A stretch of 64,000 nucleotides of DNA from Ascidia mentula (Eukaryota > Chordata > Ascidiacea > Phlebobranchia > Ascidiidae), in assembly GCA_947561715.1 (NCBI GenBank), contig OX387199.1, positions 14,451,001-14,515,000 of the forward strand. The letters are read 5' to 3'. The translations under genes and the position numbers were made by a program. Below, in pieces: positions 1 to 64,000 of this stretch. Positions within the stretch are counted from its first letter, which is position 1. The number at the start of each line of letters is the position of its first letter. Under the pieces are notes generated by a model. The model did not search any database and had not been told where the DNA came from. It worked only from the letters and a program-made list of their open reading frames with translations.

Positions 1-44
1 TTGTTCCTTGCTAATTTCCCGTAATTTATCCATTTTGTTTTCAG

Positions 45-208
45 GTGGAGTCAACATTTGCACCCACATAACAACAGGTAAAGAACGTTGCGAGAAAACC
101 ACAACAGCAGTACACAAGTCTACAGGCGTGTCAAACGAACCGCACAGGTCTTTGGTGATGAAGTATCGTATCAGCAACCTGTACTATCCCCGGTATCGTT
201 GGGTATGA
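45..208 (+). CDS. possible 3'-terminal exon of an upstream plus-strand gene
   Basis: A pyrimidine-rich stretch ending in TTTTCAG precedes an open frame that ends with TGA at 206-208. A second frame across the same bases is also open to a TAG just downstream and reads like a basic, Ser/Thr/Val-rich tail, so the frame cannot be fixed. No domain is recognised. If real, it is the end of a gene lying left of the window and convergent with the minus-strand MAM gene. Evidence is one acceptor and a short open frame only. Confidence 0.25.
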
Positions 209-756
209 GGTAGTAGGAGGGAAAGAAGAGTATGCTTGATGATAGCTGGTGTTTGTAATGTGATAGGTACATCAGTATGAAATCATGAATGTGCATCATG
301 TGTTATTGGAAGTGACATGGCTGTTGAAAAACTCCTCCGAAGATTGACACGGATGTGTGACAATAGCTTTGGAAATAAAGGAATGTTGAGTATGTGATCT
401 TTTCATTAGGGAAAGGTAGGTGTTTTCGCCGTGTCCATTTTCCCAAATCGTTATCACAGTGTACGTTAAGTCTTTGCGAAGGTAATGTTGTTCTCTGTAC
501 ATATGGTGCCAACTCTGTACATCACCTCGATAGATTTGTGATCATGGCAAACCTCTTGCATTAGGTCGTGCCTTTGTACAGGATGTTTAGGTGAGTGATT
601 CTGTCCGGTTTCCAGTATTTGAGACACTGCACCGACGTCTTGTCTGTATGGCTTTATAATTTGGGTGGTGACGTACAACCTCAGTGATGACTAATGTCTA
701 AAAAAAGATAACCGTTGAATTTTTTTTGCTGGAGGACGCGTTGGTGAAAGTAATAA
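209..756. other. intergenic or 3' UTR sequence, nothing recognised
   Basis: Short open frames occur on the minus strand (for example around 466-678), but none has convincing splice signals or a recognisable domain. The stretch lies beyond the likely poly(A) signal of the MAM gene, between it and the possible gene end at the left edge. Confidence 0.4.
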
Positions 757-762
757 TTTATT
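757..762 (-). terminator. poly(A) signal AATAAA of the MAM-domain gene
   Basis: The plus strand reads TTTATT, that is AATAAA on the minus strand, about 255 bases after the minus-strand stop codon at 1015-1017. It fits a normal 3' UTR for the MAM gene and supports that TAG as the true stop rather than part of a GTTAGT splice donor. Confidence 0.5.
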
Positions 763-1014
763 GGTAATATTCTTTCCAATATCGTTTAATGAACTCTGGT
801 GCAATGGCACCAGTCTAAATGCACAAACACTGTGGCAAGCCTAAAAATGTACAAAAGTGTGGCAAGTGTAAGATCTTCTCTGTTATCTGATAATCTATAT
901 TCAGATAAATATATTTCGCTCACATTGGTGTGTCTTAAAATAGTTTTTCATAATTAAGATGGCGACAATCATATAATACCAAGTCTGTGATTGCGAAACC
1001 ACACGTTTTTTGAA

Positions 1015-4000
1015 CTAACCGCAATTCTTGAACTGGAAGTCATCGATATATACCGCGCTACCAGGGTTGATGATCGGGTAACCAGCTCTCATTTCCACTT
1101 GAAACGGTTGCTTTGTGTTCAGGTTTAACACGATTTCTGACGTCAACCACTTGTTGGTGTGAAGTCCGTGAAACCACCACTGTCTCACCAGAGGGCGCTG
1201 CTGATCTTTTATGTTGGCGCCCAACACTAAATTAATTTCCAATCGAGGAATCTACAATGTGATATAAAATGAAATGAATGCAAAGCGTTCATCTAAGAAA
1301 GAAACGGCAATCCAAGTGATACGCGAGCACCTTTCCGTAATTTGCGGCTATAGTTCGAATTTAAAAAAATCGTAATTGATCACAAAATGTTTGTTACTTC
1401 ATCCCCTAGGTTACTTTGTAACACTAAATTGGTACGCAGCCACAAAAAGGTTGGCAATCACTGATTTAAGGCATTGAAAACAGAAGAAATCAACATTAAC
1501 TGTATTAAGTATTAGTCACTCACCAAAGGTCCCATGATGTAGTAACTAAACGACAAATCGCATGAGCAGTTACTATTTGCCACGACAAGTGGGCTTCTGA
1601 AGTGTGTGATGGATGTGTCAGAAATGGAAAGGTGAAGTCGTTTTCCAGTTGCTACAACAACAAAAATTGAATGAATTGTAAAAAGGTTATGACTCGAAAC
1701 AGTTTGACAGGAAAAATGATTTAATTAAATACCAGCTAATATTTCGTGCAATTAAAACCTAGTACAATTTTAAATTTGTTTTTGTTTTTGTTACAATCCT
1801 GCTAATACGTGCTTAGGATTAGGTCTCTACAACTAAAAAACAAAAACTTTGTTCAGGTTGTTGTACATGCCATCAATACTACGACAGGATTTAACAAAAT
1901 TGTCCTGCGAAGGTCGCCAGAGTTCGTTCTGACGTTAAATGCGTCCGATTTTTTCACCACTATGTGTGACTATAGTAAACGGACAATTGTTAGTAACCTA
2001 TATTATTCATTTCATTTTCTTAATAGCCATAGTATAGTATTTCTTTGCTTAAACATATTTGCATAAAATGACTTTATTCAAAAAGCTAAAAAATACCGTT
2101 GAAAAGATCTCCCTCATGTATTTTCCACGGTTGCATTCCGAATGTTTCACAGTGGCGAATCGCACAGAAAGCAGTCCAATTACAAAACGTCGACTTGTTT
2201 TCGCTCGTTTCAAACTTGCAGTCGAGATTCGCTGGAACTTTGCCATCTAAAATGTTTTAAGACATTAAAGTGCATCAGTTTGAGTGTGAACACTGTGATT
2301 CTTATGTAACGCATGCTTTTAGGTATTGGCAAGTTTTTACTAAAAAGTCATTGCTGTATTCAAAGAATTTGATGGTTTTTACGCTTTAGCTGCAAAGCCT
2401 GATGTCAAAGTCAAATACGATGCGAAAGGTGCACCTTGCTATAAAATGGAAGCACACAGAGATGTAATATATTTCATTTAAGCGAATTGTACAGGTGTTT
2501 TCAATACGGGTAAAGAAATGAAAAATAGTTTTCAAAAAATCAAAGAAGGCAACGGCTCTTACTTGTCAATGTACACTGTTCGTTGAGCGATTCTACAACA
2601 AGATTGTCGAGCACCACAAGTGGGTTTTCGGGGATTTGTAACGTCCCACGTAGCATGTAACAAAGGTGGTTGGCGCAAGTACCGTTGTTTGGTAAGATTC
2701 CTTCGACCATGACCTGCGCAAACAATAAATAATAAACTTATAGCACTGCATTTTCACAGAAAAAAGAGCAAATTTTGTGATGATTTTTAAGAGATTAAGT
2801 GCCGACTTGCTTAAGTTGGGAGCCCGCTAAGTTGTTTACAATTTGGCATTGTTTCCAATTTGCAGCGTAAACCCGATCCCAAACTCCTGAATGTTTGCAT
2901 AGCTTTTGTTGTTGTGCGTTTTCTGCAGTAGATGGTTTAAATTTACCAAGTTACGTGTTAATTTCCGTAACCAACATATTTCATACGAACAGAACTCACA
3001 AATTATGTCATCAGTTTTGTTTGGTATCAATTAACCACCAACTGGATTGCTAACAGTCAAAAGTCAAACTTCACAATTTCCTTGAACTTAAAAAAAACAA
3101 GCGCGAACTCTCAATCGATTTAAAATCATTTTCCCCTTTAAATCCAGCTATCTCGATATACGGACCAAGATATTGTCAGCTTAAGAGTAAAATCGTAACA
3201 GGATATGGAAATTATGAGCTTATCTGCCGTTTTATAGAATCCCGGTTAAAGGCATTTACTGTTCCAGAAACAGAAGCAGGAAATCTCCTTCAGCAAAAAG
3301 TAGTTCAAGCATTGTTTTCAAACGTTTTTAAATTCAGAGTTCAGCGCTTTCAATTTTGGGTGTGCTAACGCCAGGTAACAAGGGATTGATGACCGGACGC
3401 GTGACAATGGCAAGGAAATCGCTCTCTCTTCCGATTTTCCCGCTTTGAATACACAAACACCGGTGCGGTGACACCATGCGTCAGGTTAGCCCACACTAAC
3501 CATTTGTTTTGGATGCTGAGGGCGTGTCTTTGTAAACACATATCAGGGCCCTTGGCGGGTAAACGATATACATATAGAACATGCTTATATAAAGCTTAAC
3601 CGGCAAATAAGCACGTGATACGTATATAACGTATGCATAAGTTGCGCCCTTTCGCGTAAAAATACAAAAATAGTAAAACAATCGCGTTAAAATGTTATTT
3701 TACACAATAGGGTTTTTTAAATTTCTCTTTCTGCTATCAATACCAACGTAACTGTGCCAAAGAGCGCCGAAATAAGTTCGCATATTCCTTGACGCAAAAC
3801 ATTTAAAAAAATGTAAAATTTATTAGCGCTTGGAGAAGGATCGATTTTGCAGTCGCAAGTCTGGCCGCGATCGAAACGGATCTTTTCAACGAAATTCCCG
3901 CTTTGGAAAGTGGTTGATGTCGTGCTTCAATTGTTACTGTAGCGTGTTTATTCTTCCGTTGTTTTAAGAGGGGCCGACCAAGCAAACACGGCAACGCCGA

Positions 4001-7000
4001 GATCAAAAGATTCAATGAACATCTAACTTCACGCTTATTTTACGAGCCTTTTCTATCAGTGGTTTGTAATTTGTGTTGTCGTACCCCCCTATGATGACGT
4101 TACAGTACTCGTAGACTCTTGTCGCAAAAATTTAACAGACTCGATTGAACTGCTGTAATTAAACATGTTTCCAGGCCAATTGGAAAAATGTTTTCAAAGC
4201 AGAAATTTATCAATCATGTGGCACGCGTATTAAAAAGTGGCCTTAGATGCCCTTACAACGCTATGCGGACCCGAGGTTTAGAACCGATGCACTACATGAA
4301 AGCCAAAGGCAATTCTGTCAGAACATAAAGAATATGAAATCCTGTAGTAATTTTGGTTGAAAACAATTAGGGGGGTCTAGTTTGCACGAAATGTGTACAA
4401 ATTTTAACAAATCTGTAATTTTGTTAGAAACCTTATTCAACATTATAAGCGTTGAGGAAGAACTTACAGCATCATACCAAAAGCAAACTTTTACAATAGG
4501 ATAAAGCTCCAGACAAGTCCCACGTGCTTTTGTCCTAATAGGTCATGAAGTCATTAGTTTTGTTGCAGTTAAATTTTTGGAGGAGAGTAGAACGTTATAA
4601 TGGGTTTAGGCCAATCTTACAAGCCAATTGCACACAGTTGGCACAAAGGGCTTTGCGACAGAGAGACGTTTTAATCGATAAACAGGCATGCATGCCAAGC
4701 GAGAAGATCGTCTGTTCGCTAATGGCGTCGCGTTGTATCGTTGACTTGCAAATTTTTCTCACAGAAGTCCTAATGATTAAACAACGGCATAAAACAGAAC
4801 TCAATGGGAAACCTTCAAGTTAGTGAGATGGAGACCTATTCCGTGCGTACAACTTTGTACAACGTGCCGCAATTTTATGAGCAAAGATCTCAAGGTAACT
4901 TCTTGACGTTCGGAATTAAAAATTTATGAATAGTCTTAGCATTGCCATTAAAGGGCCTTGCAATGCAGGTGGGCGGTTGTGGCCGGAGACTCGAGCATTT
5001 GCATACTGCGTGTGATAAATTAATGTTGGAAATGTTCCATTTTAAAATTTAATAAATAGGCATTACTCAACGTTACGTGATGCAAAATTAACTATGCATT
5101 GGAAATTTATCTGGAAAACCTGTAACATTTTGTATGGATAAAAGAGACAAAGAAATCTTCAAAAAGAATAAAACGGTTGATGCCTATTTACCAAACTTAC
5201 CCGAAACCATTTGTAGGATGCTGGTACTGGTAGTTTGTAAGACTGGTAATGCCATCCGTTCGATTGCGACGGATTACGTATTTGGGCCACCATCACGCCT
5301 TCATGTGGTCCTGCATTGGGCCCAAAGTCGTCGTGAGGAGCCAAGAAAACGCGAATTGACGGTCCGGTGCATTTTACCATATACCAGAACGAAAAGAGAA
5401 CGTGAGTCGCTCCTCCTTCGATGATAGGAGAAACAAGTCTTCCACGTGACTTGCTGGCTTTTCCATTGGCCGAAAGCGCAAGAAACCAAGTGTGACTTTC
5501 CTGCTGCCTCAACCCGCTTTGCACACAAGGGTGCGTGTCCACATGATTGAAAACATCCGTGTTGTCGTCACGCAAGCGCAGCCAATCACATTGCATCGCG
5601 GTTTGATTGACGATTTCCAGCGTGCATTCGCTGCGAGTGCCGCGGAGAAGCCGTTTCTGAGTTGGCGGCGTTGCGTCACCGAACCGACGTAAATTCTCGA
5701 AGGTGCCGCAGGCATGTGACGTCACAGTGGCGCTGGCATTTTCTGTTATAATCGGCGATGTCGAAGCGACAACAAAGCGTATCGTTTCGTTGGTTGGGAC
5801 GAATTCAAAAATACAACCGGGTGAATTGGGATATGCGTTCAACGGTAGTACCCTAGATGATGTGATGACAAACGTTTGAATTAGACCTTGAGTTCGAAAG
5901 TTAAACGTGAAGTGAAAGTTGCAAACTCCTGGACGGGGAGTAAAAAACGGCGACACAACGATTGATGTGAAACTTGCGTTGCTTTCCACCATTTTTGATG
6001 CAATATTCCAATCTGAAAATAAAACGTATTAGATAGCTGACAACTATGTATCTGTTAATTGCAGTTTCCTGCGTTTTAACAAGTATTTTAATCTCATCTA
6101 TATGTAGATAAATTTTCATCTTTTTTTTGAAGTAAAGATTTTGGGGTCTTTTAAGCGATTTCGGTAGAAAGCGTACAGCAGCAAAACCAAGCGAGCTAAT
6201 ACATTTGCATCCTGCGCGATACCAAGAATTATTTACTTCCACTCGTTGTTGATTTGTAAAGAGGAAGTTTGCTACATTGCATTAGTGCAGATCGCATCAG
6301 TTATTTTCAATTAAAGGATCAGATCGCGGATGTTTAACAGCAAAAAGTCTCACGCATCCGTAAGTTTTGTGCTGCTATTTAGATGATCGTTTGAATGTAA
6401 GGTCAATAAGAGGGCAGACAGAAGAGATCTGCGAAATACATTATCGCCGTACAACTTTAGTTAAAATTGCTGTCGAGGATTTGTGCAACATCCGTTTTAC
6501 TGTCCTTGCTTTTAAAATACTTTAAATTTCTAAAATCTCTTTTCAGTTCTTCATCGCTGAAATAATTTTTGTGACCTGAACGTTTGAAATTGTCCAAAAT
6601 ATCTCTTTGTCAGTTGTTTGACGCCGTAACGAATCAAACTGAAGTAAAGATTTTTGCGCTCAGGACACCACGCATGACACAACCCAAGCGTGGGGCGCGA
6701 CTAAAGGCCAAACGTCAGTGGGGCGCGATACACTCATCAAGGTGCGCGTCTCGTGAGGTTTGCTGACTCGGTTGGCTTCATATGGAAAGTCGAACGGACA
6801 TCGTTCATTGGCGCGGCAAAGATAGCGTGGTTGATTAAACTATTACCGTCATTCCATTGGGATTTAGTGGTCTTGCTACATACAAGGTAATTCACGCGCA
6901 CTGCGTCCAGTTCGCGAATAAAAAATGTACTCGGGCTGGGAAAAGTTATATCGCAATAAATCAGATTGTCAAGTTTTTCGGATGACGCATCGCTCTTAGA

Positions 7001-9106
7001 TGGTTCTTTTTCTATGAAACCTGTTTGTCAATTAATTCAGTGATTTGGCCATAATTTTGCTTTCTGCTTTTGGTGCAATAAAAAATTTTTGTTTGTATTT
7101 TGTAGTTTGCAGAATTTATGTGCTTTTTTAATTGCTATCTGCTTGACTCCTGTTGATGCTTATTTTTACCTTTATGGCCACAATTCAAACAAATAGCAGA
7201 TATTTATTGTAATGTTTTATGACGCTTTTGCAACGTGCATTTATTTACCTGGCGATTGAAAAGAGAAGAATCTCCAGGCTGGGGTTCCGCTGCTACCACA
7301 GTTTTCAACCACGCTCACAGCATTTGAACATGGACTGTGCAAGTTAGAGGAAGTTTCTATTTGAAAGAATGAAAAAAATAAATACAATTTTGCCTCGAAA
7401 TTTAGAACTAGATCTTTAATACAAAGACAATATTCAAAGTGCTTAATTTCTTACAGTCTCAGCAGCTCGTTGAATACAAACTATTACACACTTAAAGGAA
7501 TGCACTATGTTATTTTGAAATAAAAACAGTTTACAGCTATACAGACAAAAATGTTCACACGCGCTAACTGTCAGACAGAAGTCGTGATGTAAGTGACCTT
7601 TAATCATGTGTACACACATTTGTAAAGACGCAATGATTGACACAATGGCATCGCAACATTTAACCCTTTTGATGTGGTCTTCCTTATCTGTCGTCTGTGC
7701 TCTGCATAGTAACGTTATTGCGACAAGACTTTTAGTGTTGTAGTGTTACATTCTGCTTGATGGTGTTTGGGCCAGGATAGCGTCATAAATCGTTCAATTC
7801 GTCTGCATATTGTTTTTTTTTGTACACAACGTAGGGTAGGATTTTAGTTTTTGTTTGTAAATGACATAAATGTAAATGTGTAAACTGCTGTAAATGTTAA
7901 ATTTCCATCGAATTTCCATCATTTCCTATTTTGCCCTAATGGAAAAATCGACAAATATTAGACAAAAAGACAAAACTTATCGACCCTATTTCACACAGGA
8001 TTGCGCAACACAAGTCCTCCCTTAAATGGAAATCGCAATTACATGCGATTGCTACTTTGTCATCATCGCCACAGTCATTAGCCGCGAACAATGGCAGAAG
8101 TCAAACAACTGGCTTTTAATGCTGCTGTTGTGGCCAAATGATCGACCGAGTTTCCGAAGATGAGATGACCATGCAGACACCACACAACATGTGGGGTCAA
8201 CTATTTTGAGAAGCAACGCATGAAAGCATTTGGTTATCTTAAAGTGATTGAATTGGCCTTTTAAACAATAGTAAAAGAAAAAAGCTGATTCAATGACATT
8301 ACAGTTGAGCTGAAACTTGTGAACTTGTTTGAACTCCCCAATATGCTGACTACATAAATCAATAACAAATTAAAAAATACACTCCGGCTCGTATGGACAC
8401 CACTGCGTTGTAATTATGCCGATGTCGTGTTGAAGTTGGGAAACTATACATCAGGTTGTCAAGTTTTCAAAGAACCCATCACCCTTGTCTTCTTTGTAAT
8501 GTGTATATTTGCATTGCATGAAGTAAAAACACTTTTCAACCTTGTATGTCACAAATTTATAGGCTGTGGGTGCAATTTCCCATTAACAAGCAAAACCTTT
8601 AACAGATGTAGTTATTGGCAACGCCATTGATTCAGAAACATCCCACCTAATGTCAACATGCGATAGTCTCAGATAAAGGTACAAAGAAACTTTTAAACTT
8701 GTACAATGCTATTTGGAAAAATCGGGTTTAACCTCAAGGAGGCATAATATCACACCCTAATTTGCATGCAATTTGTATCAGCATGCACTTGCGAAAACCT
8801 ACCTAAAATCACGGTTTCGTTAACAGAACAGAGGAGGTTGTTGCTTGAGGTACTTCCGCTTGCGTCTCCCGGACGAGCTGTACGTAAACAACAGGTGAAA
8901 ATCATCACGAGTTTCAGTGGTAGGTGGAACTTACGTTGAAGAGTGACCGCGATGACGACCAGAGCTACGAGGAAGAGAAAGAAAACAACCACGAGGCAGA
9001 CGATCAAGCGCTTCGAAACCATCATTCGTTGCTTGCTTTTCTTTTTCGCTACGCTGGTGTACTCCACATTCAGATTCTGTAACGCACGACGATAGTTAAA
9101 ATGCAA
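1015..9106 (-). CDS. type II membrane protein with three divergent MAM domains (8 exons)
   Basis: Coding exons in reading order: 9106-8935, 8877-8803, 7356-7249, 6012-5201, 2713-2563, 2246-2097, 1651-1524, 1251-1015. All junctions are GT/AG and in phase, giving about 610 residues. There is no signal peptide. A basic stretch (KKKSKQR near residues 21-27) precedes one hydrophobic segment at about 34-56, so the protein should be a type II membrane protein with its C-terminus outside. Three MAM-like modules follow, at roughly 70-215, 250-437 and 447-610. MAM hallmarks are visible: a Cys-Lys-Phe-Glu start with a later Cys-Asn-Trp (third module), a Ser-Pro then Cys-x-Leu-x-Phe-x-Tyr-Tyr core, and a final Val-Tyr-Ile-Asp-Asp segment before the last Cys. 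MAM domains usually mediate adhesion or homophilic contact. Several N-glycosylation sites fit an extracellular role. A start at Met28 or Met29 is possible. Phase-1 introns 1-4 could hide further exons. The specific function is unknown. Confidence 0.72.
2714..5200. other. large intron of the MAM-domain gene
   Basis: About 2.5 kb between two exons that together form the second MAM domain. The residue order across the junction matches a continuous MAM domain, so no missing exon is needed. Open frames here, such as 4545-4823, have no splice context and no recognised domain. Confidence 0.55.
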
Positions 9107-10870
9107 ATTTGTGTGCTCCGACAGGAGGGGGAACTCCTTTCGTACAAAGTCGACACGTTCATGCGAAAACGTGTTGTTGAATTTACTCCTAATGATCAGC
9201 AGAAAGATTCCAATGAGCCAATGAAGGACTTATACGGGTTGGTCGTCATTGGCCATCTGTACGCAAAATGCTAATACGATTTGGAAAGTTGTTGCAAGCA
9301 TTGTTTCCATGTCGCTATTAAATAAAATAACATAACATAATAATAGTGCCCTTAATTCTCAACTGATTTACATGTTATTTTACGACTGATGTTAATTTAA
9401 ACAAAAAAAAGTAGAACCGATGGCACTTTACAAAGATGTACACGTGCACATTTTCGCATTTGTGAAACTCGGTCCTTACTTGATATCGTGTTGGTTGGTT
9501 TCAGAGATACATAAATTAGAGGTAAGCGCAGCGGAGACGAATGCCATTTTACTGGGAAAACTTTGGACCACGTATAGAGCTTCCGCGTGGCTCAAAGTGC
9601 CGTATGGAATTTGTCGCATCTACTAAACCTATGTGACACTTTAGGCTGTGTATCACATGTTATTGTTTATCAAATGATTAATGACACAAATGACGTCTTT
9701 GTCCCGACACGAAACACCCTCTTATCTATCTGTTATTGCATTGTTCCATGGAAAAGAAAGACCATTACTCAACGAAACTTCCATTCATAAAATTACTGTT
9801 AGGTGGTTTCCAACTGTTTACTGAACCCAGCGGCGTGGTTTCCCTTTTGTTTCAAGTGGTATAGTTTTCGGGTCAAGCGCTATTAGGTCAATTGCACCGT
9901 TCTGTCGTGCCATGATATTCGGTGTGTCCAGGCTCATTTAATCGCTCTAATTAGGGGTTGTAAGTTGCAAGATTCTTTAAAAACGCGATTTTTATTGACT
10001 ATAACAAACCGGACAACACGGCCTAAAATTATACATAAGCTTTGTAGTTTAGGCTCTGACTAACCATTGTAAGTGTAACGCAATGTAAATACGGTTGTTA
10101 ACTGATAAATAAAACGACTTTTACGTTAACAAAAACTATGACAGTTAAAGAACTTACAGTTTCTATGGCTTGACCATTGCTCATCATTTCCATGAGGAAG
10201 AAATATCTTGTGCTGATATGAACCGAGAAACGTCCGTCGACTTCAACAGATTATTACAAAGGCCATTACAACATCTGCGAAACTAAAGGCACAACATAGT
10301 AAAAAACGCGAATGTATGGCAAGCAGTTAGTCTATGTCAAACAAGGGCGACAACACAGCTCTTTTGTCAAAGCTGATTGTCATACTACATCGGTACTGAC
10401 GCTGGATTGTTTACGTTTTGTAAACGAGGAACCTGCAATGGCTGCGTCACTAAAGACTACTTCCAACGAGCGTGCAACAGTCAAATACAAGTTAGGATGC
10501 AGTTCTAAAATGCCCACCACCACTCGTTACACTGGCCTTCCCTTTGTCGCAGTATAATTGTCTCCCAACGGAGTAAAACTTCTTTTTTGCTGTCTGCACC
10601 GCCGTGGTGATGAGAAACATAGGTTTAATTAGTAAACTTTTCTCGCTCATACCGAGACATTCTTACAGTCTCTCCTTGATAATAAAAAAAATATTCTGCT
10701 GTTTAACGCACTGCACATCAATGTTGTTACCTCTACCATAAACAAACTAGCGCTCAACAATTTCACCACTAATTTGTGTTTGTGAAAAAGATAAAAAACC
10801 GGAGACATGAGAACGTCCGGTTAACCGCTTACATCAACCGCAACTACTGAACTCGTGCTGGGCGCGGCTC
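9107..10870. other. intergenic, possible promoter region of the MAM gene
   Basis: No convincing exon was found on either strand. The stretch lies upstream of the MAM gene's first coding exon and downstream of the unresolved minus-strand gene. A 5' noncoding exon of the MAM gene may lie here: a CAG acceptor-like site sits inside the first coding exon just after codon 9. Confidence 0.4.
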
Positions 10871-10874
10871 TACC

Positions 10875-11196
10875 TTACAAACAGTTTCGCTTTTGTCCCC
10901 GCCTTTTATCGAACAACTGTCCGCAAAGTGCTTGCAAACTACTGTTTTGGGGCATGGCAGGTTGCAAATTACACTGAAGCGATAGCTTGGCAGGAAAGGC
11001 CCTGGTTTAACCAGAAACGTCAAGTCAATCACGCGCGCGCCCAACATCTACCTTTTGTTTGCGCAAGTTCCTTTCGAGTGGCTGTAACTTATCGAGCGCA
11101 CATTCGACAACTAGATCTGCATGACACAGAGAGTTCACGTCAGAGCGACAGCCAAGCATCCAACAGTCGAAGTCATGAGCGCGAACAAAACATCTG
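10875..11196 (-). CDS. two candidate exons of a second MAM-like gene (3' part)
   Basis: Exons 11196-11052 and 10973-10875, joined by a 78-base GT/AG intron in phase. The first has a strong acceptor (TTTCCTGTTGACAG) and a Cys pattern (RCFVRAHDFDCW then GC and LC) that resembles the start of a MAM domain and parallels the third MAM module of the neighbouring gene. The second ends in a basic Cys-containing tail and a TAA; a GTAAGG donor overlaps that stop, so the gene may instead continue. The opposite strand carries a 161-codon open frame here, which I treat as a shadow because the minus-strand splice signals are better. Identity is inferred from pattern only. Confidence 0.4.
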
Positions 11197-13012
11197 CTGT
11201 CAACAGGAAAGTTTGCGGCGATTGTTCAACAGAAGTGTAAATGCGAACGTACAATTTTACGTCTATCCGCTGATCAGTCGGGAAGTAAACACAGCGAATA
11301 GTCAGGAACTGCGATATCACCTCAAGCCCAACCTTGAAAACATGCGTAATGGTGGTGCAGATCACGCGACCTGTAGTATGCTGCAATCCTGCGACAGCGA
11401 AACAGTAATTTGAGCGCAAAACCTATAACAACACCTCCTACAACCACGGCTGCTGTATTGTGACTTGTTGTAACTCGACTTTTTCGACTGATAATGTTCA
11501 ACAGAAAATGGAAACTTTGCAATCTCATCCAGATATGCAACGCAATGACGACTTCGCGCCGTGACCAGAAAACGTTCCCTACTTAGCAACTAAGAAGCTA
11601 ATGGGTTTGTGAAAGTCGTAACTGACTACGAGTGGAGCACACCACTATGAGCAAGATGTGACCAACGCAAATCGCCATTGTTGGTATTGAAAACATTTCC
11701 AATACATTATTACTAAGCAAACTTTTTTGCAATAATCGTTAATTACGAATCAAGCGAAGCCCTTCGACATAAATGTTTTTCATAATAATTCAATGTCTTA
11801 ACTGTGTATACTCAATGTTCTCACTATTCAAAGTCATGATACTATACTTAATCAAAACTATAAAAATTAAAACTTTAACTGTAGAAGTTAACACAGCACT
11901 CAGCTATTAAGACTGAGTTTATTGGGCTGAATTTAGAAAACCTGAGTAGTTTCGTACCGATCATTTTTTACTCTTGTCAAAATACATCAACGCACGCATG
12001 AAAAATTGGTAAAACGTTATATGCGTACAAATATATATCACTGCTTGTAAGGGCATGAAATGAATTTTTGTTCAAATATCGCTGCCAGACATTGGCTGTT
12101 GCTTCTATTTTAAGCAAAAAAAGGATATGACATCAGCGCAATAGTTCATATCAGTTTGCAACATTTTAATAACGGCGTATCAGACGGATTATAGGCTTAA
12201 CAACTCAGTTTACTCATAAGATCTACTGCTGGTCACATTGCCAAGTCGTAATAGAAACGTCTCGTATGAACTAGTAGCTTATTATAATGGCAAACGTTTT
12301 GTTCTGCTGTGTTGTTTTACGATCGAAGGAAGTTGCAAATGTCGCACCAACACTGTTATTAGTAAATAAACTTGGTTTCAAGCCAAAACATACGGCATTA
12401 AAAACTTTATTGATGCAGCTTACAGGAGTTTTGCTATAACGTAACCAATTTACGTTGCTATAAGCTCTCATCTTGAAATACCTTTAAATGACCTAACATG
12501 AAGTTAATAGTTAATAACGCAGTGAATATGACACTCACCTTGTTACTGTGCATGCCTTATGTGTAACAACGTTTGGCGAAAACGCCCACGAACGATGTTT
12601 GTTGGGCCTACCGCCGTTCCCTAAACTACCTCTCGCACTGCCGAACGCGAAAGAGTGATAACACGAGCCCCCTCATTTCCGACAACCTTTGCAGGCAGAT
12701 CGATGGATGCGATTCCACGCAACCCGGTGTAGGGGGAATAGCTTTAACATAACATGAGTGCGTTGTTCTCGGTGTGTACTCACGTATAACTGTGTAATTA
12801 CTGACAAAGCTTAACTAAGTCAGCAAAAAAACTTGCCACGATCTGCATCTGCCAAATGTATGTAACTTTCGTAAATTATTGCACACTTGTTTCTTTCCTG
12901 CGTCAAACATTGTCCAATAATTACCCTCTGCTTTATTCTCCATGCGCAGTACTGACAGATCACTGGAACAACATAAATCAACTGTGTTCAACTCTGCCCT
13001 GCATGCGATTAC

Positions 13013-13105
13013 AAATGTGCGTAATACCGCAATTCTACTTGGTGATTCACTGGCAAAAAGTCTGGCAATGTTTCGTGCGGAAACGTGACAATTTGCACAA
13101 GGGAT
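13013..13105 (-). CDS. candidate internal exon of the second MAM-like gene
   Basis: The acceptor ends CCGGTTCAG and the donor is GTAATC. The 93-base exon is in phase 2 at both ends, so it joins in frame to the exon starting at 11196. It encodes a segment containing FPHETLPDFL and HQVELRYYAH, similar in feel to the core beta-strand of MAM domains (polar-x-Leu-x-Phe/Tyr-Tyr). A competing reading frame over 12920-13170 is also open, so the call is tentative. Confidence 0.33.
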
Positions 13106-14413
13106 CTGAACCGGAACGGCAAGTATGGTCACATGAAACACTTCAATCGTAACAGCCGTATGACTAACAATATGACTTCTGCACCGACCCATTATGTCAA
13201 CGGACAAATTTTGTGCGGTAACTCCTCTTCATTACTTACAGTAAGCAACATTTCTGTGAAGGTCCTCATGCGTGGATAGCTTGCTAACTGTGAGAAACGA
13301 AGGACCGCGTTAACAGCCATTCCCATTATCCACTTTTGGAACACAGTATACAACTGATTTACGCATTTTAGTATAACATGATCAAAAAGTATTATTATGT
13401 TTACATGACCAAACAATAACTAAAAGACAAGTCCTATGACAGCAAGAATAACACAAACTCTTTCCTTGCCAAAATAACTAGAATAGAAATCTGAATAAGT
13501 AACTATTATTCCGAAACCATATACGTGTACGAGATCTCAATTGAACAAACTCACCTTTTTTATTGTTCACAGCTACATGCTGGAATTAAGACATATTTGG
13601 CTTCTCTATACGACAGGCTTTCCGCACAGAAGCTCGGGGGCCTGATCCCTTCTTGAATATTTTCAGAGGTAACTATTTATGGGCTAACGACCGGGAAACC
13701 GGTCATGAATAATCGTCTACCCCTCTCTTGCCTGCAAGGCACAGGAAAATAATTTAGCCGCAACCTTATAGCGTATAGTTAACATACTCATTCTAAATAA
13801 AGCCTAGATGGAAAACCACAACCCTAACAAAAGTGGGAGCAATTAGAAAACAGTTCAGCTGTTCGTCAGGATTGCAAAATACAACACAAGGACCACATGA
13901 TAATTCTTTGATTGATCAGGTTCTTGGCCGCACCCAGATGGAAAATGTTCGAAACGGCGTAAACCCTCGACAGCTTCTTTTAATTATTCTTCGGTATACA
14001 ACATGAAATAATAACATGGTTCAGGGATTCGGCTAACCAAGTTACATGCAGCATATATGTCGAAACCAAAGCTAATGTTTCGCACATGCAGAAGTATATT
14101 TAATTAAATCTACTTGAGCTTTTCGAAATCATATTCAAAAATGACGTAAGCGGAAATTCCCTTCATAGATACTATTTTGGGCTTGTTTGGGCCGGAAACG
14201 AGAGGTCAAACATCACATGTCGAGTCGACCCTGCTTTGAGTCACATTCGCTGCGTCACCATTTGTAATTGCAAAAATGTGAGATAAAATTGTTCACGCAC
14301 CGTGTGTCCGAAAATGACCGTTCAAGCGATTTTATTGTTGTTAAAAACGTCATTGACTACTATCAAGCTCTATGAAAACGCCACAAACATACATGTGGAT
14401 ATATGTACTTTAC

Positions 14414-14962
14414 CAAACGGTGCCTTGTTGAACCGTTTAGCCTGTTGACTCATATAATCCCATGTATTATTCGCATTTTTGCATCCCGATGTAGGCTGCT
14501 GCATATTGTGGCTGAAACGTCGATACAACAAAATTATTGCCAGAAGAGCTGTATTACAGCAATATAATCCCATTTTCACGATCTCTTGAATTGGAGCAAA
14601 GGTTTCAGAGACTGATGAGGACGAATTATAGAAAGGCGTTATAAACATAATGCACATGCAAATGTGTGCTGTCCATACGTCTGTCGCAGTGGCATGCATC
14701 GTTTTGTAATGCAAAACAACATGTACTTGTATGAATCAACAGCACGGAAGGACAAACAGGATATTCAAGAATAAAATTGCGCATTCACCAACTGCCAGCT
14801 GAATTGAGTCAACATAAGTGTTGTAGTCCAACTTCCCGAACAAACGGAAGCGTGTATTAAGTTCGAAAACAGCTCGAGAAACCGCAGACTCGTGCCAACA
14901 AACTTTTCCTCTGTATCGATTATAACGCCCCCCCTGGGCAGCTTCAAATCGTGCTGAACTGT
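14414..14962 (-). CDS. two candidate exons of the second MAM-like gene
   Basis: Exons 14962-14789 and 14611-14414, both symmetric phase 1-1. The first has a clean acceptor (GTGCTTACAG) and donor (GTGAAT). It encodes a segment ending FRLFGKLDYNTYVDSIQLAV, which matches the usual end of a MAM domain (a Phe-x-Leu strand, then Val-Asp-x-Ile). The second exon contains a hydrophobic run (LLAIILLYRR) followed by a Cys-Lys/Asn-rich segment, and its acceptor choice is uncertain. They lie between other minus-strand candidates in the same direction as the first MAM gene, which suggests a tandem paralogue. I could not build one continuous protein. Confidence 0.42.
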
Positions 14963-14969
14963 CTGTAAG

Positions 14970-17900
14970 CACCCCAAAGTACGTGAGAATTAGCGTTTGG
15001 GCCCCATAAATTATGTATGCGCGCGATTGCCATTTTCTCGTCTGCTCGCCCTGCCTCTCTCTCTACTGTTCCACTAAACGATTACAGCTTGTCTGCAACG
15101 CATTGCGATAAACATAAAATATGGAAATAATATTTGCTTGATAATTTTCAGCTAATTGACGTGGTGTAGTTGTCATCAGGGATTGCGTTGCAGTGAGGCA
15201 AGACAACGGACAATGCGCCGTGCCACACCTGAAGAAACAAACTTACCATAACACTATAGTAAGCTGTCAAATTAAAAACTTTCTGCTTTTTTATGAATAT
15301 AGCATAACGTGAAAAGCAGCGTTATAGAGCCCTATAGAACAATGGTTTTTAAATCGGCGTTTACAGAAATGTCTTTAAATATAACAGAACTCAGTTCAAG
15401 ATTGCGTGATCGTGTCTGGGACACAAACATCTTAAATTAATCATGAGAAGAGCCAAAAGGAAGAAGCCCAGATCCTGATGCAATTGTTAAACGATCGATT
15501 TTGATTAGAAGATGGGGTTGATTCCTGTAAGATGGCGAAAATGGAGACAGAGCCTTGATCAAGATTGAGAAGTCCCTTTAGGATTGCGTGACAAATGATC
15601 CCTGTAATTCAACTGAAGAAAAATGTATGACATTTCGACGTTTCTAGAAAATGCCGTGACAAGCGGGTCCGTCGTTTTCTTACAATCATCCCTATTTCTG
15701 GGATGCGATTTGTATTTTTGGCACCATTCGTGCTGATTGGCAGCATCACGTATCAGCGACTATGATGAAAAACCCGGTTCGCCGAGACTTAAACCATAGC
15801 GTGCGTCGTCTTGCTTTTTATAGGACGCAAGAGCGCCGGCCGTTAAAACACACCACGATCGCTTCGCTAATGCAGCAAGCCGCAAACAGGCGAACATCAA
15901 TCAACGTGTGCGCCAGGCAAAAGCGTTCGTCTTATGACAACAGCTCGTTGTTCAGTAAGTTGTAACGAATAACCCAAACATGACCTGACTACCTACGGGT
16001 GTCAATCAATCACATCAACGTCATCAAAACTTCAGCACAGCGCGTCTTGCGATATTTCGAAACTTACCGGACGTGACGTGTCTTCGTGATTAATGGAGAA
16101 TTCCTGCGCGCTGGTTTTTGGACGCAAGTCAGAACTCCCGTTAAGTGATTAACCATTTGAAAGCTCTCTAAAAAACGAAACACGAAGAGCTGCAAAGCGA
16201 ATTTTTTGTTTTCCTATATTGATTTTATGCAGTTAATGAACACTTAACACACTTAACGATTATGTTTGCTGTTTGGCTATTCCTGTATTGCACAAGGAAA
16301 CTTTTATATAGCATGGTACAATTTAAAACAAGGCAGTAGACCGTCTGATTTTCAAAGTGAAGGTGAAATTTTATTCTTCATTGTTCAAGCCAGTATTGTG
16401 ATACAGTATGTATTTGCCCATTTGAACTTAAAAAAACGCCTTGAAAACCCCCAAGAAGGTAATTATCAAAAGCATATTGCTTTGCAACTAAAAACCTGGT
16501 TTGAGAGCAACAGAAGTTGCCGCGTGTTAAATGATGACTAAATTGGTATAATGTCACAGTGGTTTGTGATTTCAACATCTTTGTCGTTAAAAAATTGTGG
16601 TTGGTCGATATTTGTGGCACAGCTCGTTTTGTTATTGTGTTGCTGCCGTTTGGAACTTTCAGCACGTTGACAAGTAGAGAAGTGGGAAATGTCAACTCGT
16701 CGCGTATTCTTCTCCAGACGTGATTTGATTCGACGTTTCCCTCCTGCGCCAACACCCACGACCTTGGCACGTACACACGTTCAAGTCATATATACATAAA
16801 GAGCTCACACGTTTCAACCGAGAAGGGTAACTTGATTCTGCGACATCAGCGCCATCGCAACACGAATTGATGCAAACGTCAAATTAATACAAAATGCAAA
16901 TCACAAACCATTATAACCTTACCATTTCAGGAATTATTTAAAATATCATTTGAGACGAATAATTCGCATCACAAAGGCTTTTAAATTGCAAATCTTAATC
17001 GACAAAACCAAAGACGTAAAAGCCTAGTCAGCAGGAAGGTAATAGAGAAAGGATAAGAGAAATATACATGTCACTATATGTCTATTTTAGTACCACCGAA
17101 AGCCACTGTTCTTTAATAATTTGGTCATGACACGTTTTAAGCAATTACGCTAATCACACATGATTTGGAATATGGAATATTTAATGCACCCCATCGATCC
17201 TAGAAATCACACCGGCGTGGCCAGTGATTAACATTATTACAATGTACGAGTTGTTTACTCCATATGGCGGTTAACACTGCGTCAGCATTATCGCTAATAA
17301 GTATTTGATTTGAAGTGGCACTTGAGTTTCTGTATTTCAAAAAGTTTCAATACCAACGTATATATATGAATACAATTCAAACATTAAAATGTAGTTCGCA
17401 ATATTTTTGTATCTAATAAACTAATTTTTGCATCCATTTGTTTAAAAATCAGAATTCAAATGAAATATTTTTGACGTCACCAACAAACTTTTTTTTGAAT
17501 TTCCAAAGTTGGCCAAAACTGTGCAGTGCAAAACACAAAAACTGCCACTAAACACGACCGGTTCAACACAGGAGCCCCATATCGACCAATAAATGGCAAA
17601 CCTTTCGTCGACTTGGTGTTTTTTTCCGGAAACAAAAGTGTCACGTTACAAATACCAGGAAGGCTCCTTCATCCGGAAGATAAGTTCCGGGAGGTTAATC
17701 ACGATTGTCCATTGATGTATCGCAAACTTTTATCAGCTCAGCTCTGGGAAAGAAACCTAAACCGATTCACCTAAACGAGTATTTTTAAAATAACAAAAGA
17801 ACGGTTTTTGACTTAACAAATTGCAAACGGTGGTTGTTAGAGTGGTTGTTGTAGAATCTAGGCGTTTTACAAGCTGTTCTTCTGAGGGTAAACTTCGTCA

Positions 17901-20900
17901 TTGTAAATGGTTTTGCAAAAACAAAATATGGGAATTTGGATTACATTTCCTGTACCAATGGCCATTACAACGTCTGGGTTAGTTAAGAGCATTGCTTGCG
18001 TCCGGTTTCTGCCTTTTTTTGTTTGGTTGTCGAATATTGTTGCAATATGTTTTTATTACACAAGGTTTTGAATACATATTATTCTGGGCAAGAATCGCGA
18101 TCAAGTTTTCTACCTGGTACAGGTTGAACGCCTTGGCATATGTCGGCAACGTTTTCTGCGCCAGCCCTAGATACTCTTGTTATGCTCAAGTGGCAATAAT
18201 GAAGGAAACTATTTACCAGCAGATGTCGCTAAGGAAACAACGAACTTTCTTAAAAAACCGGACAGCACGGGTTCGAGTCCCGGAATGGGTAAATTAAAAC
18301 CGGTTTGTTTTTGGTGCGATTGAATGAAACTTGACCCAAAAAATGTATGACAGTGCAACCATTATTACACATCACATAAAATGGTTTAAAATTGGTGAGT
18401 AATTGAAGACAACGCATTGCGTCAAGTGTTGTGGAATTGTAAAAGTCTTTTGTTTTTTAATGATAACGAACATTGGTTAAAAAAGACATTAAACAAACTG
18501 CCGTAATGCATTATGTCAGGAAAGCATGAAATGCATAAACTTGTGAGTTGTTGCAAATTTTTGAGTTCAACGTTTTTTCCCTAAAATAGTCATACAATTA
18601 ACAATGCAGATCTTTTCTGTAAAGTTCAAATCCGATTCCAGATAAAAGGCCCAAATGTATTTCGGCAAAGCGTGATCTGCGCGGTCTGATGTAATCCGCT
18701 AAAAAGCGCCGAGGGCCCGCTTGAAACCAAATAAGGCGTCGCAGCGGCGAATTTTTAAGAAGAGAATGTAGTGTTGGTTTTGTGGCGACTTTAAGCGTAA
18801 CGATGCGCTGAGAGGGATGATGATGTCTGAATGAAAATAGTTTTCTGCGTTTGATGGAATAATAGTTCTTGTTAAGCGCAGAACTCATGTATTCAATAAG
18901 ACTGAGCCGTTAATATCAGACAATGAACAGATAAAATGGATTTATGAAGCTTTAGTAGGATGCATTAGTCTACGTATTTTGTAGCAATAATAAGTTATAT
19001 GTCTGATGAGAAAATAAGGTCAATGCGATGTATTTGTTAGTAATGTAAGAAGTTATATGGGTTCACAAAATTTAACTTTGATAACCTTCAGGGTTGATGA
19101 CCTACCACTTGCCAACAATTGCCAATTACAGACGTGAATACAAATCCATTGCTAGCAAATTTTACAAAAACAAGTCAGAACCCGTGGGCTTTGGCATCAT
19201 AGGAACTTTGTCGAACAACCCAACTGGGAAATAAGGAAACGCAAGTTTAAGCCATTCAACAAAACGCCAAGACCAAGAGGAAACCCTCGAATCTGACGAA
19301 AGGAAATTGACGTAATTTTGACATGAGCCTTACCACGCATTGAAATCCTCATGTTTCCTCGTTCGAGGTTGTCTCTTTGGGTACTAGATGTGTTTATATA
19401 TCAACTGTGAGGTTTCGCTTACTCCGTAAAGCATAAACGTATATTCTCCGTGCCACTGCTTACCACTGATTAAACAGTAACCACGGTTTTGAGTGGTAAA
19501 CAAAGTAATTTGCTCCACACTAAGGAGTCACCAAGTGGTTGAATTATGTTGTGGACCAAATAGGTTGAACTTAATGCAACACCGACAAAACATAATAAAC
19601 ACAGGACAATCATGAATAAGAAGTGGTATTTGGTTGGCAACGTAAGTGCTTGTTGTTGTAAACAATATTTTTGCAGCGAGTCTCAACGCTTTCAGGTTAT
19701 TATCGCTGAAGCGAGAACGTTGGTAAAAGGTCAGCGGCTGATGAATAGTCACCAAGAAATCCCGGAGTATTAGAAAAAGGGCATGTTTACACATTGATCA
19801 ACTAACGCCATGTCGCCTTTCTGTGTGAGTGTGGTTATGGGTTCAGTGGATTTGGGCCAGCGCTATACGAACAATGGCTGTAAAGAAGTGTTAAGCGCTG
19901 AAAAGTTGTTTGACTTCAACAAAATGTTTGACTTCAGATAACTGTCAGATGCATAAAGTGTAGGCTAGGGAATTACAGAAACTAGTTTGCACAAGTCAAG
20001 AAAAATTGGAGAAAGGCCAAATTGAATCACAAGCTATTACAGTAAAATAATACGACCAAAAGATATTTGATTTCCTGACGAGTTGCCCAGGACAAGTGTA
20101 TTGATTTATTGATTTATTCGACATGATCATGGCTCAATAGACTCGATGTTTAAAGTAGGTGAGCACAAATCCGTGTACCTCTTCTCCTATAAATAATACG
20201 TGACCAGGCGTTGCCGGTTACGCGGTTAGGTTTTCAGTTATGTGGTAAAAACGTCACATTGGTTAGTTGCTTCAATTCCATATCAGCAATATTGTTTGGA
20301 ACTTATGCAAGAAGTGCGCAATTGATATTTTGACAAACTGTTCGTTGAAGATTTTTGTCCTTGCAAGAAACAAACATCCGATTAAGGTCTTTAGGAATCA
20401 TAAAAGTAAACAACTGTACGTGTAGGCGACGAACCGGTGCCTCGCAGCGCATGTACTTTTACAACCACTCTTTGGAACTTGTTCGAACGCCGCCAATGTT
20501 GGTTCGATAAACATGCCGTAAGTTGCTCTATTCAGGCCGCTGGGCGTAGTTTTCGTCTCCACGACGACTGTTGTCGAGTTCAGTCATGCGTAACGCAAAA
20601 CCGCGTGGTCACGTGGAACGGAAGACTTTTACATGAAACCGCGATAAAGCCGATTATGAGTATAACATCTTGTTGAACCTTTAGTACAAGCGAAGTAACG
20701 CAGGATGCGTCATGAGGGTAGAGCAATGGATCGTGATAATTTCGTTTTTTTTACTTTCTACATTTTAATTTTACTTTTACCCTTACTGTTAAATATAGGC
20801 TATAATATGCCGATCATTCAGAATTAAAACCGCGTTTTAATTGAACTGCGCGTTGCAGCAGCTATGCGAGGAATGTAATACCTTACTGCCTTTGCATACA

Positions 20901-21070
20901 ACACCAACACGACGAATTTGGAAATTTTTTGCATGTAATCGTTAAGTGGGCGATTTGACACAGTTTAGTAGAAAGAACAACGCAGTAGTAACCCACTCAC
21001 GTAAATTGCTGATAGCGATTTATTTTCCGCGTGGGTTTACCAAATAGTCCATACTGACTTTTTTATGTTG
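14970..21070. other. unresolved region, likely introns of the second minus-strand gene
   Basis: Several minus-strand open frames (16378-16776, 16538-16759, 18598-18888, 19528-19794) could be exons, but none has a secure acceptor/donor pair and recognisable domain. A TATAAAA-like sequence on the minus strand near 15820 could be a promoter or chance. A short tRNA-like B-box remnant lies near 18256. Confidence 0.35.
18250..18292 (+). repeat. tRNA-like 3' half (B-box) remnant, probable SINE or tRNA fossil
   Basis: The sequence GGGTTCGAGTCCCGG matches the T-arm and pol III B-box of a tRNA, followed by AATGGG. No matching 5' acceptor strand, D-arm or A-box lies upstream, so it is not a functional tRNA. 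A decayed tRNA-derived SINE tail or tRNA pseudogene is likeliest. Confidence 0.4.
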
Positions 21071-21526
21071 TTACCATATGTAGCATTGCCTGGCGTTGTC
21101 ACTGCACCACCCGGGTAGCAGCGAAACGCAGAAATCCTTGTACGTGCTCAACGCGCAATCTCGGACCTCAGCTGTAAGCGGATATGCAGTGACGTCAAAT
21201 GTCAGACTTTCGCTGTTTCCAAAGTCGCTGGTCCCGGTGTGGTGGGAGAGGAACACGAGGTTCGCGCGTGTTTTGTCAACACAACCGACTGTGTTTTCAC
21301 GGAAGGCTTCAGATAAAGGCGTGCCATGAAGACAAGATGTATTAGAGCTTGTTAATCCAAGTGTGCACTGAACCTTACTTTGCAAAGTGAGACAGTAGAG
21401 CTTTGTCGGTGATTCAGATCGACTTGTTTGTTTAGTGAGGGTGTATGAATGTCGCGTTGCATTGGGAAACCGTTTCTCCATTACGAATGTCACCGTGACA
21501 ATGCTTGATGGAACTGTTTGTTTCAT
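21071..21526 (-). CDS. candidate minus-strand exon, unidentified Cys-containing extracellular protein
   Basis: A 151-codon open frame with Cys, Asn-x-Thr/Ser sites and beta-strand-like composition. Its last part (EVRDCALSTYKDFC, then GWCSDNARQC) is Cys-rich. An in-frame TGA directly precedes the ATG at 21526. The TAA at 21071-21073 overlaps a possible GTAACA donor, so the piece could be a first coding exon of the second MAM-like gene or a small separate gene. No signal peptide is visible. The family is not recognised; a divergent MAM piece is possible. Confidence 0.35.
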   Translation of the reverse strand: MKQTVPSSIVTVTFVMEKRFPNATRHSYTLTKQTSRSESPTKLYCLTLQSKVQCTLGLTSSNTSCLHGTPLSEAFRENTVGCVDKTRANLVFLSHHTGTSDFGNSESLTFDVTAYPLTAEVRDCALSTYKDFCVSLLPGWCSDNARQCYIW

Positions 21527-22216
21527 TCATATTTGCGACACTATTCGATTTAAACTCCCGCTCTTTTTTTGAAGTCACACTTGCGAAGATTATATATTGG
21601 ATACCAAGTGGTTGATAATGTCCTTTCCCGAATGCTGAGAAACCACTGTACGTTTGTACTGTATTTAGTAGAACATCTGCTATCATCCGGCGCTGTACAA
21701 AACGCACTGTTTGGCACTTACTGCAGCACAAACAACCTCACCGGTATTTTGCGTCACTATTGCTGTGGATTAAGGATTGTTTTGGGGAATTTGTTGACCT
21801 ATCCATCATTTACCCCGATAATAGCTGTTTATTAACTTCAGGGGTCATATATTCGTACAGCGTTGTTAAGCAAACATTGCGTTGTTTCAGTAACACACGT
21901 TTGTTTATTCACGAAGCTGACATTCGAGGAGGCAGTGTGGTGCCTGGTATAAAACCTGGTCAAATAGGTTTCCGCAAATAGATTAAATTAGAGCACAACT
22001 TCAACTGCTGGCTTCGCCTAAGTCTTGCATCGTCTCATTCGCTGCATTGAAGATAAGACCCCAGCTTGAGGTTCGCGACATTTTTAGCCTGTGACGCAAG
22101 CTCAAGAGAGGGGTTTGCGTGTTGCGAGAGCATCTGTGGGGACAACTCAGCTTTGGCAATTGCTCTGTCGACTAGTGGAGGTGCACGCCGACCAACGAGA
22201 CCCACAACACAGAAAA
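21527..22216. other. upstream region and 5' UTR of FHL
   Basis: About 690 bases between the minus-strand candidate exon and the FHL start codon, so the two are divergent and may share a promoter region. No TATA box or conserved element was recognised with confidence. Confidence 0.4.
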
Positions 22217-25200
22217 ATGAGTGTAAGATTGGAACGAAGCGCAAGTGTGCCTAATTGCGGCAAGTGCATGGAGTCGTTGATGGGAAAACAATATTTGATG
22301 AAGGTTTGTTATTCTGTTTTAAGCGTTTCAAAACTTGCTAGTAAACATCAGCTTCACCATCGTACTATTAACTTATTTGTTGTCAAACAAAGTTATGCAA
22401 TATTTGTGATGCGTCCTTTGGTTTATGTGTAATTACGAATTTGTGCCCGTACAAAAGTGGAGTCAAGGTCATTTAGCAGTTAATAGTTCAATTGAGACAT
22501 ATAAATTTAATCAACAATATGATAAAGAGGACTTTGTTTTGGGGTATTTTGCATCAACGTGGCTTTAATATACTTCAAAGGGTTTGTACAAAACGATACG
22601 GGCGGAAGTGCGCAGAGCATTTGTGTGACGCAGTATTTATCTTTCGTCATTTTGGTGGCGTTACGTCACGGACAGCGCGCGGAGGCGAGGTCGAGCTGAG
22701 TGCAATATTTGACGCGCCAAAATAATGCGTTTTTCTTTGTTGGTAGGATTCCAGCAAATTTTGTGTCAACTGCTACGAAACCTTGTACTGCAACTCGTGC
22801 AACAAATGCCTCCGGATCATCTCGACCGATAGCAGGGTAAGAAGCGCCCGCGCCTGGCCCCAGGGGCACTTGGACTCGTAATCGGACGGATTAGGCCGTC
22901 CGGAGCACGCAGAGGCCGTGGTGTCTGCCTTCGGCCGGCGCCATGCACAATTTCCGCGCATGTGGCTGCATAATGCTGCCTAGGAATTGAATTACCATTC
23001 GAGACTCCCGTTGGCGGTGGTAGCTATGTATAGAGCGAAGCCAATTGCTTTCCTGTCGACCCTGGATTTAACTCTGCACGCATATTTTAAACACTGCTGG
23101 AAGTGTACAGTCTGGATTAGTCTTAGGTCGATACATTAACAACCCTAGATTTGCATTGATCAACTTTTGTTCTATTACAAGCCCGTTGGGTGAATTCCTG
23201 TCAATGCAACCCTTAATTTATACACTGCTACAAATATTTGTCGTTGTAGCGAATACGTGGAAAGATTCTGTTTGATATTCATTAAAAATTCCCTGGTTGA
23301 TGTAAAAAGTACATTATACAACAAGTCATTGCATGAAAATCTAAAGAGTAATAGACCGAGTATATTTCCCAATTACTCGTGGATCATGGTATGATTGACG
23401 TAACTTTAGCGAGGAAAAGACTTGGCAGCGCCAAAATCCGCCAAGTTGTCCTTGTGGGTGCGTACATCATTTATGTGACTTTGCCAAAAGGCAAATTATT
23501 CACGTCAACACGAGCGTAATTGAATTCGCTTCGCACCCTTGCAGGACATCTCATACAAGGACTTCCACTTCCATGACAGCTGCTTCAGCTGCAACGGTTG
23601 TGATCGGTGTCTCACCGACCAAAAGTTTATCTACAAGGACAACAAGTTTATTTGCGAGCGCTGCTATGAGGACAAGTTTATGCCCAAGTGCACCACCTGC
23701 CGGAAGACATTTAAAGCAGGTAATCGTTTAAACCATTTTCAGGAAGAAACGTCGATGCATATGATGTGGCTAATAAACGACTTGCATCAACGGCAAATAT
23801 AGTTGTGCGGTTAAGTTCATCGAACCTCGGGCCCGTGGGATTTGGCCCCACTGTAGGTTCTTAATCTGACCTGGGATTAAATCAATTCTGACAATAATCA
23901 AGGTTTTCTTCCTAAAATCCACCTTTTTCCACCGCTACTTGTTCTTTCAAAATTACAATATAAAAAGACTAGATTATATTTGAATGAGAACTGAAGAGAC
24001 ATGATTTATGAAATAAACTGTGTTTTGTAGGCACGAGGTTTATTATTTTGTCATTTCAAAACTAAATGATGTATTGCCGTAAATTGCTTCATAACCAATA
24101 TATTGGTTCTGTTATTGCGGATATTTTTCTGTGGAATAACAAGCCCAACTTGCTACTTGCTAAATTCATAAAAGCTAGAAAGTGTGGTGGGCTTACTCCC
24201 CTAAAAATATATAATAAACAATTACAATACACAAAAGAAACAAAACAAATTATATGTAATAAACAAAAAATATATAACAAAAATATTTAACTTCAAGTAA
24301 CAATCTCAATCTTTCAAATGTGTAGATTTTCTGTTTTGCGTTGAAAAAGGACTTGTGTAATTAGGCAATTTTAAACCAAAGTTGACCCAAATCTTTCCTA
24401 CTCGTTGCGCAGGATCAAAGAGAATGGAATACGAAGGGAAAAGTTATCACGAGAATTGTTTCTGCTGCACCACCTGCAACGCATCGATTGGGAAAAAGAG
24501 TTTCGTGAAGAGGAGCGACGGTTATTTCTGCCAGGATTGCTTCGAATCTCGTTTGGCAAACAAATGCCACAGTTGCAAAAAGGTTCGCACGTAACGCCGT
24601 CAAAAAGTATTCAGCTGTGATGTTTTTTATACAAAGAATCACTGATATTTTATTGCTCTGAATGCACGATTTGAACGCTCGACTTCAATCTCGATTCACA
24701 GGTCAGCAAATTAGATGCAGATGATCACTTTATCGTTTTATTAGGTTTGACCCAAGGTTTTCTTAATCGGTTTGAAATCTGATACCCTTGGTTCAATCCA
24801 CTGTTAAAGACCCCGCGTTCCCCTTCAAGTTAAAATTGATGACGTTCGTGACGTGGGCGGTTACCACGGCAATTATTCGTCATCGTTCCCGAATGCGCCC
24901 ACAAAGGTCGCGCGGCCTCGCTGTTTCTCCTCTGACAGCTGCCCGTGCTCACAACTAATTAATTCGTTGCATCCTTTAAAGATGTTAGTGCAATTAAGTC
25001 AATAGGCACACACGCGCACGAAGGTATGTCCCGTGCTAAGAGCACAGGAAAACTATTCCTCTCAATGACAGATTGTTGCAAATCATGGGCTGCATTGCAG
25101 ACTGCAAGCTTGCCTATAAACAGGCGTCGATTGATTTCTTTCTTCACATGATAATGAATTGCAATAAAGTGGGTTGTTCCTGGCAGTTAGGTGACGTTTA

Positions 25201-26043
25201 TCTTATAAATGCGGTTCATGTAACGAATGCGGAAGAACTGCAATTTACGTTTGAGTTTGTTTTTCCAAATAAATGAAATATTTTCATATAACTGCCAAAA
25301 TAAAAATGCTTTTTTTATCAGGCAACTGGAATTTCTCAAAACCTCTTGCCTTTTGCATTGCTTTTTGTATTGCTTATTGCATTTCCTTTTACATTGCCCC
25401 TGCACTTGTGTAACTTGTTAAATTAACTTCACAGATCATCAAGTCGAAGGGTGTGGCTTACAAGGACAAGACATTTCACGCCGCCTGTTTTCTGTGTGCT
25501 GGATGCGAAAAGGGTATATCGGGGGAACAGTTTATCACGCACGATGAGCAGCCTTTCTGCGTGAACTGCCACAAGAACAAATTTTCTAAGAAATGTAACA
25601 AGTGTGGGGACCCGATTTCAGGTTTAATAACTTCTGCATTTTGTGATTGGCGATTATAGGCTTACAGTTTTCGAACATTTTTTGTAATATTATTGTTCAA
25701 CAAACGACATGCAGTTACGTCTCAACACAAAAACATATCATTTCCAGTAGCCAACAATACTGTATTTATTTCACTTTCAATGTGGTTGATAAGCATCGTT
25801 ACATACGCTACACATATTTCTTAACTTTTTATTCATTGAATAGTTGTTTCGAGGTATCAAAAATTAAGCCAATTGAATTGTTTTAAAGGAATCAAGGAAA
25901 CAAAGATGATCGCGTTCGAGGAGTTAGCCTGGCATGTCGAGTGTTTCACCTGCTTCGAGTGTGGGCGCCACCTGGAGGGTGAGGGTTTCGCGATGCATCA
26001 AGAGGAGACGTATTGCGAAGAATGTGCGGCCAATCTTCCTTGA
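22217..26043 (+). CDS. FHL: four-and-a-half LIM domain protein (FHL1/2/3-type), 6 exons, complete
   Basis: Exons 22217-22303, 22747-22836, 23545-23719, 24413-24582, 25435-25621 and 25889-26043 join in phase to about 287 residues; vertebrate FHL proteins are about 280. The order is the FHL signature: an N-terminal half LIM (Cys-x2-Cys then NCYETLYCNSC) followed by four full LIM domains, each with the Cys-x2-Cys ... His-x2-Cys / Cys-x2-Cys ... Cys-x2-Cys zinc ligands (for example FHDSCFSC, YHENCFCC, FHAACFLC, WHVECFTC). The start ATG directly precedes the half LIM. FHL proteins are zinc-binding adaptors in cytoplasm, sarcomere and nucleus that bind integrins and transcription factors. It is convergent with AGPAT. 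Two donors are non-consensus after GT (GTTTGT, GTTCGC). Which vertebrate FHL it matches cannot be decided; a single pre-duplication orthologue is likely. Confidence 0.95.
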
Positions 26044-28281
26044 AAGACTGAAACATTTGCACTGTGCGGTTGTATATGAGTTTCCTGTATAAACTACGCT
26101 TGAAAAGTTCGCATCGCACGACTTGTTGTGTTATTATCCGTAAAGCAAAGTGGTATTGATATTTCGACGCAGCTTGCATGTGTTATTTGCTGTTTCCTTT
26201 AAGGCAGTTGACGTGCGTTTCTGTAGCTCTGCATGGCTATTGGCGTTGTATTGCTCGCAAATCACAAACGAGTTCCACGCTGCTTATAATTATTTTGACT
26301 CGTGTTATTTTGAAGGCATGCTTTTTTGACATACAGAGAGTTTTTTTTTAATTATACTTTTTGTGGTTTGAGGAAAATTCTTTTTAGGCCGACATTGTTT
26401 CTCTTTCCCCATCTTTTCATAAAGATAATTGCAGTCATACGAAACATAAACGTGATACAATCATTGTATATTTCATGACAGTTCCTGATCAGCTAAATTT
26501 AAAAATATGCTGTTACGTATTTACATTTCTATGGTCTCAATTTTGTGAAACCTGGTTTTGTGTATTTAGCTTACCAAATTATACACAATGAAATGTTTCC
26601 GGCAAATGCTGGCCTGGTTGGCTTCATGTTCATAAGCAGTACAATACATTGCAGTAAAGTTGCAACCACACGTGAGCCCTGGATGTTCAAGTTCCAAGTC
26701 ACGTTTATTACGTCACAACCAACACAGTAGACTAATGTGTTCCTGGCGTTGAACCAATCACATTAGGGACAAAAGAAATGCAAAAGGTTGCATCACAGCT
26801 GCGTATGCCAGCAAGCACTAAACGAATTGGACACGATAGGGTCGCTTGTTATTTCATTAACCATTATCAAGTTGAACTAAGTGTTCACAAACACAGCTAA
26901 AGAGTGCATGGTACCAAATATAGGCAACGTGTGCATAATTAATGTTTTGGATCGTGTTCAAGTTTAAAATGCCAAGCAAAATTCTTGCTAATGCATTTGA
27001 CATTACTTCACACTGGACTTAATTTATTTTTAAAAATGTCGTGAGTAATTTGGTCACGGTTAGGACGTAACGAATATTCGGATTTGGCCGAATACCCTAG
27101 TGCTGTTATTTGGATTCGAATCAGTGTACTTTCGCCCTGCACAATTACCTAGTAGACATTTCCTAAGTCGCTGACAGTACTTTCAGCAGTTAGTTAAGGA
27201 ATCGGAGACGTGTAATTTTTAGCGAATCCGACTCAAGACTCTACAACCCCTCCTAAACAAAGGATTGTATTTTTGTTGAAATTTTTGAGAAGACAGGTTT
27301 GCTGAAGTGCACCTGATGATGGTGACCCGCTGGTCAGTGGTTCGTCATCCCTGACATAAAATCTCACACTCAAGTACACAAAGAAAATCAAGTACAAAGT
27401 AGATGCATCTAAATTCCGCAACGTCAGGTCACCAAGCAAAATCCACACGAAAAAAGCAAACGCGATTTAAAGAAACACTAAATTATCGAACGCGTGAAAG
27501 CGAAACCAGAAAGCAAATTGCATAAACTTGATTCGAAAAAGTGCTGGTGGACGTTGTGCATACGCGCGCTGAGATTACTTGCTGAAGCTTGAGAGTTTGC
27601 AACAAAAATTCAGTTTGCAAAAGTCGTTCGGTCTCAGATTTGAAGAAAGTGTCGCGACAATTTCTGGCATCAGAAGCTTCGACAAACGTAATTATGTGAT
27701 AATCAGGATATTAAGTAAAGGTTCGTATGTCTCACACTGCAACATATAAGCGAATATGATCGCACACAATAAATAATACAAACAGAATATCAAACGCAGT
27801 GTTAGTTTTACAAAAAACATCACAGAGTTTTCAAGTACATACAATGTTCGTACTGGCTCAAAAACATTTTGAGTTATTTTCCAATATGCCTACTGCAGGG
27901 GTTCATATTTTGTTGAATAATCCGTAACTTATTCATTTTAATGTGCACGTATTGAAACTTTGAACTTTTGCGAAAGACCAAAATATTTTGATTTCAAGAC
28001 GAAAACAACACATTAACTTGTAGTTATAGTTTTATATGCGGCGGACATAAGGTCAAAATCAACAGTTTCGCAAAAAAACTCTTGGCAGCGAGTTTCGCAT
28101 GACGCCGTTCAACACCGACATAAATAAACATGAAAATTGTTGTTTATGGCATTGATCAGAGGTGAAATTAGAGAAAATTGCAGCACGATAAAAACGAAAT
28201 CATTGTGAAAACTACAGAAAAATTACGCTTCAACAGTTTAGATTGGATGACAGCATAATGCACGTACAGAGAGTGAAGAAT
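26044..28281. other. convergent intergenic region between FHL and AGPAT
   Basis: It holds the 3' UTR of FHL and, from the other side, that of the AGPAT gene. No convincing coding exon, RNA gene or repeat was seen on either strand. An ATAAAG-type sequence near 26420 might be the FHL poly(A) signal but is not canonical. Confidence 0.45.
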
Positions 28282-31200
28282 TCACCTTTTGTCACCTTTC
28301 GGTCTTCCAGCTTTGAGCATGACTTGGAACACAATCCCAACTGCAAAATACAAAAAAATGCAACATACATTTGAAGCAAAAGATGGATAAAACAAAAAAA
28401 TCCATTTTGGCCTTAACGCGCAAAACCTACTATATACGCGAATGTATAATACACAGAATCTCTTTGCACTCTTTCACATTTCAGTCGTAGTTACAATTTC
28501 TTTACACAAGGGACATTCGGTGACGTCAGTCATCAAACATAGCAAGAGCTTTCTTACGTCGCAATATATTATTTTGCATTGGTGTCCTAGTTTTACTTTC
28601 GGGCGTAATTTAGGCTTGGAATAAGTCCTGTCATGTCGAAAACATTGTCGAATTCTTTTTAATGAGCTGACCACTTACCTGTGAGCACCGCCAGTGTAAA
28701 CATCCCCTTCTGAAACGTGCTTCCCCATACGAAGGTCGTAGTTGCAAAATAAAAAAGGGGAACCAGCAGAAGGATGGCCCACGTGATCGCAATCACAAGT
28801 GACCTGCGTCAAAAATGTTCATTGTCGATTGATTTTTGGTAAAACCTTGCGGCCCCTCCAACGCATTATCGCCACACAATGAGAAATAAAGCAGGCATCG
28901 CAGGCGTCAGAAACCGCTCATCAACATGTCTGGACGTTCCACAAATAAATATATACAAGCCGGGGCCTCTAGAGACCACACGGTACGTAACATTTACATA
29001 CACTTAGTATATGCATGACGCAATGCTTATGCAACACCACCATACTAATAGTGGGTTACAACAGCGCCGTTTGTGGACTTAGTTTTTGGTATACATCGCT
29101 TTTCCACAAACATTGCGTCAAATTAAAACCGGATTCCCTATCAATCTGTAGATGTGTTAATCATATTATTTGGTTATTCGTGTTTTGCGTACTGACTTTT
29201 CCTTTTCTGGCGGTAATTAACCGCCTCTTTAGATTGTGCCATGGTTTTCTTCTTAGTATATGGGGGGATGAACGCTTTGATCGATGATGCTCATCGCGAA
29301 AAATGTAGTAACACTTTATGCTTTAACGCCCACTAACGGATAAGAAAATAAGCGTAATGCAAACCAACATTTCCTACAGGTATAATAAAATTCAATGCTT
29401 GTGGAAAAAAAATCGACTACGCAGTAAAATAGAAAAGAAATTTTTTACCTACTGCGGATTTCACACAGTTTAATTTCAACTTACAAAATGTTTTTCGGTA
29501 TTTTTCTTCTCTCATAATCTGAGTACTTGGGGTTTTGACCATCAATAGGAAAGATGTTATGTTGTTTGTGATAATCACAAAGTTCGTCCTGAAAACAAGC
29601 AAACTCACAATAAACTCCAGACTATGAGTTTTTGTAAACAAATGTCAGTTTCCTACAATGATTGATAGTACGTTGATTTGTTAATTTTCACGGTAAAGAC
29701 AAAAAAAAAACATTTTTTGATATTCCCCCTAATGTTTTAATAATTTTTGAAAATATAAACCCTAACTATGCCTGTTGTGACGAAGTAATAATGTTTGAAC
29801 TTCTGTCAAAACAAGTTTGAGAAAACCAGGCGATCACAATTCAGGATATAGTTGTAAAGGTAAGTGGTCATGACCCCACGCACAACAGTAGCGTAATAAA
29901 ACACCGAAACATTGGCATGGTAATAACTATAAAAGTGAAGAGAGTGTAACGGCTTCAAGTCAATAGTCCTACGTGTTTTTTATATGATTATCTTTATGGG
30001 TGATTTGTTTTCAACGGGTCCAAGTGTCGTCATTTCCTTTGGATGCCAACATAAGGACATATTTACACAGCTATTGTATTATTGCTACATGAAGCTGCGC
30101 GCTCACTGCTTCCGCACCAGCACCATTTATCATCTGAATAATGCTGACATCAATAACAGAGGCACGGAATTCGTAAGGCGACAAGAAAACTGTTTAAAAC
30201 TGCCATTGCGACTATGATTCGTTGCCTTCCTTTATAATTTTCCTTACATTTGCCTGAATTTCCATTAATTTAATGCTTAAGGGCACCTTCTCGAAAAGCA
30301 GTTTCGTTCTTGTAGCGTATCGGTTCACACAAATGTTATAAATATGTTATGTTACCTTATCTTGATAAATTTGTCGCAGATAAGCGGCACACTCCTCTTG
30401 GTCTTCGGGAACTTGTTCGATCGGAATTCGATTCACCAAAAAATCGGCAGCGCAAGGTTTTCCATTAATCATGTCCATTAGGGTGGGTTCCTTTTCTCCA
30501 TGAAAACAAACGGTTGCATCGTACACGTAAGTAACTGGGATGAAACAAAAAAACGTTGCAATTTAGAGTTTTTTTCACACGCTTTATCACATACACATAC
30601 GGTTTAAAATCAAGTGCAACCGATGAATCATGCAGTTGCCCTTTGAACAGGGTGCATTATTGACAATTGACACCAACGAATAATGGCAAAGTCCAACGTA
30701 ATTGAGACACATTGGATTTGTAAAGTGGTGGTGAACGCAATTACGTCGGGCGACTCAAATACTCCTTTCCCAAATCCGCAATTAGGTTTATCGGATTGCA
30801 TCGATCCATTATTTGAAGGTCAAGACAAACAAATGAAGCAGACCGTGGAGCGTTGTTACCACTAAAGCGCTCTATTGGTAGATATTATGTTTTGCATGAT
30901 TTTGAAATTTTTACTATGTTAACAGAACTCCTCATGCTAAAACTCACTAAAGTCTTCAAGAAAAAGTTTTAATTTTTGAAATTTTGTTTCAAACAATTAA
31001 ATTCCTCTCTTAAATTTGTGTCGCTGGATTAATGACAATATCTAACGGAAAGCTAGATTCTGTCTCAATTAGGGAACCAAATTGATTTTATTAGGTGTAG
31101 TTAAAAACAATGAACTTACAACAGGTTTGTGACCCGCATATTTTAATGATTTACCGCGTGTCAACCAACCACTAAAGATTTACGAGACGAATGCGGTAAA

Positions 31201-32957
31201 CAAACCAACTTTCCGTAAGTTTAACTTTCCCCACGTTTAATATTAACCAAACTTAGACATCTGACGAAGCACCTGTTTTGGCTTACAAATATTATATGAG
31301 CCGTACACCTCTTCCCATACGGTAATATTGAAACCGCCATTTGAGGCAAGGTATTGGGAACTGGGCAAACAGCGGTTGGCAACATAAGTAGGACAATGTC
31401 AGCTTAGCACAGGTAACGGCAAAACAAGAACAACGGATTGTTGCGCAACTGATCAACCGACCTATAAAAAGGTCAAGGACGAACATAAATAAACTCATTT
31501 AACCTACATACCGCTCTTACGCATGCCCTGCGTGGTGAGAACAAAGCCCTTGGTTTTGGGTTGTAGAAGATACTTTAACGGCTTTAGGCCGTTCTGCCGG
31601 GCAAATTCCTCGCTTTTTTCGTGGCGCTGAGGTGTGAAGCGAGTGCCCTCGCAAAAAATCAAAAACTGTAAAAACAAAAGAAAAATGTCATTTAGACTTA
31701 GGAATCAGCCTGTTCTTGTCAGGTATCGAAAATTACTCACAAAGAGTGATCGACCATCAGCATCAGTGTTTTTTTTTAAGTCTTACAGAAATATTAATTT
31801 CGCCATAATCTACTGTAACTTTCGGCATCTACTGTAAAAGCAATTGCCACTAATTTTTACACATTTACCATTCAAGCAAAAACCACTGACTGAATCAAAT
31901 AAAAACTGCCAAATATGCTTATTTGCAGCAGAATAAAAGTGCCCACTTGCATGGTGTTGTCTCTATCATTACCAACCTAATTTGAAACACATCAGAGCAC
32001 TGATGTTACAAAATATGCTAACCCAAAAATGTTGTTTGAAAGTGGATAATGCTTCAAAGCCTTTCTGTAGCGTATTTCTGTCTTTTTCAAGATTTCGTTT
32101 TAGAAAAACACTTTCAGCCATCCAAAAAGACCAGCCCATCACTGGAATATAGCGAATAGAATTTTTCGCTGTGCACTTTGCCATCTAAAAAAAGTAACCA
32201 CAGTCAGTAAAACCTTTAAATGTAAACAGTCATAAAAAATATGAAAAAGTACGTACACCAAGGATATCGCAAAATTCCGCCACCACCCAACTGACCACCC
32301 AGTCTAACTGGCCACGGTGATTAAGGATGGCAATAACACTCTCCTTTCCAAGCTTTTCATACTCATCAGGCCTTGCATAGAGATAAACCTCCACTCCACT
32401 CCACCACTGGGCCACACAGGGTATCACTAAAAATTAGTCATATGTAAGGCTGTTTGATATTGCAAAGTAATATACAGTAGTTGGTTTATAGTTGTATCAC
32501 AACGCAATATTTCTACTTGAAGTAAAAGATAAACTTAATAGTTGTTGGTTGTAAGAAAAATTTTTTGCGCATCAGCCATGCAGCACACGTATTTGCAAGA
32601 AGCAATATGTGGTAGCTGCTACTGATTGGGTAACTAACAAAATGTTTTTTGACAAATTTATATAATTTAGAACTTAATATTTTAGCCAGTATATGTGAGA
32701 ATGCGTTAGTTGGATTATCTTGTACTGAAGTATTGAAGCATATGTTTTAATGTTAATGACATCGTCTTTACATAAGGGAAGTACTCACAGCACCAATTTA
32801 GATAGTTAAGCGCTCCTATAAGACGCCGATAGGTCCTTTTGAAGCCAAGATACCACAGAGGTAAGCACATCAGTTGCATTAGGTTAACAACAAGCCCACT
32901 TGACAAGTATATGTAGGCCATCAACATGTGGACAATCATATTGTTTTTGAATCCCAT
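28282..32957 (-). CDS. AGPAT3/4: 1-acylglycerol-3-phosphate O-acyltransferase 3/4-type (8 exons, complete)
   Basis: Exons in reading order: 32957-32789, 32426-32257, 32184-32023, 31665-31512, 30534-30356, 29588-29485, 28803-28679, 28340-28282. They join in phase to about 373 residues; human AGPAT3 and AGPAT4 are about 376-378. The enzyme transfers an acyl group from acyl-CoA to lysophosphatidic acid or related lysophospholipids at the ER. Motif I NHRGQLD (residues 92-98) supplies the catalytic His and Asp; the EGTR motif (173-176) binds the glycerophosphate, and PVMGWSFW and FLKR between them match AGPAT3/4. An N-terminal hydrophobic segment and a C-terminal one (TWAILLLVPLFYF) anchor it. A CTGTGAAG acceptor-like site just before the ATG suggests a 5' UTR intron. 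It is head-to-head with NUP188, about 1.9 kb apart. AGPAT3 versus AGPAT4 is not resolved. Confidence 0.95.
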
Positions 32958-34906
32958 GTTGACGATGTTGCTTCACAGCAGAAATTACACAAATTGAAAA
33001 AATACCTGCAGATTGCAAAATAATAAAATTATTTAAAATTAAACAAAGTATTATAACACAATTGGACTACCACAAGAAATAAAAGACATGTTATTAACTT
33101 TAATGTGTGGTGTAAATATAAACCTGTACTACAACTAGGCAACAGAAGTTATTGCTATGCAATGCAGACACGAAGTTTGACCTGAGTTGTGAACAACAAC
33201 AAGATACACCTTCACTTTATTGCGTGCTGAGTCAACAAAATCTTTGCACTCATCAAACCCGGGGAAAGATAGACTTTGACCTGTGTAAAAAGCACATGTT
33301 CTCCAACTTCTCCTCACCTCTGCAGCTTGTGATCGGCCGGTTGATTTTTACAATGTCATGGTTTGGTAACTAGGATTACGCATGACATACCCCGTTCCGC
33401 TTAAGTGCACAATGTCATTGTTTGAAGTTACGCTGTTTACATTCGCACAGATTTCTATAATATGTAGGCTTATATGTGGATCAAATTTGGAAAAAACTTT
33501 GTGACCCAGTGTAAAAGAATCTTCCTGTTTACATGACTAAGTCGCCTTGATGCTCAGGTTTCCAAACCTTTTTGTAATTAAGGTTGTGGTCACCTCCTAA
33601 CACACAATCGCCGTGCACCACTAACTTCCATGAGAATTAATTTAGATCATATATGGATGCGACTTTCTGCATCGAATATTATAAATGCAACAATGAATGT
33701 AGTTCAATTTTAATGCGCGACTTGCATATACCTTATAGCGCACCGATATGACAGGTCGACTGAATTGATCGAGGATAGAAAATGTAGGCACATGATTCCA
33801 CGTCCGAAAAGGAAAAGCTGAGCTTTTAGTCATGCGTGGTGGTAGATTATTTCCTCGTCACTTTGGTCATATAATCCACTCTTAAAATCATACTTAGAAC
33901 ACACGAAGCCTGGAAGTAAACTGCGTGTTGGTCCGACCGGTCTTTGAATTGTGAGGTTGTGATGGGGTTTAATACCCCCAGAACGTCCAAACGTAACCTA
34001 ACTTGAATTGCTCATCATCGAGATCTTTTTGATTATTATTTCATATTCGAAGCAAACGCAACTATAGTAAAAAAAGACAATTAAGTGTGTCCAGAAGTAT
34101 TGAGGGCTTACGTTCTGTAATCACCATTTTTTATACAATAGGCTCTGAAAAGGCCAACGTATTTGGAGGGCACCTTGGCGCAAAAAGTGTACGTATGAAA
34201 CGATGCTCAAGCTTGGAGTTTGGCCTTCTCGTGGCATAAAGTTCGGCCTTTTAGCCAAGCATAGCTGAAACCCAACTATCCGATCAAGCATACTGACATG
34301 TTCGGAAGAGCTGACGCACACCAATAGTTAATGCAGTTGGTGACGACTATGGGTTCGTCATGTTGAGTTGCAAACACAACAGAACCTCTTACAACAATCA
34401 CCTAATTAAATGGCAATGTCGACTGACATTTCGGCAATATGCCGAGACGTAATAAAAATATTTTTGCTGCTGGCATATACCTGTTTTGGTACACCGCGCC
34501 TGTTTTATTAATATATCAATAAACGATGGTTAAATATATCTAAAACGGAACAATCAACTGGTCATTGCTGATATGCCAATTTCCACGTGATTGTACCTGT
34601 GGTGTAGACTGTCCGAAATTTTAGTGGGACGTGGAGGGCAAGCATGCTATGGGTATAAGCGAGTGAAACTATCCTGTTTGAAACATTTTCCTCATAACGT
34701 TATTTTAATAAAACTTTAGTCACACATTGGATGGTCATGTATCTTTATTGGCGACGCCGAAACTTTTTGTGCGTGCAATATTACATTTTAAAATTGGGGT
34801 ATTTCCCCTGTAAAGCCGCGAAAAGAATTGTGTGGTATCACTATCAACTTCAAAGGATCGAGAGTTTATCTTAATGTTTTATAAATTGGGTGGCAGAGGA
34901 AATTGC
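32958..34906. other. divergent intergenic region between AGPAT and NUP188
   Basis: About 1.95 kb holding both 5' regions. No coding exon was supported. A stretch near 33556 (TTTCCAAACCTTTTTG) resembles hAT transposon ends but has no identified partner. A shared bidirectional promoter is possible but no defined element is visible. Confidence 0.4.
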
Positions 34907-37900
34907 AATGGCGGCTCAAAGCCTAACGTATGTTTTGTTAAACACATTGCAAAATAATTTTACTTTTCTGTAACTTTAGCGATCTGTAACTGTTATCATT
35001 AAACTTACAAAGCAAGAATAAAGTCATAAATTACCCCACTTTCAGATCATTTCAAGAGATATGGAGGGTTGCAGTTGGCTTATCATCAATTCAAGATGCC
35101 AAGCTTGTCGAAACAGATCTTTTTAAATCACTTGACACATTAAAACTTGGGCTTGACTTTTTCAAACCATTCAGGTAAACATGTTTTGTTATGTTTGAAA
35201 TCAAAGTATAAGCAAACAAAATAGTTTTGTTCCTTTTGTAGTGTTTCCTCAGTAAAAGAAATGAAGGAAAAAAGGAAAATGTCTGGTAACCTGAGAAAGT
35301 TTGTTGAAAGAGTCTCAAAGTTGCTTGTAAGCTTTTACTGGTATTTAACACCTTGCATTACTGCTGTTTAAACTTTTTGTTTTCCTTATAGAACACTGAC
35401 TGCTCTCAGATGCATGATATGATAAAACAATTTGCAAGGCATCATTTTCGTGGTTCAAGGGCAAAGTTGCAACAGTTGTTGTCTGATGATAAGAATTCTT
35501 ATCAGTTGCTCAGCAATGTTGCAGAATACTATTTTACTGAAAGGTTAGTACCCTGTTATGATACATAGCAATCTCTGTGGGATATTTTAACAATGTTGCA
35601 TCAGTTATATTTAACCAACATGTCAATCTCTTTTTACAACATCAGAAAGACCGTCCATAAAAATTCCAAGGCATCACCTGAAATATATTGCAAATGTGCA
35701 CAGAAATTTGTCTATTTATTGTGTAGCCCACTTAGCTGTCCACTTTGTCATGCAATAATGACTTTATAGGTGGTTAGTGTAATTTCAGTATATATCTGAT
35801 TTATGTGGGATGACAAGTGACAACAACGCATTTGTGTAAACATTGACCCTGATCTACTCAGGACATTGTAATTTTTCCAGGTTGTACTGCGTTAGATGTT
35901 TGACTCCATTAATAGCATATTTCCAAGACCAAAGTCATCCATTCAAGGTTTGTTTTGCTTTGCAATCAACCCAAAATTAGTACAATTCTACTTTATGACA
36001 GGCTAAAGTTTTTAATATTTTTGCATCCAATAGATTTTTTAAAATATGGTTTACAGTTAGGAATTATTGTCACAGACGGGGCTCATTTTAACTTTTTGTT
36101 GTGTATGTGGTAGGATGTGTATGCAGATATTCTCTCCAACCTCCCAGACTTAGTGACAACTTTAACCAAACAATTTGAGAAGTTGTTCTTGAGTTCAAAC
36201 TTGAACATTGCCACCAGAGGCACAGATTGCACACCAGAGGTTGTTTCATATTTTATAATTAGCATATTTCAGCACTAAACCTGCTTAATTTTTTGGTCAT
36301 AATAAGGTCCTTACACAGTTGGCCACACAACAAATCAAAGAGCAGTGCGAGATCTTGCAAGTGTTTATTTTGTATTTCTCCCATTTTGAAATGTCCTGCG
36401 ACACTCTTGCAAATCTGGCAGCAATATTCACAAGTACTATTTGCCCAGTTGTTTTTAATTTCGAGCTGAAAACTAAGTGGTATTTTTTTCGAATAGAATA
36501 TACTTTTGGCTCCTCTCATCCATTGTGTGAAATTGTTGACCCCAGGTTGTTAAACCCAATATTGACATCCATGCGCTCCCTGATGCAAATTTTACTTATT
36601 GAGGGTTTTGATTTGGAGTTTTTGCAAGTAAGTATATTTGGATAAACAGGTTAACACTGGTAAGAATGTGTAAGGGGGGCTTAACAGTGACATGGATTAT
36701 GTTAATAATACCATGGATTTTATCTGTTCCCAAATTACATCATTTTGTTCTGCACAAAAGACAACACTGTGAACAGCAAAAGTAAAAAGGCATAAAAACT
36801 AATTAAACCACATCACATTTTGTTTCATTTATTGTACTCTGTTATATTTTTAAAAAAACTTATGTTCAAAATTGCTCAGGATACTGATGCTGTGTCTGAT
36901 CATCAGCTGAATAAAGATGAAAAAAGTTTTGAGAAACTTGACAAAATCATGCAGACTTGCATGGATGACCCTTCCCTATCCCCGTTGTTGTTAGCTTGGG
37001 CGACAGTTCGTTTTGTGGTATGTATGCTATTGCTTGCTACTTTTTAATTTAAAATACCTCTGAAAATTTTTATTTCCTATACTAAAATAAAACAGACGTA
37101 AGTTATAACTGTGATTTTTTGTAAATTAGTCAAAGATTATGCTTCCTGCATTCCCTGTGTTCATCTTTTCGACATATATTTTGTTTTTTGTTACAGCTGA
37201 TGGAAGATAATGGTGGAATCATGACACAAAAATTTGGTGAAAGAGCAATAGATATGAACGCTTGGAGGGAAATTGCCCAAATTATGACCAATCACCCTTT
37301 TAACCATGACTCTGTAAGTGTTCTAATGTTGGGTTGCTCAAATACGTTTAACAATAAAAAATAGCTTTCAAACTAAAGATTGGTTGTATGTGGATGTAAA
37401 TGTTTGTCTTTTATTCAAAACTGATTACAGAATTGTTTTTGTGCATAATTTGTATTCATTAAGTCATGTCTATATTCTTTGTGTCTTTTAATGACTACCT
37501 AATGTTAAAAATGCATTATCTTTTTCTTAGAACATATCTTCTACTGGCAAACGTGTGTTGCGTGGCACTTTGTCGTGTGTCACAAAATCATTTCATGAAG
37601 ACACATTGGGCAATTATTCTGATATAATCACTGTGGCCTTTATACTGCTTGAAGGAAAACCGGTTGATATGGTATAAATACCTTTTCTTTGAAAATAATA
37701 CAAATACCAAAAGTTGGCCACTATTACTATTGATTATAGGATTTTTTTTACACAGAAAAGTCATTTTGTTCTCCTTTATAAAAAATATCCGGATGTGAAC
37801 AATAATGACCACCATAAAAGACAAACCTCTCCTAGTTTTGTTAAAATATGAAATAAATTCCAATAATTTTGTTGTGTTTCTCTTGTGATTTGGAAATAAG

Positions 37901-40900
37901 TCAAATTACAAACAAAATTTTACACTCACAGTTATTGTGTTATTTTAATCATGTTGAAAACTTATTGTCTCAGGGAAGGGGTCTTGCAGGATACGACATG
38001 GATGCACTCATCGTATCAGCTGCAGGTTACTTTCCTTTAAACATTGCTCCAATGCTGGAACTTCTTGCTGCCATGGCTAGCAGTGAAACTGCTGTAATAC
38101 AAGTAAGTAAACCTAAGTTGATTTCTTCATATTAGAGTTTTGTCGAAGTTTCAACATTCCAGTAAGGAAAGTATGTGCCATGAAGAAAGTATATTACATC
38201 TAGATACACGCATTTCTTTCTAACCTGCCAACATTTGCGGAATATTTGACAACGTGTACACGGGATGAGGTTGAAAGTCTCGATGATGATTCTTGTTGGA
38301 GATTGTTGTGTCACAAACCCATCAGCATTGCAGGTAAATCGAAGCCTGAAAATTACCTGAATCTCATTTTTTCTTTCACAAACAAGTTGAGTAAAGTATT
38401 ATGACTGTACACTGTTTTTGAGGCGGTATTTTAGGATAAAAATATTTCCTGCTTTGAATGCTCTTCATTTTAGGTGGTATGTACACAGTGAAGTTAAGAG
38501 TTGGGACATTAGGACAATTATTCAACAGTCAACAGGGTGACATGGTTCAGTGGCAACAACAGATTGATGGCTGGAAAGTGTTTGACGCAGAAATAAGGGT
38601 ATAAACTATTTTTTTTTGTTTCTGTTACCACAGCTCATCTTGAAATTGTGGTTTTTATCGTAGTGGACAAATGCTCAGTACTGCTGGATTCATGACAAGA
38701 ATAGGCAAACATTGTAAAAGAGCTGGTCATATACTATGTAACAACTAGTAAACGATTTATTGTAACTATATGTGCAAAAGGGCCAAAATAATTAATGAGG
38801 GCTGCAGATAGATGTACACACACTGTTTCGACGTGTAAGATCTCATCAGTGTAGCTGGTGACGTCTCTGCTGTTCGGTTCCCTGAAGTGGAAATCTGTGT
38901 GCCTGCTATTCTAAAAGCTAGTCCGGTGCCATAGTCACCAGCTGCACTGATGAGATCTTACACGTCAAACAGTGTGTACATCTGTCTGCAGCTCATAGGT
39001 ATACAACAATGGACCTTGGTTCTATAGCAATTGTAACTCAATTAATTGGTCAAGTGGCCCCATGCAACCACAATCCATACCAGCGGAACCCAAATAGTAA
39101 ACAGAAAGAAATATGTACATCAAAGCTATTCATCTGAAATTTTATGCTCCTTTCAGCAATCCATTGAAAAACAATTTGTACATATATTTCAGAACTTGTT
39201 GAAATATCAAGGCCCAAGCTCCAATTATCACCTGCTAGGATTTATTGAAAAGTCCCAACTCATCATGAACTTAGTAGAAAAGATTTTAGCTTCAATGCAA
39301 TCAACAGCTGATACTGAAACTGACTGCATGGCAGTGTTGGACACAATCAGTCTGTTTGTTTCTAAAATTCCAGAAATCATTCAGAAGTAAGACAATGTTT
39401 TCTATTTGCCTCGCGTAGCTTGTTTATTAACATTATGACATGAAATGTACAAACTGCCTGAATGTGCAAAGCAACCAAATATTCTTATACTGCAGTTTAG
39501 ATTTTTCAATTTTTTGTTAAAATGAGACTTGTTTATTTGGTATGCTTAACTGGTTCAAAAAAATGCAATATGATTGAATCACTTTTTTCGAAATGTATAC
39601 AATTTTGCTTCATCAACTTTTCATGTATACATATATGTAGGATAATGCAAATGACTGAACCAGCCACCGATCTGGTGGCGACCTGTGTTCGATGCTACAC
39701 TGCTCTAGTCAAGATGGATGCTAAGCGAAACACACAGAAAGTTCTCGGAGATCTATCTCAGATACAATACTTTCCTCTCATGGATAAAGGTTCCTTTCCT
39801 CAATATCCTGAGGGAAACCCAGCACAAACTGGGGTGTTTGGTCGGCTTCTGACAGATGTGAGTGCAGCATATGCTTAATAATATCCCTCCGTGCGGTTCC
39901 CAACCTTGGGTTCCCAAAGGGTCCGTGGGATGGTTTCAGGATGTCCGTGAAAAAGCAAAATCAGCCATTGAAACTTTAGTCCCTATAGTACATACTGTTT
40001 AGTGTTTTTGTTGATTTCAATTAAATTTTAGTTTTTTATCTTACCCAATAGTTGCCCCACACATGATTTTACATTCAATGAAATATACACACTTAGTTTG
40101 TCAGAAAAACATGAGGTGAGTTGTAAGTGGGAAAAATTGGTCAAAAAAGTTTAGAGACCACTGTACTGGTAAAAGTCTCATGTCTGGCATTTATTGCTTT
40201 GCTGATTAATTTGTTTTTAAAGTCTCATGTCTGGCATTGGGAGATGTGTTTCATATTTTTTCCATTTTAGTGGGAGCGTGTTAACAACACGTACCCGGTT
40301 ACCATGGCGACGGTGGACCTGATCGCAGCCATGTTGGAATATTCGATGACCGCCGATGGAGAAACAACTAAATCGCTCGGAACCTCCGTAAACTTCATCA
40401 TGAAAGAAGTGTTTTGTTGTCTGATGAAGTGGCAGCGAAACGACGACTTGTGGGACAAAATAGGTGAAATTCCGCAATTTCTGATGTCGTTGTTTTTTGG
40501 CTGGTTGCTAGCTAGTTGCAAAGACTTCATGTTTTGCGTTTCCGTGAATGGGCTAAAATGGTGGAATTCACTGTAGACATTGTGTGAAAAATAAGAAGAG
40601 TTTTAATATTTTAGGAGTAAGGTGTCTCAAGCTCTTTCATTCCATCGTACGACTTTCTGCTGACGAGCTTACCGAGCCTGGCAAGGAATTACAGAAGTCA
40701 GTTGTGTCTTCTCTGCTGGAACAGAACGGCGCAGAAGTTGTGCTCAAGATAGCTTCGGTTCCTGCCGATCTCATTCAGACCGTGTTTTTAACACAAGTTC
40801 GTATTTTAAATCGATTACCGAGTTGCAAAGCCTCAATTTACATTTCCTGAGTACTCATTTCAGCCATTTTCACCGGACGCCAATGAGATGTCGGAAATTG

Positions 40901-43900
40901 TCCGCTTGGCGTTTTCGGTAATAAATAACCTACTCCGCTCATCCGATCTAGCTGCTGCCGGCAAAGACTCTTTCCTTCATCAAGTGCTAGCGACACCTAA
41001 CGTCGGAGGTATGCCCGATAAAACACCCATTGCTTTGTTTTAAGCCATTGCGGACCAAAATAGAAATAATTCAGTTTTTGACATTTGGAACCATTGTGTT
41101 ACACGCTGATTTGTGTTGTGTAAAGCGTTGTTTTTCTCAAACAAATATTCAATAATTCTCCAATAACTGACCTTCTGGCACAAAAATTATTGTAGTTTGT
41201 GTTTAACCAACGTTTCGTTTGCCATGCGGCGAGAATTAAGGAATATAATATATGGTCAATGCGTGAAGAAAACCCAACCTTTTTACACCAGCAAAGTAAT
41301 TGAATAAAACCAATTTATTTTGGTACGATTTTCAGAAAGCAGTGTGGTTTCCAACATAGCCGGGTACATCTACCATCGTTTCACTCTTGCTCTACCCCAA
41401 CTCTCGCTCGCCATTTTGCGGCATGTGTCTGTTGTTGCTCCTATGTCTCTTCACGCCAACTTGGGCGAAGACGTGGTCGGATTTAGGTTTGTTTAATTTC
41501 ACGCACTAAGTCATTTTTATGTGGTTGCTGTTTTGGTAAACTTAACTTAAGATTAAAGTTTCTATGTGATTATGTAGCGACTTCTGTAATAAATACTTGG
41601 TCGTTTGTTTCACAATTGAAAACCTTGTGAAACAAACGACGATGTAACACTCTGTTTGATAATATAAACTCTCATTTTGTTGCATAGCGAGTATTTTTTT
41701 TAATTTTTCTTTTGTTTTCTGTCCATAATACCCATTGGTGTCTATCTTCTACACGGACGTTATCTGCTAGCAGATTAATAACTAAACAGAATTAAAAATT
41801 AATGATATCTTAAACTTGGTTACTTCCACTCCGTACATGTAAAGCATCATGACAAAAACTTTGGATTCTAAAGCAATGCTTTCACGTTTAAGCAATGGGA
41901 GAAAGACTTTTTCGTGTTTGTTTCTTTTAGGGATATCTTACTATCAAGACTTCAATCTCGCACTGAACATATTCCCCTCAAGATCGCTATATTGGAGTTC
42001 CTTGTAGTCTCGGTGCAGACTCAGCCCGGTTTGTTGGAGCTGTTTCTTGACCTTGAAGCCAAGGACAAAAATAAACCTGAAGAGGTCAGTAGCCAGCAAA
42101 CACAAAATATGCACTGTTTGACCTGTGTCTAAAACGCTATTGACAATGTTTTTACCCAAAAATTAAAAAATCTGTTGCTTCTAGAAAAAATTAGAAATCT
42201 GTTGCTTCTGAGTTATGGGTAAATATTGCTTACCAAATAAAAAATTTTAACTAGTTTTCGTTAAGGATTAATTTTTTTTCAAAACATTTGACAACAGCTT
42301 GGGTTTATTTATAACAGGGCCTTCAACTCGGCAAGTCAAGCTTTCTAAACGCCGTTTTGGAAATGATTTTGCCGGAAAAACAGGGAACGTACAAACTGCC
42401 TGTCTTTCTTCACTCAGCTTGTATCAAGTTTATTAACGCTCTGTGGGTCGATAAACGACATCCCGTACTTGAGGTAGATGTTGTATCTGATAAAGTGGAT
42501 TTAAACGTTACATGTGTTTGGCGAGATTCTCGCCAGTTGAAGGTCATATTTTTATTTGTGATTAGATTTGATCGATTTGTTTTGCTAAAAATTAAAGTGT
42601 TTCGCTTATACTTTAACCTTATGTACAATACAACAAGTTTTCCTCCAATTCTGGTAGAAGATTTTTTTATTAATTTATAAAAAAACTTATTTCACAGTTT
42701 TTAATCGGGTTTATTTTGAGTTTATGCAATCACTGTTTACATCTATGTGCATTATAATATCTCTATTTAGGCTTTGAAATCAATGGGAAAACAGTTTTGG
42801 AGTTCGTTACTATTTCCCCTGTTTAGCGAAAACGCACCAAAGGACATTGCCCAGGTCAGTTTATAACGTAACAAATGATTCTGTTTTGCTTACTTTATCC
42901 ATCATTTTAGTCGCGTTTATAACGAAAAATACATTCGAAAACAAATATTTTTGACCTTGCAAGCAAATCCGCAATCGTTTTTTTTAACAACAGAGCGAGC
43001 TGTTGGAAACTTGCGCCCACTCTCTCAACGTGATGGCGTTAGAGACCTTCTACATGTCACATAACAAACCTGACAAAAACTTCGAAGTGATTGTGAAGGA
43101 ATTCAAGGACAAGAAGTTGTATCAACACTGGTCCAAGGTATTGGTTTAGAAAAACAACAGTCTATCCTTTGTTTTTTACCACATACAATGAGATGTTATA
43201 TACGTACATTATCGGATTACCATTAAGTTAATTGTTTCAGGTGCTACTGTGCGTTTCCCAATCACTTTCAATTGTGCCTTCCGCTGAACGGGAACGCCAC
43301 CTAATGTTCACGTCGGCTTGGCAAACGTTTATCACCGCCTCCAAGTTGAAAGATGAAAACTTGATGAAAGCTGTTCTCGATGACGTCATAACTTCCATCA
43401 TTGTTCTGGTTCGTTAACTTCATTTAAAATCTGAGTTGATTTTGAAATTTACATGCGCGAAATTACTAATTCAAAAATTCGGTTTCGCGTTCAATGGACG
43501 ACGCATGGTCCAACCACCTACCGCGATTCTTTGACGGCAATAAAACGTTTCCAGGTTGAAGGCGAGCCTTCCTCCGCATGCAAGGAAACGAATGTTTTGT
43601 TGAATCTTTGCACCGATCTTCTCCTTACACAGACGTACAACCAGGTAAAAAACAAAAGGTGTCAGCAACACACACCGGAGTGGTTGAAAAGGTAAGTAAG
43701 TGTTCTGTCAAATTCCTACAGCATGCAGATCCTTTGTTCAACTGAACTGACAAAATATAGCATTCACCTTCTCATGTAACTGCTCTTTGGCTTTTAGGCT
43801 GCTGCAACCCAATCCGAATAAGCCTCTTAAATCCACATGTTTTAAAAATTTTTGAAGTTAATTGATAAATGTCGTGAATTACAAAGAGCGTCAATGTTTT

Positions 43901-46900
43901 GTTCGTTTACGCAAACCAAACACCATGCCCATTTTTGACTTTGTGGTTTTGTTTTTACTGTTCGTTAAATTATTCCAGAATGTGAAGTCATATTTCAGGA
44001 GTTCCTTTTTATCTTTGCAGAACCGTAGAAGCTCTGCAGAAACTTCGAGAGTCCGGAAGCTTCGGGAAAGCGGCTTTTCATCTTCACACAACCGCCTTCC
44101 ACCTTGTTAAATCATGCAAGCTCAAAGATAAGAACGGTAAAAACACGCACTAGTTTATTACCTTGCTTTGATCATCGAAAATGGTGCCGCTGTGTAAATG
44201 TTAAAATAGGTTTTTGACCGCTTTTATGAAATCGTTTTGTATCTATAACGCTAAAACCAGTCGGCTTTCCTGCGACAAATAATGACAGAGATGATGCACC
44301 AAACAACACGAAGACAAAGATTTTTATTCAAAAATATTTTTTTTTTAATTTTGTTTTTTCCAGTTTCTTGTGATTTAATTCACGTTAGTTGCTTCCACCT
44401 CTCATCCATCTTGAAGCAACTTGAAGGAAAACCGACACAGTTTATTATTGAGGTAAAATATTAGTTTTCTAGAAGGTTCTACTGTTGCTGTAAGGGGCAA
44501 TTTCAAAAGTTTTTGCCTTATTGATAGTCAGCAATTGTTATGATTCAAACCCTCGAGTTGCTATGTGAGGATGAGCAGGGCGTGTTTAACCAATCATGGC
44601 GCGAGTCCGTGTCACGGGAGTCGACAATTTACCTGCTTATGATGATTCTCGTCAACTTGACCAAGTCTTGTGAAGTAAATGCAGGTGGGATATCTTGTAA
44701 ATTAAATCACATCTGTTTTTGATATGTTTTCGAATTTAGTTATAGTAACGTTGCGGTAAGCAAGTAATAGGCTGAATAAATTACAACAAACAAAAGATAA
44801 AATAGTGTTTGGATTCCTTTAGTCCATGTTAGCTTGTTTGATACACCCACTAACTTTTTTAACCACACCGGGATTCGAACCCCTGATATCCTGGCCACGA
44901 ATCCCGATCAGGTTTTCTGCTTGAAATATGAGTCGGATGATTGACCGATGTTGCCTTACATTTGCAGAAAAGTCGGCATCGCTTTGTATCGCCATCTTGC
45001 GTCTTTTCTCGCACATTTCAGCCAACCAGGAGATGGCGCTAATAATCTCTCGGACCCGCAACATATCTCACCTCTCACTAAATCTCTCCGAAGCATACAA
45101 CTCGAAATCCAAAAAAGTATTGCCAATTTATATTGCAATAGTGTCAAACCTTAATCCATGCTTTCTTTCAGTGGCTAAAGGTCTACCACGCATCGCTGCA
45201 CTTCGTTTCACGCATGATTGGTTCCTTGAAATATGAATTTGCCGACGATACTCTTGACTTCATCGGTGTACACCAGGAACGCATAGTGCAGGTAAGTTTA
45301 ATATTTATTGATGTCGATGCTTTGCAAATTGAGACCTAGATCAACGGTTCCAACCTTTTTGCTGCTGCGGACCTGTCAATCTTTAAACAACTTTTGCGGC
45401 CCAACGATTTTATAAAATCTAACTAAAATGTAATGAACAAAACATATTGTTGAAAGGAAATACATATATGACAAAGCATGCACTCCGCACCATAAAAAAT
45501 CCATTCGAGAGGAAAAGAATATATATATTGGGGACTGGTCAAAAAGCAACGCTGACCGGCGGACGGCGGTTGATGAGAAACACTGACCTAGATATTCCAA
45601 GCAATGTGTGCCCAGCGGCTATTTTCGTTGTCCATACCATTGACGTCACACCACTTCGACTTTAGTCCCGTGCCAAAAATAGGGCTGTGGCCATATAGGG
45701 TAGTAGATAGGGCAGTAACAGACATATTTCCATCCAATTCCCATATGGACATAAGATTACGCGTGTATTGATTTTTCGCTAAACGGTTTGTCCACAGTGG
45801 TCACACGGGTCGTTTGTTTACAAACTCGTAAGATAAATGTTTAGTTTTCTTTTGTTCTAAAACCAGGTCTAAATTTGAGTGATTCTAATTTTTCCAGGCA
45901 GTGAGAAAAGGCATTGTTATGCGCCGTGCACTATTACTATAGTAATCCGTCCATCATGTCGTGTAAATTCCAGTAATAATTTCCACACATATTAAATAAG
46001 TCACACAGCATTGTCGGCTATGTGTTTCATATTTTGAACTCTAACTCATGCAGTTCGAAACTTGTGTCGAATTCGACGAATTCTTGTATCCACAGGGCTT
46101 GTCCGCTGTGCACACGAACCAAAACCTAACCCTTTTACACGAAACCGACCTCACCACTGCTCTCCTCGCTGCTACAGCCGGACAATATCTCAGCCAGTGG
46201 AAATTTAAACTCCTGAAGCTCTATGACGTCATAAGCGAGTTGATTGGGGTCACGTGCCAAACTTCGGTCGCTCTGCTTCTGCATCCAAGATTGCTTCAAG
46301 AGACTATAAAGGTGAACTTGAATTTTGGTAATTTTTGGCTAAGCCAGAGAAGGAATCTAGGAGGGAGCGAATGGATTCCCATTGGAAATGTTCAGTCTCT
46401 ATTCTCTATAACTCCTCTATCATAATGCTATAATCGGTGATTTACAGAATGGTTGTTGTCTGGGATTGATTTTTGTTCAACACTGGCGTACTTTCTCTGA
46501 CGAATGCATTGTTATCTATTCTCTAGCTACAAAAATCGCCATTAATGCGCAACAATGACTTTCGGGTAGTAACCGTTCACCATCAGAAAGTGTCTGGATC
46601 CGCCCCTGGGCTCTGTGGTAGAGCATTTGGCCGTTGTAAATTTCGTTATTTATTCGGTAAAATGGAATAACCGCGAGTATGTAATACGCTGAGTATGTAT
46701 TGTTAGCAGTTAAACAGAGACAACATTTTGTTGCAAAATTGTGTTTTCCAAATTGAGCCAGATTGTAACTTCTGTATTTTACAGTTACGCGAGCGTAAAC
46801 ATCACCGACAAGGAAGCATAAATACATCTCTCGCCACCGTCACTCCTTTGCTTGTCAGATCTTCCAGCAAAGTAAGTTACTTCATTACAGTTCTAAATTA

Positions 46901-48870
46901 CCACAGAAGGCTGCAGGAATCAGCTTGTGCTGCTCAATGGTGACTGATAGACCTTTCCACTGTACTTATGTACAGTATCAGTGTTCAGAAAACCCAATAG
47001 AGTGTTGTCAGCATCAGTATGATCTTATATTTTGAAATGCCAAAGTAAGACACAGAAACTGATGATGTCTTCAGGCGAAACTAATCTGTATTTTAAAATA
47101 TAAGATTGTAGTGATCATATGCCGCTCTATTTGAGTTTTTCTGTAGAACTTATCCAGATTTTGTAACCATGTTTTTGAAGACCTAACGACAAGGGTTTTA
47201 TATTTCGGGACAATTGGTGACTGATCAAAATTCATTTAGTTGATGGGAAACAAATCAGACGACGACTCTCAGTCTAGGGAAACCACCCCTGTCCAAATCC
47301 GCCTGACTTCCATATTAGGAAATTGTCTCTCTTTTTTGAAGCAACTTTCGCCTGGATTGTGCGAAGCGATGCTTGATTTTAACTTCGTGGCGGGTAGGTT
47401 TTTGTCTTTTTTATTCTGCAATTGGGAGCTTTTATACAGTTTTGCCTGCACTATCAAATACATGTATCGAATATCTATTGCATTTCCCGTTTCAAATCGC
47501 TTTTTTAAAATTTGGTTTTAGTTTTGAAAAAATATTTTTTTGTGAAAATACTCAAAAAAGGGAAAAAATTCTTCCTATTTCTCTCATTTTGTTATTTTTA
47601 AAACGCGCAGACGAATATCCCAAATTACTGACCATCAGCTTTGGAACGCCCAGTATGGAACAAAACGTTCCTGTGTCGTTTGGTGGAATTATCAGTGCAG
47701 CCAACTTCGCTCTGTCGTCTCTTCATAAGGTTAATTACACTTTGGTAATATCTGAGTTATTATTACGCCAGACCAAAGTTGGCATGTTCAGTATTAATTC
47801 TTATACAATCTTCCAAAGCATTTCAATTTCATTTTTATGCATTTTTATTGCAAGGTAACTAAAATATTATTTTTCTAAATTATTAAAAACTCCTACAGAT
47901 GCTTCTATCAGTATGTGTTAAGAAACCTTTAAAGTAATGGAAGAAACCGTTGCAGTTCCCTATTTGTTCGCCTCAAGAATAAGTTCGCCTCTCCCTGCTT
48001 GTGTTCACATATCCGGAATAAGTTAAAACTGTGTTGTTCAGGAAAGGGATCTTATGATGTAGCTTGTGTCGACTCAACATCATAAAAAATGACAGAAAAT
48101 TTTTTTGTTGTTGCTTTACTTCTTAACGTAGTCTTTGAGAGCTATATGATAAATTTTTTGTAATCTACGTGGTTGTCTCTTAATGTTATAACTTGCTACA
48201 GACGGATTCAAATACCACGAGCCAATCAAGTTACAGAGATTCACTTGCTTACATCGCTGACGTATCGCTGGTGCTAGTGATGTCACAATGCCTATTGTTT
48301 CTCAAGCAGAGCAGTATATCGCACAGAAGCAAACAGTTTTTGCGTCGGGAGCTGGGAGACGAATTGGTGAGAAGCGAATCAAAACGAACAAATTGTAAAA
48401 CTTGCATTACTAGTTGAATTTTGTGGCAATCTGCAATTCACATATGCCTTCTGGATTAAAGTAGCGTGCGAGCTATAACAAAACCATCTTTGTCGGTATT
48501 GTGTGGAAGAACTTATAAAACGGACTTTGTATAAAAAGCTTTAAAATTATCCACATTTTTATACAGAAAGATCTGTTTCCGGGGTTAAAACTGTTGACTT
48601 TCGTATTTGGCTAAAAAGCATCGTCAGTGTCTGTAAAAAAACAACGTAAATAGAGAAAAGCACACCTAGAGGGAGATCATGTACATTCTGGTTACTTTGC
48701 AGAGCTCGTGTGTTCGTAGCGAAAGTCGGCATCTACGTCACTCTTCAAGCTCCTATTCCCCACAGTCTAGTCCCAGCACGTCTCAACCGGTTCAAACCGG
48801 TTCGATCAAGGTGGATGGCAAGAACATTCTTGCTTTGGTGAACGAGTTTATAAAGCAGGTGCTGCGTTGA
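34907..48870 (+). CDS. NUP188: nuclear pore scaffold protein NUP188 (about 36 exons)
   Basis: Exons from 35046 onward join in phase to about 1,734 residues (human NUP188 about 1,749): 35046-35174, 35242-35326, 35392-35543, 35881-35947, 36114-36239, 36307-36627, 36880-37017, 37197-37313, 37531-37671, 37974-38102, 38204-38333, 38474-38598, 39157-39386, 39641-39857, 40271-40463, 40615-40796, 40864-41008, 41336-41486, 41931-42084, 42318-42473, 42771-42854, 42994-43137, 43241-43408, 43555-43691, 44021-44136, 44364-44452, 44528-44684, 44968-45116, 45172-45291, 46054-46311, 46785-46871, 47240-47393, 47609-47729, 48202-48366, 48703-48870. Recognised against remembered human NUP188 by LTYFQD/IAYFQD, QTQPGLLELFLDLE (human QTQPGLIELFLNLE), LDFIGVHQER (human LDFVGVHQER) and the C-terminal LVNEFIKQVLR. 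It is an alpha-solenoid of the inner ring, partner of NUP93. The first coding exon is uncertain: an ATG at 34907 before a GTATGT donor is one phase off the next exon. Confidence 0.95.
38795..38996. repeat. inverted-repeat element (MITE-like) in a NUP188 intron
   Basis: Arms at about 38795-38862 and 38934-38996 are reverse complements over some 60 bases with a few differences; both contain GTAAGATCTCATCAGTG-like and GCAGCTGGTGAC-like sequence. The loop is about 71 bases and the whole is about 200. No coding sequence lies inside. This is the form of a non-autonomous DNA transposon (MITE) or foldback element, sitting between two NUP188 exons without disturbing them. No certain target-site duplication was seen. 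The superfamily is unknown. Confidence 0.7.
39893..40163. mobile_element. possible hAT-derived non-autonomous remnant in a NUP188 intron
   Basis: The left side reads GCGGTTCCCAACCTTGGG and the right side, read in reverse, CAGTGGTCTCTAAACTTTTT. Both are typical of degenerate hAT terminal inverted repeats. No 8-base target duplication could be matched, so the ends are approximate. No transposase coding is present. Confidence 0.35.
44858..44915 (-). repeat. tRNA-like B-box remnant (SINE or tRNA fossil) in a NUP188 intron
   Basis: On the minus strand the sequence GGGGTTCGAATCCCGGTG contains a perfect pol III B-box and T-arm. No A-box or acceptor strand can be paired with it, so it is not a working tRNA. 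It lies in the intron between 44684 and 44968. Confidence 0.4.
45342..45425. mobile_element. possible hAT-end remnant in a NUP188 intron
   Basis: ACGGTTCCAACCTTTTTG followed by CTGCGGACC resembles the common hAT terminus. Only one end is recognisable, within the intron between 45291 and 46054. Confidence 0.3.
46982..47155. repeat. second inverted-repeat element in a NUP188 intron
   Basis: A left arm with AATAGAGTG and ATCTTATATTTTGAAAT is mirrored by a right arm with ATTTTAAAATATAAGAT and CTCTATTT, in reverse complement over about 60 bases with mismatches. The loop is about 50 bases. It is MITE-like and lies between exons ending at 46871 and starting at 47240. It is not the same sequence as the element at 38.8-39.0 kb. 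Confidence 0.55.
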
Positions 48871-48923
48871 CGAATATTTGTGTTTTTTGTACTCGTGTAT
48901 GACTTAAATTGAATTGTTTGTTC

Positions 48924-48929
48924 AATAAA
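48924..48929 (+). terminator. poly(A) signal AATAAA of NUP188
   Basis: A canonical AATAAA lies 54 bases after the NUP188 stop codon at 48868-48870, giving a very short 3' UTR consistent with the compact gene. Confidence 0.7.
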
Positions 48930-49132
48930 CGAACCTACACTTTGGTAGAGTTTGGTTGTTGTCTGTTTCTTCAAAGTAAAATTTTGTGCATATCGAAAAA
49001 AGCACCAATTTATGAAGAAACTGTTCATTACCTAATTACTCAACGCATAAATGAGTTAGTTTAAACCTAATGTGGTTTTGTCAATTAATATAATGATTAT
49101 AATCAAATAAAACCTTATAATGTAATGTTTAT

Positions 49133-49285
49133 TTATAAGCACAATTCTTCCACTGACAACTTTAACTGGGCTTGGGATCCTGTCTTGCAAAAAAATGATT
49201 TCTGGGACGGACCTTCATCATTACACACTAATCCAAGCTTCTCTATTGAGAATATATACGTTTCGTCTGTATACGGCATCGTATT
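49133..49285 (-). CDS. 3'-terminal exon of an unidentified gene
   Basis: A GTTTTCAG acceptor on the minus strand is followed by 50 open codons and TAA. The segment includes DETYIFSIEKLGLVCNDEG and ends KLSVEELCL. The stop codon at 49133-49135 overlaps an AATAAA signal at 49128-49133, so the 3' UTR can be only some tens of bases. I do not recognise the family. Upstream exons should lie at higher coordinates (49.3-50.2 kb); a short ATG exon near 49812 followed by a GTGCGA donor is possible but unconvincing. It is convergent with NUP188. Confidence 0.55.
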   Translation of the reverse strand, partial: NTMPYTDETYIFSIEKLGLVCNDEGPSQKSFFCKTGSQAQLKLSVEELCL

Positions 49286-50210
49286 CTGAAAACAACAAAC
49301 ATAAAACAATTAAGAGCCAACATTAGGATTGAAATCAAACGCACACATCCAGATTGAACATTATAATAATAACTAATTTATATATTGCGGTTGTATGCTT
49401 GGTGTAAGCGTTACAAATTACACAATATAAATTAGGTCAGTCAACAGTCGGGTATGCCTAGGCCAACCCTTCGCTCAATAACAAGGAATTGGTATGTTGA
49501 TTTCTTGTTGCGCTAGCTAAATATAGTTTACCCTATGGGGGAGCAACTCCCGCTACCGGTCAAACAACCATAAACTGTTATAATTGTTAATGTGCAGTTG
49601 TTCTCACGCTTAGCCATGTAAATTACTGGTCTTGCGTAATCTCCAGGCGCTAATGTTCAAAATACAATTGGTTAAAATTTGGTATGTGCTTTATGAAGCA
49701 ATATTACCACACAAACAAACTTTGAAATGTTGATCTTGGCCTGCTATAAATGTATTGATAGGGCATATACCCTTCAAAATCACAAGCATTATAGTCGCAC
49801 CCAAAGCGCCATGACTTAACTAAGTATAACTATAGGCCTACTTGTGCACGTTTTAAAAAGTAATATTTGAGAGGAAAGTCTTTATGTTGAAATGTAGTCA
49901 ATATTTTTATGAGGAAAAGTACTATTTTTAGTTTGTTTGCTCGTCCTGGGTACACCATCAGAAAAATGCTGTATAACGTTTATCTGCTTTGCCTGTGGAT
50001 CAGTTTATGCAACACTGCACCAGGTGCTTATGTTGACAAATATTCGCACGGTAGTGGAAACTCCCATTTATTTTCGCTTGTATATTTGCACACTTTCCCA
50101 AATTGCTTTTTTCCCGTTAGTTTTTGGTCACATAATAAAAGCACAAATTTCCAAGCAATGAAATACTTATGTGAAGTTTCACGCAGCAAGATTTTGTGAA
50201 AGGCTGAACG
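49286..50210. other. upstream of the short lectin gene; no secure exon
   Basis: It should contain the rest of the unidentified minus-strand gene and the promoter of the plus-strand lectin gene. Short plus-strand open frames around 49909-50199 have no splice support or domain and look incidental. Confidence 0.35.
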
Positions 50211-51307
50211 ATGAAGGGGAAATGTGTTCTCATTTTTATTGCAATTTGCAGTATGTCTCACCTCTACGCACAAGCAGGTGATCCTAAATTGTTTAACGTG
50301 TATGACATTTATGGCAAAATGAACACTGTGTATTTTTAGTGGTTGCATTGTTGAATAAGCAGTGACCAAGTTAAGTAAATTTTCCCTTTACGTCTGTGAT
50401 GCAGTTTCGCGTTAAAGACACGTTACAAGACTTTTTTTAACATAGTTTAATATTTCCAGTCGGTGATAGAGACAAACGGTTGTTTTAGTATTCTATTGAT
50501 TTACTTTGATCAAATACATCTTTTCTCACAGTGCCGGCAGCTGAGCTTGTTTACAATGGCATGCTGTACAGTTTCTTCGACGACTCGTTACTAACCTACA
50601 GTGCTGCCTTGGCCGAATGCGAAGCCATCAAAGCGACTTTGGTCATGCCGAAAACCGCGGACGTTCAGGATGCGATACGAGATCAACTTTACCAGATGTG
50701 GAACTCTTCGCAGGTTACAAGCGATTACGAAGACGCTTATTGGGCAGGTTCATACAAATCCGGACCTTGGTATTGGAGCGATGACACGGCCGTTAATGAT
50801 GGAGACACAAATTTTTGCGACTGCATTCCGGATAATTTACCAGAACCCGATGGAGATTACAGGTAACATAATGTTCGTGTTGTGCAGAAATTGCGAAATT
50901 AAACACTGGTTTAATTGTAAAACTTTTTATTTGTAGATTGACACTATTTGCATTTGATGATTATTACAAGGCATCTATTGGAGATTATGTACATGGGCAG
51001 ACTGGTAAGTGGTATCCACAACCAAAAACTTCGGAAATGATGTTCATTTGTCAGCAACCAGGTACACAATACTGTAGAAATACGGCACCATCACTTTTGA
51101 ACTAGTTCTTTTGCTGTTAAGATAAAGTTTTCTTGTGTCCATTGTGGACTAATGAAAAAGCTTACTGAAATTTATTTTGTTCACCCTAGACAGTAAACTG
51201 TTTTTCACTTGTCATTTTTTTTGTCATTTTGCCCTTCTGAATGTCATACTTTTGTTTTTTATTCCGCAGTTCCGTGTCATGGCATCTCTTGCGGAAACAC
51301 CCCGTAA
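50211..51307 (+). CDS. short secreted C-type-lectin-like protein, paralogue of the adjacent lectin/EGF gene
   Basis: Exons 50211-50277, 50532-50862, 50937-51061 and 51270-51307, in phase, about 186 residues. Exon 1 encodes a signal peptide (MKGKCVLIFIAICSMSHLYA). Exons 2-3 form one C-type-lectin-like domain: Tyr-Ser-Phe-Phe start, Tyr-Ser-Ala-Ala-Leu-Ala-Glu-Cys helix, a YWAGSYKSGPWYWSDD core, and a final Phe-Ile-Cys. No classic EPN or QPD sugar-binding triplet with WND is seen, so Ca-dependent sugar binding is doubtful. Exon lengths 67, 331 and 125 equal those of the long gene at 53.1 kb. Exon 4 starts like the EGF exon of that paralogue (VPC) but stops after about 12 codons; EGF-like traces continue in another frame just after the stop. 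An AATAAA lies at 51499-51504. It may be a genuine short lectin or a decaying copy. Confidence 0.72.
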
Positions 51308-51498
51308 AGTGATCGACAATGACCAATTCTTTGAGTGTTGGGTGGGTTACAGGGTCACTGCTGTGAAACAGACGAATCCTAATTTGTTACCTTGCCTTGC
51401 CGTAATCATAATACATATCGTCTAATTTGATGTCTTCCAATCGATCTGATGTGGCCATTTTTGTGGTGTTTTGCGTGACTTGTTTCTCTCTGATAAGA

Positions 51499-51504
51499 AA
51501 TAAA
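51499..51504 (+). terminator. poly(A) signal AATAAA of the short lectin gene
   Basis: A canonical signal 192 bases after the stop codon. It supports the short lectin gene as its own transcription unit rather than 5' exons of the long gene. Confidence 0.5.
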
Positions 51505-53061
51505 ATATCTATGTGACAATGGTAAAATCAGAATATGGTGTTAATAGACAGACAGATTTTTCATTAAAACAGACACAAATCGATGATCAAATTCTGCTAG
51601 AAACAGTGTTGTTGTGGTTCGTTTGTCCTATAGACTATTAACTCAATCAAATATACCTATTTACATTGTCGCGACACCCAACTACAGTAAACTAATAATT
51701 AGTTGCCCTTCGCTAAACTGCAGTAACGCTAAAATCGTGTAACAGAAAAGATAATAACTTTGGTACAACCGAGTGAAACAAATGTTTGCGATTTCTTTCC
51801 GTCTCTAAAGCCTGGATTGGTTGAAAAGCACATTCAGGTCACTGGAAAGCGCTGTAGCGTGAAATTGCAACAACTTTTACCGATGAAGGCTATCTTATAA
51901 ACACGTATGTACGGAGTCATAACACAGCAATCCTTCTTGACATTTTTGTGTGGCCTTTAGCAGTGATGCTGGTTGACCTTATTTTACCTGCGTTTTGATA
52001 GAGATTAGTAAAAATCCATGCGACAAACACGCTGATCTACGCATGGTGACTAGATGGAGGATTAATCCTGTTTAAGTAAGCGTAAAATAAACATTTAATA
52101 GGAACGAGGATAAAACACCATTTGCGTGCTGCGGTCCTGAGCCATTGCGCGGTTTTTCTTTTCAGGCGCCAGTAATCTGTTAATTATTAATACATGTCCA
52201 AGTAGCTAAATAACACATAAGTGGATACCATTAGTCGAGTGCTGTCGTTCCTGTGCCTTCCACAGGGAAACACTCTGATTTAGCGTAATCTTTAATTTAT
52301 TGTTTGTTTAACTTCTCATTTATTCACGAAGGATTTACATGGACTTGACAAATGGCAGATTTTGGGGGTAACCAAAATAATGCAACGAGGTAAAATGTTC
52401 TTAAAATAATACCAGCGATACCACACACAAGTGTTTGCTTGAGTTATTGAATGGCTGGCTGTCCTTAATGTGACAGATGATTTAGGGTTGTTGTGTATCG
52501 ATTTAAATAATAAATAATTTTCATTCAGACAATATCACTACAGGGTTCCCGTAGTATTGCATTCCGTCATTACGAGATTTTGCAAAAAAAAAACAGTTTT
52601 GTTTTCTTAGTTTCTTTTCCTTTTTTAAAGTTTCAAACGGTTTGTTCTTTAATCAGTTTGCCACTGCTTTGCTGCGGAATATACGTTTTGGTAAGCCCTG
52701 TACTGAAAGCAAATTTGTTTTGTTCGTAGCATTTTTTCAATTTCCAAAAACTGTTTCAATGGTATGTGGTAATGTGATAATATGAAGATGTTGGAATAAC
52801 TGTGGTTTGAAAAACGCATGTTTCCCCGTTGTAGAATACACAAACTTATTTTGACTTTTTTAATTTGGTACTTCGTATTAAACCTTATATCAAAAATCGA
52901 TTAATGTTCCCCTGAAAGGAAATGGCATGCTCTTGTCCTATTACCTTAACATTTTTGTTTTGCTTTTTTCGATCTCCTTTTTTCCCTCAAAATACACACA
53001 GGGTATTCAAAAGCTGTAGCAGCTCCAACGAGTGTCGGAAAGGTTGGTCGAAATTTTCATC
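51505..53061. other. intergenic region between the two lectin paralogues
   Basis: About 1.5 kb of AT-rich sequence. No coding exon, RNA gene or repeat was recognised. It should contain the promoter of the long lectin/EGF gene. Confidence 0.45.
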
Positions 53062-56000
53062 ATGAAGTGGATTTATGTTTTATTTTATTCAACGATTGGT
53101 GCCATGTTTCAACTTCACGCACGAGAAGGTAAAAACGTCAAGTGATTAAAGTTTTCTTGGTGTTTTTCAAAAAGGTTTCTATCGACATGAATGTGTAACT
53201 ACAATTTTTGCTATGTGTCCATTACTCTGGTGGAAGTATTCGGCAGCATATTTTACTTTTTCTCGTTTATACAATGGCATTAATACTTAATTCACTAATC
53301 GTTGTTGTTTTTATTGCAATTACTTGTAATTGGATGATTAATCAAGTTTATTCGTTGACACAGTGCCAGGAGCTGAGCTTATCTACGATCGCAAGCTCTA
53401 CAGTTTTTTCAACGACTCGTTACTAAACTACAGCGCTGCCTTGGCCGAATGTGAAGCAAACAACGCGACTTTGGTCATGCCGAAAACCGCGGATGTCCAG
53501 GAGGAGATACGAATTCAACTTTATCAGATGTGGAACTCTTCGCAGGTTACAAGCGATTACGAGGACGCTTACTGGGCAGGTTCATACAAATCCGGACCTT
53601 GGTATTGGAGCGATGACACGGCCGTTAATGATGGAGACACAAATTTTTGCGACTGCATTCCGGATAATTTACCAGAACCCGATGCAGTGTACAGGTTATA
53701 TAATGTCGGTGATGTGCAGAAATTTAAGTTTAGTGAAAAAGTTGAACGCAGTTTTGCAAAACTCTTGTATGTATAGATTGACACTATTTGCATTTGATGA
53801 TTATTACAAGGGATCTATTGGAGATTATGTACATGAGCAGACTGGTAAGTGGTATCCACAACCAAAAACTTCGGAAATGATGTTCATTTGCGAGTTACCA
53901 GGTAACTGTAGAAACGTATCGTATATTGTATGTATTTTTTTTCGCGTTTTCAAAGTGTTTAATTTAAACACAGAAGATAGTTTTGGCAACTGTCAGCTTT
54001 TATGTGAAAATTGCACCCACAGCAAGCTCTTTTTAAATTTATAGACTGAAGCTAACATATAAACAAATATGCATTCACAACAAAGATTTTCAAAAGTAAC
54101 GTGTGCTTTGTGTATAGAAATATCATGTATTTTGGTCAAAGTATCAATGGTAAAAATGTACAAAACATGATATGCCATATTTATTGAAACTTGCTGTGAG
54201 TTGTAAATAGAGTAAAAGCGTGAAATGTTTTTCAGTACCTTGCTATGAAAATCCATGTGAAAACAACGGAACTTGTGAAGAGATTGGTTCTAAGCATAAA
54301 TGCCACTGTGTAGAGGGCTACAAAGGTCAAAACTGCGAATCAGGTGGAATCTGATTTAGTTTGTACGCCTAATTAAACCTTCATAGCTATTCGGTTAAAC
54401 TAATTTCCAGCTTGCGTTGTAGTTTTTCTGTAATTTTCGATGTGTAATGCAGTTGTAAAATACGAAAACAAAAATACTCAAACTGAATAGTTGCATTTAA
54501 TTCACTATGAAAATGCAAACAACAATTCATGTGTTTGTGTACAACATTTGTTTCAAACCGACAAAATCCCAATTCCCAAGCAAAACGTTGAAGAAAATGC
54601 CTTGTTGGAAAGTCATTAGAATGTCGTCCATACGCGAAGTGTAGTGAAGCTTTAAATTTAATATTTTTTCGATTTGCCATTTAAATCCCGACACCTGCGA
54701 CTATTATATTTAAAACGACAGGAGGTAAGTATTTGTTCAACAAACCGATTCGACAAAAATCGAAATAATCGTTTGCAGAACAAGGTAATCGAAGAACCAC
54801 AAATAACACCAGATTTTGTTATCACAAACACGACCCGGTACAACAGTTAATCGGTCATTACACCCGCAACGCTAACATAGTTATGTCAACGTTCTCGTTT
54901 TGCGGCAAAGGGTTTCGGTTGCTTGACACGAGATTTGGTTTAACGACCCTCCTGTGCTAAGGTTAATTTCGTTTTTAATGTCTGAGAAAACAACAGCTGG
55001 ACAAAGACTAAAATATTGTTACGATCCTTTTTCTCGGGTAATTCTGTAAACGTGACGATACTTTTACTGGTGATGGTGAAATCTGATGAATAATAAAATG
55101 GGATATATTGAAAACGTTTTTAGCCAAACGATGTGATTGTTTTTGTGTTTTGAATTACGGTAACCAACATCATCGTAAAATTGTTTCTGTGTTTGATGAA
55201 GATTTATGCGACGACGGTTATTGCAAAAACGGCGCAAACTGTTCCATGGTTGGTTCAACGTATCGCTGCAGTTGTCAGGAGGTTTTCTTTGGTGAAAATT
55301 GCAGTCTGAGTAAGTTTGCAATAAAAATAAATCTTCTCTGAAAACTCTAAGTCATAAATAGCAGATAAATACCCACATACTTTATATAGTTTCTATTTGC
55401 TTTCTATCCGTTTGGGACGATACGTTTTTTGTTGTTGTTAATATACACTTAGACACTTTATTATCAATCTTGTTGTAATTTCTGTTCACAAATCCACACA
55501 AAGAAAACAATATCCCAATGGTGATACGTATTTTTGCCTTACGAGCAACAGAAAAGTATTTTTCTCTTTCATTTTTACGCTCCGATACAGGGGTTTTAGT
55601 TTTGTTCCTTCTCCTTAAACCTCTCATGCAAATCGGCCGCAAAACATATTTTCTGCGAGCACACACTGCGAATGATGCTTTCTAGGTCACTGCACTCCAC
55701 AACCGTGTGGAGAAAACGGAGTTTGCACACCAAATACAACCGGGTATTCTTGTGAATGCAACGGAGGATATTTTGGGCAAAACTGTTCTTTCAGTAAGTA
55801 CATTCATACACAAATACCAGTTGTTACAATTTCCCTATATCTAATATCTGTTATTCATCGATAAAAAAGCATAAACAAAATCCTATGCAAAAAGTAGTGT
55901 TTTTACAGATCTGTGTTCTTCCGATCCTTGCGAATACAACGGAAATTGTTCCTTCAATGAGACCACCTTTTTCTGCGAATGCCCGCCGGGCTACTTTTCC

Positions 56001-59000
56001 AAAAACTGTTCCCAAAGTAAATATACTCAGAAGCGCTGTAGAAATAGTAGTTCGAATGTGACTAATGTAACTTTGCAGGTTTTTGTACTGACCATCCATG
56101 TGGAGACCATGGAAGTTGCGACGTGAGGTCTGATGGTTATAAATGTACTTGCGATCAAGGTTACCGCGGAGAAAACTGTTCAGTTAGTAAGTCTTTCACA
56201 AAGGAAAAGTTAAGGAATGGTAGTTTTGGGAAGGATTTTTTAACCTGAATTTAATTTTAAATTGTTTATTCTGTGTCAAACGGTATTTTATTAAAAAAAA
56301 ACTTTGCAAAGGGTATTTTACGACATTTATGGACTGCAAACCTAAAAAAAAATTTATTTTTTTATTATTTTTTTTATTTTCTAGACCACTGCAGTTACGA
56401 TCCTTGTGGAATGAACGGTACGTGTAGTTTCAATGCGTCAACGTACATATGTTACTGCGACCCAGGATACTTCGGTGTCAACTGCTCACTAGGTCAGACA
56501 CGGAAGACTTTGAATAACAACTTCGTGTTTTATATAACTACATTTATTTGAATATTTATTTGAATGTGGACTAAGGTGTGGATTATTTTAGAAGACATAT
56601 TTGTGTTGTTAGATCATTGCACAATTGGTCCATGTGGAGATCATGGAGATTGTTCATTCAACGCAACAACTTACACATGTTCATGCAATGATGATTATTA
56701 TGGTCGAAATTGTTCCGAAAGTCAGTTTCAACAGACTGATCAAATCTATAGAAAAAAATATACGTTTATTCAATTAACAAATATACCCTATCCTTAATTG
56801 AGTAAAATATTTAATAAACCCATATCCTGCTTGTCAGTTGTTTCGGTTGATGTAGGGACTTGTTTTTTACCTGTGATTTGCACATTCAGATCATTGTACA
56901 ACCGAACCTTGTGGAGAATTTGGTAACTGCACATTTAACTCGAACAATTATAACTGCACATGTTTCGGAGGATATTTGGGAGCCAACTGCTCGGAAAGTA
57001 AGTGTGACCTAAATGGATACCTAGACTATAGAAAAAGTCAAGTTGATTATGTAATGTTTCAAACAAATAATTCCAATGCCCAAGTGATCTGTGTATTGTC
57101 CTTTTCATTAGATTATTGCAGCGACAGTCCTTGTCTTAACGGAGGAACTTGTTACTTCAACAGCACAGGCCACTACTGCATTTGTCACGACGGTTATTTT
57201 GGTGGTGACTGTGAAGAAAGTAAGTTGTAAAAGTGTTGATGCATCCAAATGATTTTACTTAGTATTACCTGTATAGGTTTTTGTTGGGCATCCTGTCAAG
57301 AACAAGAGTGGAATCATTGTTGGTTTAACGAAACTGCTTTAAATTGCACATGTGAGGATTCATCTTTTACAAAGCTTTGCACCGAACGTGAGTAGAATTC
57401 ATTTTGGACCACCTAAAAATACTTTTCATAAAGTAGACTGGCGTTTATTGCCATTTTCAAATGTGCTTCATAAAATCACTCTGACTTCGTTGCAGAATTT
57501 TGCTCAAACGAAGAATGTGAGTATGAAGTTCATTGCAACTTTAATGAAACGTTGGATTTCTATCATTGTGAATGTGCAAACCACACCGAGGTCACCAACT
57601 GCAATCGAGGTAAAACCAACTTACTAACAGTAATGTGAAAATCAAAATCAACCGAAAATGTATGTACATAGAGCAAACGTAAAACCTAGAATATATAAAC
57701 CTGACGAATCATTCATAAACATGAACGTAGTTAAAGGGTATAGATCAGACCATATTTTTATTCCAAACTTTTTGTTGACAAAATTCGCAGAAAGTTGTGC
57801 TGACAACCCATGCGGGGAAAATGGCATCTGTGAAATTACCAGCGATTCATATCTCTGCAATTGTCGTCCTGGAAGCTCCGGAAAGAATTGCGAACTGGGT
57901 AGGGTTTTGTTTCTGCTGTTCTAAACACGTGCAACCTTTGATTTATTTTATCTATGATTTTGTCAGATCATTGCACAATTGGTCCATGTGGAGATCATGG
58001 AGATTGTTCATTCAACGCAACAACTTACACATGTTCATGCAATGATGATTATTATGGTCGAAATTGTTCCGAAAGTCAGTTTCAACAGACTGATCAAATC
58101 TATAGAAAAAAATATACGTTTATTCCATTAACAAATATACCCTATCCTTAATTGAGTGAAATATTTAATAAACCCATACCCTGCTTGTCAGTTGTTTCGG
58201 TTGATGTAGGGACTTGTATTTTTACTTGTGATTTGCACATTCAGATCATTGTACAACCGAACCTTGTGGAGAATTTGGCAACTGCACATTTAACTCGACC
58301 AATTATAACTGCACATGTTTCGGAGGATATTTGGGAGCCAACTGCTCGGAAAGTAAGTGTGACCTAAATGGATACCTAAACTATAGAAAAAGTCAAGTTG
58401 ATTATGTAATGTTTCAAACAAATAATTCCAATGCCCAAGTGATCTGTGTATTGTCCTTTTCATTAGATTATTGCAGCGACAGTCCTTGTCTTAACGGAGG
58501 AACTTGTTACTTCAACAGCACAGGCCACTACTGCATTTGTCACGACGGTTATTTTGGTGGTGACTGTGAAGAAAGTAAGTTGTAAAAGTGTTGATGCATC
58601 CAAATGATTTTACTTAGTATTACCTGTATAGGTTTTTGTTGGGCATCCTGTCAAGACCAAGAGTGGAATCATTGTTGGTTTAACGAAACTGCTTTAAATT
58701 GCACATGTGAGGATTCATCTTTTACAAAGCTTTGCACCGAACGTGAGCAAAATTCATTTTGGACCACCTAAAAATACTTTTCATAAAGTAGACTGGCGTT
58801 TGTTGCTATTTTCAAGTGTGCTTCAAAAAATTACTCGGACTTCGTTGCAGAATTTTGCTCAAACGAAGAATGTGAGTATGAAGTTCATTGCAACTTTAAT
58901 GAAACGTTGGATTTCTATCATTGTGAATGTGCAAACGAAACCAAGGTCGCCAACTGCAATCGAGGTAAAACCAACTTACTAACAGAAATCTCTGGTAATG

Positions 59001-62000
59001 TGAAAGTCAAAATCAACCGAAAATGTATGTACATAGAGCAAAAGTAAAACCTAGAATATATAAACCTGACGAATCATTCATAAACATGAACGTAGTTAAA
59101 GGGTATAGATCAGACCATATTTTTATTCCAAACTTTTTGTCAACAAAATTCGCAGAAAGTTGTGCTGACAACCCATGCGGGGAAAATGGCATCTGTGAAA
59201 TTACCAGCGATTCATATGTCTGCAATTGTCGTCCTGGAAGCTCCGGAAAGAATTGCGAACTGGGTAGGGTTTTGTTTCTGCTGTTCTAAACACGTGCAAC
59301 CTTTGATTTATTTTATCTATGATTTTGTCAGATCATTGCACAATTGGTCCATGTGGAGATCATGGAGATTGTTCATTCAACGCAACAACTTACACATGTT
59401 CATGCAATGATGATTATTATGGTCGAAATTGTTCCGAAAGTCAGTTTCAACAAACTGATAAAATCTATAGAAAAAAATATACGTTTATTCCATCAACAAA
59501 TATACACTATCCTTAATTGAGTAAAATATTTAACATACCCATACCCTGCTTGTCAGTTGTTTCGGTTGATGTAGGGACTTGTATTTTTACTTGTGATTTG
59601 CACATTCAGATCATTGTACAACCGAACCTTGTGGAGAATTTGGCAACTGCACATTTAACTCGACCAATTACAACTGCACATGTTTCGGAGGATATTTGGG
59701 AGCCAACTGCTCGGAAAGTAAGTGTGACCTAAATGGATACCTAAACTATAGAAAAAGTCAAGTTGAGTATGTAATGTTTCAAACAAATAATTCCAATGCC
59801 CAAGTGATCTGTGTATTGTCCTTTTCATTAGATTATTGCAGCGACAGTCCTTGTCTTAACGGAGGAACTTGTTACTTCAACAGCACAGGCCACTACTGCA
59901 TTTGTCACGACGGTTATTTTGGTGGTGACTGTGAAGAAAGTAAGTTGTAAAAGTGTTGATGCATCCAAATGATTTTACTTAGTATTACCTGTATAGGTTT
60001 TTGTTGGGCATCCTGTCAAGACCAAGAGTGGAATCATTGTTGGTTTAACGAAACTGCTTTAAATTGCACATGTGAGGATTCATCTTTTACAAAGCTTTGC
60101 ACCGAACGTGAGCAAAATTCATTTTGGACCACCTAAAAATACTTTTCATAAAGTAGACTGGCGTTTGTTGCTATTTTCAAGTGTGCTTCAAAAAATTACT
60201 CGGACTTCGTTGCAGAATTTTGCTCAAACGAAGAATGTGAGTATGAAGTTCATTGCAACTTTAATGAAACGTTGGATTTCTATCATTGTGAATGTGCAAA
60301 CCACACCGAGGTCACCAACTGCAATCAAGGTAAAACCAATTCACCAAAAAGAAATCTCGGTGATGTAAAAGTCACAGCTAACCGAAAATGTATGGACAAA
60401 GTAAAACCTAGAACATAAAAACCTGACGAATCATTCATAAACATGAACGTAGTGTAAGGGTATAGACCAGACCATATTTTAATTTCAAGCTTTTTTTTAA
60501 AAAATCCGCAGAAAGTTGCGTTCACAACCCATGCGGGGAAAATGGCATCTGTGAAATTACCAGCGATTCATATCTCTGCAATTGTCGTCCTGGAAGCTCG
60601 GGAAAGAATTGCGAACTGGGTAAGGTTTTGTTGCTGATGTTCTAAACACGTGCAACCATTCATATACTTTATCTATGATTGTTTTCAGATCATTGCACAA
60701 TTGGCCCATGTGGAGATCATGGAGATTGTTTATTCAACGCAACAACTTATACCTGTTCATGCAAAGATGATTATTTTGGAAGAAATTGTTCCGAAAGTCA
60801 GTTTCAACAGACTGATCAAATCTACAGAAAAAAATATACGTTTATTCCATTAACAAATATACCCTATCCTTAATTGAGTAAAATATTTAATACACCCTGT
60901 TTGTCAATTGTTTCGGTTGATGTAGGGACTTGTTTTTTTACCTGCGAATTGCACATTCAGATCATTGTACAACCGAACCTTGTGGAGAATTTGGCAACTG
61001 CACATTTAACTCGACCAATTACAACTGCACATGTTTCGGAGGATATTTGGGAGCCAACTGCTCGGAAAGTAAGTGTGACCTAAATGGATACCTAAACTAT
61101 AGAAAAAGTCAAGTTGAGTATGTAATGTTTCAAACAAATAATTCCAATGCCCAAGTGATCTGTGTATTGTCCTTTTCATTAGATTATTGCAGCGACAGTC
61201 CTTGTCTTAACGGAGGAACTTGTTACTTCAACAGCACAGGCCACTACTGCATTTGTCACGACGGTTATTTTGGTGGTGACTGTGAAGAAAGTAAGTTGTA
61301 AAAGTGTTGATGCATCCAAATGATTTTACTTAGTATTACCTGTATAGGTTTTTGTTGGGCATCCTGTCAAGACCAAGAGTGGAATCATTGTTGGTTTAAC
61401 GAAACTGCTTTAAATTGCACATGTGAGGATTCATCTTTTACAAAGCTTTGCACCGAACGTGAGCAAAATTCATTTTGGACCACCTAAAAATACTTTTCAT
61501 AAAGTAGACTGGCGTTTGTTGCTATTTTCAAGTGTGCTTCAAAAAATTACTCGGACTTCGTTGCAGAATTTTGCTCAAACGAAGAATGTGAGTATGAAGT
61601 TCATTGCAACTTTAATGAAACGTTGGATTTCTATCATTGTGAATGTGCAAACCACACCGAGGTCACCAACTGCAATCAAGGTAAAACCAATTCACCAAAA
61701 AGAAATCTCGGTGATGTAAAAGTCACAGCTAACCGAAAATGTATGGACAAAGTAAAACCTAGAACATAAAAACCTGACGAATCATTCATAAACATGAACG
61801 TAGTGTAAGGGTATAGACCAGACCATATTTTAATTTCAAGCTTTTTTTTAAAAAATCCGCAGAAAGTTGCGTTCACAACCCATGCGGGGAAAATGGCATC
61901 TGTGAAATTACCAGCGATTCATATCTCTGCAATTGTCGTCCTGGAAGCTCGGGAAAGAATTGCGAACTGGGTAAGGTTTTGTTGCTGATGTTCTAAACAC

Positions 62001-64000
62001 GTGCAACCATTCATATACTTTATCTATGATTGTTTTCAGATCATTGCACAATTGGCCCATGTGGAGATCATGAAGATTGTTTATTCAACGCAACAACCTA
62101 CACCTGTTCATGCAAGGATGATTATTTTGGTCGAAACTGCTCTGAAAGTCAGTTCAGTTTTTAAGCAAAATAATCTCCATACAACCAATAAGTTGATAAT
62201 ATATTAGATTGAAAGAGTGCTTGCCCAAAGATTGCTTCAATGAATATCTTAACTTTAAATAACACCTTGTTTTGATCTCTGTTGCTTGGGAGATATAATG
62301 TAACAAGCAAAGGCTATTTTTTTTTATTTCTTCTGATGAAAGTTATCTATCTCTTTCAGATCATTGTACAAACAATCCTTGTGGCGATCACGGAAATTGT
62401 TCTTTCAACGACACTAGGTACAGTTGCACATGCTTCGGTGGGTATTTTGGTACCAGCTGTTCACAAAGTGAGTCACCTGCAATGTTTGTTTGGAATGCCT
62501 TTTAAAATTTAATTTTTGAAACTCTCCCAACAGATTTCTGTTCCAGTGACCCCTGTCTTAATGCTGGTAGTTGTAATTTTAATAGCTCTGGATATCATTG
62601 TTCTTGTGATGATGGATTTCGAGGAAACAACTGCCAAGAGAGTAGGTTCCCTGTATAAGTTGTGTAGCTGCTTCGTACATGCGCTTAAAAACGAAAGCTG
62701 TCAAAGACTTGCAGGAAACAGATTTTTTTTTGAAAATTTTTTGTGTGTTCTGTCGAAAAAACTTTGGAATTAAAAGATGTAACTTTTTTTAGGTTACTGT
62801 TGGACTTCTTGTGGCGAAAAGAGTTTGGATTTCTGTTGGTTTGGGGATTCCATTTTTAACTGTTCTTGTGGGGATAACCCTTTTGGAAAGCTGTGCACAG
62901 AACGTGAGAAAAGCTTTGGACAATCTCGTATTTGGTTGCATACAAAACAACAGTATTGTAACGTTCAAATTAGTGGTGATATAATGATTATACGTAGTCT
63001 ATCCTAAAATATCCATTAGAAACGTTTTAAAGCAACCAAAAAAAAAAAAAAATGGAATTGTCGAAGCATAGATGTATTGCTACATTACATTTGTTTTAGA
63101 TTTTTGTTCTGAAAGTACGTGCAGTTCGGACGTGTATTGCAATTTCAATGAAACTGACAGCACCTATCAGTGCACCTGTCGTAATCAAACGATGACCACC
63201 GGATGCACCTATGGTTCGTGTTATCGTATTTTGTACATAACCGTTGTGTTGTTCAGCTAATAATTAGGCATAAAATGGTGCATAATCATCTCTTTGCAAT
63301 TTTAATGTTCAATGATTTCTTGACCTATATCGAGCGCAATAGTGATGTACAGAAGAAAGTTCATATATTTTGGGTTTTAGGAGCGTGTGCAGACGAACCG
63401 TGCGGAGAATTCGGGTTTTGCGAATTAACTACAGATTCATATTTGTGCAAATGTCAACCAGGACACTTTGGGAATATCTGTCAGTTTGGTGAGAGCAGAT
63501 TGGTTCATTAGTTCTAAACGCTCTTTCTGTGTTATAATATTGTTTCCACGGTTTTGCTGACCAATTTCCTTGCAAACAATTATTACACCTATTGGTTACT
63601 TTGGCAGGTATTATTCAGTTAAAAAACTACCCGAAAGTAAATGTTTAGAGGTTGCATTGGGATAATGCCCATGTGTAGAATTACGCTATGTGAGATGTGA
63701 GGAAAAAATCGACGCAGATATCGCATTTTTCAGAATAAATTATAGTGTTTCAATTCTATGCTAAAGACAAGACATGACATGACACAAGATATGTGTTTTG
63801 ATGCTTTTGCTCTTTCGAACAGAATACTGGGTGTGGTATATTGTTTACAAAGATATCAAGTAATACTAAATAGTTTGTAAACACTACATAAATAATTAGA
63901 TGCTTATTGCAACAGAAGAAGTCTTGTTTGAAATACTTAAACTAGTTTTGTTTAGATCACTGCACCAACAATACATGCGGCGATTTTGGCAAATGTGTGT
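53062..64000 (+). CDS. secreted C-type-lectin plus multi-EGF protein, 3' end beyond the window
   Basis: Exons: 53062-53128 (signal peptide MKWIYVLFYSTIGAMFQLHA), 53364-53694 and 53777-53901 (C-type-lectin-like domain), then single-EGF exons 54236-54343, 55202-55309, 55686-55793, 55909-56016, 56079-56186 and 56385-56492, five six-exon cassettes from 56613 to 63488, and a cut exon at 63956. At least 36 whole EGF-like domains and about 1,500 residues lie in the window. Nearly every EGF is one phase 1-1 exon of 108 bases with the six-Cys pattern (for example HCTIGPCGDHGDC, CSCNDDYYG, NC). Asn-x-Ser/Thr sites recur, such as FNATT and NCSES. The canonical Ca-binding/hydroxylation pattern is absent or shifted, so rod-like Ca-EGF behaviour is not assured. 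No membrane segment is reached. The short gene at 50.2 kb is its paralogue. A secreted recognition or matrix role is inferred; I know no named orthologue. Confidence 0.85.
56613..57966 (+). repeat. EGF cassette copy 1 of a tandem array (6 exons)
   Basis: Exons 56613-56720, 56890-56997, 57112-57219, 57277-57387, 57496-57609 and 57791-57898, of 108, 108, 108, 111, 114 and 108 bases. Each EGF is marked by its start: DHCTIGPC, DHCTTEPC, DYCSDSPC, FCWASC, FCSNEEC, SCADNPC. The copy is 1,354 bases to the next unit. Introns as well as exons are nearly identical to copies 2-4, which points to very recent duplication. Confidence 0.92.
57967..59331 (+). repeat. EGF cassette copy 2
   Basis: Exons 57967-58074, 58245-58352, 58467-58574, 58632-58742, 58851-58964 and 59156-59263, in the same order and lengths as copy 1. 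The unit is 1,365 bases. Small differences from copy 1 include the fifth exon, where the CANHTEV stretch reads CANETKV. Confidence 0.92.
59332..60688 (+). repeat. EGF cassette copy 3
   Basis: Exons 59332-59439, 59610-59717, 59832-59939, 59997-60107, 60216-60329 and 60512-60619. The unit is 1,357 bases. Its first half is like copy 2, while its last intron and last exon (SCVHNPC instead of SCADNPC) are like copy 4, so a recombination or conversion boundary lies inside the unit. Confidence 0.92.
60689..62039 (+). repeat. EGF cassette copy 4
   Basis: Exons 60689-60796, 60961-61068, 61183-61290, 61348-61458, 61567-61680 and 61863-61970. The unit is 1,351 bases. From the second exon on it is almost indistinguishable from copy 3, but its first exon (CLFNATT, CSCKDDYFG) matches the first exon of copy 5 better than copies 1-3 (CSFNATT, CSCNDDYYG). 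Confidence 0.92.
62040..63488 (+). repeat. EGF cassette copy 5, diverged
   Basis: Exons 62040-62147, 62360-62467, 62534-62641, 62793-62903, 63100-63213 and 63381-63488. They keep the exact 108-108-108-111-114-108 order, including YCWTSC and FCSESTC at the fourth and fifth places. Apart from the first exon the sequences are clearly diverged from copies 1-4 and the introns are unrelated in length. The six-EGF cassette is therefore old and was only recently re-amplified. Confidence 0.88.
63956..64000 (+). CDS. start of EGF cassette copy 6 (cut by the window edge)
   Basis: A TTTAG acceptor followed by DHCTNNTCGDFGKC in the expected phase. It begins like the first or second exon of the cassette, so the array continues beyond the window. 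It belongs to the long lectin/EGF gene. The intron before it (63489-63955) holds no other exon that I can see. Confidence 0.75.
   Translation, partial: MTAPTIHAAILANVC

Follow-up and report, generated by a model that had tools for sequence, protein, structure and literature searches.

The 64,000-nucleotide stretch of Ascidia mentula DNA analysed here (the window) contains, towards its right-hand end, a block of six EGF-like exons that is repeated in tandem within a gene that also appears to encode lectin domains. This raises the question of what kind of protein carries the repeat, how its copies arose and what a change in their number would mean for the product. An initial annotation of the window had proposed a secreted C-type-lectin protein that could vary in length by six-EGF steps, a design that might suit recognition or allorecognition. 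The mitochondrial contig of the same assembly (C79, 19,461 bases) uses the ascidian code, with AGA/AGG codons at conserved glycine positions of COX1.

The array lies on the + strand and consists of four closely similar units followed by a diverged fifth. Unit 1 (1,354 bases, 56604-57957) has exons A-F starting at 56613, 56890, 57112, 57277, 57496 and 57791; unit 2 (1,365 bases, 57958-59322) at 57967, 58245, 58467, 58632, 58851 and 59156; unit 3 (1,357 bases, 59323-60679) at 59332, 59610, 59832, 59997, 60216 and 60512; and unit 4 (1,351 bases, 60680-62030) at 60689, 60961, 61183, 61348, 61567 and 61863. The exons of each unit measure 108, 108, 108, 111, 114 and 108 bases, and the same six lengths recur in unit 5 (62031-63488), where exon A occupies 62040-62147 and exons B-F start at 62360, 62534, 62793, 63100 and 63381. 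Every array exon encodes one six-cysteine EGF-like module and has phase 1-1 borders, the AG/GT flanks having been imposed by the search; modules D and E are without the usual glycines. With introns included, units 2, 3 and 4 are 97%, 94% and 93% identical to unit 1, and self-BLAST returned 4,211 bp at 96.9% identity with a shift of 1,354. The fourfold unit of about 1.36 kb (56604-62030) and the exon lengths and phases that the initial annotation had read from the sequence are thus borne out, as is its point that the gain or loss of any number of units keeps the frame, since the units consist of complete exons, all of phase 1-1.

Within 99 kb (the window plus an extension beyond its right edge) no other direct tandem repeat of more than 200 bp reaches 90% identity. 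Tandem Repeats Finder, whose longest period is 500, gave no row for the array, and the ten inverted-repeat matches shown within it are 14-17 bp long. A DNA search of the whole genome (195.8 Mb in 79 contigs) with unit 1, which skips very common words, returned six matches, all of them at the locus: one for each of units 1-4, and two within unit 5 (124 bp at 90% and 119 bp at 71%). A dispersed or mobile repeat was rejected on this basis, as this search found unit copies at the present locus only. A search of a phage collection returned nothing. The possibility that the units are separate genes was likewise rejected, because no lectin or 7TM match falls between them; Pfam frames were covered up to 57602 and from 62001, and the interval 57.6-62.0 kb as open frames only.

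Closer examination of the array ends separates a recent array from an older copy. The recent array stops at 62154, seven bases beyond exon A of unit 5; this exon belongs with the recent array and exons B-F of unit 5 represent the old copy, so that the recent array has its outer limit at an A exon on either side. When exons B-F were permuted, one of 120 orders, the real one, reached the observed match to unit 1, and each exon best matches its own unit-1 counterpart (B5 being tied with one other exon). The diverged fifth copy of the initial annotation is therefore genuine. A sixth copy had also been placed at the window edge. EGF-like exons do indeed follow unit 5, and the edge interrupts one of them (63956-64000, + strand; whole exon 63956-64063 in extended coordinates), which is the first of 12 further EGF-like exons, the last ending at 67392. 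However, the six exons after unit 5 measure 108, 108, 108, 111, 108 and 108 bases, no clear E-like exon was seen among the downstream exons, and the match of the real order to unit 1 is equalled or bettered by 31 of 720 orders, which makes for a weak candidate. On the other side, six single EGF-like exons of 108 bases each precede the array (54236-56492, + strand; starts 54236, 55202, 55686, 55909, 56079 and 56385). These were considered as an ancestral unit and rejected: they are not in A-F order, and 638 of 720 orders match equally well or better.

In the alignment of units 1-4, exons differ by 1.2-2.9% and introns by 2.2-7.6%. The introns had been described as almost unchanged, which is roughly right, yet they have changed more than the exons. 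The highest dS is that of units 1 and 4, at 0.079, against a dN of 0.015 and an intron divergence of 0.075; with dN well under dS, and dS close to intron divergence, the exons look constrained. Between units 1 and 2, dN (0.013) exceeds dS (0.008), which is at odds with simple purifying selection; this comparison involves few differences (eight in the exons) and nothing further is read into it.

The differences between units are unevenly distributed. Units 3 and 4 share a 1,082-bp run of identity that extends to the unit end and, together with 42 bp of the next A exons, makes up an identical tract of 1,124 bp (59598-60721 = 60949-62072, + strand). Over the first 300 alignment columns, units 3 and 4 differ by 23, and units 3 and 2 by 7. 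Unit 3 is a mosaic, with a unit-2-like start and a unit-4-identical end. A mosaic unit combined with an identical tract is the pattern expected after recent unequal crossing-over or conversion, and the 1,124-bp tract is best read as the footprint of the latest such event. The history of the array would then comprise two phases: a long-ago duplication of the six-EGF exon cassette, separating unit 5 from the rest, and a later, recent amplification in which misaligned copies underwent unequal crossing-over or gene conversion and gave rise to four near-identical units.

The same data bear on whether the assembly is to blame, either through an inflated or collapsed unit number or through haplotypes stacked in tandem. 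Genome assembly is known to have difficulty with tandem repeats, and the available part of the genome report describes this one as not fully phased (PMC11109543). The same part gives 74x HiFi coverage, assembly with hifiasm and purge_dups and a QV of 64.9, and states that the deposited assembly is one haplotype, contigs of the second having been deposited too (GCA_947561685.1). The depth, method and quality value speak against an artefact. Moreover, the units are distinguishable (differing by up to 7%), the entire array is 5.5 kb long, and stacked haplotypes would not be expected to produce a period of 1.35 kb together with a third unit of mosaic structure. An artefact is accordingly regarded as highly improbable.

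In order to identify the gene, the exons on either side of the array were assembled into a model. At its start, a predicted signal-peptide exon (MKGKCVLIFIAICSMSHLYAQA; 50211-50277, + strand), judged by eye, ends after codon base 1 and joins in compatible phase to two lectin cassettes. C-type lectin domain 1 lies at 50532-51061 (exons 50532-50862 and 50937-51061, + strand), where Pfam Lectin_C was matched in both six-frame and spliced translations, and domain 2, also a Lectin_C match, at 53364-53901 (exons 53364-53694 and 53777-53901, + strand). The spliced lectin exons, which have compatible splice phases, match this profile with an E-value of 9.8e-10 in two stretches across both domains together, and are C-type lectin domains by this measure. 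Their translation contains EPD, and the EPN/QPD and WND motifs that bind calcium and sugar in C-type lectin domains are not seen intact (no WND is present). Against solved structures the lectin domain gave nothing at E 0.01, and its two genome matches elsewhere are both at 28% identity. The lectin cassette is also duplicated, with phase-1 outer borders (window 50527-51064 and 53359-53904, 88% identical over 546 bp), meaning that a second module type of the same gene has been copied as well. Lectin_C matches are dense in another part of the genome, with roughly 105 of the 150 scored hits (among 770 candidates), counted by eye, falling at 22.4-27.6 Mb of contig C1.

Past the window edge, exons for GAIN, GPS and a secretin-type 7TM domain come after the EGF exons at 67.5-71.4 kb (extended coordinates), with the strand unchanged and the phases compatible. 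A chain of 14 exons (67279-71438) with phase-consistent splicing yields 639 aa, one exon of the GAIN part (67537-67653) having a poor splice-site score. Pfam reported 7tm_2 (7e-28, profile 4-246 of 250), GPS (5.1e-8) and GPR128_GAIN_subdomA (1.5e-5) in this chain. It therefore combines a secretin-type 7TM domain with a GPS motif that is placed within a GAIN domain and directly before TM1, as in adhesion GPCRs, and the spliced sequence carries HLT at the GPS, which we take to be the usual cleavage triad. Against a set of 5.8 billion proteins, 7,991 candidates were scored for the 639-aa C-terminal part and none reached E 0.001; as the metazoan coverage of this set is uncertain, the result is not taken as absence. 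Further on, at extended coordinates 72921-73475, a 184-bp element is present twice (97% identity), with frames including APVAQLVERW...GREFEPHREL that we assume to be typical of a tRNA-derived short interspersed repeat.

Spliced in silico, the complete model of 66 exons is free of stops over 2,680 aa and contains 98 N-glycosylation sequons; the predicted product would be at least this long, the end of TM7 and the tail lying outside the model. The EGF-like exons number 48, the last of which (67279-67392) is atypical in having nine cysteines. Phases are compatible at the lectin, EGF and GAIN borders, and strand, order and phase together point to lectin, EGF and 7TM exons in a single message. This model was built from genomic DNA, with AG/GT borders imposed during exon choice, and the lectin exons could be part of a separate upstream gene. 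Overall, we consider it very likely that the predicted product is an adhesion GPCR comprising a signal peptide, two C-type-lectin domains, 48 EGF-like modules, GAIN/GPS and 7TM, a judgement that covers jointly the identity of the array as an adhesion-GPCR stalk, the old cassette duplication and the recent amplification by unequal crossing-over or conversion.

The best matches among solved structures are ADGRG2 (4.4e-36, query 145-639) and ADGRG6 (2.5e-34, query 117-639), the match to ADGRE5 being weaker (1.7e-14). In pairwise scoring, the GAIN-7TM chains of ADGRG2 and ADGRG6 gave 128 and 122 bits, while chains aligned to about 380-639 only gave 77 bits for ADGRD1, 76 for ADGRG4, 69 each for ADGRL3 and ADGRG2, 45 for ADGRE5 and 43 for ADGRE1. 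The predicted protein thus has the EGF array, GAIN and 7TM of the EGF-TM7 (ADGRE) receptors, but by these pairwise scores its 7TM domain is not closest to ADGRE members. The receptor may act like an EGF-TM7 protein, yet it is not classed in that subfamily.

These findings alter the reading with which the locus was first described, namely a secreted C-type-lectin/EGF protein that differs in length between individuals and serves recognition or allorecognition. Its lectin and EGF domains are real, and the genomic sequence would also permit a short isoform or the release of a product by shedding at the GPS. Against it stand the 7TM, GPS and GAIN exons that follow on the same strand in compatible phase, beyond the window: if these share one transcript with the array, the product has a transmembrane region. 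Furthermore, A. mentula is described in the available part of its genome report as a solitary, non-budding ascidian (PMC11109543), and no link of the gene to self/non-self recognition was seen, which leaves the allorecognition role unsupported. A secreted recognition protein is consequently judged improbable, and an adhesion GPCR remains the preferred identity.

Among the scored matches, no close copy of the unit, the lectin domains or the 7TM part was found elsewhere; matches to the GPS-7TM part outside the locus are at 25-49% identity (134 of 235 candidates scored). GPS and EGF matches number at least 150 each (150 of 218 and 150 of 3,318 candidates scored, respectively). At 1.50-1.80 Mb of contig C2 there are 29 GPS matches (counted by eye), mostly in open frames of ~250 aa, which suggests an expanded GPS-domain gene family. 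A larger array than that of the window was found on the minus strand at C67:15282001-15346000, a receptor-like locus with 114 EGF-pattern matches. Its repeat unit spans 2,381 bp, comprises nine EGF exons and recurs over some 38 kb. Each of two marker EGFs was counted 11 times; the first four or five occurrences are spaced by exactly 2,381 bp and the later ones irregularly (2.0-8.6 kb). Identity between one stretch of 8.7 kb and the stretch next to it reaches 99.4%. By eye, the exon ahead of the EGF series is CUB-like. After the series come a weak GPS match that falls short of the family cut-off (E 0.0032) and an exon resembling 7TM (E 3.2e-5); single-frame Pfam searches at E 0.1 gave no 7tm_2 match. 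The assignment of the C67 locus as an adhesion GPCR is tentative. A frame related to the 184-bp element (CSSVGRALGLVSPGS) is also present in this region.

A third locus, C71:2870001-2980000, has EGF series on both strands with 127 EGF-pattern matches. At least four of these series have GPS and/or 7TM matches downstream of them, correctly ordered and sharing their strand; for others no 7TM match is listed. The series contain internal repeats of 0.43-2.7 kb at 76-94% identity, and there is a duplication with a spacing of about 14-16 kb at 93-94%. As judged from these three loci, chosen for their EGF and 7TM matches, cassette amplification in EGF-bearing receptor-like genes appears to be recurrent in this genome. 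Viewed from the single haplotype of the window, unequal exchange at the array may well be ongoing, and it is plausible that allelic copy-number variation makes individuals differ in receptor length. As a wider proposal, held as possible rather than probable, several EGF-bearing adhesion-GPCR genes of this species may evolve as length-variable receptors, in which cassettes of six EGFs (this gene) or nine (the C67 locus) turn over by unequal exchange and the alleles of individuals differ by whole cassettes.

What would such variation do? By analogy with adhesion GPCRs and CD97, the mechanism that we favour as most likely is that the lectin and/or EGF modules bind a distant glycan or protein on a cell surface or in the matrix, that cleavage of the receptor takes place at the GPS, and that tension or ligand exposes the tethered agonist and so triggers signalling. 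The number of units would set the length of a stalk rich in N-glycosylation sequons, and hence its reach, flexibility, mechanics and glycan load, and would leave the signalling part untouched. Adhesion GPCRs are thought to sense force via long extracellular stalks. If the proposal is true, unit number would be a coding copy-number polymorphism of the reach and glycan load of a mechanosensitive receptor, and a set of alleles or paralogues that are alike except for six-EGF steps would lend itself to testing how stalk length tunes the receptor.

Neutral amplification would account for the array in another way: blocks of phase-1 EGF exons would grow and shrink by unequal exchange, with stalk length of little effect. 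This reading concerns function and is compatible with the identity of the gene as an adhesion GPCR. The similar internal repeats in other EGF-rich receptor-like loci are as a mutational tendency would produce, and phase symmetry makes such changes cheap. The stronger conservation of exons than of introns weighs on the other side, although it shows that the exons matter and not that their number does. We regard neutrality as a serious possibility that falls somewhat short of probable.

How does this gene compare with known systems? It shows the arrangement of the intragenic domain-cassette repeats of CR1, DMBT1 and LPA, namely a multi-exon coding unit repeated in tandem, introns included, with frame-neutral borders. 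In CR1, too, a multi-domain cassette is duplicated in tandem inside one receptor gene, and size alleles differ by one LHR. The available parts of two sources describe a seven-SCR cassette in the human gene that has given rise to LHR-A to -D, of which LHR-B and -C are highly homologous (PMC10605242, PMC6883348); CR1 differs in having SCR modules, seven to the cassette, and a single transmembrane domain, as against EGF modules, six to the cassette, and 7TM here. DMBT1 (salivary agglutinin) likewise has intragenic tandem units, of SRCR type; the source, as far as available, gives potentially 7-20 SRCR domains, a four-domain unit for CNV1 and a CNV1 mutation rate of 0.7-2.7% per generation (PMC4851238). 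It is, however, a secreted bacteria-binding glycoprotein with SRCR, CUB and zona pellucida domains, and its length polymorphism is established, whereas one haplotype is considered here. LPA also repeats a coding unit within one gene, its kringle IV type 2 being given, in the available parts of the sources, as a 5.6-kb unit with 1-40 repeats per allele (PMC11462820, PMC7613587), but the unit is a kringle, the product is a plasma protein, and the copies are far more numerous and strongly polymorphic.

Among receptors, CD97/ADGRE5 and other EGF-TM7 proteins share tandem EGF modules before GAIN and 7TM. In CD97, according to the available part of the source, three to five EGFs are included by splicing, which alters affinity for CD55, and mechanosensing has been proposed (PMC8191316). 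The present gene differs in its 48 EGF-like modules and two lectin domains, and in its best structure matches, which are ADGRG2 and ADGRG6, with ADGRE5 much lower. Nearer relatives in taxonomic terms are the Ciona proteins ci0100132869 and ci0100131580, two of 24 unclassified adhesion GPCRs, which are ascidian adhesion GPCRs with EGF repeats at the N-terminus; a C-type lectin domain is not reported for them ('C-type lectin' and 'CLECT' have 0 occurrences), and cassette amplification is not described in the available part of that study (PMC2396169). A literature search of partial coverage returned no report of ascidian adhesion GPCRs in which large EGF cassettes have been amplified, which is weak evidence of novelty. 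The process itself is known from human CR1, LPA and DMBT1, and what is unusual is the adhesion-GPCR stalk as its host. If the identification holds, coding repeats of the CR1/DMBT1/LPA type would also occur in a non-vertebrate GPCR, and this genome would contain one or more larger examples besides.
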